Shown here piece by piece: positions 1 to 64,000 of a stretch of DNA of 64,000 nt. A model generated the notes under the pieces. It was not told the origin of the DNA and made no database searches. It worked only from the letters and a program-made list of their open reading frames with translations. Positions within the stretch are counted from its first letter, which is position 1, and every line of letters starts with the position of its first letter. Where the stretch lies: the NCBI GenBank assembly GCA_030697165.1, contig JAUYQQ010000013.1, forward strand, positions 62,001 through 126,000, written 5' to 3'. A program made the position numbers and the translations under genes. This DNA is from Acidobacteriota bacterium (GTDB lineage: Bacteria; Acidobacteriota; Vicinamibacteria; Vicinamibacterales; UBA2999).

Positions 1-912
1 GGCGCCGAGTTCATCGAGCTCAACGTCCAGGAAGACGGCGAGGGCACCGGCGGCTACGCCAAGGAGATGAGCCCGGCCTTCATCAAGGCCGAAATGGCGA
101 TGTTTGCCGCGCAGGCGCGCGAAGTCGACATCATCATCACCACGGCACTGATTCCCAATCGGCCCGCTCCCATCCTGATCACCGAGGAAATGGTGCAGGG
201 GATGAAAAAGGGATCGGTCATCGTCGATCTGGCCGCCGAGAACGGCGGTAACTGCGCGCTGACCGAGCCCGGCCAGGTGGTGCAGAAGTACGGCGTCCAC
301 ATCCTGGGCTACACCGACCTGCCGAGCCGTCTCGCGCCAACCGCGAGCTTCCTGTTCGGGAACAACCTGACGCACCTGCTGGCGGACCTCGGCGGCGCGA
401 GCCACTTCCACCTCGATCTGGCGGACGAAGTGGTGCGTGGCGCCCTGGTGCTGCGTGACGGCGAGTTGCTGTGGCCGCCGCCGGCACGGCCGCCGCTCCC
501 ATTGCCTCCGGAACCCAAGGTGGTGGCCCCGCCGGCCGCCGCACAAGCGGCGAAGGCGCCGGCGTCGGCCGGCGTGGCCGGTCCGGTGTTCGCCTTGATC
601 GCCGCGGTTGCACTCGTCGGCCTCGGCCTGGTCGCACCGCCGGCATTTCTCACGCACCTGACCGTGTTCGCGCTGTCGGTGGTGATTGGCTGGCAGGTGG
701 TGTGGAATGTCACGCCGGCCCTGCACACGCCGCTGATGAGCGTCACCAACGCCATCAGCGGGATCATCGTGCTGGGCGGCATGTTGCAGTTGAACGGTCC
801 GCTGACCTCGCCGGTGGTGCTCGTCGGCGCCGCGGCCATCCTCCTCGCCACCATCAACATCGTCGGCGGCTTCATGGTGACGCAGCGGATGCTCAGGATG
901 TTCAGACGATGA
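1..912 (+). CDS. pntA: NAD(P) transhydrogenase subunit alpha, 5'-truncated by the window edge
   Basis: The reading frame is open from base 1, so the N-terminus lies outside the window and 303 residues are visible. The first ~165 residues are the end of the NAD(H)-binding domain I, with the segments [15 protein letters not shown] and [14 protein letters not shown] typical of PntA and alanine dehydrogenase relatives. An Ala/Pro-rich linker (about 160-190) leads into three to four hydrophobic segments (about 193-290), the membrane domain II. The subunit is therefore the fused E. coli type, not the split PntAA/PntAB form. With PntB it couples hydride transfer between NADH and NADP+ to proton movement across the inner membrane. 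The stop overlaps the pntB start (ATGA), indicating translational coupling. Confidence 0.93.
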
Positions 913-2315
913 TTACGCTTCCTGAGACGCTCGTGACCATTGCCTACCTCGTGGCGGGCATCCTGTTCATCCAGAGCCTCGGCGGGTTGTCGAAGCAGGA
1001 ATCGGCGCGCCGCGGCAACCTGTTCGGCATTCTGGGCATGGCGCTGGCGGTCGGCGTCACGGCGTTCGGTCCGCACGCCGGCAATTACGCGATCCTGATC
1101 GGCGCGCTGGTCGTCGGCGGCGGCATCGGCGCCGCGATGGCCGCGCGGGTCGAGATGACCGACATGCCGCAACTGGTGGCCATGCTCCACAGCTTCGTCG
1201 GCCTGGCCGCGGTGCTGGTCGGGTTTGGCGGCACCCTCGATCCGGCCAACGTGCTGGTGGGGGTCGAGGCCACCATCCATGCGGTCGAAACCTACGTCGG
1301 CGTGTTTGTCGGCGCGATCACCTTCACCGGCTCGGTGATCGCGTTCGGCAAGCTGCAGGGCCTGATCGGCAGCAAACCGCTGCTGCTGCCGGCGCGCCAC
1401 GTGCTCAACCTGGTGGCGCTCGTCGCCTGCGTGTTCCTCGGATACCAGTTCGTCACGGCCGATCACGCCGCGGCGCTGCAGCCGCTGATCATTGCCACCG
1501 TGATCGCGTCATTGCTGGGTATTCACCTGGTGATGGCGATTGGCGGCGCCGACATGCCGGTGGTGGTGTCGATGCTCAACAGCTACTCCGGCTGGGCGGC
1601 GGCCTCGATGGGCTTCATGCTCGGCAACGACCTGCTGATCATCACCGGCGCGCTGGTGGGTTCGAGCGGCGCGATCCTGAGCTACATCATGTGTCACGCG
1701 ATGAACCGCTCGTTCATCAGCGTGATCCTCGGCGGCTTCGGCGCCGAAGAGGGCAAGGCCCCGGCCGCGGGCGGGCAGCCCGCCGGCGAGGTCAAGAGCA
1801 TCACTGCCGAAGAGACGGCGGAGTTGCTGCGCGACGCCAAGAGCGTGGTGGTGGTGCCCGGCTACGGCATGGCCGTGGCGCAGGCACAGCACCCGATGTA
1901 CGAGGTCACCCAGATTCTTCGCGGCAAGGGCGCCAACGTGCGCTTTGCCATCCACCCGGTGGCCGGCCGCCTGCCAGGGCACATGAACGTGCTGCTGGCC
2001 GAGGCCAAGGTGCCGTACGACATCGTGCTCGAGATGGAAGAGATCAACCACGACTTCCCCAGCACCGACGTCGTGATCGTGTGCGGCGCCAACGACATCG
2101 TGAACCCTGGTGCGCTCGATGATCCGTCGAGCCCGATTTTCGGCATGCCAATCCTGGAAGTGTGGAAGGCCAAGACCTGCATCGTGATGAAGCGCGGCAT
2201 GGCCAGCGGCTACGCGGGTGTCGACAACCCGCTGTTCTACAAGGACAACACCCAGATGTTGTTCGGCGACGCCAAGAAAATGATCGACGCGGTCCTGGCC
2301 GAACTCAAGAAGTAA
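909..2315 (+). CDS. pntB: NAD(P) transhydrogenase subunit beta
   Basis: A 468-residue protein. I chose the ATG at 909 because it overlaps the pntA stop by 4 nt and gives the usual PntB length; longer upstream readings of the frame would run through pntA. Residues ~1-270 are a chain of hydrophobic helices (membrane domain II). From ~295 comes domain III, the NADP(H)-binding domain, with the fingerprint [10 protein letters not shown], then [19 protein letters not shown] and [13 protein letters not shown], all hallmark PntB segments. It forms the proton channel and NADP site of the transhydrogenase with the upstream gene. Confidence 0.96.
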
Positions 2316-2319
2316 CCCC

Positions 2320-3642
2320 ATGATGCGGCTTCAACTCCCGCATCCCTTCGTCCTGCTCCTCGGCGCGGTCGGTATTGCCGCCGCGCTCACCTGGCTCATC
2401 CCCGCCGGCGAGTACCAGCGGCGCACCGATGCCGACACCGGGCGCACGGTGGTGATCGCCGGCACCTACGCGGCCGTGGACGCTGCGCCGGTCGGCCCGA
2501 TGGCCGCGGTGCTCGCCGTGCCGCGCGGCATCATCGCCGGTGCCGACGTCATCCTCACCATTCTTTTCGTCGGCGGAACCTTCGCTCTGCTGGACGCGAC
2601 CGGGGCCCTGGCCCGCCTGGTCGGCGCGCTCGTCGGTGCCACCCGCCGTCCCCGCACCATCGTCGTGGCCGTGAGCCTTGGCTTCGCCACGCTCGGCGCG
2701 CTCGAGAACATGCAGGAGGAGATCGTCGCGCTCGCGCCGGTGCTGATCCTGCTCAGCCGTGGGCTCGGGTTCGGCAACGTCACCGCCGTGGCCATGAGCA
2801 TCGGGGCCGCCGCCGTCGGGGCCGCCTTCGGTCCCACCAATCCGTTCCAGACCGGCATTGCCCTTCGCTTCGCCGAGTTGCCGCCGATGACCATTCCGGC
2901 CATTCGCTTCGGCCTGATGGCGGCCGCGGTCGCGACGTGGATCGCCTGGACGCTGGCGATGGCGTCGCGCGATGACGTCAAGGGCGAGGTGCGGGCCGTC
3001 AGCACCGAGCCGGCCACGCGCCGCGACGCTGTGCTGCTGGCGCTGGTGCTGCTGCCCTTCGTCCCGTACGTCTACGGCGTATTGCAGCTCGACTGGGGAT
3101 TCAACGAACTGTCGGCCCTGTTCCTCGTGGCGGGCTTCGCCGTCGGGCTCGTCTCCGGCCGCGACCTGACGGCGACGACGACGGGATTTCTCAAGGGGAT
3201 GGAGGCCATGCTGGCGGCGGGGCTGTTCGTCGGGGTGGCCCGGGCCATCAGCGTCGTGATGACCGATGGCCGCATCATTGACACCATCCTTTACTCGCTG
3301 GCCGTGCCGCTCGCACAGTTTCCCGGGACCATGGCGACGCTGCTGATGGTGCCGATGCACGCGGTGCTGCACATGGCCGTGCCCTCGGTGAGCGGCCAGG
3401 CCGTGTTGACCATGCCGATCATGGCGCCGCTGTCGGATCTGCTCGGGGTGTCGCGCGACGCGGCCGTGATTGCCTACCAAACCGGCGCCGGTCTGTCCGA
3501 CATGCTGGTGCCCACCAACGGTGCGGTATTGGCCGTGCTGCTCGGCGCGGGCGTGCCCTACGGACGCTGGCTGCGCTTTGCGGTCCCGGGCGCGGTGCTG
3601 GTCGGCGTGATTGGCGTGATCGGCATCATCCTGTCGGCGTAG
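2320..3642 (+). CDS. YfcC-family (DcuC superfamily) membrane transporter
   Basis: A 440-residue, very hydrophobic protein with about 11-12 membrane segments. The N-terminal motif WLIPAGEYQRR after the first helix, and the later FGPTNPFQTGIA and QTGAGLSDMLVPTNGAV segments, are characteristic of the YfcC branch of the C4-dicarboxylate/basic amino acid antiporter superfamily. The substrate cannot be read from sequence; amino acids, peptides and dicarboxylates are all plausible. It starts 4 nt after the pntB stop, so it may be cotranscribed, although no functional link to transhydrogenase is evident. Confidence 0.8.
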   Translation: MMRLQLPHPFVLLLGAVGIAAALTWLIPAGEYQRRTDADTGRTVVIAGTYAAVDAAPVGPMAAVLAVPRGIIAGADVILTILFVGGTFALLDATGALARLVGALVGATRRPRTIVVAVSLGFATLGALENMQEEIVALAPVLILLSRGLGFGNVTAVAMSIGAAAVGAAFGPTNPFQTGIALRFAELPPMTIPAIRFGLMAAAVATWIAWTLAMASRDDVKGEVRAVSTEPATRRDAVLLALVLLPFVPYVYGVLQLDWGFNELSALFLVAGFAVGLVSGRDLTATTTGFLKGMEAMLAAGLFVGVARAISVVMTDGRIIDTILYSLAVPLAQFPGTMATLLMVPMHAVLHMAVPSVSGQAVLTMPIMAPLSDLLGVSRDAAVIAYQTGAGLSDMLVPTNGAVLAVLLGAGVPYGRWLRFAVPGAVLVGVIGVIGIILSA

Positions 3643-3645
3643 AAT
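3640..3645 (+). promoter_or_regulatory. Candidate -10 box (TAGAAT) overlapping the previous stop codon
   Basis: TAGAAT overlaps the TAG stop of the YfcC gene and lies 23 nt before the ATG at 3669. A CAGGGG purine tract precedes that ATG. This would give a short conventional leader, unlike the leaderless genes elsewhere in the window. Confidence 0.4.
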
Positions 3646-3668
3646 CGCGAACGAACAGGGGCTACCCA

Positions 3669-4958
3669 ATGAACAGCATCCGAATCATCATCGCGCTCGT
3701 GTTGTCGGCGCTCGTTCTGTTGCCGTCCACCGCTTCCCTGCAGTCACAGACCGACAAACCTGAAGGTTTGTCGCCACAAGCGGGTGGCGGGCTGGCCGCC
3801 GAGCGCATGGCCGTGATCGACAGCGGCCTGCAACGCTATGTCGACGACAACCGCGTCGCCGGCATCGTCGCGCTCGTGCTGCAGGACGGTAAGCCGGTGT
3901 ACGAGAAGGCGTTCGGCTGGGCCGACAAGGAAGCCGGCCGGCGGATGACGACCGACACGATCTTCCGCATCGCGTCGCAGACCAAGGCGCTGACGAGCGT
4001 CGCGATCATGCAGTTGATTGAGGAGGGCCGGCTGACGCCCGGGCGGCGGGCCGGCGACTTCATCCCGACCTTCGCCAGGACCACCGTGGCCACGGGCAAG
4101 ACAGGCGAGACGCTCGTGACTGAGCCGGCGCACCGGCCGATCACGATTCGCGATCTGCTCACTCACACCGCCGGCATCTCTTACGGCACCGATCCCCTCG
4201 TGGCGGACCTGTATCAGGCCAAGGGCCTGGGACCGGCCGCGGGCTTCGGCTGGTACACGGCCGACAAGGACGAGCCCGTGTGCGCCACCATGGAGCGGCT
4301 CGGCACGCTGCCGTTTGTCGCTCAGCCGGGCGAGCGGTGGGTGTACGGCTACAACACCGACATCCTCGGCTGCATCGTCGAGAAGGTGTCGGGGATGCCG
4401 CTCGACGAGTACCTGCGCACGCGCATCATCACGCCGCTCGGCATGAAGGACACGGCGTTCTTCGTGCCGGCCGCCGACCGCAGCCGGCTGGCGGCGGTCT
4501 ACGCGAGCCGCGACGGCGGCGTCGTGCGCGCGCCGGATGGGGCGCGCGGCCAGGGCCACTATGCCGACGGTCCGCGCAAGAACTTCGCCGGCGGCGCGGG
4601 CCTCGTCTCGACGGCGCGCGACTACGCGCGCTTCCTGGAGGCGATCCGCCTGGGCGGCACGGTCGACGGGGTTCGCGTGCTGTCGCCGCGCAGTGTTCGC
4701 CTGATGGCCACCAACCAGGTGGGCACGCTGCACTCGGCGAGCGGGCTCGGGTTTGGCCTGGGCTTCGGGACGACCGATCGGTTTGGCGCCAGTGGGATGC
4801 AGAGCGAAGGCTCGTTCGGCTGGGGCGGCGCGTATGGCTCCGTCTACAGGATCGATCCAGAGGAGAAGCTGGTGATGGTCCTGATGCTGCAGTTGATCCC
4901 GAACAGCAGCGACATCCGCGAGGCATTCCCCAACCTCGTGTATCAAGCCGTGCCATGA
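3669..4958 (+). CDS. Secreted serine hydrolase, class C beta-lactamase / EstB fold
   Basis: A 429-residue protein with an N-terminal export signal (hydrophobic residues ~5-20). The SxxK catalytic motif is S103-Q-T-K106 in RIASQTKAL. The second motif is the esterase-type variant Y226-G-Y-N-T-D-I-L-G, and the C-terminal box is WGGAYGS in place of KTG. This pattern fits EstB-like esterases or D-aminopeptidase relatives (Pfam Beta-lactamase, COG1680) better than true AmpC. The likely role is hydrolysis of esters or amides in the periplasm; the natural substrate is unknown. Confidence 0.85.
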   Translation: MNSIRIIIALVLSALVLLPSTASLQSQTDKPEGLSPQAGGGLAAERMAVIDSGLQRYVDDNRVAGIVALVLQDGKPVYEKAFGWADKEAGRRMTTDTIFRIASQTKALTSVAIMQLIEEGRLTPGRRAGDFIPTFARTTVATGKTGETLVTEPAHRPITIRDLLTHTAGISYGTDPLVADLYQAKGLGPAAGFGWYTADKDEPVCATMERLGTLPFVAQPGERWVYGYNTDILGCIVEKVSGMPLDEYLRTRIITPLGMKDTAFFVPAADRSRLAAVYASRDGGVVRAPDGARGQGHYADGPRKNFAGGAGLVSTARDYARFLEAIRLGGTVDGVRVLSPRSVRLMATNQVGTLHSASGLGFGLGFGTTDRFGASGMQSEGSFGWGGAYGSVYRIDPEEKLVMVLMLQLIPNSSDIREAFPNLVYQAVP

Positions 4959-4990
4959 GCGTGTTCGCCGATCAGCCGCTCACGCGCGCG

Positions 4991-5005
4991 TATAATCAAC
5001 CCTCG
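4991..5005 (+). promoter_or_regulatory. Promoter -10 box TATAAT directly before the ATG (near-leaderless)
   Basis: A consensus TATAAT (4991-4996) is followed after only 9 nt by the ATG at 5006. With a normal -10 to +1 distance the transcript would start 2-3 nt before the start codon, leaving no room for a Shine-Dalgarno site. Confidence 0.6.
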
Positions 5006-6175
5006 ATGTCTCGAGCCACGGCATTTCTCCTCGTATCCCTGCTGCTCGGTTCGCCGGCGTACGGACAAACGACCCGGGTCGAGACGATTGCCGATCAGCA
5101 GGCTGAGAAGGCCAAGAAGCTGGAACCCGAAGGGCCGTCCGACGGGGAGTTGATCGTGCGGCGGGTGCTGTTGTCGCCGCTGCTCAGCGGCGGTGGCGGC
5201 GCCTACCCCTGGTTTGGCAGCGTGTTCGGCGGCTCGGGCATGGCGGTCGGCGCCGGCTACCTCAAGCGCTTCGAGAAGTCCGGCTCGCTCAACTTCCTGG
5301 CCGGCATCTCCATCAACAATTCGCAGGTGCTCGAGACCCGGGTCGTCGCACCGGCGTTGTTTCGTGACCGGCTGCAAATCGGCGCCCAGGCGCGCTGGAC
5401 CGATGCGAAGGGAGTGTCGTACTACGGCGTGGGACCCACGACGGATCGCGAGGCCGACTTCGAGTACGACTACCAGCCGACCGAGTTCAGCACCGATGCG
5501 ACGTTCAAGCCGGTGCGGTGGCTGTCGTTTGGCGGCGGCTACTCGTACGTCGATCTCACGACCGCGGTTAAAGACTTCGACCTCGCGGCCCTGCCCGCGC
5601 CGGGAATCGGGCGTGACCTGCGCTACAACGTCATCCGCTCCGAGGTGGCGGTCGACACGCGCACCTCGCCTGGCTACAGCACGCGCGGCGGGCTCTACCG
5701 CGTCGCGTGGGAGCGGCACGAAGAGCGCCACGATCTCCCCTTCTCATTTGATGCGCACGAATACGAAGTGCGGCAGCTCGTGCCGCTGGTCCGCGAGCAG
5801 TTCGTGATCGCGATCCGCGGGTTGATGACGCTGACGAGCTCGGACCCCGGCAACGTGGTCCCGGTTCCGCTCGCGCCGTTCCTCGGCAGCGGCAGCACGC
5901 TGCGCGGCTTCCCGACCCGTCGCTTCACCGACCGCAATCGCGTGCTCGTGACCGGCGAGTACCGCTGGCGGCCCTCGCGGTACCTCGACATGGCGATCTT
6001 CGTGGACTCGGGGCAGGTGGCACCCGACCGGCACCAGTTCCGGCTCAGTGACTTCGAGACCAACTACGGCATCGGGGCGCGCTTTCACGGCCCGCTGTTC
6101 ACCGCGCTTCGGGTCGAATATGCGCGCGGGCGCGAAGGCCGGAGCATCATTTTCGCAGGGAGCCAGGTCTTCTAG
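5006..6175 (+). CDS. BamA/TamA (Omp85)-family outer-membrane barrel protein
   Basis: 389 residues. I chose the ATG at 5006 because it begins a clean signal peptide (cleaved after AYGQ) and follows the TATAAT box. Alternating hydrophobic beta-strands run through the whole mature part. The segment GSGSTLRGFPTRRF carries the xRGF loop motif of the Omp85 barrel, and the protein ends in phenylalanine as expected for a BAM substrate. There is too little sequence before the barrel for POTRA domains, so it belongs to the short surface-antigen D15-like group. It heads a cluster with two exported kinase-like proteins and a PAP2 phosphatase. Confidence 0.82.
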   Translation: MSRATAFLLVSLLLGSPAYGQTTRVETIADQQAEKAKKLEPEGPSDGELIVRRVLLSPLLSGGGGAYPWFGSVFGGSGMAVGAGYLKRFEKSGSLNFLAGISINNSQVLETRVVAPALFRDRLQIGAQARWTDAKGVSYYGVGPTTDREADFEYDYQPTEFSTDATFKPVRWLSFGGGYSYVDLTTAVKDFDLAALPAPGIGRDLRYNVIRSEVAVDTRTSPGYSTRGGLYRVAWERHEERHDLPFSFDAHEYEVRQLVPLVREQFVIAIRGLMTLTSSDPGNVVPVPLAPFLGSGSTLRGFPTRRFTDRNRVLVTGEYRWRPSRYLDMAIFVDSGQVAPDRHQFRLSDFETNYGIGARFHGPLFTALRVEYARGREGRSIIFAGSQVF

Positions 6176-6177
6176 CC

Positions 6178-7815
6178 ATGGTGACGCGTCGCCTCACACT
6201 ATCGTTACTGGCCGCGGTCGCCATCACCTGGACCGCGAGCGCCCAGTCGCGCCGGTTTTTTCCGGACGATCCGATCTGGCGCGAGCCGATCACGCAGGAC
6301 GTGAAGAACGCGAACCGCTACGAGCCTGACCTGGCTTACCAGACACTGGAGAACCTGTTCTGGCGTCCCGGCGACTCCGAGACCGGGCAGCGCGCGAAGA
6401 ACATCAACACCGTGGACGAGGTGCCCGACGGCCCGTTCTTCGTAAACCGCGCCGGGCGCGCGCCGCTGACACCGGCCATCGTGGCACGGGGCGCGAACAC
6501 CAGCGAGGGTCCCGCGGCTGGGCCGTGGACGGTGGTGTCGGCCAAGAGTGATGGCGTGACGCCCGGTTTCACCATTCGCGACGCCGCCGGCCAGGTGTGG
6601 TTCGTCAAGTTCGATCCGCCCGGCTGGCGCGCCATGGCGACGGGCAGCGAGATTGTCGCGGCCAAGCTGTTCTGGGCGGCCGGCTACCACACCGCCGAAT
6701 ACCACATTGCGCAACTGAAGCCGGCGAACCTGGTGATCGGCAAGGACACGAAGATCACGCCGCGGGGCGAGATGGCCCGGTCGATGCACCAGGGCGACAT
6801 CGCGTGGCTGCTGTCACGCGCCGATCGTGACCCCGACGGCACCTACCGGGTGATCCTCAGCAGGGCGACACCGGGCCGCCCGGTGGGACGCATTGCCTTT
6901 CACGGCACGCGAGCAGACGACCCGAACGACACCATCCCGCACGAGCATCGCCGCGAGTTGCGTGGCTACTTCGTGTTCGCGGCGTGGCTGAACCACGTCG
7001 ATGCGAAGGGCATCAATTCCCTCTCGTCGCTCGTCACCGAGAACGGGCGCAGCTTCATTCGCCATTACCTGCTCGACTTCGGCTCGGCGCTGGGCAGCGC
7101 CGCGGTCGGGCCGCGGGAAGGCTGGGAGGGCTACGAGGCCCTGGTTGAAGAACCCGGCGAAATCGGCCGGCGTGCGCTGTCGTTCGGCTTCCGGATTCCG
7201 CAGTGGCGCACGCAGGACTACTTTGAGTCGCCGGCGATCGGCCGGTTGCCCAGGGACCACGCGCAGTGGGATCCGCAAACCTGGTGGCCGCACATCACCA
7301 ACGCGGCGTTCAGGCACATGCGCGCGGACGATACGTTCTGGGCGGCGAGCAAGCTGGTGTCGATCACCGACGACATGATCACGGCCGCGGTCGCCGAAGC
7401 GAAGTTCGGCGATCCGGCATCCGAGGCCTTCCTCGCAAAGGCGATTGCCGACCGGCGGCTGCGCATCCTGCAGACGTTCCTGCCGAAGGTCAATCCCCTC
7501 GTGGACGTGGCGCTCGACGCCGGGGGCCGGCTGACCTTCCGCAACCTCGCGGTCGATGCCGCGGTGGCGGATCGCGTACCCGGCTATCGCGCCGTCTGGT
7601 ACACCTTCGACAACGCAACTGACACGGCGACGCTGGTGGCCAACACCGAAGAGACGCAGAGCCCGCTCCCCATGCCTGAAATGCCGGCCTCGGAGTTCAT
7701 CAAGGTGGACATTTCGGCGGTAGGCGGTCCGGAAGCGTGGACCCGCCCGATTTCGGTGTATTTCCGCAGGAATGGCGGGGCGTGGACCCTGGTCGGCCTC
7801 GAACGACTACCCTGA
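6178..7815 (+). CDS. Exported protein-kinase-like protein of unknown role
   Basis: A 545-residue protein with a signal peptide (cleavage after SAQ, ~23). I do not recognise a named family, but residues ~120-310 carry kinase-fold landmarks in the right order: beta3-like VWFVKF (K144), a helix with E158 (GSEIVAAKLF), a catalytic-loop-like H273-V-D275-A-K277-G-I-N280, and a metal-loop-like D300-F-G302. The spacing and the DFG followed by SALG resemble HipA, FAM20 and CotH-type atypical kinases. The ATG lies 2 nt after the Omp85 gene stop, suggesting one transcript. If active it would phosphorylate something in the periplasm or at the surface; activity is inferred, not shown. Confidence 0.6.
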   Translation: MVTRRLTLSLLAAVAITWTASAQSRRFFPDDPIWREPITQDVKNANRYEPDLAYQTLENLFWRPGDSETGQRAKNINTVDEVPDGPFFVNRAGRAPLTPAIVARGANTSEGPAAGPWTVVSAKSDGVTPGFTIRDAAGQVWFVKFDPPGWRAMATGSEIVAAKLFWAAGYHTAEYHIAQLKPANLVIGKDTKITPRGEMARSMHQGDIAWLLSRADRDPDGTYRVILSRATPGRPVGRIAFHGTRADDPNDTIPHEHRRELRGYFVFAAWLNHVDAKGINSLSSLVTENGRSFIRHYLLDFGSALGSAAVGPREGWEGYEALVEEPGEIGRRALSFGFRIPQWRTQDYFESPAIGRLPRDHAQWDPQTWWPHITNAAFRHMRADDTFWAASKLVSITDDMITAAVAEAKFGDPASEAFLAKAIADRRLRILQTFLPKVNPLVDVALDAGGRLTFRNLAVDAAVADRVPGYRAVWYTFDNATDTATLVANTEETQSPLPMPEMPASEFIKVDISAVGGPEAWTRPISVYFRRNGGAWTLVGLERLP

Positions 7816-7921
7816 CGGCGGTAACGGCCGATACTCTTTTGAGGGGTCAAAATCGTGTCGGACCATGGTTCCATGCGATACTGAAGCACCCGTTTCGACA
7901 ACTGAGACGAAAGTCTTCTTG

Positions 7922-8749
7922 ATGAATTTCTTGCGTCTTGCCGTGTGTTCCATCTTCTCCGTGGCTATCGCTGTGCCCGCGTTCGCGCAGGACGCGACGC
8001 CAGCCGAGAGTGCCCGCGTGGAATCGCCGGGCGCCGGGCAGTTGCCCCGCCCTGGCCAACCGCTGCCACCCGAGATGGTCTTGCCTCGCACCACCGAGCT
8101 GGAGTCGGGAAACTTCTTCAAGCTGGTCGGCAGCGACTTCAAGAACTTCTTCAGCAGCGATACCGCGCACGTGATGGCGTACACCTCGGTGGCCGCGATT
8201 GGCGCGGCCCCATGGGACCGCGAGGGCATCAACAACGGCTTCAACATTCCGACGACCGTCTTCCAGTCCGGCAACCTGATGGGGAGCTTCGCTTTCCAGG
8301 TCGGCATCGGCGCGGCAGGCTACGCCGTCGGTCGCGTCTCCGGGAAGGGCAAGCTGGCCAGGGTGGGCCGCGATGTGGTCCGCGCGCAGATCCTCTCGCA
8401 GGGCATCGCCCAGGTCACGAAGTTCTCGGTCGGCCGCAAGCGGCCGGACGGCAGCAACAGCCAGTCCTTCCCGTCAGGACACGCCGCCAGCGCCTTCGCC
8501 ACCGCCTCAGTTCTGCACCGTCACTACGGCTGGAAGGCCGGCGTGCCGGCCTTTGCGTTCGGATCGTACGTAGCGCTGGCGAGGATGTCCTGGAACAAGC
8601 ACCACGCCACTGATGTCGTGATGGGCGCCGGTCTCGGCATCGCCTCGGCTCGCACCGTGACCATGAGCGTCGCCGGCACCAGGTTCAACATGGGCGTGCA
8701 GCCGCAAGTGGGCGGCGCGTCCATCAACTTCACCAAAATCAATAAGTAG
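7922..8749 (+). CDS. Exported PAP2-family phosphatase
   Basis: 275 residues. The ATG at 7922 is preferred over upstream in-frame codons because it starts a signal peptide cleaved after AFAQ (~23). All three PAP2 signatures are present: K167-x6-R174-P175 (KFSVGRKRP), P184-S-G-H187, and R221-x5-H227-x3-D231. These form the histidine-phosphate active site that removes phosphate from lipid phosphates or small phosphomonoesters. An N-terminal Pro-rich stretch of ~45 residues separates the signal from the domain. It lies between two exported kinase-like genes, so opposing phosphotransfer reactions in the same compartment are conceivable. Confidence 0.87.
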   Translation: MNFLRLAVCSIFSVAIAVPAFAQDATPAESARVESPGAGQLPRPGQPLPPEMVLPRTTELESGNFFKLVGSDFKNFFSSDTAHVMAYTSVAAIGAAPWDREGINNGFNIPTTVFQSGNLMGSFAFQVGIGAAGYAVGRVSGKGKLARVGRDVVRAQILSQGIAQVTKFSVGRKRPDGSNSQSFPSGHAASAFATASVLHRHYGWKAGVPAFAFGSYVALARMSWNKHHATDVVMGAGLGIASARTVTMSVAGTRFNMGVQPQVGGASINFTKINK

Positions 8750-8756
8750 CCCCCCC

Positions 8757-9614
8757 ATGAGCAGGACCGACGCGCGCGTCGTGCTCCTCCTCGTGGTCGC
8801 GATACTGGTCTGCGGTCCGGCGTTCGCGCAACCCGCGGCCGCGCCGGCCGCCACTCCGGTCGCCACGCCGGCCCTCTCGGTTGCCGAGATCCGGCAGTTC
8901 CTGCTCACCGCGAAGATCACGCGCTCGCGCGACATCGGCAAGGGCGTCACCAGCCCCAAGCGCCTGACCCTGACCAACGGCACGATCACGCACGACGCCG
9001 CCTTCCAGGCGGTGGACGAGCGGCAGAGCATGGCCAACCTGTCGGGTGGCGGGCGGCGGCCCACCGTCGAGATGAACTTCGTCGACTCCTACCGCTACAA
9101 CCTCGGCGCCTATGGATTGTCGCAGTTGCTGGGCCTCGAGGCGATGATGCCCGTGCACGTGGAGCGTCGCTGGAATGGCAAGATTGGCTCGCTCAGCTGG
9201 TGGGTCGACACCCTGATGGAAGAAGGCGAGCGCCTGAAGAAGAAGATCCAGCCGCCCAACGCCACCGACTGGAATCACCAGATGTATCGGATGCGGGTGT
9301 TCGCGGCGCTCACCCGCGACACCGATCGCAATCTCGGCAACGTGCTCATCACGCACCAGTGGAAGGTGATGATGATCGACTTTACCCGCGCGTTCCGACT
9401 GCAGACCGACTTGCGCTACCCGGAGGACCTGACCAAGATCGATCGGACGCTGCTGCCCCGCCTGGAGGCGCTCACGAAAGACGGCATCAAGCAGGCCGTG
9501 GATGATCAGCTCACCGGGCCCGAGATCGACGCCGTCCTCAAGCGGCGCGACGCCATCGTCGGCCACTTCAGGAAGCTGATCGCCGACCTCGGCGAAAGCG
9601 CCGTTCTGTATTAG
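8757..9614 (+). CDS. Second exported kinase-like protein
   Basis: 285 residues with a signal peptide (cleaved after AFAQ, ~25) and an Ala/Pro-rich linker. The C-terminal half holds D188-T-D190-R-N192-x2-N195-VLIT followed by MMIDF (D208), the arrangement of catalytic and metal-binding loops in FAM20/HipA/PI3K-like atypical kinases. The place where a beta3 lysine would be expected reads HDAAFQAVDE, with glutamine at residue 84, so either the nucleotide lysine is elsewhere or the enzyme is degenerate. It starts 7 nt after the PAP2 stop and is probably cotranscribed with it. It is not a close copy of the kinase-like gene at 6178. Confidence 0.58.
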   Translation: MSRTDARVVLLLVVAILVCGPAFAQPAAAPAATPVATPALSVAEIRQFLLTAKITRSRDIGKGVTSPKRLTLTNGTITHDAAFQAVDERQSMANLSGGGRRPTVEMNFVDSYRYNLGAYGLSQLLGLEAMMPVHVERRWNGKIGSLSWWVDTLMEEGERLKKKIQPPNATDWNHQMYRMRVFAALTRDTDRNLGNVLITHQWKVMMIDFTRAFRLQTDLRYPEDLTKIDRTLLPRLEALTKDGIKQAVDDQLTGPEIDAVLKRRDAIVGHFRKLIADLGESAVLY

Positions 9615-9620
9615 GCCAAC

Positions 9621-9669
9621 GGGCAGGCTAAAGCCGGCCCCTACGTAGGGGCGCGCTTTAGTGCGCCCG
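9621..9669. repeat. REP-like inverted repeat between convergent genes
   Basis: The 57-bp gap between converging genes is almost filled by inverted repeats: a CTAAAG-containing arm, a perfect 14-bp palindrome CCCCTACGTAGGGG and a GCGCGCTTTAGTGCGCCC arm. The CTAAAG/CTTTAG cores match those of the other REP families here. It may also act as a bidirectional transcription stop. Confidence 0.55.
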
Positions 9670-9671
9670 CG

Positions 9672-12140
9672 TCATTTCACGGTCGTTGGCGGACGACGGT
9701 GGCGGGTGGCGCGCTCGTAGGCGGCCGCCAATTCCAACAGTCGCTGGTCATCCCACATGCGTCCCAGCAGCGAGATGCCGGCGGGATAGCGACCGCCGAT
9801 GAAACCGGCCGGCACGGTCACCTGCGGCAGGCCCGTGGCCGCGCTTTCTTCGCAGGTTCCCGGCTCTGACCCGTAGCGCTCGAGTCCACCCTCGTGGGTG
9901 TGAGGCCGCGCGTGGTTTGCCGGGAACAGCAGCGCGTCGAGCTGCTGCTGATCCATCAGGTCCACGAAGATCTGCCGGAAGGTTTCGCGGCCGGCGACGA
10001 AGCGGCGCGTCGCCTCGTCGCGCGATGCGCCCGTCGCTACCGGTGCCAGCGCCCCTTCGAAGCGGCGCGCGCTGACCGGCGCGAGCTTTCCCGATGCCAG
10101 CAGGTCCTGGATCGTCAGCACCTTGTCGCCCGGCTTCGCGCCTCGGGAGAGATAGGCCGTCCACCCGTCGCGCAGCGAGCCTGGCGCCGCCCCGCGAGCA
10201 GCCGCGTACTTCGCGTCGTAGTCGGCAACCGAGACGTCGACCACGATCGCGCCGGCGGCCTGCAGTTCCTTGATCACGCGATCCATGTTCGCGGCCACCT
10301 CGCGCTCGCCGGTGAAGCCTACAAAGCGCTGCCGAAGCGCGCCAATGCGCTTGCCCTTGAGTGAGGCGGTGTCCAGGCCCTGCGCGAACGAGCCGGCGAT
10401 GCGCCTCGCGGCGCCGGCCGTGACCGGGTCCTCTGGGTCGGGGCCTGTCACCAGGTCGAGCGCCAGGGCCACATCGCGAACCGATTTCGCCATGGGTCCA
10501 ATCGCATCGTTATAGGTATTGAGCGGCATGACGCCGGCGCGGCTGGTCAACCCGCGTGTGGTGCGAATGGTCGCGAGGGCCGCGAACGAGGCGGGATTCG
10601 ACAGCGAGTTGCAGGTGTCGGTGCCAAACGACAGCGCGGCCAGGCTGGCGGCCACGGCGGTCGCGCTGCCGCCGCTCGAGCCCGCCGTGCTGAGCGACGC
10701 ATCGTACGCGTTGCCCACGGTGCCGCCGACGGTGCTGATGCCGAAATCACCGAACGGAAACTCATCGAGGTTGGCCTTGCCGAGCAGCACGGCGCCGCCC
10801 TGTTTCATGCCGGCGGCGACGCGCGAGTCGAGACGCGGCCGGTGATCGACCAGCGCGAGCGAACCGCCCGTGGTGGGCAGCTCCGTCGCATCGATGTTGT
10901 CCTTGTAGACGATCGGCACGCCGTGAAACGGGCTGCGCACGCGGCCGCTGGCCCGCTCGGCGTCGCGCGCGCGGGCGTCGGCCACCGCCCGCGGGTTGAT
11001 CGACAACACCGAACGGAACGTGGGGCCCTGCCGATCGTAGCGGGACAACCGCGCCAGGTATTCGCGCGTGATGTCTTCGGAGGTGGTCAGGCCGCGGGTC
11101 ATGGCGTCCTGCAGCTCGCTTACCGTCTTCTCGAACACGGTGAACGGCGCCGGCGCGGCGCCGGCCGGCGGCCAGTTGGCCACCTGCGATCGCTGGAGCG
11201 CCGTCAGGCCGCCAAAGTCGGGCGCTGACGTGAGCTGCCTGGCGATGGCGGTCACGCGCGCAATCTCGGAGCCGGCGGGCGGCACTTTCGCATCCGGCCC
11301 GGCATAGACCGCCTCACCGGTGACCAGTGCGTCCTTGAACGGGAGGGGATAACCGCCACGCGGGTCGTAGACCTCGGACAGGCCTTTCACCACGAACGTC
11401 ACGAGCGCGGCGGTTTCGCCCGGCTGCAATCGCAGCGTGAAGACGTAGCCAACGTGCGCCGTATCGAGTCCGGGCCAGGCCGCGCCAAAGGGATCGCCGT
11501 ACATGTCGCCAATCGACGTCAAGACGCCCCGGCGCGTGCCCAACACGTGCGCCGAAGGTCCATGGCCCGAGGGCCCATCGGCCGGAACGGCCGCGCGGGT
11601 CGCGTTCTGCATCATCGTGACGAAGCTGTCGGCGGTGTCGATCTGCTGGTCGCCGGTCGAGGTGACGGCGACCGTCGCCCGGCCGCCGTCTTCGCCCGCA
11701 CCGACCGCGCCGCCCCAGGCCACGCGAACCGTTCGGTCCTCGGCCGCGGTGTTGGTGAAGCTGTCGAAATAGCGCAGGTAGGCCGTGTCCCTCGTCGTCT
11801 TGATGGCGCGCGCGATCAGGATGCCTTCGTGCAACACCGGAGTCGTCGAGTCGAAACGGCCGGCGGCGTCGTGGTGCAAACCAAACCCGCGCAGGTAGTG
11901 GTTGCTGGCAAGCAGCGTGTTGTCGGCTCGCCGCACCTGGAGTTTGAGGTAGCCGAAACCATTGAACGGGTTGGCGCGCCCGCCAGTGGCAATGCCGCCG
12001 CTGTCCTGCGACCAGGGCGAGGTGTCCTGGATGTCCCAGAACTGGCCGTCGCCCGACGGCACGCGGGTAATCGCCCCAACGCTCATCACACAAATCGCGG
12101 CACCGGTCACAGCCAGCGCCAAGGCTTTCAGGGTTCGCAT
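9672..12140 (-). CDS. Exported amidase-signature hydrolase with an extra N-terminal beta domain
   Basis: 822 residues with an N-terminal export signal. Residues ~340-815 are an amidase-signature domain: catalytic lysine K413 in VYKDNID, the cis-serine segment AGSSGGSA (~486-493) and the nucleophile region GTDTCNSLSNPAS (S512). Most family members read GTDTGGS(I/V)R at the last site; here Cys-Asn replaces Gly-Gly and Ser replaces the usual Arg, so specificity is probably shifted. The first ~300 residues form an unrecognised beta-rich region absent from ordinary amidases, with the segment FDSFTNTAAEDRTVRVAWGG. Likely function is hydrolysis of amides outside the cytoplasm. It is transcribed divergently from the amidohydrolase at 12163. 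Confidence 0.83.
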   Translation of the reverse strand: MRTLKALALAVTGAAICVMSVGAITRVPSGDGQFWDIQDTSPWSQDSGGIATGGRANPFNGFGYLKLQVRRADNTLLASNHYLRGFGLHHDAAGRFDSTTPVLHEGILIARAIKTTRDTAYLRYFDSFTNTAAEDRTVRVAWGGAVGAGEDGGRATVAVTSTGDQQIDTADSFVTMMQNATRAAVPADGPSGHGPSAHVLGTRRGVLTSIGDMYGDPFGAAWPGLDTAHVGYVFTLRLQPGETAALVTFVVKGLSEVYDPRGGYPLPFKDALVTGEAVYAGPDAKVPPAGSEIARVTAIARQLTSAPDFGGLTALQRSQVANWPPAGAAPAPFTVFEKTVSELQDAMTRGLTTSEDITREYLARLSRYDRQGPTFRSVLSINPRAVADARARDAERASGRVRSPFHGVPIVYKDNIDATELPTTGGSLALVDHRPRLDSRVAAGMKQGGAVLLGKANLDEFPFGDFGISTVGGTVGNAYDASLSTAGSSGGSATAVAASLAALSFGTDTCNSLSNPASFAALATIRTTRGLTSRAGVMPLNTYNDAIGPMAKSVRDVALALDLVTGPDPEDPVTAGAARRIAGSFAQGLDTASLKGKRIGALRQRFVGFTGEREVAANMDRVIKELQAAGAIVVDVSVADYDAKYAAARGAAPGSLRDGWTAYLSRGAKPGDKVLTIQDLLASGKLAPVSARRFEGALAPVATGASRDEATRRFVAGRETFRQIFVDLMDQQQLDALLFPANHARPHTHEGGLERYGSEPGTCEESAATGLPQVTVPAGFIGGRYPAGISLLGRMWDDQRLLELAAAYERATRHRRPPTTVK

Positions 12141-12162
12141 GGCGCGAGTCTATACTCTCGCC
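12141..12162. promoter_or_regulatory. 22-bp bidirectional promoter with overlapping -10 boxes
   Basis: The whole space between two divergent start codons is 22 bp. On the plus strand TATACT (12151-12156) lies exactly 6 nt before the ATG at 12163. On the minus strand TATAGA (complement of 12149-12154) lies 8 nt before the ATG at 12140. The two boxes share TATA, so one AT-rich core can serve both directions, and both transcripts would be leaderless or nearly so. Confidence 0.6.
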
Positions 12163-15100
12163 ATGCGCACCAGAAACCTGACCGCTGTCCTGCTCGCCAT
12201 TGGTCTCGTCGGATTCGTGACGTTGCGAGGCCAGGACCGCCAGGCCTCGGCCGACGACACCGCGAAGCCCGGCGAGGGCTTCACGCTCAAGACCGCCGAA
12301 ACCATTGAGTTCACCACGGACGAAGTGACGTGGATGCAGGTGGACGTCTCGCCCGACGGCGGGACGATCCTGTTCGACCTGCTCGGCGACCTTTACACCA
12401 TGCCAATTGGGGGCGGCGAGGCCAAGCGGATCATGGGCGGGTTGTCGTTCGAGAGCCAGCCGGTGTGGTCGCCCGACGGCCGCACCATCGCGTTCCTGAC
12501 CGACCGCACCGGTGTGGAGAACCTGTGGATCGCCGACGCCGACGGCAGCAACCCGCGCGCGGTCAGCAAGGACGGCAAGACCAACGCCGGCCCCCAGATC
12601 ATGGTGTCGCCGGAATGGACCCCCGACGGACAGTACATCGTCGTCTCGAAATCGCGCGCACCCGATCCGGGCACGTTCTGGCTGTTCATGTATCACCGTG
12701 ATGGCGGTACCGGCGTCCGCATCGGCGCGCCGCCACCGGCACCGCCTGGCCCCGACGCGCAGGGGCCGCCGGCGGTGCCGCCCGTCAACCGGATGGGCGC
12801 CACGGTGACGCCGGACGGCCGCTACATCTACTACGCCCAGCGCACCGGCACCTTCACCTACAACGCGCGCTTCCCGCTGTGGCAGGTTCACCGTCACGAT
12901 CGCGAAACGGGTGATGTGTCCCAAGTGACCAACGCGCAAGGCAGCGCCATGCGTCCGGCGATCTCGCCCGACGGCAAGTGGCTGGTGTTTGGCACGCGCC
13001 ACAAGACGCAGACCGGGTTGCGCGTCCGCAACCTCGAGACGGGCGCGGAACGCTGGCTCGCCTATCCGGTGACGCGCGACGACCAGGAATCCCGCGCCAG
13101 CCGCGACACCCTGCCGCGCTACGACTTCATGCCTGACGGCAAGTCGCTGGTCGTGCCGGTGGCCGGGAAGCTCCAGCGCTTCGACTTCGAAACCGGCGCC
13201 GCGACACCTATCCCGTTCACCGCCAAGGTGCAGGCCGAGATCGCCCCGCGCGTCTACACGCCGGTGCGCGTGGAGGACGGACCGACCGTGCGCGCCCGCC
13301 TGATCCGCTGGCCGTCGCTCTCGCCCGACGGCACGAAGCTGGTGTTCAGCGCGATGAACCGGCTGTACCTCAAGGACATGCCGAGCGGGGCTCCGCGCCT
13401 GCTGACTAATGGGGCGGGTCAGGCTGGTGGGGCTGGTGGGGCTGGTGAGGGAGAGTTCATGCCGTCGTGGTCGCCCGACGGCCGTTCTATTGTTTACACG
13501 ACGTGGACGACGAGCGGCGGGCAGATCAAGAAGGTGGCGGCCACCGGTGGATCGCCTGAAACGCTGACGCGCAGCGAAGGTTATTACCTGGATCCCACCT
13601 TCACGCCCGACGGCACGCGCGTGGTCTACCTGGCTGGCGCCGCGTCGGATCAGCTGTATTCGATCCTGATGGATACGCCGCCCGAGACGGAACACCAGGG
13701 CGATGACGGGGCGCCGCGCGAGATTGGCGGCATCAGCCCGCCCAACACGCTCGAGATCCGCTGGATGCCTGCAGCCGGCGGCGCCTCGACGCTGGTGGCC
13801 TCGGCGCAGAATGGCCGGGGCCCGCAGTTCACGCGTAACGATTCGTCGCGCGTGTATCTCACCACCAATCGCGGCCTGCAATCGATCACCATGGATGGCC
13901 ACGATCGCCGTACGCACCTGCGCATCACGGGCGTCGGGCCCGGCGCCAACCCGCCGGCCGCCGGCGCCATCCGTCTCTCGCCGGATGGCACGCGCGCCTT
14001 CGTGAACCTGCAGGAGAAGCACTACCTCGTCTCGGTGCCGCGTGCCGGCCGCGAGACCGTGGAGGTTCGCATCCAGGGCCGTGCCGACAACACCTCGGTG
14101 CCGGTCAAGCGCATGTCGATGGACGGCGGCGACTACCTTGACTGGACGGCCGACGGGAGCGCCGTGACCTGGGCCTGGGGCGCGCAGTTCTTCCACCAGC
14201 CCATTGCCGCCGACGAACCACAAAAGACCGACGTGGTCGTCGAGTTGCCACGCGCGAAGCCGCAAGGCTCGGTGCTGCTCACCGGCGCGCGCATCATCAC
14301 CATGAAGGGCGACGAGGTAATCGCCCAGGGTGACGTGCTGGTCACCGACAACCGCATTGCCGCGGTCGGCCGCCGCGGATCGCTGAAGGCGCCCGCCGGC
14401 ACCCGCACCATCAACGTCGCCGGCAAGACGATCATGCCGGGCATGGTTGACGCCCACTCGCATATGTGGGCACCACGCGGTTTGCATCAAACCGAGATCT
14501 GGCAGTATCTCGCCAACCTCGCCTACGGCGTGACGACGACGCGCGACCCGCAGACGTCGACGCCGGATGTGTTTGCCTATGCCGACATGGTTGACAGCGG
14601 CCTGATGCCCGGTCCGCGGGTCTACGCCACCGGACCCGGCGTGTTCTCCGGTTCAGGCATCGAGGATCGCGACGCCGCCTTCCGCTTCGTCAAGCGCTAC
14701 AAGGAGGCGTACCGCACCAACACCCTGAAGCAGTACGTCGCCGGCGACCGGATCGTCCGCCAGTGGATCATCGAGGCCTGCCAGGAATACGGCATTACCG
14801 CCACCATCGAGGGCTCGCTCGACCTGAAGTTGAACCTGACGCAAATGGCCGACGGCTACTCGGGCCAGGAACACAGCTTCCCGATTGCGCCGCTCTACAA
14901 GGATGTGACGACGTTCGTCGCGAAGACCAAGACGTTCTATACGCCGACCATCCTGGTGGCGTACGGCGCGCCGTGGAGCGAGAACTACTGGTTCCAGAAC
15001 GCCAGTCCCGCGGCAGACGCCAAGTTGCGCAAGTGGATTCCCTGGGAGCTGCTCGACGGCATGGTGCGGCGCCGGCCGCAGTGGTTCCTGCCGGAAGAGT

Positions 15101-15498
15101 ACGGCCATACCCTGATCGCGAAGGGCGTGGCCGACGTGGTGCGGGCGGGCGGCAAGGCCGGGCTCGGCAGCCACGGTCAATTGCAGGGGCTCGGCGCCCA
15201 CTGGGAAACCTGGAGTCTCGCCTCGGGCGGCCTGACCCCGCTCGAGACGCTCCGAGTAATCACCCTGTCGAGCGCCGAGGCGATTGCCCTGCACCAGGAC
15301 CTTGGCTCGCTCGAGGCCGGCAAGCTGGCGGATCTGCTGGTGCTCGATCGCAACCCGCTCGAGGACATCAAGAACACCAACACGATTCGCTACGTGATGA
15401 AGAACGGCGAGTTATACGAGGCCGACACCATGAACATGATTTGGCCGTCGGCGAAACCGCTCCCGAAGCAGTTCTGGTGGGGAACCGAACCAAAGTAG
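12163..15498 (+). CDS. Exported TolB/PD40 propeller fused to an amidohydrolase
   Basis: 1,111 residues. The ATG at 12163 is chosen because it begins a signal-like hydrophobic stretch and sits 6 nt after TATACT. Residues ~40-700 contain repeated SPDG-type PD40/TolB blades (VSPDGGTILFD, WSPDGRTIAFLTD, FTPDGTRVVYLAG). From ~705 follows an imidazolonepropionase-like amidohydrolase: LLTGARIITMKGDEVIAQG, then GMVDAHSHMWAP with the HxH metal motif, YGVTTTRDP, GLGSHGQLQGLGAHWE, and the closing SLEAGKLADLLVLDRNPL. It resembles secreted peptidase-like amidohydrolases of soil bacteria. Substrate unknown; neighbours suggest peptide or modified amino acid breakdown. Confidence 0.88.
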   Translation: MRTRNLTAVLLAIGLVGFVTLRGQDRQASADDTAKPGEGFTLKTAETIEFTTDEVTWMQVDVSPDGGTILFDLLGDLYTMPIGGGEAKRIMGGLSFESQPVWSPDGRTIAFLTDRTGVENLWIADADGSNPRAVSKDGKTNAGPQIMVSPEWTPDGQYIVVSKSRAPDPGTFWLFMYHRDGGTGVRIGAPPPAPPGPDAQGPPAVPPVNRMGATVTPDGRYIYYAQRTGTFTYNARFPLWQVHRHDRETGDVSQVTNAQGSAMRPAISPDGKWLVFGTRHKTQTGLRVRNLETGAERWLAYPVTRDDQESRASRDTLPRYDFMPDGKSLVVPVAGKLQRFDFETGAATPIPFTAKVQAEIAPRVYTPVRVEDGPTVRARLIRWPSLSPDGTKLVFSAMNRLYLKDMPSGAPRLLTNGAGQAGGAGGAGEGEFMPSWSPDGRSIVYTTWTTSGGQIKKVAATGGSPETLTRSEGYYLDPTFTPDGTRVVYLAGAASDQLYSILMDTPPETEHQGDDGAPREIGGISPPNTLEIRWMPAAGGASTLVASAQNGRGPQFTRNDSSRVYLTTNRGLQSITMDGHDRRTHLRITGVGPGANPPAAGAIRLSPDGTRAFVNLQEKHYLVSVPRAGRETVEVRIQGRADNTSVPVKRMSMDGGDYLDWTADGSAVTWAWGAQFFHQPIAADEPQKTDVVVELPRAKPQGSVLLTGARIITMKGDEVIAQGDVLVTDNRIAAVGRRGSLKAPAGTRTINVAGKTIMPGMVDAHSHMWAPRGLHQTEIWQYLANLAYGVTTTRDPQTSTPDVFAYADMVDSGLMPGPRVYATGPGVFSGSGIEDRDAAFRFVKRYKEAYRTNTLKQYVAGDRIVRQWIIEACQEYGITATIEGSLDLKLNLTQMADGYSGQEHSFPIAPLYKDVTTFVAKTKTFYTPTILVAYGAPWSENYWFQNASPAADAKLRKWIPWELLDGMVRRRPQWFLPEEYGHTLIAKGVADVVRAGGKAGLGSHGQLQGLGAHWETWSLASGGLTPLETLRVITLSSAEAIALHQDLGSLEAGKLADLLVLDRNPLEDIKNTNTIRYVMKNGELYEADTMNMIWPSAKPLPKQFWWGTEPK

Positions 15499-15500
15499 AG

Positions 15501-15516
15501 TCCGGCTTTAGCCGGA
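15501..15516. repeat. Half-REPIN palindrome TCCGGCTTTAGCCGGA
   Basis: A 16-bp near-perfect palindrome lies 2 nt after the amidohydrolase stop. It is identical to one arm of the 56-bp REPIN-like elements found inside the kinase genes further on. Confidence 0.7.
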
Positions 15517-15525
15517 GCTTGCCGT

Positions 15526-15537
15526 TAGAATGACCCC
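15526..15537 (+). promoter_or_regulatory. -10 box TAGAAT, 6 nt before the start codon
   Basis: TAGAAT (15526-15531), then six bases, then the ATG at 15538. The distance matches a transcription start on the first base of the ATG, a leaderless arrangement. Confidence 0.55.
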
Positions 15538-16578
15538 ATGAGGCGCACGATCCCGGCTTTCCTCCTGGCGGCAGCGGTGGCGTCGGTGCCGTCGGCTCAA
15601 TCGCGGCCGAACGGAATCACCGCGGTCGAGGGCTTGCGGGTGGGCCACTTCACTCTCGCGGAGAAGCCGACCGGGTGCACCGTGATCCTCGCCGAGCAGG
15701 GCGCCACCGGCGGCGTGTCGGTGCGCGGCTCGGCGCCGGGCACGCGCGAGACCGATCTGCTCGACCCGTCCAACCTCGTCGAACAGGTGCATGCGATCGT
15801 GTTGTCTGGCGGCAGCGCGTTCGGCCTGGATACGGCGACCGGCGTCATGCGCTACCTCGAAGAGCGCAAGGTAGGTTTCCCGTTTGGCGGCGCGTACGTG
15901 CCGATCGTGCCGGCGGCCGTGCTGTTCGACCTGCCCATTGCCGGCAAGCCGCTGATTCGTCCCGATGCGACCTGCGGCTATGAAGCCGCCAAGGCTGCCA
16001 CGACGGGGGCGATTGCCGAAGGCACCATCGGCGCGGGGGCCGGCGCGACCGTCGGCAAGTTCGCGGGTGGCGGCCGGCCCATGAAGGGCGGCATCGGCAC
16101 CGCGTCCATCACGCTGCCGAGCGGGCTGACGGTCGCGGCGATCGTGGCCGTGAACGCCGGCGGCGACATCATCGACCCGGCGACCGGACGCGTCGTGGCC
16201 GGCGCGCGCGCGGCCGACGGACAGACCTTTCTCGACGCGCGCGTCGTGATGCGCAGCGGATCGCTCGAGAAGCCCCGCCCCGGCGAGAACACCACGATTG
16301 GCCTCGTCGCCACCAACGCGAAGCTGACCAAGGCCCAGGCCCGCAAGGTCGCCGACATGGCCCACGACGGCTTCGCCCGCGCCATTGTCCCAGCCCACAC
16401 CATGGGCGACGGCGACACCATCTTCGCCATCGCCACCGGCACGCACACCGGCGACCCCAACGTGTCGCTCATCGGCGGCCTCGCCGCCGAGGTAATGGCC
16501 GACGCCATCCTGCGTGGCGTGCGGGAAGCCACGGGCCTGCCGAACATCCCGGCCGTCCGCGACCTGCGCCGGCCGTGA
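15538..16578 (+). CDS. P1-family (DmpA/BapA-type) aminopeptidase, exported
   Basis: 346 residues with a signal peptide cleaved around VPSAQS. Family P1 features are clear: GLRVGHFT at the start of the mature protein, the nucleotide-like GGSAFGLDTATGV loop, GAGAGATVGKFAGG, and the autoprocessing junction GENTTIGLVATNA, in which the Thr at the cleavage point would become the N-terminal nucleophile. Relatives remove N-terminal amino acids, including D- or beta-amino acids, from short peptides or esters. The stop overlaps the start of the downstream sodium symporter by 4 nt (GTGA), so enzyme and uptake system are probably coordinated. Confidence 0.9.
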   Translation: MRRTIPAFLLAAAVASVPSAQSRPNGITAVEGLRVGHFTLAEKPTGCTVILAEQGATGGVSVRGSAPGTRETDLLDPSNLVEQVHAIVLSGGSAFGLDTATGVMRYLEERKVGFPFGGAYVPIVPAAVLFDLPIAGKPLIRPDATCGYEAAKAATTGAIAEGTIGAGAGATVGKFAGGGRPMKGGIGTASITLPSGLTVAAIVAVNAGGDIIDPATGRVVAGARAADGQTFLDARVVMRSGSLEKPRPGENTTIGLVATNAKLTKAQARKVADMAHDGFARAIVPAHTMGDGDTIFAIATGTHTGDPNVSLIGGLAAEVMADAILRGVREATGLPNIPAVRDLRRP

Positions 16579-17975
16579 ACACCGCCCTGATCCTCCTGCT
16601 CGCCTACACGGTTGGCCTCACGGCCTTCGGTGTGTGGATCGGCCGCCGCGTGACCGGCGCGTCGGATTTCTTTGTCGCGGGCCGTAGCCTGTCGTGGCCG
16701 CTCATCGCCGGCACGGTCCTCGCCGCCAACATCGGCGCGGGTACGACGGTCGGCGCAGCCGGCGTGGCGTATAAGGACGGCATCAGCGCCTGGTGGTGGA
16801 ATGGGTCGGTCGGACTCGGCACGCTCGCGCTCGCCTTGTGGGTCGGGCCACGACTGTGGGCCCTCGCCTCAGCGCGCGGCTATTTCACCCTGGGCGACTA
16901 CCTCGAGGATCGGTTCAACGGTTCGGTGCGAGTGATCGTGGCCGGACTGCTGGCCATCGGCACGCTCGCCATACTCGCCGGGCAATTGATCGCGGGAGCT
17001 GCAATCCTGGAAGTAGTCGCGGGCACGGCCAAGTGGCAGGGTGTGCTGATCGGCGGCATCGCCATGACCCTGTACTTCACCGCCGGCGGGCTGCTCAGCT
17101 CCGTCTGGGTGAATGCGGTGCAGTTGACCGTGCTGCTCATCGGGATGCTCATAGCCGTGCCACTCGCGCTGACGTATGTCGGTGGCCTGGAGGCGATTGC
17201 CGCCGCCCCTGATGTGCCGGCGACGTACTTCGATCCGATGTACTCAGCTGGCGGGATGTCCGGCTGGACGATGTTCCTGTTGCTGGCTCCGGGGCTCGTA
17301 GTCTCGCCGGGCCTGGTGCAGAAGGCATTCGGGGCGGTGAGCATGAGGGCCGTGCGGGTCGGTATTGGGGTTGCCGGCGTCGCGCAGTTGGCCTTCTCGT
17401 TCCTGCCGGTGCTGCTCGGCATGGCCGCCCGGGTCAACCACCCCGGCCTCACCGATACGAACATCGTCTTGCCCACGGTGATCCTCAACGACTTGCCGGT
17501 GTGGTTCGGCGCGCTCGGCCTGGCCGCGATTTTCTCCGCGGAGGTCAGCACCTGCGACACCATCCTGTTCATGCTGTCCACCTCGATCTCCAAGGACGTC
17601 TACCAGCGGTTCGTCGACCGCACCGCGTCACCTGACCAGGTGTTGCGCGTCGCCCGGGTAGCGGCCGTCACCGGAGGCGTCATCGGCATGTTCCTGGCGA
17701 TCCAGTTATCGACGGTCGCTGATGCGCTGCGCGTCTTCTACTCGCTCTTGATTGCCACGTTGTTCGTGCCAGTGGTCGGCGGCCTGATTTTCAAGCGCGC
17801 CGGGTCGAGCCACGCCCTCGTGGCGATTGCGTGCGGTATCGGCACGCTGCTGGCGGTGTACTTCGGCACCGACCGACGAGGCTGGTGGGATCCGGGGACG
17901 TGGGGCCTGGCCGCCAGCGCGATCGGATTTGCCGTCATGCTGCTGGCGAGAGGTGCCAGGAGGGCGGCCCTTTAG
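16575..17975 (+). CDS. Sodium:solute symporter (SSS family); C-terminus encoded by a REP element
   Basis: 466 residues with ~12-13 hydrophobic segments. The opening IGRRVTGASDFFVAGRSLSWPL, followed by ANIGAGTTVGAAGVAY, is the SSS signature (the N-terminal SDFFxAGR block and sodium-site helix). The GTG start overlaps the P1 peptidase stop (GTGA), implying coupling, so the substrate may be an amino acid freed by that enzyme. The last codons (GARRAAL) and the TAG stop lie inside a REP palindrome at 17954-17982, so the element appears to have replaced the original tail. Confidence 0.9.
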   Translation: MNTALILLLAYTVGLTAFGVWIGRRVTGASDFFVAGRSLSWPLIAGTVLAANIGAGTTVGAAGVAYKDGISAWWWNGSVGLGTLALALWVGPRLWALASARGYFTLGDYLEDRFNGSVRVIVAGLLAIGTLAILAGQLIAGAAILEVVAGTAKWQGVLIGGIAMTLYFTAGGLLSSVWVNAVQLTVLLIGMLIAVPLALTYVGGLEAIAAAPDVPATYFDPMYSAGGMSGWTMFLLLAPGLVVSPGLVQKAFGAVSMRAVRVGIGVAGVAQLAFSFLPVLLGMAARVNHPGLTDTNIVLPTVILNDLPVWFGALGLAAIFSAEVSTCDTILFMLSTSISKDVYQRFVDRTASPDQVLRVARVAAVTGGVIGMFLAIQLSTVADALRVFYSLLIATLFVPVVGGLIFKRAGSSHALVAIACGIGTLLAVYFGTDRRGWWDPGTWGLAASAIGFAVMLLARGARRAAL

Positions 17976-17982
17976 GGCCGCC
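17954..17982 (-). repeat. REP element, reverse copy, left flank of the RAYT gene
   Basis: A 29-bp element with the head GCCAGGAGGG and the palindrome GGCGGCCCTTTAGGGCCGCC. It matches the complement of the copies at 18472 and 22774 except for two compensating changes in the stem. It overlaps the last seven codons and the stop of the symporter gene and ends 5 bp from the RAYT stop. Confidence 0.8.
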
Positions 17983-17987
17983 GGCTT

Positions 17988-18428
17988 CTACACAGATCCC
18001 ATTAACGGGTAGAGCGCTGAATTCTCCACAAGTCCCGCCCGGACAGGATTCTCGACAACGTATCTGACCATCTCTTCGATCGGCTCATCGAACCTCGCCA
18101 GCCGGTCCCAGTAGCCTTCCTGCCACAACCGCCCGTGTCCCAGACGGCTCCATGCGAAGCCAGTTGCCTGCTTCCACCGACTGACGAAACCTCGAAGATC
18201 GGACTCCGGCCCGAGCCCGCTCGCCACGAGGTGCGCGTGGTCAGGCATCAGGCAGTACGCAGGAACTGCGAACTTGCTTGTATTCGCGGCATCTACGAGC
18301 AGGTGTTCGGCGGTTCGCCCGAAATCGACGTCACCGAATGCTTTCACGCGGTCGCGGGTCGCCACGGTGACCAGATACGTTGAACGGCCTGTGTAGGAAA
18401 TGCGATCGAGACGTGGTGGACGGCTCAT
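17988..18428 (-). CDS. REP-associated tyrosine transposase (RAYT)
   Basis: 146 residues from the ATG at 18428; a longer start 18 nt upstream is possible. It has the IS200-like Y1/HUH transposase features of RAYTs: MPDHAHLVA with the HxH metal motif, LWQEGYWDR, and the family-typical RYVVENPVRAGLV near the C-terminus, which contains a candidate catalytic tyrosine. RAYTs are single-copy, non-self-mobilising nucleases thought to move or maintain REP palindromes. Here REP copies flank it on both sides in inverted orientation, supporting a functional pairing. Confidence 0.9.
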   Translation of the reverse strand: MSRPPRLDRISYTGRSTYLVTVATRDRVKAFGDVDFGRTAEHLLVDAANTSKFAVPAYCLMPDHAHLVASGLGPESDLRGFVSRWKQATGFAWSRLGHGRLWQEGYWDRLARFDEPIEEMVRYVVENPVRAGLVENSALYPLMGSV

Positions 18429-18471
18429 TGCAGACGGAACCTGCAATCACGGTGCCGGGGGCATGGGAATT

Positions 18472-18552
18472 GGCGGCACTAAAGTGCCGCCCTCCTGGCA
18501 CGTCTTGTCAGGCCGCCCTCCTGGCATCACCGAAGGTTGCCGCCCTTCTGGC
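18472..18552 (+). repeat. REP element plus two partial copies, right flank of the RAYT gene
   Basis: A full 29-bp copy at 18472-18500 consists of the palindrome GGCGGCACTAAAGTGCCGCC and the tail CTCCTGGCA. Two tails without the left arm follow at about 18510-18526 and 18536-18552 (GCCGCCCTCCTGGCA-like). The block ends 6 bp before the next gene and lies 43 bp before the RAYT start codon on the other strand. Confidence 0.8.
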
Positions 18553-18558
18553 ACCACT

Positions 18559-19839
18559 TCACGGCGCAATCCTCAATTCGGCGCCGTAGAGCGTCGTTCG
18601 GTCGTTGTCGCGGGCCGACCAGCGCAGCAACACTGCCGGATCCTTCTTCACCATGCCGCTAAACGCCGGCTTGCCGTTAACCGTGACGGTGACCGGCTTG
18701 GAGAAATCAATCGCGTCCGGCGACAGCAGAAGCGTGAACGCCGCCACGTCGCGCACCTTGGCCTCGAACGCATTGCCGGCGCGGATCACATCCACGCGAC
18801 CAGATAGCTTGGTGTGCTGAAAGAAACCCCGGTCCTTGAGTTCGGTTTCGCGCGACGCGTCTTGCCGCAGCTCGTCGATCACCAGCCAGCGGTTGCGGTT
18901 GAACTTGTCGGTGCGCTCGGTTTCCCACGACAGCTTCGGCGGATGGGCCACCCGCGGATGCTCGCGTACGAACTCTTCATACGGCTCGCGCTCGGTCGGC
19001 CACCACGCCGTGTTGTGGCCCGCGCCGGCCTGGGGGCGAAACACCAACGGCACGCCCATCGACTGGAACCACTTGATGTGCGGTTCGACCTGGGAGACGG
19101 GATACAGGTTGTCGAGCTCGCCGTTGACGATGTACAGCGGCGCGTTCGAGAGGTTGTTGCCGTACATCTCGCCATCGGCGCCGTTCTGCGGGCTGCGAAT
19201 CACGGAGATGCTGCCGTTCAACGGCAGGTACGATGCCCACAAGTTGGGCTCCTTGAGCGCCATGTAATAGACACCGGAGCCGCCGTCGGAAACCCCGGTG
19301 AGGTAGATCCGCGCCTCGTCGATGTTGTACTTGCGCTTGAGAACGTGAACGGCGCGCAGGATGTTATCGACCTGCTCTTCATCCCACCACTGCGCCGAGG
19401 CCCAGCCGCTGGGGTGCAGGTAGATCTGCTTCTCCCCCTCGATGCGGTTGCCCACCTTCGCGCCCTGGGCGGAGGTGGGATTGGGTGACGGACGACCGAC
19501 GCCGCCGTGGAGCTGCACGCGCAGTTGCCACTTCTCTGACGGGTCGTAGTCGGCCGGCACGTTAACGAGGTTGTTGAAGAAGGGGCCGGACTTCGACTTC
19601 CACCGCAGCGAGTACTCGCCCCGCTTCTCGTCACCAAACCCCCGGCCGTGCTTCAGCCGGGTGTAGGTGCTGTCGAAATCGACCCCGGCCGCCGCCAGTT
19701 GATTGGCGATTACCTGAGCGTCCTCGGGGTTTTCAGCAGACCAGAAACGCTCGAACAACAAAGCGGCGGGATCGGGAACTTGCGCCGAGACAATGGTCGT
19801 CAGTGCGATACCGGCCAGTAACGCCACCACGCGGCTCAT
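18559..19839 (-). CDS. Exported alpha/beta-hydrolase (PHB-depolymerase-like esterase)
   Basis: 426 residues from the ATG at 19839, which begins a signal peptide (cleaved after VSAQ). The nucleophile elbow is GVSDGGSG (GxSxG), preceded by a LRVQLHGGVG oxyanion strand and followed by an acid region (NGELDNLYP) and a histidine in GAGHNTAWW, the catalytic triad order of the esterase/PHB-depolymerase fold. The C-terminal ~100 residues look beta-rich and may be an accessory domain. Substrate not predictable. A TATCCT box lies 9 nt before the ATG. Confidence 0.75.
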   Translation of the reverse strand: MSRVVALLAGIALTTIVSAQVPDPAALLFERFWSAENPEDAQVIANQLAAAGVDFDSTYTRLKHGRGFGDEKRGEYSLRWKSKSGPFFNNLVNVPADYDPSEKWQLRVQLHGGVGRPSPNPTSAQGAKVGNRIEGEKQIYLHPSGWASAQWWDEEQVDNILRAVHVLKRKYNIDEARIYLTGVSDGGSGVYYMALKEPNLWASYLPLNGSISVIRSPQNGADGEMYGNNLSNAPLYIVNGELDNLYPVSQVEPHIKWFQSMGVPLVFRPQAGAGHNTAWWPTEREPYEEFVREHPRVAHPPKLSWETERTDKFNRNRWLVIDELRQDASRETELKDRGFFQHTKLSGRVDVIRAGNAFEAKVRDVAAFTLLLSPDAIDFSKPVTVTVNGKPAFSGMVKKDPAVLLRWSARDNDRTTLYGAELRIAP

Positions 19840-19860
19840 CACGCGGACAGGATAGCCCAA

Positions 19861-20364
19861 CTACACGCGAGGCGATTTAGCCGACGCCGCCGTGAGGGCG
19901 GCGATGAAGTGCTCGGGCCGATCGGGCGACACCACCAGGATCCCCTGCGGCGAGTCGATCACGACCGTGCGCTTGTGGTCCGTCACGTAGGCGCGATAGC
20001 GCCCGAGGGCCGCGTTGCTGAAACGACCGGTAAACCCGAACATGCCACCGTTGCCCCAGATGCGCCACGAGCCGGCCATCACATTGGGCCGTAGCCGGGC
20101 GCCAACCAGGCCCTCGAGCGGCCATCGGGTGTCCCAGCAGAGCCGCCGAATCCGGAGCTCGCGTGGCGCCACCTCGTATCCGCGGACCGTCAGCGTGACC
20201 GGGACCAGCAGAATCGCAAGCAGGACCGACCCGATCACGACGTGTCCTTGATACCACTGGGTGACGGTGGGAACGCCGACGGTGAACAGCGCGATGCCCG
20301 ACATCACCATCAGCTCGCGGCCCCAGGGCGCGGCGAAGTGACGGCGCGGCGATGGCGTGGTCAT
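19861..20364 (-). CDS. Membrane protein with bacterial PH-like domain
   Basis: 167 residues. Two hydrophobic segments (~18-32 and ~42-58) are followed by a beta-rich domain with RGYEVAPRELRIRRL and DSPQGILVVSPDRPEHFIAAL, resembling the small PH-like domains of bacterial membrane proteins (Pfam bPH_5/PH_10 type). The start overlaps the upstream Nudix gene stop (ATGA), so the two are translated together. No enzymatic motif seen; role unknown. Confidence 0.65.
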   Translation of the reverse strand: MTTPSPRRHFAAPWGRELMVMSGIALFTVGVPTVTQWYQGHVVIGSVLLAILLVPVTLTVRGYEVAPRELRIRRLCWDTRWPLEGLVGARLRPNVMAGSWRIWGNGGMFGFTGRFSNAALGRYRAYVTDHKRTVVIDSPQGILVVSPDRPEHFIAALTAASAKSPRV

Positions 20365-20993
20365 GGCAGGTCGAGGATAGCGCAGAACTCGGCCAGCACC
20401 ATGGCCGTGGCCCCCCAGACCTTTTCACTCTCGATGTCGAAGAATGGCACGTCAACCTCGACGCTTTGATGGCCGGACGTGCGCGTCTGCACTTCGCGCT
20501 TTACCGTGCCGGGATCACGCAGTTGCCAGAGCGACGGCTCGATGATGCGCGCCACCTCCCATTCGGCGCGATTGAAGACGGGCCGTGCCGGCACGAAGCC
20601 CACCACGGGATGCAGCAGGAACCGGCTGACCGGGATGTGCAGCGGCGTCAAGCGTCCCAACACTTGCACCGAACCGCGGGCCACGCCGATCTCCTCCTCG
20701 GCCTCGCGGATCGCGCAAGCCTCGATCGACTCGCCGTCTTCCACGCGCCCGCCCGGCAGCGACACCTGGCCGGTGTGGTTGCGCAGTCCAGAGCCACGGA
20801 CGGTCAGGGGCAGGTGGATGGTGTCGTTGTGGGGATAGATCAGGATGAGGGCGGCGGCATCGCAGGTGCCGTCAGGCAGCTTGAACGGATCCCATCCCAC
20901 GCGCGGGGACGGCGCCATGCGCAGTTGCGCGTCGAGGCCGGGCAGCGGCCGCGACAACGCGTCCTGCAGCCGCTGGGCCAGGTCGGCGGGCAC
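20361..20993 (-). CDS. Nudix hydrolase, CoA pyrophosphatase (NudL/YeaB) type
   Basis: 210 residues. The Nudix box is complete: GGRVEDGESIEACAIREAEEEIGV fits Gx5Ex7REUxEExGU. It is preceded by LTVRGSGLRNHTGQVSLPGG, the UPF0035 signature that separates coenzyme A pyrophosphatases from other Nudix enzymes. The expected reaction is cleavage of CoA or its derivatives to 4'-phosphopantetheine and 3',5'-ADP. It lies between two small membrane-protein genes in a three-gene run on the minus strand. Confidence 0.9.
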   Translation of the reverse strand: MPADLAQRLQDALSRPLPGLDAQLRMAPSPRVGWDPFKLPDGTCDAAALILIYPHNDTIHLPLTVRGSGLRNHTGQVSLPGGRVEDGESIEACAIREAEEEIGVARGSVQVLGRLTPLHIPVSRFLLHPVVGFVPARPVFNRAEWEVARIIEPSLWQLRDPGTVKREVQTRTSGHQSVEVDVPFFDIESEKVWGATAMVLAEFCAILDLP

Positions 20994-20996
20994 CCG

Positions 20997-21644
20997 TCAC
21001 CGTCCCGCGGCTGGACGAATCAGGAGGCCGCTCGTCGACACCATGACGTCGAACTCCGCCGGCTCGGCCACGCGCGCGAAGGTGCCCGAGCCATACTCGA
21101 CGTCGAGTAGCGGCGCCAGGGAGGCATAGCGGGTGCGCAACGCGAACAGGTCGACCCACCGGTCAGGCCTCAAGGTGTGAACCGTTCGGCGCGCCGCCCG
21201 CTCCTGCTCGACATCGTCATAGCGGCCGGCAATGCGGTCCAGCTCATAGGCGGTGTGCAGGCCGAACACATTGACCATGGGTTTCCATTTCAGGATGTGC
21301 GCGTCTACGTAGAGCGCGTCGCCGGCCAGTTCGTAGTAACTGGAGTCGGCGCGGCCGGGAATGTGGACCGTGGCCGAGAACAGCTGCGGCCCGATTGGCT
21401 GCACGACAATGCGGGCGGCCAGGTCCTCGCGCGTCAATGCCCGGTAGCCTTGCATGCCCACGCCAATCGCGCCGCTGAGCGCACCAAGCGAGAGCAGCAA
21501 CAAGCCGAGGAGGGTCCGCAGCACGAACCGGAACGGCCGCCGGCGCCGCAGCGCGACGATCCCGGCAATCACCAGGATGGCGCCAATCGCCAGGAAGAAC
21601 AGGCCGCCCAGCATCAGCGGCGAGGTCGTCAGCCCAGGTGTCAT
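20997..21644 (-). CDS. Two-helix membrane protein with periplasmic domain, unknown function
   Basis: 215 residues from the ATG at 21644. Two membrane helices (~8-32 and ~40-62, separated by RRRRPFRF) are followed by a ~150-residue soluble part beginning MQGYRALTREDLAARIVVQP. This resembles a widespread family loosely labelled 'cation/multidrug efflux' in databases, but nothing in the sequence supports transport. Its stop lies 3 nt before the Nudix start, so it is first in a three-gene operon. Confidence 0.6.
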   Translation of the reverse strand: MTPGLTTSPLMLGGLFFLAIGAILVIAGIVALRRRRPFRFVLRTLLGLLLLSLGALSGAIGVGMQGYRALTREDLAARIVVQPIGPQLFSATVHIPGRADSSYYELAGDALYVDAHILKWKPMVNVFGLHTAYELDRIAGRYDDVEQERAARRTVHTLRPDRWVDLFALRTRYASLAPLLDVEYGSGTFARVAEPAEFDVMVSTSGLLIRPAAGR

Positions 21645-21677
21645 ACATCCCCACCGTACCACGTGGACGTTTCGGTG

Positions 21678-21691
21678 GATACTCTTCAGGC
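21678..21691 (+). promoter_or_regulatory. -10-like GATACT, 8 nt before a GTG start
   Basis: GATACT (21678-21683) precedes the GTG at 21692 by 8 nt with no purine-rich ribosome site between. The 47-bp region separates two divergent genes. Confidence 0.4.
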
Positions 21692-22765
21692 GTGTCCTGG
21701 TTCGTTTTTGCCCTGTCCGCGGTGATCTTCTTTGTCGCCATGTGGCTCGTCGTGCCGGCGCCGACCATGACGCTGCTGCCGCTCGCGGTCGGCGGCCCTG
21801 AGATGAGCCCGTTGCTGTTGGTGCCGGCGCTGTTCGTGGCTTACCTTGCCTGGCGGACTCGCGGCCGGCCACGGCCCGCATCGCTCGGGCTGTCGGCAGT
21901 GGCGATCGTCCTGTTTTCGGTGCCGATGGTCCAATACCCGCGCAGTGCGCCGCTGTCGGTCACGACCTTGCTGGCCGGGATCGACATGGGCCAGTCGCGC
22001 CTGTTGCGCAACGTGCCACTCGGCACACCAGGCGGTGTGCCGCTCACGGTCGACATCTATCGGCCGATGAGCGACGGGCCGCACCCGGCCATTGTCCAGA
22101 TTTACGGCGGCGCGTGGCAGCGCGGCACACCGGCGAACGACACGGCGTTTGCGGCCCGCCTGGCTTCACGCGGACACGTGGTGTTCGCCATCGACTATCG
22201 CCACGCTCCCGAATGGAAATGGCCGACACAGCTGGACGATGTGCGCCTGGCGCTCGCGTGGGTGAAAGAGAACGGGCCGCAGTACGGCGCCGACGCGTCA
22301 CGGCTGGCGCTGTTCGGCCGCTCAGCTGGAGCGCAGCTCGCGATGGTGGCCGGCCTGCAGGACCCAGGCGTGAAGGCCATCATCAGCTTCTATGGACCGG
22401 TGAACCTCACCAACGGCTGGCTCAACCCGCCGCGGCCCGATCCGATCGGCTCGCGCAGCGTGCTCGAAGCCTTCATCGGTGGCACGCCGGCGCAGCTGCC
22501 GGACCGCTATATCGAAGCCTCGCCCATTTCGTATGTCTCCGCAGACGCTCCGCGGACGCTCCTGATCTACGGATCGCGAGACCACATCGTGCAGCCACAG
22601 TACGGACGAAGTATGTACGAGGCCCTGCGTAAGGCCGGAGCCGAATCGGAGTTAGTTGAAATACCGTGGGGCGACCACGCCTTCGACGCGCTGCCCGCGG
22701 GATTAAGCGGGCAGCTGTCGCTGTATCACGTCGAACGATTCCTCGCAGACGTCTTTCGCCGTTGA
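21692..22765 (+). CDS. Membrane-anchored alpha/beta-hydrolase (HSL/acetyl esterase-like)
   Basis: 357 residues from the GTG at 21692. Three hydrophobic helices (~1-20, ~30-48, ~58-76) precede a hydrolase domain. The domain has the oxyanion motif YGGAWQRG (HGGxW-like with Tyr for His), AIDYRHAPEWKWPTQLDD, the nucleophile elbow GRSAGAQ, an acid in YGSRDHIVQPQYG and the catalytic His in WGDHAFD, the order of esterase/lipase family IV. The active site probably faces the periplasm. Substrate unknown. Confidence 0.82.
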   Translation: MSWFVFALSAVIFFVAMWLVVPAPTMTLLPLAVGGPEMSPLLLVPALFVAYLAWRTRGRPRPASLGLSAVAIVLFSVPMVQYPRSAPLSVTTLLAGIDMGQSRLLRNVPLGTPGGVPLTVDIYRPMSDGPHPAIVQIYGGAWQRGTPANDTAFAARLASRGHVVFAIDYRHAPEWKWPTQLDDVRLALAWVKENGPQYGADASRLALFGRSAGAQLAMVAGLQDPGVKAIISFYGPVNLTNGWLNPPRPDPIGSRSVLEAFIGGTPAQLPDRYIEASPISYVSADAPRTLLIYGSRDHIVQPQYGRSMYEALRKAGAESELVEIPWGDHAFDALPAGLSGQLSLYHVERFLADVFRR

Positions 22766-22773
22766 CGCACGTC

Positions 22774-22802
22774 GGCGGCACTAAAGTGCCGCCCTCCTGG
22801 CA
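22774..22802 (+). repeat. REP element (full 29-bp copy)
   Basis: Identical to the copy at 18472-18500, including the palindrome GGCGGCACTAAAGTGCCGCC and the CTCCTGGCA tail. It lies between converging genes. A shortened tail (CTGCCCTCCCTGGC) follows about 10 bp later. Confidence 0.85.
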
Positions 22803-22828
22803 AACATGGACTGCTGCCCTCCCTGGCG

Positions 22829-25528
22829 CTACTTCCCCATCTGCGCGGCGGGCACCGCCGTCGACGGACCGTGGAACATGGCGTTGAAGATCAGCTTGAA
22901 CGTGGCGCGCGGCTGGGTGCGGAAGTCGACCTGGCTGCCGTAAGTCACCACGTAGCCCTTGCCGATGCGGAACGACAGGATGTTGGCCTGGTCCCGGAGA
23001 TACTCCTCACCGAGCAGCCAGCCGCTCTGCAGGATGTCCGTCGTCGGATAGCGCGACACCACCTGGGTGTCGATGTCGAAGCCCGGACGCAGGCGATAGG
23101 CCTGGTCGCCCTCGAAGAACACCGGCCACGCCGCAGGCATGCCCCACGCCACCGGGTTGTTCACGTCGAACTCGTTCTGCAGCAGCGAACCGGGGCAGAA
23201 GAACAGCGATTCGGGATCGGCCACGCGATCGCGCAGCGTCTGCATCAACCGCGCGGGGCTGCTGAACGCGTCGCGCAGCGTCGCATCGGCAGACGCGGTG
23301 GTGCCACCCGCCGCCGGGGCCTGCGGGCCAAAGCGCGGGCGGCCTTCAGGTAACGACTTTTCGATCGGCAGATCCAGCAGCTCGCGCGCCGTTTCCACCG
23401 CGGTGCCGATCGCCAGCAAGGTGCCGCCGTTCTCGACAAACGCCTTCAGCTTCTTCCAGCCGTCATCCCCGACGCCAAACGCCCACGACCATTCGGCCGG
23501 GTCGTTGCGCTTGGGATCGAGGCCGCTGACGATGCGGGCCTTCGAGGTGCCGGAGGGCAATAGGATCACGTCGTATTTCGCGTTGAGGTCGCCGGTGAAG
23601 TCCTGCGACTTCACGATCTCGTGGGTGATGCCGTATTGCTCGAGCATCCACAGCAGCCAGCCGCCCGGCATGTTGTTGGCGCCCTTCCAGAGACCAACTT
23701 TCGTCGTGGGCTTCAACCGGAAGCCGTCCACCGCGGGCGCGCGATCGACCGTGGTGACCGGCGCGCCCATTTCCCTCGCAGCCTTCTCGATAATCGGCTG
23801 GGCTGCCGCGGTCGGCGGAATCACCCAGGTGCCGGCCGGGTGTCCCTCGAACGCCTTCGCCGCGCGATAGACCGGCACGTTCGCCTTCTGCAGTTCCGTC
23901 ACGATCTTGAAGAACCCGTACGAGTCCGGCTTGACCAGATATGCGCCCTTGGGCCTCGCAGCGACGGTCGTCGGCACGGGCGCGACTTTCTTCACCATCT
24001 CGAGCGCGGCTTCGAACGGCTGCTCGACCTCGTCCACGGTCACGCCCGTCAGCATCCACAGCGTGTGGCCGGTCACGTCATAGGGCCGCTGCGGCGGACC
24101 GCCGGGAAACAACCGGAGGTCCGGGTAGACCTGCTTCTCGAGCATGGTCTTGGCGAAGGCGCCGTAGGGCTGCGCCGTCTTCACGACATACGACCCGGCC
24201 GCGTACTGCTTGCCGTTGGCGGTGAACGGCGCGGTGGCGCGATGAATCTCGACGTCGCCGAACTCAAGAATCTCGAGCATCTCGTAAGTGGCAAACTGAT
24301 CGCGCTGGGCCGCCGGCACGACAAACGCGTATGGCCCCTTGCTGTAGTTCACCCAGTCCTTGTGGACGGTGTAGAAGTTGTAGAGCCACTCGCGGCCGTA
24401 CTTGGCGACGTGCGACATGCCGGCGAGGGCGGCGGTGATGCCGTAGTCCATCTGCTGGCCAAGGGTCCAGGTGTCCTTCGAATACGGCACCGGGAAGTTG
24501 CCGCGCGATTCCTGCGGGCCGAGCGGACGACCCTTCTGCGGATTCACGAAGGGATCGGCCAGGTTGCCGCCGCTGTTGGCAATCTCGGTCAGGATGCGTG
24601 GCTGGCCGTGGTAAATCATGTACTGCCGGGCCGGCGACCACATGTCGTAGCTCTCGTGCCACGCGACGCCTTCCTTGCCCTCGCCGAGCAGCGCCGACGC
24701 CATCGCCTGCCCCACGGTCGCCTGGCCGAGCGCCAGCAGCGGATGAATGTTGACGTCAAAGGGATCGGTGAACGGCGGGACAAAGATTCGCGAGCCCTGC
24801 GGCCCCTGCTGGTGCATGTCGTGCGAGATGATCGGCTTGTACTTGTTCTGCACCAGCTCGATGCTCATCCGCGTTTCTTTCTGCGTGAACATGAACCAGT
24901 CGCGGTTGTCGTCGTGGCCGACGTACTTGTGGTACAGGTCCGGATACACGCGGTTGAACGGCGTGCCCTTGGTCTTGTACCAGTGATCGATCACCAGGTG
25001 TTGGCCGTCAGGATTCTGCGACGGCACCATCAGCACCACCGAGTTATCGAGGATTTCTCGAATCTGCGGCGAGTTCTCGGTGGCCAGCCGATGCACGATG
25101 TGGATGATGGCCTGGCCGTTCGAGACCTCGGTCGAGTGAATGGTGGCGTAGATGAAGTAGAACGGCTTGCCCTCGGCGGCGAGCGCCCGCGCCTCGGTGT
25201 CGGACAGCCCGCGCGGATCGGCGAGGCGGCGGTTGATTTCGACCAGCCGATCGAACTTCGCCAGGTTCTGCGGCGAGCTGATCCGCAACAGCGGATAACT
25301 GTTGCCCATTGTCGTCTTGCCCAGCTCTTCGTACTTCACGCGATCGGTCTGCGTCGCGATCAGCTGGAAATAATCGAGGATCTTCGGATAGCGCGCGAGC
25401 TCGCCGTCGGCGCCGATCTTGAAACCAAAGTACTGGTCGGGCGCAGGCACTCCCTGCTGGGCGGCCGCGCGACCATCGGATAGGGTGATGAGAGCAATGA
25501 GCGAAAGGGAGAACAGGATCTTGCGCAT
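22829..25528 (-). CDS. Exported M14-family zinc carboxypeptidase
   Basis: 899 residues with a signal peptide (cleaved after RAAAQ). The M14 zinc site is visible as IHSTEVSNG (HxxE, ~128-131) with a downstream SQNPDGQ block, and a later histidine in GHDDNRDWFMF or SHDMHQQ. The catalytic domain is followed by ~450 residues with a class-I-glutamine-amidotransferase-like segment (KAFVENGGTLLAIGTAVE) seen in large secreted M14 peptidases of soil bacteria. The ATG lies 5 nt after a TAGAAT box. The product probably trims peptides outside the cytoplasm. Confidence 0.88.
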   Translation of the reverse strand: MRKILFSLSLIALITLSDGRAAAQQGVPAPDQYFGFKIGADGELARYPKILDYFQLIATQTDRVKYEELGKTTMGNSYPLLRISSPQNLAKFDRLVEINRRLADPRGLSDTEARALAAEGKPFYFIYATIHSTEVSNGQAIIHIVHRLATENSPQIREILDNSVVLMVPSQNPDGQHLVIDHWYKTKGTPFNRVYPDLYHKYVGHDDNRDWFMFTQKETRMSIELVQNKYKPIISHDMHQQGPQGSRIFVPPFTDPFDVNIHPLLALGQATVGQAMASALLGEGKEGVAWHESYDMWSPARQYMIYHGQPRILTEIANSGGNLADPFVNPQKGRPLGPQESRGNFPVPYSKDTWTLGQQMDYGITAALAGMSHVAKYGREWLYNFYTVHKDWVNYSKGPYAFVVPAAQRDQFATYEMLEILEFGDVEIHRATAPFTANGKQYAAGSYVVKTAQPYGAFAKTMLEKQVYPDLRLFPGGPPQRPYDVTGHTLWMLTGVTVDEVEQPFEAALEMVKKVAPVPTTVAARPKGAYLVKPDSYGFFKIVTELQKANVPVYRAAKAFEGHPAGTWVIPPTAAAQPIIEKAAREMGAPVTTVDRAPAVDGFRLKPTTKVGLWKGANNMPGGWLLWMLEQYGITHEIVKSQDFTGDLNAKYDVILLPSGTSKARIVSGLDPKRNDPAEWSWAFGVGDDGWKKLKAFVENGGTLLAIGTAVETARELLDLPIEKSLPEGRPRFGPQAPAAGGTTASADATLRDAFSSPARLMQTLRDRVADPESLFFCPGSLLQNEFDVNNPVAWGMPAAWPVFFEGDQAYRLRPGFDIDTQVVSRYPTTDILQSGWLLGEEYLRDQANILSFRIGKGYVVTYGSQVDFRTQPRATFKLIFNAMFHGPSTAVPAAQMGK

Positions 25529-25536
25529 GCGCGATT

Positions 25537-25539
<3 letters not shown>
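25529..25539 (-). promoter_or_regulatory. -10 box TAGAAT, 5 nt before the start codon
   Basis: On the minus strand TAGAAT (complement of 25534-25539) is followed by 5 nt and the ATG at 25528. This leaves no leader for a ribosome-binding site. Confidence 0.55.
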
Positions 25540-27141
<1,602 letters not shown>

Positions 27142-27150
27142 GCGGTCTCG

Positions 27151-27231
27151 CCGGAGTCTACATCGGGACCAAATGTGGCGTCCGGCTTCTTGACCCGCCG
27201 TAGCTTTGGCGAAGGCGGTTAGCCGGACCGT
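27151..27231. repeat. REPIN-like element with another repeat nested in its arm
   Basis: The gap before the ligase gene carries a decayed copy of the 56-bp REPIN found in the kinase genes (GCCGGAGTCTACATCGG, then ACCAAATGTGGCGTCCGGCTT, finally TTAGCCGGACC). Its right palindrome arm is split by ~31 bp (about 27189-27219) of a different element, ending in CCGTAGCTTTGGCGAAGGCGG. The second element recurs inside the anti-sigma gene at 31262. Confidence 0.7.
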
Positions 27232-27244
27232 TCCGACATATCGA

Positions 27245-28348
27245 TTACCGCCGCTTGCGCCAGCGGGGACCGTGAATCGCGAGATCAACGGCATCGCCCG
27301 GGCTCTGGATGGCCAGGCCGTCGGCGCGCGCATCGCGCACGAACTGGGCGTCGACCTTGTGGATCCGCATGCGCACCAGTTGCTCTTCGGAAACGGTCAC
27401 AAAGCCGACGTCCTTCATCGCCCTGATGTAGTCGGGGGTGACCTTGTGGATGCGGAACTTTACCAGCTGGTCGATGCCCATGCCGCCGAAGCCAAGCGTC
27501 TTCTGCTGGTCCATCTCCTCGGCCGTCACCTTGTGGATGCGCATCTTCACCAGGTCTTCGGCCGCCACGTTCTTGTAGCCGCGCGCGGACAGCGCGTTGA
27601 TGAACTCCGGCGTCACCTTGTGGATGCGGAACTTGATCACGTCCTCGACCGACTGGCCGCGGATGCCGGCCGCCTGCAGCGCCTTGATGTTGGCCGGTGT
27701 CGCGCCGTGGATGGCCATGCGCACGAGGTCGTCGACCGCGATGTTCTTATAGCCAACACCGGCCAGGTCTCGCACGAACTCGGGCGTGACCCGGTGGATG
27801 CGCGTCCGGACCACGTCATCGAGCGACAGGTTCGCGTATCCGGCCTGCGCGAGACCGCGCACGTGGGCCACGGTCACGTCGATGACCGCCAGTCGGACCA
27901 CATCGTCTGACGACAAGTTGCGATACCCGGCCGCGCTCATGTTGGTGACGAAGGCTTGATCCGGCGTGAAGGTGTAAGTCCCGTTGCCCCGGCCCTGGTC
28001 GAAGGATCCGGTGAAGCGAAACGTGCCGGCCTCGCGGGTCCAGCTGAACTGGAGAGTGCTGGCGACGCCGGTTAAGGCCGATGCGGGGAGCCCTGCGAGA
28101 TCGCGGAGCCTGACGCCGAAGCCCCAGCGATTATCGCCGGCGGTGCTGCGCAGGTTGATCTGCACGCGCGGCTCCCCGTCATCGTCTCGCCACGTATTAC
28201 GGGTGTCGGCGGACCAGTCCCCTCGGTATGTGGCAGCTTGCGCTGGGGTCTGCCCGCCCTGAGCGAGGAGACGCGTGCCACCGGCACGCGCCTCCAAGTC
28301 GAAGGGCACGGTCAAAAGGGTGAGGGTGAAAAGGACGAGTCTTCGCAT
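27245..28348 (-). CDS. Exported protein with eight IHxVTP-type repeats
   Basis: 367 residues with a signal peptide. After an N-terminal beta region (~40-125) comes a chain of about eight ~29-residue repeats with consensus GYKNLSxDDLVRMRIHxVTPEFVRxL. The best copies contain [39 protein letters not shown] and [14 protein letters not shown] know this repeat from acidobacterial proteins, often near regulatory genes, but no function is established that I can name. The regular helical pattern suggests a solenoid binding surface. It is last of a five-gene minus-strand run headed by an ECF sigma factor. GAGGT lies 7 nt before the ATG. Confidence 0.72.
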
Positions 28349-28396
28349 CGCAGTGACCTCGAGCCATTGGATGGTCCGAGGCCACCGGAAGGTTGC

Positions 28397-29221
28397 TTAG
28401 CGCAGAATTTCCTCGAAAAACTTCAACGCCCTGGGGTCTTTCGACTGGCCGAGCCAGAACATGGCCTGCTTGCGCACGACCGGGTTCTTGTTGGTCCGCG
28501 CCTGCTGGATGAGCAGGGGCACCCCTTCGTCCTTTGGCAGTTGGCTCAGGGCGAACACGGCCTTCTTCTTCACCTCGGTGTCGGGGTCGTTCTCGATCGC
28601 CGCGGTGATGGTGCCGACGGCTTTCTGCCCGGCCCGCTGGGCCAGCCAGAACAGCGCGTTGCCGCGAATGCTGGCGGTGGCGCCGCGACTAGCGAGGCCA
28701 ATCAGCTCATCGAGCGGCTGCTGCCCTTCCGTCAGCGCCAGCACGGTCACCGCCTGGTCATTCAGCCGGCGGACGGAGTTTGCGCCCATGAACGTCTTCA
28801 TGAGGCCGACGCTGCCGCCGACCGTCACGTTGTTGAACCAGTGCACGGACTTGCCGCCCGCGTCGAGCGGACAGTTGGCCGAATAGGTCCGAATGCGGGT
28901 GATCTGCTTGTTCTCGACGCGGAACATCACGAAAAAGAAGTCCGCGGGTTCGAGCCGGATCGGGTCGGTCGACGGTGAGTACCGATTGCCGTTGCTCCAG
29001 TTGTCACACATCTCGTGCTCACCATCGATGAGCGGTTGGGTGTAACCGATCCAGGTCGGCTCGCTGAGCGTACCGGCAAGGGCTGGCAGGTCCTTGCCGA
29101 TGTTGGCGGTGGCGTGAGGCTCGAGACGCCCGTTCGAGAGGCGGGGCGTTTGCGCGGCGGCAACGGAGGCTATCAGGAGACAGGCAACCGCCAGAAGCGG
29201 TTGCCTCCACTGCGCCCTGAT
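28397..29221 (-). CDS. Exported HEAT-repeat protein, start codon unresolved
   Basis: The C-terminal ~130 residues contain HEAT-type helical repeats (ASIRGNALFWLAQRAGQKAV, TEVKKKAVFALSQLPKDEGV, PVVRKQAMFWLGQSKDPRAL). The first internal ATG (29011) would cut off a clear signal peptide encoded upstream in the same frame (WRQPLLAVACLLIASVAAAQ). No ATG, GTG or TTG precedes that signal in frame; the frame simply runs into the 7-bp tandem array. The ATG at 29331 is out of frame by one base. Either translation starts at an unusual codon, or repeat-number change or an assembly error has separated the gene from its start. Confidence 0.62.
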   Translation of the reverse strand: MRAQWRQPLLAVACLLIASVAAAQTPRLSNGRLEPHATANIGKDLPALAGTLSEPTWIGYTQPLIDGEHEMCDNWSNGNRYSPSTDPIRLEPADFFFVMFRVENKQITRIRTYSANCPLDAGGKSVHWFNNVTVGGSVGLMKTFMGANSVRRLNDQAVTVLALTEGQQPLDELIGLASRGATASIRGNALFWLAQRAGQKAVGTITAAIENDPDTEVKKKAVFALSQLPKDEGVPLLIQQARTNKNPVVRKQAMFWLGQSKDPRALKFFEEILR

Positions 29222-29325
29222 CCCCGATCCCTGATCCCTGATCCCTGATCCCTGATCCCTGATCCCTGATCCCTGATCCCTGATCCCTGATCCCTGATCC
29301 CTGATCCCTGATCCCTGATCCCTGA
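29221..29325. repeat. Array of 15 heptamers (TCCCTGA)
   Basis: Fifteen head-to-tail 7-bp units TCCCTGA (the first is TCCCCGA) fill the space between two HEAT-repeat genes. The upstream gene's stop overlaps an ATG (ATGA) just before the array. All frames through the array are open, cycling S-G-I-R-D-Q-G on the minus strand, and adding or removing one unit shifts the frame. Short versions of the same heptamer occur inside kinase genes at 46096 and 58000. Confidence 0.9.
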
Positions 29326-29327
29326 CT

Positions 29328-30665
29328 TCATTTGTTCAAAATCTCCATCAGGTAGTCCATTGCCACCTTGTTCTTCGTCATCAGCGACAGCTTCTGCACC
29401 ATCTCGCGCTTCAGGGCGGGATCGGCTTCCTTGCGCGCGATCGCCACCAGAGAGTCGGCATTGTTCTGGGTGAACATGGCGTTGATCACCTGGCGCTTGA
29501 TGTCGGCGTCCTTCTCCCTGGCATAGATGGCGACCAGCGCATCGCCGGTCCTGGTGCGGCCCATGGTGCCAAGGTGCCGCACCGCCTGGCGGCGCAGCTC
29601 GACGTTCTGCTCGATGTTGGCCACTTCGATCAGCCTGGTGGCGTCACCACCGACGAACAGCGACTGCAGGATCTGGCGCTTGATATCCACATCGTTCGAG
29701 CCGGCGTAGATCTCGGCCAGCACGGCGCGATTGTCGACCGAGCCGTGGACGCCGAGATACTGGATGGCGCGGCGCTGCACGTCAGGGTTCGAGCCGCCCT
29801 TCGCGACCGTGGTCAGCACCTGTCTGGCGCGGGGCGAGTTGCTTTGCGCCAGCACGAACAGCGCGCGGGCCTTCAGCTGCGGCGAGGCGGTGCCCTGCAG
29901 GATTTTCTCGAGCATGGGCACGGCCTGCTCGGGGGCCGAGTGCTGCAGGCCCTGGATGGCGAGCAGCTTCAACTCCTCATCCGACTCGGCCTCCGGCCGT
30001 GGCGCCTGGCCGGCGTTCTGGCGCACCTGCAGCTCGAGGGCCTTCGCGTCGGCAATCCAGCGGCTCTGCGGATAGGTCTTGATCATCTGGCCGAGTGCTG
30101 TGAGGGCGTCGGCTTGCTGGTTGAGTTTGTCGAGGGCATACGCCTTCCAGTACAGCGCGGCGTCGACACGGGTGGAGTTCTGCGCGTCGACCACCGAGGT
30201 GAAGGCATCGGCGGCGCGCGACCAGTTCCTGCGCTCGAGCGCCTCCTGCCCGCGCTGGTACTGCTCGTCCACGCGCTGGCGGCGCTCGGACTCACGTTGC
30301 TTGGCTTGCTCCTCTCGCCGCCGCGCGTCCTCTTCGGGCGACCGCTGGCCGTCGAAGCGATACAAGTCGGGCGCGAGGACGGCGCGAGCGCTGTCAAGGG
30401 CGAGCCAACCGTCGGAGGCGGCCAGGCGCGCCGCATCAAGCATCATCGGCAGCTCCGGGAGGTTGGACAGGTCCGCCAGCCGAGGCAGATCCGCCAGCCG
30501 CGTGAGCTCCGACAAGTTCGGGATCATTGGCACCATTGGCACCATTGGCACCGTTGGCACCGTTGGCACCGTTGGCACCTTAGTTCCCTGTGCCGCAGCG
30601 AGGGAGGGCGTGACGAGCACGCCGCAGACCATCGCAATCCGGCAGGTGTTGATTACTACTCTCAT
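29328..30665 (-). CDS. Exported TPR/HEAT-repeat protein with Val-Pro tract
   Basis: 445 residues from the ATG at 30665 (GGAG 9 nt upstream; the longer reading begins with TTG). A signal peptide ends at LAAAQ. Next comes a low-complexity (V-P-T/M) tract coded by 9-bp repeats, then a charged coiled segment (RRREEQAKQRESERRQRVDEQ), TPR-like helices (~140-200: ALERRNWSRAADAF and VDAALYWKAYALDKL) and HEAT-type repeats to the end (QLKARALFVLAQ, PDVQRRAIQYLG, NVELRRQAVRHLG). It is a periplasmic helical scaffold with no catalytic motif. It follows the anti-sigma gene in the same direction and probably belongs to its regulon. Confidence 0.78.
   Translation of the reverse strand: MRVVINTCRIAMVCGVLVTPSLAAAQGTKVPTVPTVPTVPMVPMVPMIPNLSELTRLADLPRLADLSNLPELPMMLDAARLAASDGWLALDSARAVLAPDLYRFDGQRSPEEDARRREEQAKQRESERRQRVDEQYQRGQEALERRNWSRAADAFTSVVDAQNSTRVDAALYWKAYALDKLNQQADALTALGQMIKTYPQSRWIADAKALELQVRQNAGQAPRPEAESDEELKLLAIQGLQHSAPEQAVPMLEKILQGTASPQLKARALFVLAQSNSPRARQVLTTVAKGGSNPDVQRRAIQYLGVHGSVDNRAVLAEIYAGSNDVDIKRQILQSLFVGGDATRLIEVANIEQNVELRRQAVRHLGTMGRTRTGDALVAIYAREKDADIKRQVINAMFTQNNADSLVAIARKEADPALKREMVQKLSLMTKNKVAMDYLMEILNK
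30526..30579 (-). repeat. Six 9-bp tandem repeats inside a coding region
   Basis: Six units of (A/G)TTGGCACC encode Val-Pro-Thr / Val-Pro-Met triplets just after the signal peptide of the TPR/HEAT protein. The unit is a multiple of three, so copy change alters length but not frame. Confidence 0.85.
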
Positions 30666-30735
30666 CGTTTCTGTCTCCAAACAAAGACGCCGGGTTCATT
30701 TTTCGAAACGACGGGGGCGAAAAATGAACCCGGCG

Positions 30736-31578
30736 TCATGAAAGCGGCTGCGGAAGTCGATCGCCAGCCTCGCGATCGGTTCGGGTTCGGTTACGCATCT
30801 CCGAGGCAATCACGCGCACGCGGAACAGCAGGTCCTGGGCGGTGATGCGATCTTTCAAGCCAGACAATTCGTTAGACGTGACATCGGCCGGGGCGTTGGC
30901 AATCTCCAGCAGCACGCGCTCGAGATCCTCGAGCACGTCCACCACGCCGGCATCGCCCGACTGCGCCGCTGACTGGCGAATCAGGCGGTTGATGGCGACC
31001 AGGTCCGAGGCGCGGTCCTGCTCGCCGGCAAACAGGTCGGCCTGATCGACGTCGGTGTTGACCAGTTCGGTCAGCATCATCTGCGTGCGGTCAAGATGGT
31101 CGCCCATCGCGGCCTGCAATACGCGGTCGGGCGAGGCCTCGGCAGGCGACCCCGAAGAAGGGGTCGCCTCCACCAGGCTGCCGGCCGGAACACCACCGGT
31201 GAACCGGCCGGCCATGAAGGCCACGAGCACGAGCGCAGCGACGCCGCCGGCCAGCGCCCATCCGCCTTCGCCAAGGCTACGGCGGACAAGGCTGCGGACC
31301 CAGCCGATGGTTGTGTTGGCGTCGCTTGTCCACCGTAGCGCGGAGCGCGAAGGTGGAAGTTGCGGCTCGAGCCGTGCCCACACGTCGCGCTCGAACCCGG
31401 GACGCGCCTCGACCGGAGCCGCCGTCTCGACCAGCGTGAGCACGCGCTGCAACTGCGCCTTCGCGGCCTGGCACTCGCCACACTCGGCCAGGTGCGCATC
31501 TACGCGGGTATCGTCCGCGCGATCGGTCTCGCCGTAGTAGTGGAGGATCAGTTCTTCTTCCGACAGATGGTTCGTCAT
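30736..31578 (-). CDS. Zinc-finger anti-sigma factor
   Basis: 280 residues from the ATG at 31578, which overlaps the sigma gene stop (ATGA). The N-terminal ~45 residues hold the anti-sigma zinc motif HLAECGECQ (HxxxCxxC). A single membrane helix (WALAGGVAALVLVAFMAG, ~105-122) separates it from a periplasmic part rich in acidic helices. The linker just before the helix is made of two repeat-derived segments (see 31262-31357). It should hold the ECF sigma factor inactive at the membrane until a periplasmic signal arrives. Confidence 0.88.
   Translation of the reverse strand: MTNHLSEEELILHYYGETDRADDTRVDAHLAECGECQAAKAQLQRVLTLVETAAPVEARPGFERDVWARLEPQLPPSRSALRWTSDANTTIGWVRSLVRRSLGEGGWALAGGVAALVLVAFMAGRFTGGVPAGSLVEATPSSGSPAEASPDRVLQAAMGDHLDRTQMMLTELVNTDVDQADLFAGEQDRASDLVAINRLIRQSAAQSGDAGVVDVLEDLERVLLEIANAPADVTSNELSGLKDRITAQDLLFRVRVIASEMRNRTRTDREAGDRLPQPLS
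31262..31357. repeat. Two short palindromic repeats within the anti-sigma linker
   Basis: Segment 31262-31291 reads CCGCCTTCGCCAAGGCTACGGCGGA and matches the nested element at ~27189. Segment 31325-31357 (TCCACCTTCGCGCTCCGCGC when complemented) matches the insert in kinase K9 at 59660. Both are translated in frame, as LVRRSLGEGG and PSRSALRWT. Confidence 0.65.
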
Positions 31579-32198
31579 GATTGAACAAACGGTTCGAGCG
31601 CCAGTCTCATCTTCTTCACGGCGCGGAAAATACTGTGCTTGGTCGCGCTGGTCTTCATCCCGAGCTTCTCTCCCACTTCCTCGATCGACATGCCCTCGAC
31701 GTGGCGCAGCGTGAAGGCGGCGCGTTCGAGGGCGGTCAGCAGCCCCAGCGCCTCGTTCACGCGGTCCGAGATCTGCGTGCTGGCGGCGACCCGTTCCGGC
31801 GTCGGCTGCGACTCGGCCCCGCGTTCGCTGAGCGGCCCCTGCTCGAGGTCGGCCGGGTCGTGCGCGTCCTCGCGATGACGCCGGCCGCGAATGAGGTCGA
31901 TCGAACAGTTCACGGTGATCCTGTGCAGCCAGGTGCGGAAATCGGCCCGGGCCTCGAACCGGCTCAACTGCCTGTGCGCCTTGAGCCACGCCTCCTGCAC
32001 CACGTCCTCGGCATCCTGCGCGTTGCCGGTCATCCGGTGCGCCAGCGAGAAGACGTAGCGGGAATGGCGATCGACGAGCGCTCGAAACGCCTCGCGGTCG
32101 CCTTCGCGGGCCTTGGCGACCACTGCCGCGTCGCGTTCATCCATCCCTCCTACTTCGACGGGGCTCGACGAAATTGGTTGGGGTTCGGGCAGGTTCAC
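31575..32198 (-). CDS. ECF sigma factor (RpoE-like)
   Basis: 207 residues from a GTG. An ATG at 32144 (MDERDAAVV) is an alternative start, but its AGGAGG lies only 1 nt upstream. Region 2 is clear: REAFRALVDRHSRYVFSLAHRMTGNAQDAEDVVQEAWLKA and FRTWLHRITVNCSIDLIR. Region 4 follows as LTALERAAFTLRHVEGMSIEEVGEKLGMKTSATKHSIFRAVKKMR. Genes behind it encode its anti-sigma factor and three exported repeat proteins, an envelope-sensing arrangement. Upstream DNA contains a direct GTTAC repeat (~32264-32276) and repeated GGTTCACGGGTGCA blocks of unknown role. Confidence 0.94.
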   Translation of the reverse strand: MNLPEPQPISSSPVEVGGMDERDAAVVAKAREGDREAFRALVDRHSRYVFSLAHRMTGNAQDAEDVVQEAWLKAHRQLSRFEARADFRTWLHRITVNCSIDLIRGRRHREDAHDPADLEQGPLSERGAESQPTPERVAASTQISDRVNEALGLLTALERAAFTLRHVEGMSIEEVGEKLGMKTSATKHSIFRAVKKMRLALEPFVQS

Positions 32199-32323
32199 GG
32201 GTGCACAGGTTCACGGGTGCAGGGGTTCACCAGTGCCGGGGTAAAGTACCGATGCCGCGTTAAGTAACTCTGTAACAAAGGTTTAGGTTGCCGAACCCGG
32301 GCTCGGTCGGGCATCATCTTGCC

Positions 32324-32824
32324 ATGGACCTACGATTTCCGACCGGCAAGTTTGTCTTCAACCCCAACCCGACGCCGGAAACCCGCCGGGACAGCATTGC
32401 CGCCATTGGCAGTTTCCCCTCTGAACTGAAGGCGGCGATGGCCACCGCGCAGATTGACCGGCCCTACCGCGAGGGCGGCTGGACCGGCCGCCAGGTGGTG
32501 CACCACGTGGCCGACAGCCACATGAATGCCTTCATCCGCTTCCGCCTGGCGCTGACCGAGGACAAGCCCACGATCAAGCCGTACAAAGAGGGCGAGTGGG
32601 CGAAGCTGGCCGACTCGACCACCGGGGATCCGGCGCTGTCTGTTCAGATCCTCGACGGCCTGCACCGGCGCTGGCACCTCATGCTCGAGTCGCTCGACGA
32701 GGCCGACTTCGCGCGTGAGGCGATTCACCCCGATCACGGCCCGCGCACGCTGGACTGGTTCCTCCAGTTGTATGCTTGGCACGGGCGTCATCACGTCGGC
32801 CACTTGAAGCTGACGTGGCCATAA
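32324..32824 (+). CDS. DinB/YfiT-like putative metal-dependent hydrolase
   Basis: 166 residues. A four-helix DinB fold is suggested by the spaced metal ligands in GRQVVHHVADSHMNAF and LQLYAWHGRHHVGHLK. Relatives include the bacillithiol transferases and YfiT; the substrate here is unknown. The ATG is 6 nt after CATCAT, which is 18 nt after TTGCCG, a plausible weak promoter giving a leaderless message. The gene is divergent from the ECF sigma operon. Confidence 0.82.
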   Translation: MDLRFPTGKFVFNPNPTPETRRDSIAAIGSFPSELKAAMATAQIDRPYREGGWTGRQVVHHVADSHMNAFIRFRLALTEDKPTIKPYKEGEWAKLADSTTGDPALSVQILDGLHRRWHLMLESLDEADFAREAIHPDHGPRTLDWFLQLYAWHGRHHVGHLKLTWP

Positions 32825-32891
32825 CAGGAGACCAGAAGATCAGGAGAGAACCTCTCCTGATCTCCTTGAACTCTTGTAAAAGGAGCGATCG

Positions 32892-33239
32892 ATGCTGAGC
32901 GAGTTCCGCGAATTTATTGCCAAGGGCAACGTCATGGATCTCGCCGTCGGCGTAATCATCGGCGCCGCCTTCCAGAAAATCGTCGACTCGCTCGTCAACG
33001 ACCTGGTGATGCCGATTGTGGGCTTTACCCTCGGTGGCACCGACTTCACCAACATGTTCCTGGTGATGAAGGACGGCGCGGAGGCGGCCGGCCCGTATGC
33101 GTCGCTGGTCGACGCGCGCGCGGCCGGCGCGGCGGTGTTCGCCTATGGCTCGTTCGTCACGCACGTAGTGCAGTTCCTGATCCTGGCGTGGATCGTCTTC
33201 CTGATGGTCAAGGCGGTGAACCGAGTGCGACGCGCCTGA
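32892..33239 (+). CDS. mscL: Large-conductance mechanosensitive channel MscL
   Basis: 115 residues with the invariant opening [38 protein letters not shown] (cytoplasmic helix and TM1 pore) and a second membrane helix ([20 protein letters not shown]). The C-terminal helical bundle is very short compared with the ~135-residue E. coli protein. AGGAG lies ~8 nt before the ATG. It releases solutes on hypo-osmotic shock. Confidence 0.95.
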
Positions 33240-33283
33240 TAATTATTCTCCTGACCTCCTGATCTCTTGTTAAGTCCGGGCGG

Positions 33284-33295
33284 TACAATCTAATT
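33284..33295 (+). promoter_or_regulatory. -10 box TACAAT, 6 nt before the start codon
   Basis: TACAAT (33284-33289), then CTAATT, then the ATG at 33296. There is no Shine-Dalgarno site; a leaderless transcript is expected. Confidence 0.6.
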
Positions 33296-33583
33296 ATGCC
33301 GGTATCGCTGACGCCCCGCGAACGCGCCCACCTCAAGGCCAGGGCGCACAAGCTCGAACCGACGGTCTTTGTCGGACACGGCGGCGTCACGCCCTCCGTC
33401 ATCACCGAGGTCGACCGCGCCCTGGCGGCGCATGAGCTGATCAAGGTGAAGATCCTCGGCGACGATCGCGAGGCCCGCGAGGCCATGGGCAACCAGCTCT
33501 GCGCCGGTACGGATGCGGCGCCGGTTCAGCGCGTCGGCAAGGTGGTGGTGTTGTGGCGGCCGAAACCGGAAGCCACGAAGTGA
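33296..33583 (+). CDS. yhbY: YhbY-type CRM-domain RNA-binding protein
   Basis: 95 residues matching the CRS1/YhbY domain: LTPRERAHLKARAHKLEPTVFVGHGGVTPSVITEVDRALAAHELIKVKI, with the GxxG loop as GHGG, and a closing RVGKVVVLWRP strand. The E. coli homologue binds pre-50S ribosomal particles, so a role in ribosome assembly is likely. Confidence 0.92.
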   Translation: MPVSLTPRERAHLKARAHKLEPTVFVGHGGVTPSVITEVDRALAAHELIKVKILGDDREAREAMGNQLCAGTDAAPVQRVGKVVVLWRPKPEATK

Positions 33584-33600
33584 TTGCGGTAGGTCAAGTC

Positions 33601-34182
33601 ATGGAGAACGTAACCACGGATCTGGAGGCTCGCTTCTTCGCGTTGTCGATCGACATGCTCTGCATCGCCCAATTCAATGGGCATTTCACCCGGCTCAGCA
33701 AGGCTTGGGAGAAGACGTTGGGGTTCACCCGCGAGGAGTTGCAGGCAAGACCGATGTTCGAGTTCGTGCATCCCGACGACCGCGAGCGAACGGTGGCGCA
33801 AAACCGCCGGGTCAAGGCCGGCGAGCAGGCGATCGGGTTCGAGAACCGCTACATCTGCAAGGACGGCTCGTATCGCTGGCTGCTGTGGAACGCCAGCGCC
33901 GACCTCGACAACGAGTTGATCTACTCCGTTGCGCGCGACATCACCGAACGAAAACAGGCCGAAGAACAGCGTGAGAGTCTCGTGCGCGAATTGCAGGCCG
34001 CGCTCGCCGACGTCAACAAGCTGGAAGAGATTTTGCCGATCTGCATGTATTGCAGGAAGATTCGCGACGATCGGAATTACTGGCAGGCGGTTGAGGCCTA
34101 CCTTGCCGATCACACGCGGACGCAGTTCAGTCACGGCATTTGCCCCAGCTGCCTGCCCCACGCCCAGGAAGAGTTGTTGTAG
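33601..34182 (+). CDS. PAS-domain protein with conserved Cys-containing tail
   Basis: 193 residues from the ATG at 33601; an in-frame start at 33553 would overlap YhbY. Residues ~10-115 are a PAS fold (LCIAQFNGHFTRLSKAWEKTLGFTREEL, FVHPDDRE and ARDITERKQAEE). After a short coiled coil comes a C-terminal module ILPICMYCRKIRDD, YWQAVEAYLADH and FSHGICPSC, whose paired cysteines (CxxC and CPxC) could bind a metal. There is no kinase or output enzyme domain. The module is usually seen in PAS sensor proteins of environmental bacteria; its role is unproven. Confidence 0.75.
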   Translation: MENVTTDLEARFFALSIDMLCIAQFNGHFTRLSKAWEKTLGFTREELQARPMFEFVHPDDRERTVAQNRRVKAGEQAIGFENRYICKDGSYRWLLWNASADLDNELIYSVARDITERKQAEEQRESLVRELQAALADVNKLEEILPICMYCRKIRDDRNYWQAVEAYLADHTRTQFSHGICPSCLPHAQEELL

Positions 34183-34209
34183 GCCCCAGCCGATGGTATG
34201 GTGATCGGT

Positions 34210-34482
34210 ATGGCCACGACCAAGCTCACCATCACGATCGATGACGATCAGCTCGACGAGGTCCGCCGGCTGGTCGCCGCTGGACAGGTCGCGAACGTCT
34301 CAGGTTTCGTGAGGCGCGCGGTCGAGGTGGCCCTTCACGACGCGGCCGGATGGCAGCAGATGCTCGACGGCGCCTTGCAAGAGACCGGCGGCCCTTTGTC
34401 CAGGAAAGAACGGGCCTGGGCAGACGCGCTGCTGTCCCGCCCGCCGCGCCGCCGCGGGGGCCGCCGCACGGCCGCGGCATGA
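34210..34482 (+). CDS. Ribbon-helix-helix antitoxin (VapB/ParD-like)
   Basis: 90 residues from the ATG at 34210. The start TKLTITIDDDQLDEVRRLV and VSGFVRRAVEVAL fit an RHH DNA-binding antitoxin, and the C-terminal part (LSRKERAWADALLSRPPRRRGG) would wrap the toxin. The stop overlaps the PIN gene start (ATGA). TATGGT lies 7 nt before the ATG, a possible leaderless promoter. Confidence 0.78.
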   Translation: MATTKLTITIDDDQLDEVRRLVAAGQVANVSGFVRRAVEVALHDAAGWQQMLDGALQETGGPLSRKERAWADALLSRPPRRRGGRRTAAA

Positions 34483-34856
34483 CCGGCATTACCTTTGACA
34501 CCGGCGGCTTGATTGCACTCGATCGCGGCGATCGCCGCGTGCTCGCGCTGGTCGCCCGGGCCGCTGAACGCGGCCTGCGCGTGACCGTCCCCGCGACCGC
34601 GCTGGCGCAGGCCATTCGCCATCCCGCCCGCCAGGTTCGGCTCACCCGGCTGGCGCGGCACGTGGGCACGGATCTGATGGCGCTCGACGCCCCCGACGCC
34701 ACGGTCGTCGGCCTCCTGCTGGCCGCCACGCGAACGAGCGACATTGTCGATGCGCACGTGGTCGTCTGCGCGCGCCGGGCCGATCAGGTGGTCGTGACCA
34801 GTGATGGCGGCGACCTCAGGCGGCTGGATCCGGGCCTGCGGCTGCTCGAGGTGTGA
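34479..34856 (+). CDS. PIN-domain toxin (VapC-like)
   Basis: 125 residues. PIN acidic residues occur in order: D8 in TFDTGGLIAL, D in TSDIVDAHVVV, and TSDGGDLRRL. They form the Mg2+ site of an RNase, the usual VapC activity on tRNA or rRNA. ATGA-coupled with the antitoxin. Lies 42 bp from, and convergent with, kinase K1. Confidence 0.8.
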   Translation: MTGITFDTGGLIALDRGDRRVLALVARAAERGLRVTVPATALAQAIRHPARQVRLTRLARHVGTDLMALDAPDATVVGLLLAATRTSDIVDAHVVVCARRADQVVVTSDGGDLRRLDPGLRLLEV

Positions 34857-34898
34857 CGCCACTGCCTCGGGTCATCGATTCCCCGGCAGGGTCGAGGC

Positions 34899-37607
34899 TC
34901 ATCTTGCTGCCTTTGCCGTCAGCATCGCCGGCCAGTTGAGCAGCACGTGCAACGACGGGTCCGTGCGGCGCTCGATCGAGCTGACGATAAAGCGCTGACC
35001 GTCAGCGGTCACGTCGTAGTTCGGCCTCCCTGACGGGCCCTGTTGCGGATCGACAAACCGAAACAACGCGATCGGACTGCCGAATTCGATCGGTTGCCCC
35101 GCCCGCACCGGCACCGCCATCAGATTCCCATCTGGTGTCAGGTAGTACAACTCGGTGCCGTCACGCCGCCACCGCGCCGACCTCCCGCCGTTTGGCGAGA
35201 CCTGAATCCGAGCGCCAGAGTCCGGAAAGCTCTGAACGTAGATTTCGAACCGCCCGGAACTATCCGATGTGTACGCGAGCCAGCGGCCATCCGGTGAAAT
35301 GGCTGGTTGCCGTTCCTCGCTCGGCGCGTTCACGTAGGCGCGCACCTGACGATCGCCGGTCAATCGCAGGGCCCAGATGTCGAAGTCGGCCGACTCCCCT
35401 TCGTAGAACAAATAATTTCCGTCGGCCGAAAGGTCGCTCGGATGCGCGTGCCGGCCGCTCGATTCATGCAGGATGATTTCCTGATTGGTCGCGCCAACTT
35501 CAGTCTCGATGAGCGCATCGTGGCCGTTGACTGGCGCATTGCGGAAAAAAATCACTCGACGGCTATCGGGGAGCCAGGTCGGGCTGCCGGCGCTCAGGCT
35601 GAGACCGGTGGTCCCCGACGTGAGTCGCGACAGCACCCCGCGCGCGAGATTGAACACCCAGATATCACCGCGCAACTGCATGGCCAGATGGCGGCCGTCG
35701 GGAGAGATCGCCGGGCTCACGGCTCCAGTGGATTGTTCGATGCGTCCCAGCAGACGGCCGGCACGGTCCAGCCACCGCAGTTGACCCGCTTCCGATTCGG
35801 CGGCGTCGCCAACCGGGAGGTAGGCGACTGTTCCGCCATTCGACGCGGTGAAGCTACCCACGACATTTTCCGATAATGGCACAGGCTCGCCGGATAGCTG
35901 GCGCGCAGCGGCGTTGAACGGTTGCGCGTAAAGGACCTGATCGCGTACGAACAGGAGATGGCCGTTTGCATAACGCGCAAGTGCCGGAACAGCCAGCAGG
36001 CGAATCGGCTCACCGCCGTCGAGGTCAGCGACAAACGTCCCGGCTCTGGACGAGTCGGTGCTGAGGACCGAGTAAAGATAGTGCCGTCCGTCTGGAAGAA
36101 AGCTGGCCATTCTGTGAACGTCGCCCGCAGACACCCGCGGCAGCCAAGTGGGTGTGCCGCCCGCGGCTGGCAGAGTGCCGAAGCGCACACCATCGCCGAC
36201 CAGGAATCGTCGATCCGCTCCGACTTCAAGCGTCGGGATACCAGTGCTAAGCGATGCACCGACCTGCTCCGGTGTGCCGTCGGGAAGCGACACCTTCATG
36301 ATCTGCCCACCGACCACAAACCCGAGCGTGCGGCCGTCCGGATACCACGTAATGGCTGCGGCGCCTTCGGTGCCGCGAACCGGCCGCGACGCTAACGAGT
36401 CAAGCGCGCGAAGCCAGATGCTCCGGCCGCGTTCGCCATAGCCGACGAACGCGAGCGTACGGCCGTCAGGCGACAGCGCCATGCGAGCGTCCACTCGCGC
36501 CACGGTCACGTCAGCGGTGTCATGGATGGCAAAGCGAACAACGTCTCCACTGACGGCGACTGAATCGCCCGGCATCCACCATCGCGCCGCGAACAACATC
36601 AACGCAATCAACGACACCACCGCAACTGCCGCGGCCCAACGCCACCCGGGGCGGGCGCGCTGGACCGTCTCGCCCGGTTTGCTCGCATCGTCGATCTCAA
36701 GCCGCGCGGCGGCGGCAGAGTCCAGGCGCAACCTACGATCTTTCTGGAGGCAGCGCTGGAGTAATTTATTGATCGATGCGGGCGTGGTGGTGGGCAGCGA
36801 CGACCAATCCGGATCGTCCTTGAGCACGGCTGCGAGCACGTGTGACACCGTCTCGCCTGCGAAGACGTGGCGCCCGGTCAGCATCTCCAGCAAGACGACT
36901 CCAAAGGACCACAAGTCGCTGCGTTTATCGACCGCCTTGCCGGCGGCTTGCTCCGGACTCATGTACGCCGCCGTACCAAGGATGAGACCTGCTTCAGTCG
37001 CGTGGATCGAGAATGTCGGCGAGTTCATCGCGGTCACGGATGATCCCGCATTGGGATCAACGGCTTTCGCGAGGCCGAAGTCGAGCACCTTGACGGTTCC
37101 ATCAGGGCGGACCTTGATGTTCGCGGGCTTTAGATCGCGATGGATGATGCCGAGTTCGTGTGCCGCTTCAAGGGCCTCCGCGATCTGCCGCGCGATCGGC
37201 AGCGCTTCGTCGAGCGGAATGGCTCCTCGCGCGATGCGCTGCGAGAGGTCCTCACCCTCAACGAGCTCCATGACGAGTGCAATGGTCCGGCTGAAGCCGG
37301 ACGCCACATTGGCACCGATGTAGCGTCCGGCTTTAGCCGGACCATCACTCGCGGCTTCAGCCGGACCTTCTTCAAGGCCATAAATCGCAGCGATATTCGG
37401 ATGATTGAGTGACGCCAGCACCTGCGCTTCGCGGCTGAAACGGCCCAGCCGATCGGGATCGTTCGCGACCGCAGGCAACAGCACTTTGATCGCAACGTCG
37501 CGGTTCAACTTCGTATCGCGCGCGCGATACACCTCGCCCATGCCACCAGCGCCGAGCGCGGAGAGAATCTCGTAGGGACCGAGGCGGGCGCCGGGAACGA
37601 TGGGGAT
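34899..37607 (-). CDS. Kinase K1: receptor Ser/Thr kinase with PD40 propeller, ATC start proposed
   Basis: 902 residues if read from the ATC at 37607. The first ATG (37541) lies inside the P-loop (GAGGMGEV) and cannot be the start. IPIVPGARLGPYE aligns residue for residue with MALTPGARLGSYE of paralogues, and TATACT lies 6 nt upstream. Kinase landmarks: VAIKVLL (K41), [28 protein letters not shown]. One helix (AAAVAVVSLIALMLFAARWW) leads to TolB-like blades (LSPDGRTLAFVGYGERG, LSADGNYLFYEGE). The beta4-beta5 loop is lengthened by a REPIN plus an extra arm. The propeller is presumably periplasmic and sensing. Only distantly similar to the other propellers here. Confidence 0.85.
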   Translation of the reverse strand: MPIVPGARLGPYEILSALGAGGMGEVYRARDTKLNRDVAIKVLLPAVANDPDRLGRFSREAQVLASLNHPNIAAIYGLEEGPAEAASDGPAKAGRYIGANVASGFSRTIALVMELVEGEDLSQRIARGAIPLDEALPIARQIAEALEAAHELGIIHRDLKPANIKVRPDGTVKVLDFGLAKAVDPNAGSSVTAMNSPTFSIHATEAGLILGTAAYMSPEQAAGKAVDKRSDLWSFGVVLLEMLTGRHVFAGETVSHVLAAVLKDDPDWSSLPTTTPASINKLLQRCLQKDRRLRLDSAAAARLEIDDASKPGETVQRARPGWRWAAAVAVVSLIALMLFAARWWMPGDSVAVSGDVVRFAIHDTADVTVARVDARMALSPDGRTLAFVGYGERGRSIWLRALDSLASRPVRGTEGAAAITWYPDGRTLGFVVGGQIMKVSLPDGTPEQVGASLSTGIPTLEVGADRRFLVGDGVRFGTLPAAGGTPTWLPRVSAGDVHRMASFLPDGRHYLYSVLSTDSSRAGTFVADLDGGEPIRLLAVPALARYANGHLLFVRDQVLYAQPFNAAARQLSGEPVPLSENVVGSFTASNGGTVAYLPVGDAAESEAGQLRWLDRAGRLLGRIEQSTGAVSPAISPDGRHLAMQLRGDIWVFNLARGVLSRLTSGTTGLSLSAGSPTWLPDSRRVIFFRNAPVNGHDALIETEVGATNQEIILHESSGRHAHPSDLSADGNYLFYEGESADFDIWALRLTGDRQVRAYVNAPSEERQPAISPDGRWLAYTSDSSGRFEIYVQSFPDSGARIQVSPNGGRSARWRRDGTELYYLTPDGNLMAVPVRAGQPIEFGSPIALFRFVDPQQGPSGRPNYDVTADGQRFIVSSIERRTDPSLHVLLNWPAMLTAKAAR
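37286..37365 (-). repeat. 56-bp REPIN-like palindrome plus one extra arm, inside kinase K1
   Basis: Coordinates 37286-37341 hold the full element (TCCGGCTGAAGCCGGA ... TCCGGCTTTAGCCGGA); a third arm follows at 37351-37365. Translated in frame, it yields a GPAEA..SDGPAKAGRYIG-type insert between the beta4 and beta5 strands of the kinase. Confidence 0.85.
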
Positions 37608-37619
37608 GCCGAGAGTATA
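37605..37619 (-). promoter_or_regulatory. -10 box TATACT, 6 nt before the proposed ATC start of K1
   Basis: TATACT (complement of 37614-37619) is followed by CTCGGC and then ATC. The same TATACT-N6-AT(C/T) arrangement occurs before K4 and the remnant at 63317. Confidence 0.5.
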
Positions 37620-37641
37620 GGTGAGAATGGCCCTTCGTTCG

Positions 37642-37995
37642 TCAGGCAGCCGTCAGGAAGTCAGGCGGCGCGTAGAGCATCCGGACCCGCAGCGGCTCGG
37701 GGCCCTCGGTCTCGCACGATCGCCGCAACCTCGGCATCGTCTCGGCCGCACGGACCAGATACACCGGCTCGGGGGCGGCACCAACGGTTCGCGTCCACGG
37801 CGGTGGCGGCTGTTTGGCCCTCGACGCGAGGAGTTCCACCACGCCAGCGGCCACGGCCAGTTCGGTGGCGCTCCAGCCGACCGGGCGCGGCACCTCCGCC
37901 CAGGTCACGGCCTCACGCGTGGCGTCGGCGGTCCACTGCCGGGCCTTCAGCGCGTCACGCGCCAGCAGCGCCACGACGAGATCACGCAGGTCCAT
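37642..37995 (-). CDS. Small protein of unknown function behind a nucleotidyltransferase-like gene
   Basis: 117 residues from the ATG at 37995, overlapping the end of the DUF6036-like frame by 14 nt. No motif recognised. The first half is predicted helical (DLRDLVVALLARDALKARQWTADA), with a Trp-rich middle (VTWAEVPRPVGWSATELAVAAG). The overlap suggests it is the partner in a two-gene module, as antitoxin/toxin-like MNT pairs often are, but that is inference. Confidence 0.5.
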   Translation of the reverse strand: MDLRDLVVALLARDALKARQWTADATREAVTWAEVPRPVGWSATELAVAAGVVELLASRAKQPPPPWTRTVGAAPEPVYLVRAAETMPRLRRSCETEGPEPLRVRMLYAPPDFLTAA

Positions 37996-38512
37996 GCTCG
38001 CTCTCCCACAAATCATCGAATGCGTACTGCGCCTTCATCTCGCGGCCGGGCACGAGATGAGGCTCGACCTGCCGCCACACGCCAGCACGGGTCCCCGTGC
38101 ACTCCTTCAGCAGGCGCCGCGCGTCCTCGACGTCGAGGTCGTCGCGCCACGCCGACAGTTTCATCGCCAGCAGTTGCGTCACTGACAGCGTTCGCACGCG
38201 GAGCGTGGGCGTGTCCAGCACTACGGCACCTAACGAGAGGCCGTGCACATATCCCTTCGCCGCCTAGTTCAGCCAGTCGCCTGGCAACTCGAGGCTCTCG
38301 GCCACGGATGCAGCGGCCGCCGCGACCCGGGACCGGGCATCCGGGTCCAAGTGAAACGCATCGACGTCCTTCGTGGAGTCGCGTGCGCCAAAGAGCAGCA
38401 CCATGGCCGCGCCTCCGACCACGATCAGGTCCACGCGAGGCTGATCGGCCGGGAGCCGATCGGCGAGGCGCCCGAGCGCAGTCACGATGACCTCCCGCGT
38501 CAGCGAGTTCAC
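37982..38512 (-). pseudogene. DUF6036-like nucleotidyltransferase interrupted by an in-frame TAG
   Basis: Two open segments in the same frame (38512-38267 and below 38264) are separated by one amber codon at 38264-38266. The first part has the nucleotidyltransferase core VVGGAAMVLLFGARDSTKDVDAF; the second continues as AAKGYVHGLSLGAVVLDT and LLAMKLSAWRDDLDVEDARRLL, exactly the downstream part of such proteins. The stop falls within DWLN*AAKGY, where I expect an acidic residue (one substitution from GAG or AAG). It is therefore a recent nonsense mutant, a sequencing error, or a recoded codon. Confidence 0.72.
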
Positions 38513-38550
38513 AAGGTGATGGTAGCACTGCGGACTTGCCAGATTAGGGG

Positions 38551-38632
38551 TCCTGATCGCGCGCGAAAGACCTGGCCCATTCCACCGTCCCCGAGTGCGG
38601 AGAGCATCTCGTAACCACCGAGGCGATCATCC
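38551..38632 (-). pseudogene. Kinase N-terminal remnant (P-loop only)
   Basis: The complement encodes RLGGYEMLSALGDGGMGQVF followed by RARS, recognisable as the first ~30 residues of the kinase family, including the glycine-rich loop, without any following domain. It lies between the nucleotidyltransferase-like gene and the end of K2 and marks a deleted or recombined kinase. Confidence 0.7.
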
Positions 38633-38637
38633 TGACG

Positions 38638-40217
38638 TCAGCGGCACGTGAGCTTCACTTTCGAACCTGCGTCGCCCAATTCAAGACGACGGTCGCTGGG
38701 AGGAGGGCGCCCGTCCGGAAGAAATTGCGGCCACAGGTGATTGGTCTCGCTGCGCGAGGCGTCAAGCGTCGTCACTGCCGTAGGGAAGCCGCCGCCGCCG
38801 GGCACTTTGAACAGGCCGCCCTCGCCGGCGGATGTCGGAGCAAACAGGATGACGTCGTCTTGATTACATGTTCCGCCGCCGCCGGCCCCTGAATCGCAGA
38901 GCACCTGTAACTCGCGGCCGCTGGTTGCGACCCGCTTCAGCTTTCCCGACGAGAAGAAGGCAATCCGTCGGCTGTCCGGAGACCAGAATGGGCCGCTGGC
39001 CCCGCCGGTCCCTTCGAGCATTGCGGGACCGTGGCATCGAGTGTTCGCAGCCATAAATGCTGGGTACCGTCCGCGCCCGCGGCAACCATGGCAATGTAGC
39101 GTCCGTCGGGCGAGACAACCACCGGCGAGCCCCAGCCGGTACGCCCGCTACCCGTCGATGCGAAAGTCCATCCGTCAGGTGGTGCGATCGAGAAGCGAGT
39201 GGCGGGACTATCGAGCGGCGCGGGCGTGATCCCCCACATCGCCAACACCACGACAGCGAGAGCAAGGATCGACGCGAGGCCCCAGGCCGCCTGTTCGCGT
39301 CTGGACGAGCGGCGTGCTGACATCTGCCCGACGCCCCTGGGGGATCCCGATGACGCGTCGTCGATGTCAAGCCGCGCCGTCGCCGCGTCCGGCAACCGGC
39401 GTTTGCGATCTTTTTCGAGGCAGCGGCGCAGCAGCCGCCTGATCGAATCAGGCGTCCCCGAGGGCAACGCGGTGAGGTCCGGCTCGTCTTTCAGAACAGC
39501 GGCGAGCACGTGCGAAACCGTTTCGCCGCCGAATGCCGGACGACCGGTCAGCATTTCCAGCAACACCACGCCGAAGGCCCACAGGTCGCTGCGCTTGTCG
39601 ACGGCCTTACCCGCTGCCTGCTCGGGCGACATGTAGGCGGCGGTGCCGAGGATGATGCCGGCCTCGGTGGCGTGCCCGGCCAGGGTTGGCGAATTGGCCA
39701 GATTCTCGTCGGCTTGAGACTTGGGGCTTGTGGCTTGGAGAACGGCTTTGGCGAGGCCGAAGTCGAGCACCTTCACCGTTCCATCGGGCCGGACCTTGAT
39801 GTTCGCTGGCTTGAGATCGCGATGGATGATGCCGCACTCGTGCGCCGCTTCGAGCGCCTCGGCGATCTGGCGCGCGATGGGTAACGCTTCGTCGAGCGGA
39901 ATCGGTCCGCGCGAAATTCGCTGCGACAGATCCTCGCCTTCAACCAGCTCCATCACGAGCGCCGTCACACCGCCTGATTCTTCGAGTCCGTGAATGTGCG
40001 CGATGTTCGGGTGGTTGAGCGACGCCAGGACCTGCGCTTCGCGGCTGAAGCGCGCGAGGCGATCGGGATCGTTGGCGACCGAAGGCAGCAGGACCTTGAT
40101 CGCGACGTCGCGATTCAGCTTCGGATCGCGAGCGCGATAGACCTCGCCCATGCCACCCGCGCCCAAGGCAGCAACAATCTCGAACGGACCGATACGCGAG
40201 CCGGGGACCAGCGGGGT
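38638..40217 (-). pseudogene. Kinase K2: frameshifted and 3'-truncated receptor kinase
   Basis: The kinase domain is intact ([27 protein letters not shown]) with a membrane helix (GLASILALAVVVLAMWGI). In the first propeller blades the frame breaks near 39020-39040: LWLRTLDATVP ends in nonsense residues, while the neighbouring frame resumes family sequence (GASGPFWSPDSRRIAFFSSGKLKRV). The second frame stops after FLPDGR plus ~20 unrelated residues, so about 500 residues of propeller are missing relative to its closest relative, K6. No ATG fits the start: paralogue Met aligns with ACC (40217), and CTG at 40211 is possible. TATACT lies 6 nt before that ACC. Confidence 0.78.
39713..39740 (-). repeat. 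Four 7-bp units (CTTGGGG-like) within the K2 post-DFG linker
   Basis: Units CTTGAGA, CTTGGGG, CTTGTGG, CTTGGAG are read as [10 protein letters not shown] directly after DFGLAKAV. This is a different heptamer from that in K4 and K8, but the same unit size, copy number (4) and protein position. Confidence 0.65.
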
Positions 40218-40223
40218 GCGGGG

Positions 40224-40299
40224 AGTATAGAGGAGTTTCGAGAAACCGCACTTGAGCTATTTAAGCTATAATAGCCAAACTAGCTAATCTAAGGGTGCC
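40224..40299. promoter_or_regulatory. Shared divergent promoter region of K2 and a Phd/PIN module
   Basis: On the minus strand TATACT (40224-40229) drives K2. On the plus strand TATAAT (40267-40272) sits inside the palindrome GCTATAATAGC (40265-40275), a likely antitoxin operator, with AAGGG 5 nt before the ATG at 40300. The two -10 boxes are ~38 bp apart, so a repressor on the operator could affect both. Confidence 0.5.
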
Positions 40300-40551
40300 A
40301 TGAAGAGTGTCGCAGCCACCGAAGCCAAGAATCGACTGGGCGCCATCCTTGATGAGGCGCAGCGTGGACCGATTGTCATCCGCCGCCAGGACCGCGACAT
40401 CGCCGTGGTGATGTCGATGGCCGACTACGAGCGGCTGAAGTCAGGCAACGTCCGCGCGTTCCTGGAGCTGCGCAACGAGGTGGCAGCCCAGGCCGCCGCC
40501 GCCGGACTCACGGAAGACCGGCTCGCCAAGCTTCTGACCGATGGCGCGTGA
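40300..40551 (+). CDS. Phd/YefM-family antitoxin
   Basis: 83 residues. MKSVAATEAKNRLGAILDEAQRGPIVIRRQDRDIAVVMSMADYERL is the Phd/YefM fold, with DNA binding by the N-terminal part. The C-terminal LTEDRLAKLLTDGA would contact the toxin. Overlaps the toxin gene by 11 nt. Probably represses its own promoter through the palindrome over the -10 box. Confidence 0.88.
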   Translation: MKSVAATEAKNRLGAILDEAQRGPIVIRRQDRDIAVVMSMADYERLKSGNVRAFLELRNEVAAQAAAAGLTEDRLAKLLTDGA

Positions 40552-40969
40552 GCGCATCGTCTTCGACACCAACGTCCTGATCAGCGGCGCGCTCTCGACC
40601 ACCTCCACGCCGGCTCGCGCTCTGGAGACAGCGATCGCCACGGCCGACCTGCTGGCGTCGACGGCGACGCTGCGTGAGCTGACCGAGAAGCTGTTGTCGG
40701 CCAAGTTCGATGCCTACGTTTCGCGCCAACAACGCGAAGCGCTCCTCATGCGCCTGGCCCCACTCGTCGAAATCGTGGCGATCCTGCAATCGTTCCAGGC
40801 GTCGCGCGATCCGAAGGATGACAAGTTCCTCGACGTCGCGGTGAACGGGCGCGCCGATGTGATCGTGACAGGTGACGGGGATCTGCTGGCCCTTCACCCG
40901 TTCCGCGGCATCGCGATTCTCGCCCCGGCGGCATACCTGGACCGTCAGGCTCAACGCCCGGAGAAATAG
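40541..40969 (+). CDS. PIN-domain toxin (PIN_3 / COG1569-type)
   Basis: 142 residues. IVFDTNVLISGAL (D9, N11), an acid in TLRELTEKLL, DPKDDKFLDVAV and VTGDGDLLAL are the ordered PIN catalytic acids. It is of the 'putative toxin component' PIN group, distinct from the smaller VapC proteins at 34479 and 47006. Convergent with K3, whose stop is 14 nt away. Confidence 0.87.
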   Translation: MARERIVFDTNVLISGALSTTSTPARALETAIATADLLASTATLRELTEKLLSAKFDAYVSRQQREALLMRLAPLVEIVAILQSFQASRDPKDDKFLDVAVNGRADVIVTGDGDLLALHPFRGIAILAPAAYLDRQAQRPEK

Positions 40970-40982
40970 CGCGCTGGAGGGT

Positions 40983-43775
40983 TCATGGCTTGGCCACCGG
41001 CGCGATGCGGCGCAGCTCGTCGAAGAAGTGAAGAAGAAAGGTCAGCTTGTCTTGCTTGTCTGTCGGCCCCACCTGCGCCGTCGCCATCGCGACGCGTGTG
41101 CCGTCTGGATGCAAGTCGAACATGCGGCTCCCGCGCACCACGTGACGGCCCTCCGACCAGAGCCGAGGCTTCTCGGCGCGGAACGACCCGCCTTCCATCG
41201 TGTGGGCGGCCACCATGATTTGTCCGCTGAGCGTACCGTAGAGGAGTTCCGGCCTGGCGCGCGACCAGGTTGGTGTCGCGCCGCCATCGGCGGAGATCTG
41301 CCACTTGCCGCCTGGACCCGGAAACGGCCGCACGTAGATCTCATTGCGACCTGATTCGTTGGACACGTACGCGAGCCAGCGGCCATCTGGTGAGAACATC
41401 GGTTCGGTTTCGTTAAAGGGGCTGTTCAAAAACACCGTCGGCTTGCCGGGCTTCCATCCCGAGGCCTCGTCGCCGGCCATCGGCAGGAGTAACACGTCCC
41501 ATCCCGTCGACGAATTCAGCTCCTCGAACGCCAACGCGGATCCGTCCGGATGCCACGAGGCGGGCTGTTGAAACTGAGCGCTCTCGGTCAGACGCTGTGC
41601 CTCACCAGTGCCGTCGGACTTCTGCCAGAACAAGTTGGGCGTCGATCGGATCCGGGAACGGTCTGATGCGCCCGTGCGGGGCGAGGCAAACACGACGCGC
41701 CGGCCATCGGGCGTCCAGACGGGCTTCAGGTCGTTGGACGGATCGAACGTCAGGCGCGTGAGGATGTCCCGCGCCCACTCGTAGATCCAGATGTCGTTCG
41801 GGTTCGCATCGGAAATTTGCAGGGCGAGCCTGCGGCCATCTGGGGAGAAGGAGGGATTGCCGAGGTTGGCCGGTGTGGCTCGCAAGGTGGTGGTGTTGCC
41901 GGCGCGATCCCGCCAGTGGAGCGGCCAGCCGGCGCTCACGTTCTGCCCCGGCAGGTACGCCACGGTGCCATTAGCCGCGAACGTAAACTGGGCGCCGCCG
42001 GTGACCGTATTCGTGGCCACGCCCTCGAGCACCGATACCGGCGGGCCCGTCACGGCCAGGCGCTCGAGGTCAAACGGCACGGCGAACAACGTGCTGTGGC
42101 GCATATACAGCAGGTGGCCGGTCGAGATGTATCGACCGTGATAACCACCCTGCTGAATCACGGTGCGCGGACCCGTCGGCAATGGCTGCACCACCAAGGT
42201 GGCGTCGTCATAGGCCTGGCCGGCGCTGCCGCTGGTGAAGAGCACGCCCTTGCCCGCCGGCAACACCTGCGGCCATCGCTGGCTGACTTCGCCATCGGCG
42301 AGCGGCGTCAACGCTTCTGGTGTCCCGCCGGCGGCTGCGAGCCGCATCAGGGTGCCGCGCGGGTTGGGGAGAAAGACGATGGTGCCGTCGTCGCCCCATG
42401 CTCCACCGCGTGGGTCGAGCGCATCGGCCAGGATGACGGCGGCGCCGCCGGTCAGCGGAATCTTCTTCAGCTTGCCGTTCTGGAAGAACGCAATCGATTG
42501 GCTGTCGGGAGAAAAGAATGGCGTCGAGGCATTTTCGGTTCCTGCCAGAGGCGCGGCCACGGCCTGGCTGAGTCGGCGCACGTAGATCTGAGGGTTGGCA
42601 CCGTCGCTGTTCTGTGCGACGAATGCGATGACCGCGCCATCGGGCGACAGCGCCGCGACGTCGCCGGTGCCGACGACAAGAGAGACGTCCGCGCCCAGCT
42701 CACCGCTGATACGCAACAGCGCAGGCGTCGATGACGCCGCGCGCCAAGGCGCCGACAGCGCGAGTCCCAACGCCAGCGCCAGTGCGCCGGCGAGCGCCCA
42801 CGGCAACGCTCGCCTCACATCTACTTGGGTTGCGGGCGGGGCGGCGTTGATTGCCACGGGATCCGGCGAGGCCTGCGCATCATCGAGCTCCAGTCGCGCG
42901 TCGGCGGCATCCGCCATGCGGCGCTTGCGATCCTTCACGAGGCAGCGCCGCAGCAACTTGCGGACCGGCGCCGGGGTGTCAGCCGGTAGCGCAGTCCAGT
43001 CCGGTTCGTCCTTCAACACTGCCGCCAACACGTGCGATACGGTCTCACCCGCGAACGCCTGGCGACCGGTCAGCATCTCGAGCAGGACGACGCCAAACGC
43101 CCAGAGGTCGCTGCGCTTGTCGACGACCCTGCCTGCCGCCTGCTCTGGCGACATGTACGCGGCCGTGCCGAGGATCAGTCCTGCCTCGGTGGCGTGAATC
43201 GACAGCGTCGGCGAGTTCATCGCCGTGGCGGAGGATCCCGCGGTCGGCTCGATCGCTTTCGCCAAGCCGAAGTCCAACACCTTCACCGTGCCGTCCGCGC
43301 GCACCTTGATGTTCGCGGGCTTCAGGTCACGATGAATGATGCCAAGTTCGTGCGCGGCTTCGAGCGCCTCGGCGATCTGGCGGGCGATCGGCAGCGCGTC
43401 CTCGATCGGAATCGCTCCGCGCGCTATTCGCTGCGAGAGATCTTCTCCCTCGACGAGTTCCATTACGAGTGCAGTTATCCGGCTAAAGCCGGATGCTACA
43501 TTGGTGCCGATGTGGCGTCCGGCTTCAGCCGGACCTTCTTCGAGCCCATAGATGGCGGCGATGTTCGGATGGTTCAGTGACGCCAGCACCTGCGCTTCGC
43601 GGCTGAAACGGGCCAGGCGATCCGGATCGTTGGCCACCGCAGGCAACAACACCTTGATCGCGACGTCGCGATTCAGCTTCGTATCGCGGGCGCGATAGAC
43701 TTCGCCCATGCCGCCCGCGCCGAGGGCGGCGAGGATCTCATAGGAACCAAGACGCGCGCCGATAGTGAGCGCCAT
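40983..43775 (-). CDS. Kinase K3: receptor Ser/Thr kinase with PD40 propeller
   Basis: 930 residues. G-loop LGAGGMGEV (18-26), catalytic lysine K41, HRD 148-150 in [16 protein letters not shown] 168-170, SPE 209-211, membrane helix ~325-341 (LPWALAGALALALGLAL), then a ~590-residue TolB-like propeller ending with [30 protein letters not shown]. Residues ~81-99 ([19 protein letters not shown]) are a translated REPIN. The propeller is most like K9. The ATG directly abuts the K4 stop (TAG-ATG), so K4 and K3 are one unit. Confidence 0.93.
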   Translation of the reverse strand: MALTIGARLGSYEILAALGAGGMGEVYRARDTKLNRDVAIKVLLPAVANDPDRLARFSREAQVLASLNHPNIAAIYGLEEGPAEAGRHIGTNVASGFSRITALVMELVEGEDLSQRIARGAIPIEDALPIARQIAEALEAAHELGIIHRDLKPANIKVRADGTVKVLDFGLAKAIEPTAGSSATAMNSPTLSIHATEAGLILGTAAYMSPEQAAGRVVDKRSDLWAFGVVLLEMLTGRQAFAGETVSHVLAAVLKDEPDWTALPADTPAPVRKLLRRCLVKDRKRRMADAADARLELDDAQASPDPVAINAAPPATQVDVRRALPWALAGALALALGLALSAPWRAASSTPALLRISGELGADVSLVVGTGDVAALSPDGAVIAFVAQNSDGANPQIYVRRLSQAVAAPLAGTENASTPFFSPDSQSIAFFQNGKLKKIPLTGGAAVILADALDPRGGAWGDDGTIVFLPNPRGTLMRLAAAGGTPEALTPLADGEVSQRWPQVLPAGKGVLFTSGSAGQAYDDATLVVQPLPTGPRTVIQQGGYHGRYISTGHLLYMRHSTLFAVPFDLERLAVTGPPVSVLEGVATNTVTGGAQFTFAANGTVAYLPGQNVSAGWPLHWRDRAGNTTTLRATPANLGNPSFSPDGRRLALQISDANPNDIWIYEWARDILTRLTFDPSNDLKPVWTPDGRRVVFASPRTGASDRSRIRSTPNLFWQKSDGTGEAQRLTESAQFQQPASWHPDGSALAFEELNSSTGWDVLLLPMAGDEASGWKPGKPTVFLNSPFNETEPMFSPDGRWLAYVSNESGRNEIYVRPFPGPGGKWQISADGGATPTWSRARPELLYGTLSGQIMVAAHTMEGGSFRAEKPRLWSEGRHVVRGSRMFDLHPDGTRVAMATAQVGPTDKQDKLTFLLHFFDELRRIAPVAKP
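43478..43533 (-). repeat. 56-bp REPIN-like element inside kinase K3
   Basis: Arms TCCGGCTAAAGCCGGA and TCCGGCTTCAGCCGGA flank a 24-bp centre; left and right halves are inverted repeats with only a few mismatches. Encodes [19 protein letters not shown] in the kinase N-lobe. Confidence 0.88.
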
Positions 43776-46652
43776 CTACTTAGTCACCAGGACACGCGTG
43801 CTCAATTCCTCAAACCAGTTGAGAACCACTGTCATCGTCATCGCCGCCGGGGTGTTGCCGCGATCGCCGGCCGCCACCACGTTCTTGATCATTAGAAACC
43901 GCTTGCCGTCCGCGGAGACGTCGTACGAGCGGCTCACGCCAAGGGAATAATAGGGTCGCGCGTCGAACAACCTGGTGGGCGTGCCGTTGCTGAATCCCGA
44001 ACGCGTCTGCACGGCCACCGACATCAGTGACTGCGTCCGGGAATCGAGGTAGAACAGTTCCTGACCGCTTCGAGCCCACGCAGGTTGACCGCCTCCGCCC
44101 GACGACACCTGCCAGCGACCACCGGTCACACCGGGAAACGGCCGGACGTACACTTCATCCTGACCTGACTCATTCGATTGATATGCCAGCCAACGGCCGT
44201 CGGGCGAGATCTCGCCGTTGCTCTCGTTGAACGACGTGTGCATCAGCGGCTCGGTTCGCGGCGCGCCATTCAAGTGCACCAACGTCAAGTCGTAGGCGCG
44301 GAGCGGACCTTCTCGCACGACCATCTGCTGGCCGTCCGGCGTCAGGGAATAGGCAGAGATGTCCTGCGGTCCCGTCAGCAACGACTGGGCGCTGCCCGTC
44401 CCGTCGGCCTGCTGCACGTAAACCGTTTGAGGGTGCACCCTTCCGGACATGAAGATTACGCGCCGGCCGTCCGGGGTCCACACCGGATAGCCGTCAAAAC
44501 CTGGATCGAACGTGAAACGACTCAATGTGGCTTGGCGGAAGTCCCACAGCCAGACGTCGCTATCTTGATCGCGAACGTCCAGCGCAATCCGGCTGCCGTC
44601 GGGCGACAGCCGCGGCCAGGCATAGGTGCGTGGGGGCACTGGAATCGACTCTTCGCGCCCTTGCCGATCGACCCACAACAGCGTGCGCACCGGCGTCAGT
44701 GCGGTCCCGACACCGCCCGTGACATACGCCAGCGCTCCTGTTCGCGACACGCTGAAGTCCGCAGTCCCGTTCCCCTTGGTCAGCAGGTGCTCCGCCACGG
44801 ACACCGGCTCGCCCAGAAGCTCGAGACGGTCGGGATCGAATCGGACCGCTCGAAGCGTTCCGGCGGTGGCGTACACCAGGTAACCCGGTTCCCCCGGGAC
44901 CGGCTCGAAATACTCGGCGTGGCTGCCACCATGAATCAACGTCTTGGACTGGCCGCTCGCGAGATTCAACACCGCAATCTGATGAGCCGAAGTTGACCGC
45001 AATAACTGCGGGTTCTGGTTGAGCACGCGATCGACATCATTGCCTGGAGGCACGATCGTGAAGAGCACCGCGCGGGCGTTCGGCAGTACGAACGGCCGCA
45101 CATGGTCGCCCTCGCCTTGTGCAGCATCGGGCCGGGTCAACACGACGGGATCACCGCCGCCCGCCGATACCCGCAGGAGTCCCGTCGCGCGGTCACCAGT
45201 GGCGAACACGATCGCGTCGTCAGCGCCCCAGCTGGCACCGACCAGGAAACCGTCGATCCGGCAAATGGCGATCGGCGAACCGCCGGTGATCGATACTCTC
45301 TTCAGTTCGTAGTCAACCGAGCCAGGGGCGACCTGGCTGAAGAATCCGACCCACCGGCCGTCGGGCGAAAAGAATGGCGCGCGGGGATCGGTGATGCCCC
45401 GCAGGGGCACCGATTCGAGCTGGTCGATCGTTCGCAGGTACAACTCGGATGACTGGTTGTAGCCACCTTGACCGGTCTGATAGACGAGGCGCGTGCCGTC
45501 CGGCGAGATCGCGAGGTCGCGGTCGGGTCCGGGTGTCGCCAAGGGAAGATCGGCGGGCGGCGCAATGGTAAACCGGACAGGCTGGGCGGGAGCGGGCGTC
45601 GATCGCGTCAGTGTCCACGTGGTGGCCGACGCCAGGGCGGCGCCGAGCACGACGCTCCCAGCGATTAACCAGGGTCGACTTGAGGCGCGCGCGGCTGCCG
45701 GCGGAATGGTCCCTACCGGCCTCATCGCACTGGTATCGAACGCGCCGTCCATCGACAGCCGCACGGCCGAGATATCGCGCACGCGCTGCTTCGGATCCTT
45801 GCGCAGACAGACCCGCAGTGCCTGCTCCACCCCCGGCGGCGTGTCGCCTGGCAGCGCCGACCAATCGGGATCGTCTCGTAGCACCGAGACCAGCGTGTCG
45901 GAGATGTCGTCGCCGGCGAAAGCGCGCTTGCCGGTCAGCATCTCGAACAGGACAGCGCCAAAGGCCCAGATATCGGCGCGCCGGTCAACGGCCTGGCCCT
46001 TCGCCTGCTCGGGCGACATATACGCGGCGGTTCCGAGGATGATGCCGGCTTCGGTGGCGTGGATGGAGAGGGTGGGCGAATTGGCGGCACCCCCCGGTCC
46101 CTGATCCCCGATCCCCGATCCCTGACCGACCGCCTTCGCCAACCCGAAATCGAGGACCTTCACCGTTCCATCAGGACGGACCTTGATGTTCGCAGGCTTC
46201 AGGTCGCGATGGATGATCCCGCACTCGTGCGCGGCTTCCAGCGCCTCGGCGATCTGCCGGGCAATCGGTAGTGCTTCGTCGAGCGAAATCGGCCCGCGCG
46301 AAATACGCTGCGAGAGATCTTCGCCCTCGACGAGTTCCATTACGAGTGCAGTTATCCGGCTAAAGCCGGATGCTACATTGGTGTCGATGTGGCGTCCGGC
46401 TTCAGCCGGACCTTCTTCGAGCCCATAGATGGCGGCGATGTTCGGGTGATTGAGCGACGCCAGCACCTGCGCTTCGCGGCTGAATCGCGCGAGGCGGTCC
46501 GGATCGTTGGCCACTGACGGGAGCAGGACTTTGATCGCGACGTCGCGATTCAGCTTCGCGTCGCGCGCGCGATAGACCTCGCCCATGCCACCGGCGCCGA
46601 GGGCGGAGAGGATCTCGTAGGGTCCAATGCGGGTACCGGGAAGGAAGGGAAT
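43776..46652 (-). CDS. Kinase K4: receptor Ser/Thr kinase with PD40 propeller, ATT start proposed
   Basis: 958 residues from ATT at 46652. Upstream ATG 46943 would overlap the toxin-antitoxin genes on the other strand; a GTG ~20 codons upstream is possible but lies before the -10 box. IPFLPGTRIGPYEI aligns with [14 protein letters not shown] of K8, its closest relative. The kinase motifs are intact (K41, [22 protein letters not shown]). It contains a REPIN in the beta4-beta5 loop and a 4-unit heptamer array after DFG ([16 protein letters not shown]). A helix (WLIAGSVVLGAALASATTW) leads to the propeller, which ends in QVSSGGGGQPAWARSGQELF and related blades. Confidence 0.87.
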   Translation of the reverse strand: MPFLPGTRIGPYEILSALGAGGMGEVYRARDAKLNRDVAIKVLLPSVANDPDRLARFSREAQVLASLNHPNIAAIYGLEEGPAEAGRHIDTNVASGFSRITALVMELVEGEDLSQRISRGPISLDEALPIARQIAEALEAAHECGIIHRDLKPANIKVRPDGTVKVLDFGLAKAVGQGSGIGDQGPGGAANSPTLSIHATEAGIILGTAAYMSPEQAKGQAVDRRADIWAFGAVLFEMLTGKRAFAGDDISDTLVSVLRDDPDWSALPGDTPPGVEQALRVCLRKDPKQRVRDISAVRLSMDGAFDTSAMRPVGTIPPAAARASSRPWLIAGSVVLGAALASATTWTLTRSTPAPAQPVRFTIAPPADLPLATPGPDRDLAISPDGTRLVYQTGQGGYNQSSELYLRTIDQLESVPLRGITDPRAPFFSPDGRWVGFFSQVAPGSVDYELKRVSITGGSPIAICRIDGFLVGASWGADDAIVFATGDRATGLLRVSAGGGDPVVLTRPDAAQGEGDHVRPFVLPNARAVLFTIVPPGNDVDRVLNQNPQLLRSTSAHQIAVLNLASGQSKTLIHGGSHAEYFEPVPGEPGYLVYATAGTLRAVRFDPDRLELLGEPVSVAEHLLTKGNGTADFSVSRTGALAYVTGGVGTALTPVRTLLWVDRQGREESIPVPPRTYAWPRLSPDGSRIALDVRDQDSDVWLWDFRQATLSRFTFDPGFDGYPVWTPDGRRVIFMSGRVHPQTVYVQQADGTGSAQSLLTGPQDISAYSLTPDGQQMVVREGPLRAYDLTLVHLNGAPRTEPLMHTSFNESNGEISPDGRWLAYQSNESGQDEVYVRPFPGVTGGRWQVSSGGGGQPAWARSGQELFYLDSRTQSLMSVAVQTRSGFSNGTPTRLFDARPYYSLGVSRSYDVSADGKRFLMIKNVVAAGDRGNTPAAMTMTVVLNWFEELSTRVLVTK
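46096..46123 (-). repeat. Four heptamers (GATCCCY) in the K4 post-DFG linker
   Basis: Units GGTCCCT, GATCCCC, GATCCCC, GATCCCT followed by GACC. This is the same heptamer as the intergenic array at 29221. It encodes GSGIGDQGP on the minus strand. Confidence 0.8.
46355..46410 (-). repeat. 56-bp REPIN-like element inside kinase K4
   Basis: Differs from the K3 and K8 copies at one base in the centre (GTGTCG for GTGCCG), giving [12 protein letters not shown] instead of [12 protein letters not shown]. Confidence 0.88.
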
Positions 46653-46658
46653 GCGGGG

Positions 46659-46718
46659 AGTATAGACGGTATCGGGATGCTGGTTGACGACCGGATCGCT
46701 TGTGGTCACAATGACTAC
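46659..46718. promoter_or_regulatory. Shared divergent region of K4 and a Phd/PIN module
   Basis: TATACT on the minus strand (46659-46664) lies 6 nt before the proposed K4 ATT. On the plus strand the palindrome GTCACAATGAC (46705-46715) ends 3 nt before the antitoxin ATG and is a candidate operator. Only ~66 bp separate the two coding regions. Confidence 0.45.
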
Positions 46719-47006
46719 ATGGAACGCAACCTGGTCGGTGCCCGGGAACTCAAGGCCCGTCTGGGCACCTATCTGCGCCGGGTGCGTCAGGGGCGCACGC
46801 TGGTCGTCACCGACCGCGGCCAGCCGATCGCGGAACTTCGGCCGATCCCGACCGACATGGCTACCGACGCGGTACTCGCCAAGATGAAGGCCGCCGGCTC
46901 GGTGACGCGAACCGTGAACGAGCCTCTCACCCCATTTCGCCAAGTCGAGAACCGCGGTCGCCCGGCCGCCGCGGCCATCGGCGATGATCGCGACGACCGA
47001 TTCTGA
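46719..47006 (+). CDS. Phd/YefM-family antitoxin
   Basis: 95 residues from the ATG at 46719. MERNLVGARELKARLGTYLRRVRQGRTLVVTDRGQPIAELRPI is typical of Phd-type antitoxins, with a disordered, positively charged tail. Its TGA shares one base with the toxin ATG (TGATG). Confidence 0.87.
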   Translation: MERNLVGARELKARLGTYLRRVRQGRTLVVTDRGQPIAELRPIPTDMATDAVLAKMKAAGSVTRTVNEPLTPFRQVENRGRPAAAAIGDDRDDRF

Positions 47007-47422
47007 TGCGCTACTTCGACGCGAGTGCGCTCGTGAAGCGGTACGTGCGCGAGAAGGGCAGCGTCAAGGTCCGGCGGCTGATCGCCTCAGACACCCCGGC
47101 CACCAGCCGGTTGTCTGAAGTCGAGGTGGCCTCGGCACTGGAGCGGCGCTCGCGGGAGGGCGCATTTTCGCCAGCCGAACGCGATCGCGCGCTCGCCGCC
47201 CTGACCATCGATCTTCGCGCGATCGTCGTCGTGGAACTGACCCCGCACATTTCCGCCTGGGCCCGCACGCTTCTGCAACGACATCCACTGCGAGCCAGTG
47301 ATGCCATCCAGTTGGCCAGCTGCCTCTATCTGCAGGAGCAGTTGGCGGAGCCAATCGCGATGGTGGGATTCGATGATCGCCTAAACGCCGCCGCGCGCCG
47401 TGAGGGGTTGGCCGAGCAGTAG
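47006..47422 (+). CDS. PIN-domain toxin (VapC)
   Basis: 138 residues. MRYFDASALVKRYVREKGS (D5), SEVEVASALERR, RASDAIQLASCL and GFDDRLNAAARREGL give the four PIN acids of classical VapC RNases. Convergent with kinase K5, whose stop lies 20 nt away. Confidence 0.9.
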   Translation: MRYFDASALVKRYVREKGSVKVRRLIASDTPATSRLSEVEVASALERRSREGAFSPAERDRALAALTIDLRAIVVVELTPHISAWARTLLQRHPLRASDAIQLASCLYLQEQLAEPIAMVGFDDRLNAAARREGLAEQ

Positions 47423-47442
47423 AGTCGCGCTCGATTGTGATC

Positions 47443-50217
47443 TTATGGGTGCCTCGGCAGCGTCGAGGTCCAGTTCAGCATCAGATCCATGCCCGTGACC
47501 GCCGGAGTTTGCGCCGCCGTTCTCTCCCTGAACAAAAAGCGCCGACCATCGGACGACAGGTCGTAGCAACGAATGTTGGCGCACACCTGGTCCGGAAAGT
47601 GGCGGAACAACTCACGCGGCGTGCCCGCCGTCAGTCCCGACGCCGTGTTGATGTTGACCGCGATGATGGCCGAGCCAGGATTCACCGGCTGCAGGTAGTA
47701 GAGGGTACGGCCGTCCGGCGACCATGCGGGGTTGCTGGCGCGGCCGGCGGACACCACCGTGCGCGCTCCTGGTCCAGGAAATGCCTGCACGATGACCTCA
47801 CCCTTCGAGTGATACGCCAGCCAGCGGCCGTCAGGCGAAACCGCGGCCTCACTCCCCGCCTCCACCACTACGCGGCCGATGCTGCCACCTGGCTCCACGA
47901 ACTTGATGTCGAAGTTGACCTGATCTGCCGCGGACAGATAGACGATGCGGCCATCCGGGAGCCAGTCGGTGGGAAGCAGGTAACGGTCGGCCTCCTGCAG
48001 CAGCACCTGGTCCGGCGCGGATTGGTCGAGCGTGTGCGCAGTGAGCTTGCCAGGTCCGCCAAAAAGAAGACGCAACCCATCGGGCGACCACTCGCCTGAT
48101 CCACGCTCGGAATTGCACCCGCGGCACGCCGTCCAGACGTTGCGCGCCCAGTCCGCCATCCACACTTCCCGGCGCGTCGGCGTTTGCACTCCGACCAAGG
48201 CGCGGGATCCATTTGGTGAAACCCGACTGGTGATCCGCCCGTCAGCCGGCGCACCGGAGGCCGGCTCTGCAGAAGACGATTGCCCATCGTGCGCTACCCA
48301 AATCAAGGAATTCGCGATGTATCCGATTAAGCCGCCTCGGATGACGGCCAGGGCACCCAGACTTGACGCCGCCACCATGCCAGCGCCGGTGTTGTCACTG
48401 AATCCGCGCAGTCCACTTTGCATGACGCCATCGAGCGCGACCACGGGCTCGCCAATCGCTGCGGCGCGGGCGACATCGAACGCCACCGCCATCAGCGTGC
48501 CGAGCCGCATGAACGCCAGGTGACCGGTCGGCAGCAGGCGGGCATCGGTGGCTGACGTCAGCACCAGGCGAGCATCTCCCCCGGCCAATGACTGCACCAT
48601 CAGCCGGGTATCGGCCGGATCGCGGATCGCGACGTCCGCGTACAGAATGCGGTCGCCGCCTGGCAGCCACGTGGGCGTGACGTGCCGCCGCGCAGTACCT
48701 AACGGCGGAGTCGGCGCTGTGACCGCGACCGGCGTACCGCCGCCGGCCGGAACACGCATGATGCGCCGCGACGCGTCGTCCCCGAACACGATGGTGTCGT
48801 CGGCACCCCACGAGGCGCCGAACGGCCCCAGCGGGCCGGCGAGTGCGCAGATCGTCGACGCGGTGCCGCCCTCGATGGGAACTTTTCGCAGTTCGTTCGC
48901 GGCCCAAAACCCCACCCACCGGCCATCATGGGACACGAACGGGACCCGTGCGCCGTCGGTACCCGCGATCGGGAGCGCGTCGGGACGATCGAGCTGGCGG
49001 AGGAAGAGCTGCGACTGGCCCGCACGCGTCGCCAACAGGATGAGCGAGCGGCCATCGGGCGTGAACACCATCGGTGCCCGTGTCGGGGGCACATCGCGGA
49101 ACTCGCCCAGATTGTAGTCAGCGGGTGCCGCGAGCGACGCATAGACCGGCGTCATTGGCACGACAGCTTGAGGCCACGCGAACGCCCCGGCGATCATCAA
49201 GGCCGCCGCCGCGACGGCCCACGGCAACACGCGCTGCGCTGTTGATCGGCGAGCGCCCTGCGTGACGGCCGCAGGGTCATCAACCTGACTGAGTATTTCG
49301 TCGATGTCGAGCCGCGCGTCGCCGATGGCCTGCAATCGCTCTCGTGGATCCTTCGTTAGACAACGGCTGAGTAACCGGCGCAGGCCCGCCGTCGCGGCGG
49401 CCGGCAGTTGCTGCCAGTCCGGTTCGCGCGTGACGACGGCAGCAATCACATCGGTGATGGTGTCGCCCTCGAATGGGCGGCGCCCGGACAGCATCTCGAA
49501 CAAGATCGCGCCGAAGGCCCAGATGTCGGTGCGCTTGTCGACGGACTTTCCGCGCGCCTGCTCCGGCGACATGTAGGCAGCAGTGCCGAGGATGATGCCT
49601 GCCTCGGTTGCGTGGAGCGACAGGGTTGGGGAATTCGCGAGGTGTTCGGCGGAACTAAAGTTCCGCCCTCCTGGCTCAACAGCCTTGGCCAACCCGAAAT
49701 CGAGCACTTTCACCGTGCCGTCTGGACGGACTTTGATGTTCGCAGGCTTGAGATCGCGATGAATGATGCCGAGATCGTGTGCGGCTTCGAGCGCCTCCGC
49801 GATCTGCCGGGCCATCGGCAGTGCTTCATCAATTGGAATCGCTCCGCGAGAGATTCGCTGTGACAGGTCGTCACCCTCGACGAGCTCCATGACGAGTGCA
49901 ATGGTCCGGCTGAAGCCGGACGTCACGTTGGCACCGATGTAGCGTCCGGCTTCAGCCGGACCATCACCCGCGGCTTCAGCCGGACCTTCTTCAAGCCCAT
50001 AGATCGCGGCGATGTTCAGGTGGTTGAGCGACGCCAGCACCTGTGCTTCGCGGCTGAATCGCGCTAAACGGTCGGGATCGTTGGCCACCGAGGGCAGCAG
50101 CACTTTGATCGCAACGTCGCGATTCAATTTGGTGTCGCGCGCACGATAGACCTCACCCATTCCGCCTGCGCCCAGCCTGCTGACGATGGTGTAAGGCCCA
50201 AGAACCTGGCCGATCAT
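47443..50217 (-). CDS. Kinase K5: receptor Ser/Thr kinase with divergent propeller
   Basis: 924 residues from the ATG at 50217 (GAGAGG 7 nt upstream), which starts [26 protein letters not shown]. Motifs: [58 protein letters not shown]. The helix VLPWAVAAAALMIAGAFAW is followed by a propeller with weaker blades than its neighbours (FTPDGRSLILLATRAG, WSPDGLRLLFGGPG) and an unusual CRGCN cysteine pair. It carries both a REPIN (beta4-beta5) and a REP (after DFG), the only kinase here with both palindrome families. It has its own Shine-Dalgarno site, unlike the coupled kinases. Confidence 0.92.
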   Translation of the reverse strand: MIGQVLGPYTIVSRLGAGGMGEVYRARDTKLNRDVAIKVLLPSVANDPDRLARFSREAQVLASLNHLNIAAIYGLEEGPAEAAGDGPAEAGRYIGANVTSGFSRTIALVMELVEGDDLSQRISRGAIPIDEALPMARQIAEALEAAHDLGIIHRDLKPANIKVRPDGTVKVLDFGLAKAVEPGGRNFSSAEHLANSPTLSLHATEAGIILGTAAYMSPEQARGKSVDKRTDIWAFGAILFEMLSGRRPFEGDTITDVIAAVVTREPDWQQLPAAATAGLRRLLSRCLTKDPRERLQAIGDARLDIDEILSQVDDPAAVTQGARRSTAQRVLPWAVAAAALMIAGAFAWPQAVVPMTPVYASLAAPADYNLGEFRDVPPTRAPMVFTPDGRSLILLATRAGQSQLFLRQLDRPDALPIAGTDGARVPFVSHDGRWVGFWAANELRKVPIEGGTASTICALAGPLGPFGASWGADDTIVFGDDASRRIMRVPAGGGTPVAVTAPTPPLGTARRHVTPTWLPGGDRILYADVAIRDPADTRLMVQSLAGGDARLVLTSATDARLLPTGHLAFMRLGTLMAVAFDVARAAAIGEPVVALDGVMQSGLRGFSDNTGAGMVAASSLGALAVIRGGLIGYIANSLIWVAHDGQSSSAEPASGAPADGRITSRVSPNGSRALVGVQTPTRREVWMADWARNVWTACRGCNSERGSGEWSPDGLRLLFGGPGKLTAHTLDQSAPDQVLLQEADRYLLPTDWLPDGRIVYLSAADQVNFDIKFVEPGGSIGRVVVEAGSEAAVSPDGRWLAYHSKGEVIVQAFPGPGARTVVSAGRASNPAWSPDGRTLYYLQPVNPGSAIIAVNINTASGLTAGTPRELFRHFPDQVCANIRCYDLSSDGRRFLFRERTAAQTPAVTGMDLMLNWTSTLPRHP
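49648..49675 (-). repeat. REP element within the K5 post-DFG linker
   Basis: The palindrome GGCGGAACTAAAGTTCCGCC plus CTCCTGGC matches the REPtron REP (GGCGGCACTAAAGTGCCGCC) with a compensating stem change. Translated as GGRNFSSAE on the coding strand. Confidence 0.85.
49905..49984 (-). repeat. 56-bp REPIN-like element plus extra arm inside kinase K5
   Basis: Full element 49905-49960, third arm about 49970-49984. The same three-arm layout as in K1, giving GPAEAAGDGPAEAGRYIGAN in the protein. Confidence 0.85.
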
Positions 50218-50235
50218 GATGGCACCTCTCGCAGG

Positions 50236-50259
50236 GCTACGGCGGGATCCCGCCGTAGC
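50236..50259. repeat. Perfect 24-bp palindrome upstream of K5
   Basis: GCTACGGCGGGA and its exact complement meet at a central GATC. It lies 18 bp upstream of the K5 ATG, between K5 and a kinase remnant. Could be an operator, a transcription stop, or part of the CCGCCGTAGC repeat family seen at 27189 and 31262. Confidence 0.75.
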
Positions 50260-50285
50260 TCGCAGCAATCAAGGCGAGCGGAGGC

Positions 50286-50342
50286 GGAGCCACCGGCGCC
50301 GACGGCGGAAAGAATCTCGTAGGTGCCGGTGGTTAGCGGCAT
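50286..50342 (-). pseudogene. Kinase N-terminal remnant between K6 and K5
   Basis: Starts with an ATG 14 nt after the K6 stop and reads MPLTTGTYEILSAVGAGGS, the family N-terminus up to the middle of the glycine loop. It then runs into repeat DNA (SASARLDCCELRR), so an additional kinase of the operon has been reduced to its first ~18 codons. Confidence 0.72.
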
Positions 50343-50358
50343 GAAGTACTCATCACCG

Positions 50359-53109
50359 TCACTTGCGAATCCCCAGCGCCCAATTCAGAACCACTGTGGC
50401 GGGCGGATCGCCTGTCTCGCCGCCGCGAACGGGGACTCGAACCAGAAACCGCCGGCCGTTCGCCGCTGGCGAGTACTGCGACCGTCGGTAGCCAGACGCC
50501 CGCAGCGGCAGGATGGGCAGCTCGAATAGCACCATCGGTGTCCCGGCCTTGAGTGCTGAGCCGGCGTGCTGTGAGTCCACTGGCACAGCCATCAGCTTGT
50601 GATCCGGAGCCTCGTAGTACAGCTCGTTGCCATCCCCGCGCCACTCCGGCATGCTGCCGCCACTCGCCGAAATGCGCCACTTGCCCAGAGGGCTGGGAAA
50701 ACCCGTCACGTAGACTTCCGGCGCGCCGGACTCATCGGAAACGTAGGCCAGCCACCGGCCGTCAGGGGAGACGCGACCTTCGCTCTCGTTCGACGGAGTT
50801 CTAAGTAACGGGGTCGGCGTGGGCGTACCAGCGTCTGGCAACACCCACAGATCCCACTGCGTGACGGGATCCAATGATTGATAGACGAGCCTGCCGCCGG
50901 CCCAGTCGGTAGGCGACGAAGACGTCGGCGACTGGAACAACAGTGAGTCGGGGCCGACGTTGACCAACGGCTTCTGAAACAGACTCGGTGGCCCTCCTCG
51001 AGGCGACGCGAAGGCGATGCGAGCGCTGTCGCGCGACCAGACTGGATTTTGGGCGCCCGTGCCGAAGGTGAACTTGGTAGAGGTGTTGCGCTGCACTTCA
51101 ATCAGCCAGAGCGCGACCTGAAGTACTTTTTCGTCCGGTTCAAATCGGGTGACCGCCACGGTTCGCTCGTCTGGAGCCAGCTTCAGACCGAGGTAGGGGC
51201 CTGGCCCGCCCACCGTTTCGCCGACCGTTCCATCTCGTTGTATCCACGTCAACTGGGTATCAGGTGGCACCGCTCCGCCCCAGAACGCCAGCACACCGTT
51301 TGCCGATGCTGAAAAGGCCGAGGAACCCGGACCTTCCTTCAAGACGTTGTCGGCCACCTGGATGACTTCTCCGACGACGCGTCGCGTTGCGGCATCGTAG
51401 GGCTGCGCGAGCAGGGCGCGATTGCGTACGAACAGCAGGTAGCCCGGCGCGACGTACTCCACCCTGCTATATTCATCGCCAAGATCCTGATCGCCGAGCA
51501 GCTGGGTTCGATCCGTCGAATCCAGAGAGCCAACATAGAGTCCTGAACTTTCTCTGGCGCGGACCACGTACAGATAGTGGCGTCCATCCGGCAGAAACTG
51601 TGGCCACAGATGGTTGGACTCGCCACGCGTCGGATCCAGCGCGGTCACGGGCACCGGCGTGCCACCGCCCCCGGGCACGCGGACCAAACCGCTTTCTCCG
51701 GACGATGCCGGCGCGAACAGGATCACGTCATCACGGCTCCAGGTGCCGCCGCCACCGGCTCCCGTATCGCACAGGATCTGCGTTTCACCCCCGGCGATCG
51801 CGATTCGTTTGAGCTTTCCTTGTGAAAAGAAGGCGATCCATCGGCTGTCCGGTGACCAGAACGGGCTGCTTGCGCCTTCGGTGCCGGCCAGCAGCCTCGG
51901 CGCCGTGGCATCGAGTGTCCTCATCCACAGGCGTTGGGTGCCTGCGCCGTCCGCCAGGACGAGGGCGATGCGTTGACCGTCGGGGGACACGACCAGCGGC
52001 GATCCCCATCCACCACGACCGAAAGTGTTCGAGTGGAACATCAACCCGTCGGGCGGTGCCACCAGAAAGCGCGCAGTGGAAGTCTCCACCGCCGGAGCCG
52101 TGAACCCTCGGATCGCGAACGTCAGGGCCACACCGGCAAGGATCGCTGCCAGTCCCCAGCCGGCAAGTTCGCGGCGCCGGGATCGTCGTGCCGGAACAGC
52201 GGCAGCGGTCGACCGCGCTGCGGGCTCCGTCAGGGCATCGTCGATCTCGAGCCGCGCATCGGCGGCGTCGGCAATCCGCCGCTTGCGGTCCTTCTCCAGA
52301 CATCGTCGCAGCAGTTTGCGGATCGATTCAGGTGTCTGCGGTGGCAGCGCGGTCCAATCGGGATCGTCCTTCAAGACCGCCGCCAGCACGTGCGACACCG
52401 TTTCACCCCCGAACGTCTGCCGGCCGGTCAGCATCTCCAGCAGGACGACACCGAAGGCCCAGAGATCGCTGCGCTTGTCGACAGCCTTTCCCGCCGCCTG
52501 CTCGGGACTCATGTAGCCGGCGGTGCCAAGAATCAACCCGGCTTCGGTGGCGTGAACGGCCAGGGTTGGCGAATTGGCGAGGTGCTCGGCGTGATCGGCG
52601 GAACTGAAGTTCTGTCCTCCTGGCACGGCATCCATCGCCTTCGCCAAACCAAAATCCAATACCTTCACAGCACCATCGGCGCGAAGTTTGATGTTCGCGG
52701 GCTTCAGATCGCGATGGATGATGCCGAGTTCGTGTGCCGCTTCCAGCGCCTCCGCGATCTGCCGCGCGATTGGCAGCGCTTCGTCGATCGGAATGGCTCC
52801 TCGCGCGATGCGCTGCGAGAGGTCCTTACCGTCAACGAGCTCCATCACCAGCCCGGTCACACCATTGGCTTCTTCAACGCCGTAGATGTGAGCGATGTTC
52901 GGGTGGTTGAGCGACGCCAGCACCTGTGCTTCGCGGCTGAAGCGCGCGAGACGATCGGGGTCGTTGGCAACCGAGGGGAGAAGGACTTTGATCGCGACGT
53001 CGCGATTCAACTTGGTATCGCGCGCGCGATAGACCTCGCCCATGCCTCCGGCGCCGAGTGGAGCCACGATCTCGTAGGGACCGAGCTTCGTGCCATTCGC
53101 GAGGCTCAC
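50359..53109 (-). CDS. Kinase K6: receptor Ser/Thr kinase with PD40 propeller
   Basis: 916 residues. The GTG start overlaps the K7 stop (GTGA). Features: [10 protein letters not shown]41, [42 protein letters not shown], helix ELAGWGLAAILAGVALTFAI, then a propeller with FWSPDSRWIAFFSQGKLKRI and FLPDGRHYLYVVRA. It is the intact relative of the broken K2; both share GWGSP(L/V)VVSPDG. The post-DFG linker carries a mutated REP. The beta4-beta5 loop is short (EEANGVTG), without a REPIN. Confidence 0.93.
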   Translation of the reverse strand: MSLANGTKLGPYEIVAPLGAGGMGEVYRARDTKLNRDVAIKVLLPSVANDPDRLARFSREAQVLASLNHPNIAHIYGVEEANGVTGLVMELVDGKDLSQRIARGAIPIDEALPIARQIAEALEAAHELGIIHRDLKPANIKLRADGAVKVLDFGLAKAMDAVPGGQNFSSADHAEHLANSPTLAVHATEAGLILGTAGYMSPEQAAGKAVDKRSDLWAFGVVLLEMLTGRQTFGGETVSHVLAAVLKDDPDWTALPPQTPESIRKLLRRCLEKDRKRRIADAADARLEIDDALTEPAARSTAAAVPARRSRRRELAGWGLAAILAGVALTFAIRGFTAPAVETSTARFLVAPPDGLMFHSNTFGRGGWGSPLVVSPDGQRIALVLADGAGTQRLWMRTLDATAPRLLAGTEGASSPFWSPDSRWIAFFSQGKLKRIAIAGGETQILCDTGAGGGGTWSRDDVILFAPASSGESGLVRVPGGGGTPVPVTALDPTRGESNHLWPQFLPDGRHYLYVVRARESSGLYVGSLDSTDRTQLLGDQDLGDEYSRVEYVAPGYLLFVRNRALLAQPYDAATRRVVGEVIQVADNVLKEGPGSSAFSASANGVLAFWGGAVPPDTQLTWIQRDGTVGETVGGPGPYLGLKLAPDERTVAVTRFEPDEKVLQVALWLIEVQRNTSTKFTFGTGAQNPVWSRDSARIAFASPRGGPPSLFQKPLVNVGPDSLLFQSPTSSSPTDWAGGRLVYQSLDPVTQWDLWVLPDAGTPTPTPLLRTPSNESEGRVSPDGRWLAYVSDESGAPEVYVTGFPSPLGKWRISASGGSMPEWRGDGNELYYEAPDHKLMAVPVDSQHAGSALKAGTPMVLFELPILPLRASGYRRSQYSPAANGRRFLVRVPVRGGETGDPPATVVLNWALGIRK
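52597..52625 (-). repeat. Degenerate REP element within the K6 post-DFG linker
   Basis: GGCGGAACTGAAGTTCTGTC plus CTCCTGGCA: the REP with two stem mismatches. Translated as VPGGQNFSSAD, paralleling GGRNFSSAE in K5. Confidence 0.78.
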
Positions 53110-55730
53110 TTCTTCGACCCCTCAGTCCAATTGAGAATCACATTCAACTGGCGCGGCACCGACCCTGGGTCGCGCCGGATCATCAGAAACCGCTTGCCAT
53201 CGAGCGACACATCGTAGGACGAGCTGTATCGGAGGAAGTAGTTTGCCCGATCAAAGAGCCTCCGCGGCACACCGAAGGATCCGTCGGGGCGCATCGACAC
53301 GGCCACCATCGCGTCGCCGGTGACATAGATCAACTCCTTGCCGTCGCGCGACCATGTGGGCAGGAATCCGCCTCCTGTGGACACAGGGATTCGGTTCGTT
53401 CCACCTGGATACGGCTGCACGTAAACCTCGCTTCGCCCCGACTCGTCCGACTCGTAGGCCAACCAGACCTGACTACCGGTTCCGCCTGGTGAGAACTGGC
53501 CTGCGGCTTCGTTGGCCGCGGTCACTCGCAAAGCTGTGACCCTTCCATCGGGCGACAGGGTCCACAAGTCCCGGCCGGTGGTGGGGGCCAATTCTATGAA
53601 GAGCAGGGTCCCATCGGCCGAGAGCGAGGCCGGGAACTGGTCGGACGGCCGTTTGAGAAGCGCTTCCGCCGGTTGCGAGCCGTCAGCTCGTTGTGCGTAG
53701 ATGTCCCAGTCGCCTCCCCGGTTCGAGGCGAACATGATCCGCGTTCCATCTCGACTCCACATCGGGTAGACGTTGCTATCGTCTCCCGACGTCAGGCGGC
53801 TGCGCGTCCCGCGCCGCAAGTCATGCACCCATAGGTCGCGACCGTGCCGCACGACGGCCTGCGTGCCATCCGGCGACAGGCTCGCCTCCCGGTAAGCATC
53901 CTGGTCCTGACCGAGCGCGTCAATCTTCCCCTCGCGGTCGACCCACACCAGGGACACTTTGGCCGGGTCGCCGGGTGCGTAGACGGCGGTGCCGGTCTCT
54001 GACACAGCGAGCCAGCCGCGGGTCTCGTTTTCCACGTCGTAATGGACATTGGCCAACACCGACGCATCGGCGCTGGTGCGCGCCGGGCGCGCAGCATCGA
54101 AGGGCGCGGCCCTGATGCCGGCGGCCTGATCGGCCACCAGGAGGCGGCCCATTGAACCGTTGAGGGCCTCGAAAATCGGCGGGGCCCCGGTCGTGCTGGG
54201 CAAGATCAGCTGCCACTGGCGTGAATCGCGTGCGAGCACCGCTCCGCCTTCCGATTGCCCCCAAACGGCGAATAGAAGGCTACCTCCAGGAAGCGATGCC
54301 GGAAACGTGTGGGCGTAGCCCTTGGCGGCGCCATCGGGCGTGGTGACGGATTCTGGCGATCCGCCGCTGGACGGAATCCGCCAGAGTCCCGAGCCAAGCG
54401 ACGGCGTGTAGATGATGGTGTTGTCCTCGGTCCAGGTGCCACCGAAAGCAATCGGGGCCGCTGCCAGCCGGATGGGCGCGCCGCCGGCAACTTCAACTTT
54501 CTGCAGCTGCCCCTGCGCGAAAAACGCCACCCACTTCCCATCTGGCGAGAAGAACGGTTGCTTGGCGCCCGTTGAACCCGACACCGGGCGAGCGTCGAAC
54601 GAATTCAGATCGCGCAGATACAGCTGCGAATCCTCGGTGCCTTGTTGCGTGACGTAGGCCACGGTACGGCCGTCGCGGGTGATGGCTGGTGCGGTGGTGA
54701 TCTCATGACCCAACGGGAGCGCAATGGTCAAGCGAGCCGACGCCTGCTGGGCCGCCCTCGGCTGGTTCCACAGTACCAACGCCGCAACGGCCACTGCCAC
54801 GACTGCGGTCGCGACGGAGGCCCACGCCAGTGCGGATCGTTGGCGATAGCGATAGTCGGGAGCCGGCGCCAGATCGCTTTCGCCCTCGAGTGCCAGGCGC
54901 ACATCGCCCATGTCGCGAATCCGCTGACGCGGGTCCTTGACCAGGCATCGGCGCAGCAGCTGTTGAACGCCCGGCGAGGTCGCCGGCGGCACTGCCGCCC
55001 ACGCCGGGTCTTTCAGCATGACGGCGGCGAGCGTCATGGAGAGGTCATCCGCGGCAAAGGCCCGCTGCCCGGTCAGCATCTCGAACAGCACCGCACCAAA
55101 CGCCCAGATGTCCGCCCGCTTGTCGACACCCTTGCCGCGCGCCTGCTCCGGGCTCATGTAGGCGGCCGTGCCGAGGATCATTCCGGCCTGCGTCATCGCC
55201 GGTGTCGTGATGGTCGGCGACTGCGTCACGTTCGGGGAAGAAGTCGCCGGCTCCACCGCTTTCGCGAGGCCGAAGTCGAGCACCTTCACGGTGCCGTCTG
55301 GCCGAACCTTGACGTTCGCGGGTTTCAGGTCGCGATGGATGATGCCGCACTCGTGCGCCGCTTCGAGCGCTTCCGCGATCTGACGCGCGATGGGCAACGC
55401 TTCGTCGAGCGGAATGGACCCGCGCGAAATGCGCTGCGACAGGTCTTCGCCTTCAACCAGCTCCATCACCAGCGCGGTAACACCGTTCGACTCTTCAAGC
55501 CCGTAGATCGCGGCGATATTCGGGTGATTCAGTGACGCCAACACCTGTGCTTCGCGGCTGAAGCGCGCGAGGCGATCCGGATCGTTCGCCACCGCGGGCA
55601 GCAACACCTTGATCGCGACGTCGCGATTCAGCTTCGTATCGCGAGCTCGATACACCTCTCCCATCCCGCCAGTGCCCAAGGCGGAGAGAATTTCGTAAGA
55701 GCCGAGCCGTGCGCCGGGCGTGAGCGCCAT
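53106..55730 (-). CDS. Kinase K7: receptor Ser/Thr kinase with PD40 propeller, repeat-free
   Basis: 874 residues, the shortest intact kinase of the array. The ATG directly follows the K8 TAG, the same junction as K4/K3. Motifs: LGTGGMGEV, K41, [43 protein letters not shown]. The helix ASVATAVVAVAVAALVLW precedes blades such as FFSPDGKWVAFFAQGQLQKV and WSRDGTRIMFASNRGGDWDIYAQ. No REP, REPIN or heptamer insert is present, so it shows the ancestral linker lengths. The propeller has no close relative among the others. Confidence 0.94.
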   Translation of the reverse strand: MALTPGARLGSYEILSALGTGGMGEVYRARDTKLNRDVAIKVLLPAVANDPDRLARFSREAQVLASLNHPNIAAIYGLEESNGVTALVMELVEGEDLSQRISRGSIPLDEALPIARQIAEALEAAHECGIIHRDLKPANVKVRPDGTVKVLDFGLAKAVEPATSSPNVTQSPTITTPAMTQAGMILGTAAYMSPEQARGKGVDKRADIWAFGAVLFEMLTGQRAFAADDLSMTLAAVMLKDPAWAAVPPATSPGVQQLLRRCLVKDPRQRIRDMGDVRLALEGESDLAPAPDYRYRQRSALAWASVATAVVAVAVAALVLWNQPRAAQQASARLTIALPLGHEITTAPAITRDGRTVAYVTQQGTEDSQLYLRDLNSFDARPVSGSTGAKQPFFSPDGKWVAFFAQGQLQKVEVAGGAPIRLAAAPIAFGGTWTEDNTIIYTPSLGSGLWRIPSSGGSPESVTTPDGAAKGYAHTFPASLPGGSLLFAVWGQSEGGAVLARDSRQWQLILPSTTGAPPIFEALNGSMGRLLVADQAAGIRAAPFDAARPARTSADASVLANVHYDVENETRGWLAVSETGTAVYAPGDPAKVSLVWVDREGKIDALGQDQDAYREASLSPDGTQAVVRHGRDLWVHDLRRGTRSRLTSGDDSNVYPMWSRDGTRIMFASNRGGDWDIYAQRADGSQPAEALLKRPSDQFPASLSADGTLLFIELAPTTGRDLWTLSPDGRVTALRVTAANEAAGQFSPGGTGSQVWLAYESDESGRSEVYVQPYPGGTNRIPVSTGGGFLPTWSRDGKELIYVTGDAMVAVSMRPDGSFGVPRRLFDRANYFLRYSSSYDVSLDGKRFLMIRRDPGSVPRQLNVILNWTEGSKK

Positions 55731-58556
55731 CTACTTAGTCACCGGCACACGTGCCGCCAGTTCGTCGAGCCAGTTGAGCACGACGGTGATTTCCGGGGCA
55801 AGACTGGTAACCCCATCGGGTGCGGTTGATCGCGCGTTCTTGATCACCAGGAAGGACTGGCCGTCCAGCGACACATCGAACGCACGTCCGAGCGGGCTGA
55901 CGAAATACGGACGCATGTCGATGACGCGCACCGGAGCCGCGCTGCTGAAGGTGGCCGTGGCCTGAACCGCCGCGGACATCAGCACCTGCGTTTTGGCATC
56001 CACATAGAACAGCTCGCGCCCGTTCCTCGACCACATCGCCTGCTGGCCGCCGCTGATCGACACCTGCCAGCGTCCGCTCTCGATCTGAGGAAAAGGACGA
56101 ACATAGATTTCGCTCTGGCCCGACTCGTTCGTTTGATACGCGAGCCAACGGCCATCGGGTGAAAATTCGGCGTTCTCCTCGTAGAAGCTGGCATGCAGCA
56201 GCGGTTCACTGTGCGGCGTCGGTGCCATCCTGATCAGGGTGAGATCGCGGCGAGCCGAGAAGAGCCCTTCCCGCGCGACCAGCGTTTTTCCATCCGGCGT
56301 CATTGAATACCCTGCAAAAGGGTCGGTCCCGGAGACCAATCGCTCCGGGCTGCCGGTGCCATCCGCGGGTTGAATGAAGAGCCCGTTCGGCACCGTGCGC
56401 GCCGAGGTGAAGATGATGCGGCGGCCGTCAGGCGTCCAGACCGGATACGTATCGGCCGCGGGATCCAGCGTGAGTCGCGTGAGCACGCCTCGCGCCACAT
56501 CCCAGGTCCAGATATCCTGTTCCTGATCTCGGATGTCCAGCGCGATTCTGGCGCCGTCGGGCGACACACGCGGGTAGACATATGAACGCGGCGGCGCCGC
56601 AATGGCCTTCTCCTTGCCCTGGCGATCGACCCAGGCGAGCGTCCGGTCGCCAAAACCCTGCTGCCCCGTCGCACCCTCGACATAGACCAACGTGCCCGTT
56701 CGAGAAGTGTGGAACTCTGCGGTCCCGTTACTCTTCCCCAGCACTCGTTCGACGAGAGGCACGGGGCCGCTCAGCACAGCCAGGCGCGCCGGATCGAATC
56801 GAACGGCGCGCAATGTCCCTGCAGCGGCATACACCAGATATCCCGGCCCTGCGCCGGAGGCCGGTGCGACGTACTCGGCGTGGCTGGCGCCGCGAATCAA
56901 GATCTGGTGTTGACCGGTTGTCAGGTCGAGAGCGGCGATGTCGTAGAGGTCGATGGCGCTGCCGACATTGACGGACGTAAAGACCACGGCGTTGCCGCCC
57001 GGCAACACGAACGGCAGCACGTGGTCCACTTCACTCTTGGCCGGATCGGGTCGGCTCAGGACCGCCGGGTCGCCGCCACTCGCTGGCACGCGCATCAATC
57101 CGGTGGCGCGATCTAACGTTGCGAACACGATGGTGTCGTCCTCGCCCCAGCTCGCGCCGACCACCGAGCCGGCCATCCGGCAGAGCACGATGGGAGGGCC
57201 GCCCGTCATCAGCACCTTCTTCAACTCAAAGCCGCCGTTGACACTGCCGGTGAAAAAGCCAATCCATTGATTGTCCGGGGAAAAAAATGGCGCACGCGCA
57301 CCGGCGATGCCCTGGAGTTGCGTGGGTTCGAGTTGATCGAGCGCGCGCACGTACAACGCCGCGGTGGGACCGTCACCGATCACATAGGCCAGGCGGGTGC
57401 CGTCCGGCGAAATGGCTAGGTCGCGATCAACACCGAGGATCCCGAGGACCCCCTCGGTAGGCGTGATCGTGAATCGAACCGGATGGCCTGTCTGAGGCGT
57501 CGCTCGCATCAGCATCCAGGTGACGACCGTCGCCACCGCGGCGCCGATCAACAGCATCGCCGGTGCCATCACCCACGACCGCATCGCCGATCGCGACTCC
57601 TCCGCGGGCGGCGTGGTGGCCGCGCGCATTTGTCTCGTGTCGAACGCGCCTTCCATCGAGAGCCGCACCGCCGAAATGTCGCGGACCCGCTGCCTGGGGT
57701 CCTTCCGCAGGCAGACCCGCAGTGCCTGCTCGACTCCTGGCGGGGTGTCGCCTGGAAGCGCCGTCCAATCTGGGTCGTCTCGCAGCACCGAGACCAGCGT
57801 GTCGGAGATGTCGTCACCGGCGAAGGCGCGTTTCCCCGTCACCATTTCAAACAGCACCGCACCGAAGGCCCAAATATCGGCGCGCCGATCGACGGTCTTT
57901 CCCTTGGCCTGCTCGGGCGACATGTACGCCGCGGTGCCGAGAATGATGCCCGCCTCCGTCGCGTGAATCGACAGCGTCGGCGAATTCGCCGCACCCCCCG
58001 ATCCCTGATCCCCGATCCCTGATCCCTGACCGACCGCCTTGGCCAACCCGAAATCGAGCACCTTGACGGTTCCATCGAGGCGGACCTTGATGTTCGCGGG
58101 CTTCAGGTCGCGATGGATGATGCCGAGTTCGTGCGCGGCCTCAAGGGCTTCGGCGATCTGGCGCGCGATGGGAAGTGCCTCGTCGATCGGAATCGCACCG
58201 CGCGCAATTCGATGCGAGAGATCTTCGCCCTCGACGAGTTCCATTACGAGTGCAGTTATCCGGCTAAAGCCGGATGCTACATTGGTGCCGATGTGGCGTC
58301 CGGCTTCAGCCGGACCTTCTTCGAGCCCATAGAGCGCGGCAATATTCGGATGATTCAGCGATGCCAGCACCTGCGCTTCGCGACTGAAGCGCGCCAGGCG
58401 ATCGGGATCGTTGGCGACGGCAGGCAGCAACACCTTGATCGCGACGTCGCGGTTCAGCTTCGGATCGCGCGCCCGATAGACCTCGCCCATTCCGCCGGCG
58501 CCAAGGGCGGAAAGGATCTCGTAAGGGCCCAGCTTCGTTCCAGTGGCTAGACTCAT
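55731..58556 (-). CDS. Kinase K8: receptor Ser/Thr kinase with PD40 propeller
   Basis: 941 residues. The ATG overlaps the K9 stop (ATGA). G-loop [10 protein letters not shown]41, [33 protein letters not shown]. The helix [21 protein letters not shown]-like segment (~360-380) is followed by a propeller nearly parallel to K4 ([31 protein letters not shown]) and the end [20 protein letters not shown]. It contains a REPIN and a four-unit heptamer array at the same two positions as K4, so both inserts predate the K4/K8 duplication or were copied with it. Confidence 0.93.
58000..58027 (-). repeat. Four heptamers (GATCCCY) in the K8 post-DFG linker
   Basis: Units GATCCCT, GATCCCC, GATCCCT, GATCCCT followed by GACC. 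Same position and copy number as in K4, with different unit variants. A 28-bp array is not a multiple of three, so loss or gain of one unit would break the kinase frame. Confidence 0.82.
58259..58314 (-). repeat. 56-bp REPIN-like element inside kinase K8
   Basis: Identical to the K3 copy over its whole length, although K8 and K3 differ widely elsewhere. This points to gene conversion or recent movement. Confidence 0.88.
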
Positions 58557-61318
58557 GGCTTCGCCGCCGGCGCGATCGTTCGCAAGTGGTCGAAGAAGTT
58601 GATGAGGAACGTGACCTTGTCGTGCTTCACGCCTGCCGCTTGCTCAACCGGCGCAAGCGCGAACCGCGTGCCGTCAGGATGCAAGTCGAACATGCGGTTC
58701 TGGCTGCGCACCATGCGCCTCTGTGACCAGAGCCGCGGCTTCTCTGCGCGCAGCGAGTCGCCCTCCACAGCGTAAGGCGCCACCATGATCTGGCCGAGCG
58801 GTGATCCGAAGAACAGCTCGGGCTTGGTTCGCGACCAGGTGGGGTGCAAGGCGCCGCCGGTCGAGATCTGCCACTTGCCACCGGGACCGGGAAACGGTCG
58901 CACGTAGAGTTCGTTGCGTCCGGATTCATTCGAAATGTAGGCGAGCCACCGTCCGTCGGGAGAAAACATCGGCTCGCGTTCCTGAGCGGGGCTGTTCAGG
59001 AAGACCGTGGGCGTGCCGGGCTTCCAACCCGACGCCTCGTCGCCTGTCATCGGCAGCAGCATCAAATCGACGTTGGCACCGCTTTGTTCTTCGAACGCCA
59101 GAAGGTTGCCGCTCGGGTGCCAGGAAGCGGGCCGGTGGCGGTTGCTGCTCTCGGTGAGGCGCTCAGCGTCGCCCGTCCCGTCGGCCCGTCGCCACACCAG
59201 GCCGGAGGTCGCCGGGGCAGCGCCGCTCGAGGCGTACACGATGCGGCGTCCATCAGGGGTCCACACCGGAAAGTTGTCACCCGCCGGCTCAAACGTCAGT
59301 CGCGACAGACTGTCTCGAGCCCATTCGTAGATCCAAATGTCTGTCGATGCTCCGTCTGCCAGCTGCATGGCCAGCCGGCGCCCATCGGGAGCGAAGCGGA
59401 GCTCGAACCAGTTCGCTGGCGTCGGGCGTAACGGGGTCGTGTTCCCCGCGTCATCCAGCCAGGTGATTGGCTGGCCGCTGGAGCTCTGCCCCGGCAGATA
59501 GAAAAACGTGCCGGTAACCGACACTGCGAACTGCGCGGCGGCAGTGCCGACGTTTGACATCACGCCTTCGAGCGCCGGGACGGGCGGCCCGGTCGCCGCC
59601 AACCGCTCCAGATCGAAAGGCGCCGCAAACAGCATCCCGTCGCGGATGTAGACCAGGTGGCCGCCTTCGCGCTCGCCGCGCTTCGGCGAGCCAAGCCCAC
59701 TGGCCACGTAGCGGCCGTGATAGCCGCCACGGTGGACGACGGTGCGCGCGCCGCCCGGCGATAGGACCACGATGTTGGCGTCGTTATAGCTGGTAGCCAC
59801 AGTGCTGCTGGTAAAGAGCACTCCTCTGCCACCTGGCAGCGCTTGCGGCCAGCGTTGGGTGACCTCGCCCTCGGCGAGGGACGCAAGCGGTTCCGGCGTA
59901 CCACCGGCCGATGGCACCGACATCAAGGCGGCGCCGTCGCTCGAGTGCGGCGAAAACACGATGGTGCCGTCCTCGCCCCAGGCGCCGCCGCGGCCGGCCT
60001 GCGCATCGCACACCGTGAGCACTGCGCCGCCAGTGACGGCGACCTTCTTCAACTTGCCGCCCGCGTAGAACGCGATCCACTCACCGCCCGGCGAAAAGAA
60101 CGGGCTCATCGCATCGTCGGTTCCCGGCAGCGCGGTGGCCTGCAGTTGGTCGAGTCGCCTGACATAGAGCTGTGGCGTACCGTCCTCACCGGTCTGCGCG
60201 GCGAAAGCGAGGACGTTGCCATCCGGAGAGACCGCCGTTGCGTCACCAAAACGGAGCGACAACGAGACATCTGCGCCCAGCTCGGCGCTTAGTCGTACCA
60301 GCGACGGGGGCGTGATCTCCGTACTGCGCCACGGCGCCCACGCCGGCAGCACCAGCGTCAAGCCGATCGCGAGCGCGCTGACGATTGCCCACGGCAGCAC
60401 ACGCTTCCAGGCTGGGGCTTGAACCGGGACCACCATCGGCGTGGAGATGTCAGCGGGGCCACTCGCAGCTTCATCGATTTGACGACGGGCTTCGCCCATG
60501 TCGCGCAGGCGCGCTTTCGCATCTTTCTTGAGGCAGATCGTCAGCAACCGGCGAATGGCATTGGGCACGTCCGCAGGAATCGCGTCCCACTCCGGATCGG
60601 TTTTCAGGACCGCGGCCAACGTGTCCGAGACTGTGTCGCCTTCGAACGGCCGCCGCCCGGCGAGCATCTCGAACAAGACGACGCCGAACGCCCACACGTC
60701 GGCGCGCCGATCGACGGCGGACCCGCGCGCCTGCTCGGGACTCATGTACGCCGCTGTGCCGAGGATGATGCCGGCCTGAGTGGCATGGATCGACAGGGTC
60801 GGCGAGTTCATCGCGGTCGCGGATGAGCCCGCGGAAGGGTCGACCGCCTTCGCGAGTCCGAAGTCCAAGACCTTCACCGTTCCATCGGGCCGGACCTTGA
60901 TGTTCGCTGGCTTGAGATCGCGATGGATGATGCCGCACTCGTGCGCCGCTTCGAGCGCCTCGGCGATCTGGCGCGCGATGGGTAACGCTTCGTCGAGCGG
61001 AATCGATCCGCGCGAAATTCGCTGCGACAGATCCTCGCCTTCAACCAGCTCCATCACGAGCGCCGTCACACCGCCCGATTCTTCGAGTCCGTGAATGTGC
61101 GCGATGTTCGGGTGGTTGAGCGACGCCAGGACCTGCGCTTCGCGGCTGAAGCGCGCGAGGCGATCGGGATCGTTGGCGACCGCGGGGAGCAGCACCTTGA
61201 TCGCGACGTCACGATTCAATTTGGTATCGCGCGCGCGGTAGACCTCGCCCATGCCACCGGCGCCGAGCGCGGAGAGGACTTCGTAGGGACCGAGGCGGGC
61301 ACCAGGCGATAGGGTCAC
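58553..61318 (-). CDS. Kinase K9: receptor Ser/Thr kinase with PD40 propeller, head of the K9-K6 operon
   Basis: 921 residues from a GTG lying 11 nt after TATACT. Motifs: [10 protein letters not shown]41, [45 protein letters not shown]. The helix VLPWAIVSALAIGLTLVL is followed by a propeller related to K3 (AELGADVSL, FFSPGGEWIAFYAGGKLKKV) that ends GGKWQISTGGALHPTW. The kinase domain has no inserts, but one propeller loop (YVASGLGSPKRGEREGGHLVY) carries a 13-residue repeat-derived insert where K3 reads YISTGHLLY. Diverges from the Phd/PIN module at 61453. Confidence 0.93.
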   Translation of the reverse strand: MTLSPGARLGPYEVLSALGAGGMGEVYRARDTKLNRDVAIKVLLPAVANDPDRLARFSREAQVLASLNHPNIAHIHGLEESGGVTALVMELVEGEDLSQRISRGSIPLDEALPIARQIAEALEAAHECGIIHRDLKPANIKVRPDGTVKVLDFGLAKAVDPSAGSSATAMNSPTLSIHATQAGIILGTAAYMSPEQARGSAVDRRADVWAFGVVLFEMLAGRRPFEGDTVSDTLAAVLKTDPEWDAIPADVPNAIRRLLTICLKKDAKARLRDMGEARRQIDEAASGPADISTPMVVPVQAPAWKRVLPWAIVSALAIGLTLVLPAWAPWRSTEITPPSLVRLSAELGADVSLSLRFGDATAVSPDGNVLAFAAQTGEDGTPQLYVRRLDQLQATALPGTDDAMSPFFSPGGEWIAFYAGGKLKKVAVTGGAVLTVCDAQAGRGGAWGEDGTIVFSPHSSDGAALMSVPSAGGTPEPLASLAEGEVTQRWPQALPGGRGVLFTSSTVATSYNDANIVVLSPGGARTVVHRGGYHGRYVASGLGSPKRGEREGGHLVYIRDGMLFAAPFDLERLAATGPPVPALEGVMSNVGTAAAQFAVSVTGTFFYLPGQSSSGQPITWLDDAGNTTPLRPTPANWFELRFAPDGRRLAMQLADGASTDIWIYEWARDSLSRLTFEPAGDNFPVWTPDGRRIVYASSGAAPATSGLVWRRADGTGDAERLTESSNRHRPASWHPSGNLLAFEEQSGANVDLMLLPMTGDEASGWKPGTPTVFLNSPAQEREPMFSPDGRWLAYISNESGRNELYVRPFPGPGGKWQISTGGALHPTWSRTKPELFFGSPLGQIMVAPYAVEGDSLRAEKPRLWSQRRMVRSQNRMFDLHPDGTRFALAPVEQAAGVKHDKVTFLINFFDHLRTIAPAAKP
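59660..59699 (-). repeat. Palindromic repeat inserted in the K9 propeller
   Basis: CCGCCTTCGCGCTCGCCGCG followed by CTTCGGCGAGCCAAGCCC; resembles the repeat at 31325 in the anti-sigma gene. Encodes GLGSPKRGEREGG. Confidence 0.65.
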
Positions 61319-61452
61319 GGGTGGCCGCGAGTATATGGGGTTCCGGCGTCCGAGGGGGTCCCTTCAAGGGATCCGTTTTGCGACGAGGGTATTTGCGGTT
61401 TCCCGATAGATGACTATGATGACCATAATGACCTGTAATCAGGGAGGGTCCT
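61319..61452. promoter_or_regulatory. Shared divergent region of the K9 operon and a Phd/PIN module
   Basis: On the minus strand TATACT (complement of 61330-61335) precedes the K9 GTG. On the plus strand three 9-bp repeats of ATGACYATR form at about 61407-61433, overlapping CATAAT (a -10 candidate), and GGAGGG lies just before the GTG at 61453. The repeats are a plausible antitoxin operator. No other feature seen in this 134-bp gap. Confidence 0.45.
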
Positions 61453-61704
61453 GTGGCAGTTGCCTGGACGGTGGCTGAGGCCAAGGCGAGATTCAGCGAA
61501 CTGATCGACCGGGCGGCCGAGGCTGGACCCCAGGTCGTGACCCGCAACGGCCGGGCCGCGGCGGTGGTCGTCTCGGCGGACGAATGGGAGCGGAAGATCC
61601 GGCGGAGTGGAAACCTGGCCGAATTTCTGGCGGCGTCCCCACTGCGAAGCTCCGGTCTCAAGGTGCGGCGGCGAACCGGACCAGCGCGGACCGTTGACCT
61701 GTGA
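61453..61704 (+). CDS. Phd/YefM-family antitoxin
   Basis: 83 residues from a GTG preceded by GGAGGG. WTVAEAKARFSELIDRAAEAGPQVVTRNGRAAAVVVSADEWER is a clear Phd domain. The C-terminal NLAEFLAASPLRSSGLKVRRR resembles the toxin-binding end of RelB/StbD-type partners. The stop overlaps the toxin start (GTGA). Confidence 0.9.
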   Translation: MAVAWTVAEAKARFSELIDRAAEAGPQVVTRNGRAAAVVVSADEWERKIRRSGNLAEFLAASPLRSSGLKVRRRTGPARTVDL

Positions 61705-62126
61705 GCTATTTGCTCGACACCAACATCGTGTCCGAGTGGGTCAGGCCGCGACCGGAACCGAAGGTCGTCAACTGGCTGGCCGACATCGATGAAGACCGCG
61801 TTTTTCTGAGTGTCGTCACGCTGGCCGAATTGCGGCATGGCGTCGAACGGCTGCCGGCGAGCCGACGCCGGACGCGTCTCGACGAGTGGCTCCGCCACGA
61901 CCTGCCGGCCCGGTTCGAGGGCCGTGTGCTGCCGATCGACGAAACGATCGCGGCCGCGTGGGGCGCGATCGTCGCGCGGCGCGAAGCGAAGGGCCGGCCG
62001 ATCGGCGTCATGGATGCCTGGATTGCCGCCACCGCCGAGACCCACGAACTGACCTTGGTGACGCGCAATGCCGCGGACTTTCGCGATGCCGTGTCGGCGG
62101 TCCTGGACCCGTGGGCTTCCCCGTGA
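61701..62126 (+). CDS. PIN-domain toxin (FitB/VapC-like)
   Basis: 141 residues. MSYLLDTNIVSEWVRPRPEPKVVNWL (D6), TLAELRHGVERLP (E), GVMDAWIAATA (D) and LVTRNAADF match FitB-like VapC toxins, which act as endoribonucleases. Together with the Phd antitoxin it heads away from the K9 operon. Confidence 0.92.
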   Translation: MSYLLDTNIVSEWVRPRPEPKVVNWLADIDEDRVFLSVVTLAELRHGVERLPASRRRTRLDEWLRHDLPARFEGRVLPIDETIAAAWGAIVARREAKGRPIGVMDAWIAATAETHELTLVTRNAADFRDAVSAVLDPWASP

Positions 62127-62163
62127 GGCCGCGAGCCCCCGGCTCCCAGCGTTTCCTCTTCTT

Positions 62164-63141
62164 TCAGCGCGCCAATGGCGGCGACTCGATGCCGGTGCCG
62201 AGCGTGAAGGACGACCCGACCGCGGCGACGACCGCGGTGCGGCGCGCGAGACCCACGATCTGACGGAGTCGAAACACGGCCTCGATGCCGGTACAGTGGG
62301 CGCCCAGCAGGTTGCGGACCCCAAGGGCCTTCAGCCGCCCACCTGTCCACACGAGCGCTTCGTCGGATGCCGCGAAAAGGTGAAAGCCGCCAATCGCCGC
62401 CTCAATCGGCACATCGGCGATGGCCTTTCGAGCGTATTCAAGCGTGTTGACGATGCCGGCGTGGCCGCAGCCGCTGATCACGACCAGACCGCTCGGCGTG
62501 TTGACCGCGATCGCGGTGTCTTCCGGAACGTTGTCCTCGACCGGCCCACTTGGTAATTGCAGCCGGCCCGTCGTGTTCCAGTTCCGCTCCGGATGCACGC
62601 GCGGCACCGGGCCAAGCAACCAGACGCCCGGCAAGAGTTCGAAGGGCGCACCATGTTCGATGAAGGTTCCGCCGAGCTGTTCGAATGCCGACTTGATGGG
62701 CCGCAATCCACCGACTTCGCGGCCATCAACGAGACGGCTGGTAAAGATTCCCGCCGGCACGTGCACGCGCGAGAGCGCCGCCGGATTCCTGGCCATGACC
62801 GCGCGCCGCAGCGCCAGCAGGCCGCCGGTGTGATCGGCGTGGTTGTGTGTCAGGACCACGTCGGTCACGTTCGACAGGTCGACGCGCATCTCCTCGACAT
62901 TGCGCAGCACGGTTTCGGGACGCGCGCCGGTGTCGATCAGGATGCGCCGGCCGTCGGCCTCAACCAGCGCTGCGAATCCCCACTCGCCGATGCCATTCGA
63001 TCCGCCCGCGCCGACGAGCATCGTCGACAGGACGGTCACTTTCAGGTTCGTCACCTGGGCGCGAGTGGCGGTCTGCGCAACACTGGCGGCCGGCATGAGG
63101 AGGGCGAGTGCGAACAAGGCGGCTCGGAGCTGATATGTCAT
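62164..63141 (-). CDS. Exported metallo-beta-lactamase-fold hydrolase (COG1237-like)
   Basis: 325 residues from the ATG at 63141, which starts a signal peptide (cleaved after ASVAQ). A GTG at 63186 overlapping the preceding kinase remnant stop is an alternative. The metal motif is THNHADHTGG (HxHxDH), preceded by LIDTGA and followed by SGCGHAGIVN and IGGFHLF. The pattern fits the COG1237 group, which includes a pterin/aminobenzene phosphate synthase, but an exported copy is unlikely to do pterin synthesis. Substrate unknown. Confidence 0.83.
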   Translation of the reverse strand: MTYQLRAALFALALLMPAASVAQTATRAQVTNLKVTVLSTMLVGAGGSNGIGEWGFAALVEADGRRILIDTGARPETVLRNVEEMRVDLSNVTDVVLTHNHADHTGGLLALRRAVMARNPAALSRVHVPAGIFTSRLVDGREVGGLRPIKSAFEQLGGTFIEHGAPFELLPGVWLLGPVPRVHPERNWNTTGRLQLPSGPVEDNVPEDTAIAVNTPSGLVVISGCGHAGIVNTLEYARKAIADVPIEAAIGGFHLFAASDEALVWTGGRLKALGVRNLLGAHCTGIEAVFRLRQIVGLARRTAVVAAVGSSFTLGTGIESPPLAR

Positions 63142-63182
63142 GTTGATTATCTGGGTTCCATCTCGTCTGGCCTCAGCCAGAC

Positions 63183-63317
63183 TCACTTATGAGATCGCAT
63201 CGGATCCGTCGCGGCATCGAAGGTGAGGCGCGCACGATACACCTCGCCCATGCCACCCACGCCCAAGGCAGCGACAATCTCGAACGGACCGATGCGCGAG
63301 CCGGGGACCAGCGGGAT
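63183..63317 (-). pseudogene. Kinase N-terminal remnant with intact promoter
   Basis: Reads IPLVPGSRIGPFEIVAALGV then GGMGEVYRA, i.e. the family start through the glycine loop, followed by 15 unrelated residues and a stop. TATACT lies 6 nt before the ATC at 63317, as in K1 and K4. The MBL gene could be translated from this promoter through a GTGA overlap. Confidence 0.75.
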
Positions 63318-63332
63318 GCGGGGAGTATACCC

Positions 63333-63404
63333 GGTGATCCTTGTCGGGAGGGTGATCCTTGTCGGGAGGGTGAACCATGTCGGGAGGGTGATCCTTGTCG
63401 GGAT
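63333..63404. repeat. Four 18-bp tandem repeats upstream of the kinase remnant
   Basis: Units GGTGATCCTTGTCGGGAG (two exact, one with two changes, one with a final T) sit between the GH15 gene stop and the TATACT box. The last unit runs into GGGATCCCGACC, giving a small inverted repeat. Could be a regulator-binding array or a simple tandem duplication. Confidence 0.8.
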
Positions 63405-63439
63405 CCCGACCAGAAGTGCTGCCCTCCCGTCAGGCTCTG

Positions 63440-64000
63440 CTAGCTCCAGGCGCGAAACGAACCACTGCGGGCGTCGAGGATCTCGCCGATCGTGATCGCC
63501 GCGTGAATCAGGCCGACATGGGTGTAGGCCTGAGGGAAGTTGCCTAACAGTTCGCCGGTCGACGGTTCGATGTCTTCCGAGTACAGGCCCAGCGGATTCG
63601 CGTAGCCTTCGAGTTTGCGGAACAGCGCAACCGCCTCGTCGATTTCGCCCATCATCGCCAGCGCCTCGACCCACCAGAACGAACAGATCGAGAACGCGCT
63701 GGTGGTGTGGCCAAAGTCGTCCAGGTGCTTGTAGCGCAGCATCAGGCCATCTGGCGCGAGCAGCTTCTCGTAGGCACGGACCGTCGAACGGAAGCGCGGG
63801 TCGAGCGGATCCACCAGGCCAATCTGCGGCAGCAGCAGGTTCGAGGCATCGGCATACTGCCCGTCGAGCGCCTGCGTGAAGAAGCCGAGTTCCTCGTTGT
63901 ACGCGCGGGCCAGAATCCGCGGGCGTTCGGTGTCGGCCCACGCTTTCCACGCCTGGGCTTGCGCGGGCATACCGAAAAACTCGGCGAGCAGGGCGCCGCG
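63440..64000 (-). CDS. GH15 glycoside hydrolase (glucoamylase/trehalase-like), truncated by the window edge
   Basis: Only the C-terminal 187 residues are present; the frame is open to base 64000. The (alpha/alpha)6 toroid helices are evident, with SFWWVEALAMMGEIDEAVALFRKL and GLYSEDIEPSTGELLGNFPQAYTHVGLIHAAITI, the GNFPQAYTH motif being characteristic of bacterial GH15 enzymes. Family members release glucose from alpha-glucans or split trehalose. Nothing suggests a link to the kinase array. Confidence 0.9.
   Translation of the reverse strand, partial: RGALLAEFFGMPAQAQAWKAWADTERPRILARAYNEELGFFTQALDGQYADASNLLLPQIGLVDPLDPRFRSTVRAYEKLLAPDGLMLRYKHLDDFGHTTSAFSICSFWWVEALAMMGEIDEAVALFRKLEGYANPLGLYSEDIEPSTGELLGNFPQAYTHVGLIHAAITIGEILDARSGSFRAWS

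What the first reader, a model, noticed from the sequence alone, without database searches (positions are those of the whole stretch)
5006..9614. Envelope cluster with two exported atypical-kinase-like proteins around a phosphatase
Gene 6178 has a signal peptide plus K144, E158, HVDAKGIN and DFG; gene 8757 has a signal peptide plus DTDRNLGN and IDF. A PAP2 phosphatase lies between them and an Omp85 barrel precedes them. Secreted kinases (FAM20 and CotH types) are rare in bacteria; a periplasmic phosphorylation/dephosphorylation pair delivered with an outer-membrane barrel would be new to me.
Basis: partly seen in the sequence, partly recalled or inferred. Interest (0 to 1): 0.72.

Follow-up and report, generated by a model that had tools for sequence, protein, structure and literature searches.

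The report
Exported kinase-fold proteins with outer-membrane barrel
Some Acidobacteriota carry a recurring gene pair that seems to export a kinase-shaped protein next to a matching outer-membrane barrel, here joined by a phosphatase and a second kinase-shaped protein resembling animal secreted kinases, which hints at phosphorylation outside the bacterial cytoplasm.

Summary
Genes 6178 (A) and 8757 (B) encode proteins with signal-peptide-like N-termini and predicted kinase folds, with a PAP2 phosphatase between them and a short Omp85 barrel before them. A's model matches CtkA and Fam20 kinases (Z 14.8, 13.6). B's model matches Fam20 best (Z 20.3), and its family profile finds Fam20A by sequence (E 1.1e-11). 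D275/N280/D300 are kept in 97/101/103 of 104 A sequences; D190/D208 in 95/103 of 103 B sequences.

(1) The recurring unit is barrel+A: a barrel lies directly upstream of A in 70 of 75 loci and further upstream in the other 5; of 47 close barrel homologues, 44 sit beside an A gene and 2 beside a short A-like gene. PAP2 (11 of 75) and B (6 of 75) are optional; the four-gene order was seen only in the window and three of the 80 loci. (2) The window's B is in a clade of 18 that lost the ATP-binding Lys and its Glu partner, so it may be a pseudokinase; A keeps both.

Activity, substrate, ATP source and topology are not shown. My searches of open-licence papers listed no description of the pair.

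The parts
5006..6175 (+). Omp85-superfamily outer-membrane barrel, 389 aa, signal-peptide-like N-terminus, no room for two POTRA domains, LRGF motif
   Evidence: NCBIfam Omp85_fam 7.3e-19 over aa 208-387, below its cut-off; 33 family members at E up to 0.1: Omp85_fam 33 of 33, PF01103 28 of 33; family profile hits POTRA-domain protein/BamA/TamA chains in the PDB
5900..5911 (+). LRGF motif (aa 299-302); R300 invariant in the alignment of 33
   Evidence: that this is the Omp85 loop-6 motif is recalled
6178..7815 (+). Protein A: putatively exported HipA/CtkA-like kinase-fold protein, 545 aa
   Evidence: AlphaFold model pLDDT 89.5; Foldseek and VIA-align; Pfam HipA_2 weakly in 9 of 28 members
6178..6246 (+). 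A: putative signal peptide (about aa 1-23)
   Evidence: sequence; helix 2-19 in the model
6505..7488 (+). A: kinase core (about aa 110-437)
   Evidence: VIA-align Z 14.8 to CtkA, rmsd 4.2, 233 aligned
6607..6609 (+). A K144, ATP-binding Lys candidate
   Evidence: K in 78 of 104; whenever K, position 158 is E/D (78 of 78)
6649..6651 (+). A E158, Lys partner candidate
6910..6963 (+). A signature R245-x-D-D-x-N-D-x3-H-E-x-R-R-x2-R262
   Evidence: R245, D247, D248, N250, D251, R259, R262 in 104 of 104
7000..7002 (+). A D275, catalytic Asp candidate
   Evidence: 97 of 104
7015..7017 (+). A N280, metal-binding Asn candidate
   Evidence: 101 of 104
7075..7077 (+). A D300, DFG-type metal Asp candidate
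   Evidence: 103 of 104
7489..7812 (+). A: C-terminal beta-sandwich, Fn3-like (about aa 438-545)
   Evidence: VIA-align Z 8.1, 83 residues, rmsd 2.5 to chain 6d0n_C, with monobody chains below it at Z 7.1-7.5; a borderline Z
7922..8749 (+). PAP2-superfamily phosphatase, 275 aa, signal-peptide-like N-terminus
   Evidence: PF01569 5.4e-11; N-terminus by eye
8757..9614 (+). Protein B: putatively exported Fam20-like kinase-fold protein, 285 aa; candidate pseudokinase
   Evidence: AlphaFold pLDDT 90.2; Z 20.3 to hydra Fam20; family profile to Fam20A 1.1e-11
8757..8831 (+). B: putative signal peptide (about aa 1-25)
   Evidence: sequence; helix 3-17 in the model
9006..9008 (+). B Q84, at the position of Fam20C K285 (beta-3 Lys)
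   Evidence: HMMER alignments, residue roles from PMC4421793 passages
9084..9086 (+). B D110, at the position of hydra Fam20 D152 / Fam20C E306
   Evidence: hydra alignment; roles; D/E in 101 of 103
9099..9101 (+). B N115, at the position of Fam20C E311 (Lys partner)
9324..9326 (+). B D190, catalytic Asp candidate (Fam20C D458)
   Evidence: 95 of 103
9378..9380 (+). B D208, metal Asp candidate (Fam20C D478)
   Evidence: 103 of 103

Best explanation
The core is a two-gene unit of Acidobacteriota: a short Omp85 barrel without room for two POTRA domains, and an exported HipA/CtkA/Fam20-type kinase-fold enzyme (A). Most likely A is Sec-exported, works at or beyond the outer membrane together with its barrel (as anchor or translocator), and transfers phosphate to an envelope or surface substrate. 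In this genus the unit has gained a PAP2 phosphatase that could reverse the reaction, and a Fam20-like protein B that has lost the ATP-binding Lys-Glu pair and may act as a regulatory pseudokinase for A, as Fam20A does for Fam20C (PMC4421793, passages). Supported by computation: predicted folds, export-type N-termini, residue conservation, joint loss of the Lys-Glu pair, barrel+A linkage. Inferred: catalysis by A (about 0.6), barrel as anchor or translocator of A (about 0.5), B as regulator of A (about 0.4), PAP2 as the opposing enzyme (about 0.35). Unknown: the substrate, and the source of ATP outside the cytoplasm.
For: Folds: A model to CtkA Z 13.9-14.8, DrFam20C1 13.6, PI4K-II 13.5, HipA 11.0; B model to Fam20 Z 18.4-20.3 and Foldseek 8.9e-9; B-family profile to Fam20A 1.1e-11 and Fam20C 4.7e-8 among PDB sequences. 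Active site: A D275 97, N280 101, D300 103 of 104; K144 always with E/D158 (78 of 78), and 17 of 25 non-K rows also lack the acid. B: K/R84 with E/D115 in 82, neither in 21, mixed in 0 of 103, with 4 changes at each site on the tree. Linkage: barrel directly upstream of A in 70 of 75 loci and about 215-1585 bases upstream in the other 5; of 47 close barrel hits, 44 have an A-family hit next door and 2 a short A-like gene. B joins the unit in three gene orders: barrel-A-PAP2-B, barrel-A-B, B-barrel-A.
Against: No ATP pool is established outside the cytoplasm (recalled). Foldseek gave no match to A under E 0.001 (best 1.2e-3); A's family profile found only pyruvate carboxylase at 0.36 in PDB sequences; the A-B profile comparison is weak (probability 3%, E 0.015), though it puts D275/N280/D300 on D190/N195/D208. 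25 of 103 scored A rows lack K144; 8 of them keep the acid. The window's B lacks Lys and Glu. B and PAP2 are in few A loci (6 and 11 of 75). Exactly one of A and B keeps the Lys-acid pair in 7 of 7 linked loci, but these are about three lineages, and genomes G054 and G125 carry an A without K beside Lys-less B genes elsewhere in the genome. The joint loss is only a few independent events; the sign tests are not significant (p 0.5 for B, 0.25 for A).
Confidence: 0.5

Rival explanations
1. Two-partner-like surface delivery: the Omp85 barrel exports A across the outer membrane as a secreted effector acting on other cells or extracellular polymers, and local ATP is met outside.
For: One barrel per kinase gene as a rule, barrel first; tandem barrel-A-barrel-A in L143; Fn3-like C-terminal domain on A.
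Against: The barrel is too short for the two POTRA domains that precede a TpsB barrel (PMC9355242, abstract in the listing); no TpsA-type secretion signal was looked for; a second subfamily of short A-like proteins seems to include anchored or lipoprotein forms (by eye).
Confidence: 0.2
2. Non-catalytic: A and B are nucleotide- or ligand-binding pseudoenzymes that act as envelope scaffolds or assembly factors for the barrel.
For: No ATP expected outside (recalled); loss of both Lys and acid in 21 of 103 B and 17 of 103 scored A sequences while the proteins persist.
Against: 74 of 104 A sequences keep all five catalytic-type positions, and nine short A-like homologues keep all five by eye; pure scaffolds need not keep them.
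Confidence: 0.2
3. Envelope lipid or glycan kinases: A and/or B phosphorylate a lipid carrier, LPS sugar or polysaccharide, balanced by PAP2 as a lipid phosphatase.
For: PAP2 next to A in 11 of 75 loci; weak NCBIfam matches of PAP2 to LpxE and SepP (9.4e-4 and 0.017, both far below cut-off) and of B-family members to Kdo kinase (21 of 30, best 5.2e-6); PI4K-II among B's structural matches (Z 17.9); Fam20B is a glycan kinase (PMC5865150, abstract and passages); Legionella families near the FAM20/CotH group are suggested to be lipid kinases (PMC9758233, passages).
Against: 64 of 75 loci have no PAP2 immediately downstream; the Kdo-kinase match covers only aa 187-232 in the window's B.
Confidence: 0.15
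4. Other chemistry on a kinase fold (AMPylation or glutamylation, as in SelO and SidJ).
For: Precedent among atypical kinase folds (SidJ is in the listing, and polyglutamylation by a bacterial pseudokinase in a reference title seen; that this is SidJ, and SelO, are recalled).
Against: A's residue set in most members is the ordinary kinase set.
Confidence: 0.08

Closest known systems
CtkA (Helicobacter pylori) and HipA kinases
   Same: Kinase core of A: Z 14.8 to CtkA and 11.0 to HipA; HipA_2 and HipA_C are its only Pfam matches to protein-kinase-like families; K..E..D..N..D layout
   Different: A has a signal-peptide-like N-terminus, a conserved N-terminal FxxDDP region, an invariant RxDDxND...RR signature, a Fn3-like C-terminal domain and an Omp85 partner
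Fam20 secretory-pathway kinases (Fam20A/B/C)
   Same: B: Z 20.3, family profile E 1.1e-11, acid at the E306/D152 position, catalytic and metal Asp; signal-peptide-like N-terminus; kinase plus pseudokinase is a parallel
   Different: Bacterial, 285 aa, no conserved pattern of cysteines, no match at the Pfam Fam20C cut-off for the window copy, residue near the beta-2 Lys is R in 51 and K in 33 of 103, window copy lacks the beta-3 Lys and its Glu
SCO1664 family (TIGR03843)
   Same: Best-scoring library family for B: 30 of 30 members match at E up to 0.1, best 3.1e-17
   Different: The window copy scores far below the model's cut-off (22.4 vs 172.4 bits)
Legionella kinase families near the FAM20/CotH group (PMC9758233, passages)
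   Same: Bacterial kinase-fold proteins already noted to cluster with FAM20/CotH
   Different: Not compared by sequence here; in the passages seen they are suggested to act on phosphatidylinositol or other lipids, with no mention of a barrel partner
noNterm Omp85 proteins (Heinz and Lithgow 2014, PMC4104836, passages)
   Same: Omp85 barrel without N-terminal extension
   Different: This subfamily is nearly always next to a kinase-fold gene
Two-partner secretion (TpsB/TpsA)
   Same: Dedicated Omp85 gene beside an exported partner
   Different: No room for two POTRA domains; partner is a compact enzyme fold
CotH spore-coat kinases
   Same: Kinase fold; B Z 11.1
   Different: Clearly weaker than Fam20; no CotH Pfam match listed at E up to 1

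Membership tests
Fam20 family (for B) | Fam20-type kinase fold | tested here: met
   Predicted model: Foldseek 8.9e-9; VIA-align Z 20.3, rmsd 3.7, 235 aligned
Fam20 family (for B) | Acid at the E306 position in the beta3-alpha3 loop, catalytic Asp, metal Asp | tested here: met
   D110 D/E 101 of 103, D190 95 of 103, D208 103 of 103; mapping (alignments differ by a gap near D110; hydra Fam20 aligns without one), roles
Fam20 family (for B) | Beta-3 Lys and its Glu partner (K285-E311) | tested here: not met
   Q84 and N115 in the window copy; K/R with E/D in 82 of 103 family members
Fam20 family (for B) | Conserved disulfide cysteines | tested here: not met
   No Cys after the signal peptide in window B; one column after residue 40 with Cys in 40 of 103, no other above 10
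Fam20 family (for B) | Match to Pfam PF06702 at its cut-off | tested here: not met
   Window B: not among Pfam matches at E up to 1; 13 of 30 members match weakly, best 0.0015; genome search 0 of 119, but its controls were silent too
HipA (for A) | HipA-type kinase core | tested here: met
   Predicted model: Z 11.0 to HipA, 14.8 to CtkA; HipA_2 weak in 9 of 28
HipA (for A) | HipA_C or HipA_2 match for the window copy | tested here: not met
   Window A: no Pfam family at E up to 1; best among 28 members 8.3e-5 and 9e-4
HipA (for A) | HipB antitoxin partner | not tested
   No HipB search was run
Omp85 superfamily (barrel) | Omp85 barrel sequence with the loop-6 motif | tested here: met
   the barrel was not modelled
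TpsB two-partner transporters (barrel) | Two POTRA domains before the barrel | tested here: not met
   Window barrel is 389 aa in all; NCBIfam match in its aa 208-387. Lengths of the other rows were filtered by me and are no test
PAP2 phosphatases | PF01569 above its cut-off | tested here: met
   42.8 vs 27.2 bits
CotH kinases | CotH Pfam match | tested here: not met
   CotH is not among matches listed at E up to 1 for 28 A and 30 B members
Active kinase (A) | Phosphotransfer activity | not testable with these tools
   needs protein and assay

The most novel reading that the evidence does not exclude
A bacterial counterpart of the animal secretory-pathway kinome: dedicated outer-membrane barrels paired with exported kinases that phosphorylate envelope or surface targets, with a Fam20A-like pseudokinase and a phosphatase as optional regulators. 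This would mean that Fam20-type extracellular phosphorylation has bacterial relatives and that usable nucleotide is available outside the cytoplasm of these cells.
Probability: 0.3. Interest if true: 0.87.

Novelty: new variant of a known kind. Interest (0 to 1): 0.66.

Why it matters
If active, these proteins would make phosphorylation outside the cytoplasm by a Fam20/HipA-type kinase testable in bacteria, and would raise the question of where the nucleotide comes from. The close pairing of a short Omp85 barrel with a kinase-fold protein also suggests a job for a barrel class whose function is only guessed at in PMC4104836 (passages). A Legionella survey lists FAM20 among eukaryotic- or Metazoa-specific clusters, while noting four Legionella families near the FAM20/CotH group (PMC9758233, passages); a bacterial family found in 37 of 199 genomes of this phylum, with profile-level similarity to Fam20, bears on the origin of these kinases.

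Tried and rejected
A four-gene module conserved across the phylum: rejected; of the 80 loci only L065, L067 and L068 share it with the window. CotH as the closest relative of B: rejected. Pfam Fam20C as a genome-wide detector: silent in 119 genomes and in the controls, so uninformative. Profile of A against PDB sequences: only pyruvate carboxylase at 0.36, taken as chance. Hemagglutinin chains have E 0.048 or worse and are taken as chance. A first alignment ignored strand and was discarded (redone). The first position table for A was off by one and was discarded (A half, redone; the B half stands). The hmmalign part had wrong numbering and was not used; its MAFFT blocks were. A greedy gene caller mislabelled many genes and was replaced by stop-to-stop hits. 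A strict A/B complementarity rule: kept only as a hint because of G054 and G125. Plasmid searches with A and B found nothing. The promoter scan found none, against 0.5 expected. Paper searches: (one search returned no paper); no description of this pairing seen in the listings, which cover open-licence PMC papers only. Range beyond Acidobacteriota is not settled: 293 relatives were found and the best 80 kept; 78 bear titles of Acidobacteria/Acidobacteriota or of groups taken to lie within it (membership of groups such as Bryobacterales and Luteitalea is recalled), and two bear other names (L066, L068).

Rows dropped before counts: 123 A hits became 104 and 121 B hits became 103 after length and duplicate filters; one A row without positions 144 and 158 was not scored. 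One search counted upstream in 75 of 80 loci; five with under 600 bases upstream were left out, three of which still show a partial barrel (L123, L126, L127). For one search I copied 47 barrel hits with E up to 2e-14 (of those) and 50 A places (of) by hand; one of the 45 pairs it reports is with a short A-like hit (G167:C13), hence 44 plus 2 in the text. For one search one of 37 B genomes (G092) has no row, and two genomes with only short A-like hits (G025, G179) were not counted as having A. The barrel alignment A3 is the window plus 32 of 69 length-filtered rows.


Full report
Setting. A convergent amidase gene (9672-12140, -) closes the cluster and is also found after B in L065, L067 and L068.

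Protein A (6178-7815). No Pfam family matches the window copy at E up to 1. Among 28 family members HipA_2 matches 9 weakly (best 9e-4) and HipA_C one (8.3e-5). The AlphaFold model (pLDDT 89.5, 28-sequence alignment) has a kinase core at about 110-437: VIA-align gives CtkA Z 13.9-14.8 (best rmsd 4.2, 233 aligned), DrFam20C1 13.6, PI4K-II 13.5 and HipA 11.0. Foldseek is weaker (best 1.2e-3, none under 0.001). A C-terminal beta-sandwich (438-531) resembles Fn3-type chains (Z 8.1, borderline). In 104 homologues D275 is kept in 97, N280 in 101 and D300 in 103, and R245, D247, D248, N250, D251, R259 and R262 in 104. Position 144 is K in 78, always with E or D at 158; of 25 scored rows without K, 17 also lack the acid and 8 keep it. 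The tree gives 7 changes at 144 and 3 at 158; the sign test over independent pairs is not significant (p 0.25).

Protein B (8757-9614). The model (pLDDT 90.2, 30-sequence alignment) matches Fam20 proteins first by Foldseek (8.9e-9) and by VIA-align (Z 18.4-20.3, about 230 aligned), ahead of PI4K-II (17.9), CtkA (15.7), HipA (12.2) and CotH (11.1). A family profile finds Fam20A (1.1e-11), Fam20C (4.7e-8) and hydra Fam20 (8.7e-6) among PDB sequences. Single-protein scans of 30 members give weak matches to PI3_PI4_kinase (26), HipA_2 (21), Fam20C (13) and FAM198 (3) and a stronger one to SCO1664 (30 of 30, best 3.1e-17), so among library families SCO1664 scores best. In the printed alignments B's position 84 falls on Fam20C K285, 115 on E311, and 110 on hydra Fam20 D152, the E306 position; the Fam20A and Fam20C alignments place a gap close to D110, so that mapping rests on hydra Fam20. 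The roles of these residues come from passages of PMC4421793 and PMC5865150. R69 falls near the beta-2 Lys K271 (PMC5413348, passages) and is R or K in 84 of 103. In 103 homologues a positive residue at 84 goes with an acid at 115 in 82, neither is present in 21, and no row is mixed. The window copy is Q84/N115 and sits in one clade of 18 (SH-aLRT 99); each site changes 4 times on the tree, and the sign test is not significant (p 0.5). All 21 Lys-less rows keep D110, D190, N195 and D208. Loss of both Lys and Glu makes the window's B a candidate pseudokinase; activity is not excluded.

Export. A hydrophobic, uncharged stretch lies within 60 residues before the domain in 93 of 95 A and 88 of 99 B sequences that could be scored, against 2.0 and 5.7 for control segments. 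This is a crude test; the window N-termini look like ordinary Sec signals by eye.

Barrel. The window protein matches Omp85_fam (7.3e-19, below that model's cut-off). Of 33 rows (the window and 32 of 69 length-filtered relatives), all match Omp85_fam and 28 match PF01103 at E up to 0.1. The family profile hits a POTRA-domain protein, BamA and TamA in the PDB (best 1.2e-9). At 389 aa there is no room for two POTRA domains; Heinz and Lithgow call Omp85 proteins without an N-terminal extension noNterm (PMC4104836, passages).

Linkage. In 75 of 80 named loci with enough upstream sequence, a barrel ends within -28 to +166 bases of A's estimated start in 70 and lies about 215-1585 bases upstream on the same strand in the other 5 (in L130 another A lies between). 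Reciprocally, of 47 barrel hits at E up to 2e-14 in 199 genomes, 44 have an A-family hit next door on the same strand (a fragmentary one in G041), two have a short A-like gene (G167:C13 and the own genome's C22), and one (G159) has neither. Of 46 A hits, 42 have the barrel; the other 4 are two in G069, one in G172 and one in G164, of which two start within 260 bases of a contig end. A second, shorter A-like subfamily (nine proteins in eight loci) keeps K, E, D, N and D in 9 of 9 by eye and has the barrel in 2 of those 8 loci.

Optional parts. PAP2 follows A in 11 of 75 loci and B lies in 6 of 75. B joins in three orders: barrel-A-PAP2-B (window, L065, L067, L068), barrel-A-B (L086) and B-barrel-A (L130, L141). 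L066, a close relative, has barrel-A-PAP2 without B on its 6.8-kb contig. In the 7 linked cases exactly one of A and B keeps the Lys-acid pair; they represent about three lineages. Genomes with any Lys-less B have an A hit in 13 of 14 cases, against 8 of 22 for genomes with only K/R-type B (Fisher 0.0013). That test is not corrected for relatedness, most of the Lys-less type is one clade, and A is fragmentary in G191 and G041. G054 and G125 run against a strict complementarity rule.

Reading. I take barrel+A as the system and PAP2 and B as additions. That both A and B are exported kinase-fold proteins is well supported (about 0.93). That A transfers phosphate is likely but unshown. The lack of an established ATP pool outside the cytoplasm (recalled) is the main objection; Fam20C in animals works in the secretory pathway (PMC4421793, start of the abstract in the listing). 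The barrel may anchor or translocate A; Omp85 barrels without N-terminal domains have no settled function in the passages I read.

Novelty. The folds are known kinds. A barrel-linked, exported, Fam20-related kinase-fold family in bacteria was not described in the listings of my paper searches, which cover open-licence PMC only. [quoted passage not shown]

Noticed in passing
L205 (G104), L206 (G156), L207 (G068), L209-L210 (G090), L211 (G164): A proteins (without K144 in the G104, G156 and G068 copies) carry a C-terminal extension of roughly 400-600 aa with shared motifs (YHxGYP, ADIDVDY, NSDVRAGDN); one full protein (L206) has no Pfam match at E up to 0.1.
   Followed up: partly
L213:3929-4960 (-), L214:3014-4054 (+), L216-L221: A second subfamily of short A-like kinase-fold proteins, several with signal, anchor or possible lipobox N-termini by eye; two follow an Omp85 barrel of the same subfamily, one of them in the window's own genome.
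   Followed up: partly
L176 (G178:C19), L191 (G072:C5), L195 (G162:C11), L197 (G193:C34): B-family genes occur in clusters of two to four copies within a few kilobases.
   Followed up: no
L176:8974-9819, L190:425-1267, L191:7371-9236, L195:5175-5999, L200:2873-4738, L203:2738-4729: One clade of six B-family proteins has Cys in place of catalytic Asp D190 while keeping K84, E115 and D208.
   Followed up: partly
L143, L130, L078, L144: Duplicated units: barrel-A-barrel-A, barrel-A-A, divergent barrel/A pairs and tandem barrels.
   Followed up: no
window 3669-4958 (+): A beta-lactamase-family protein (PF00144, 2.7e-74) lies 47 bases upstream of the barrel; in L067 it lies over 2 kb upstream, in L068 it was not found within the locus, and L065 and L066 have too little upstream sequence.
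   Followed up: partly
   Followed up: partly
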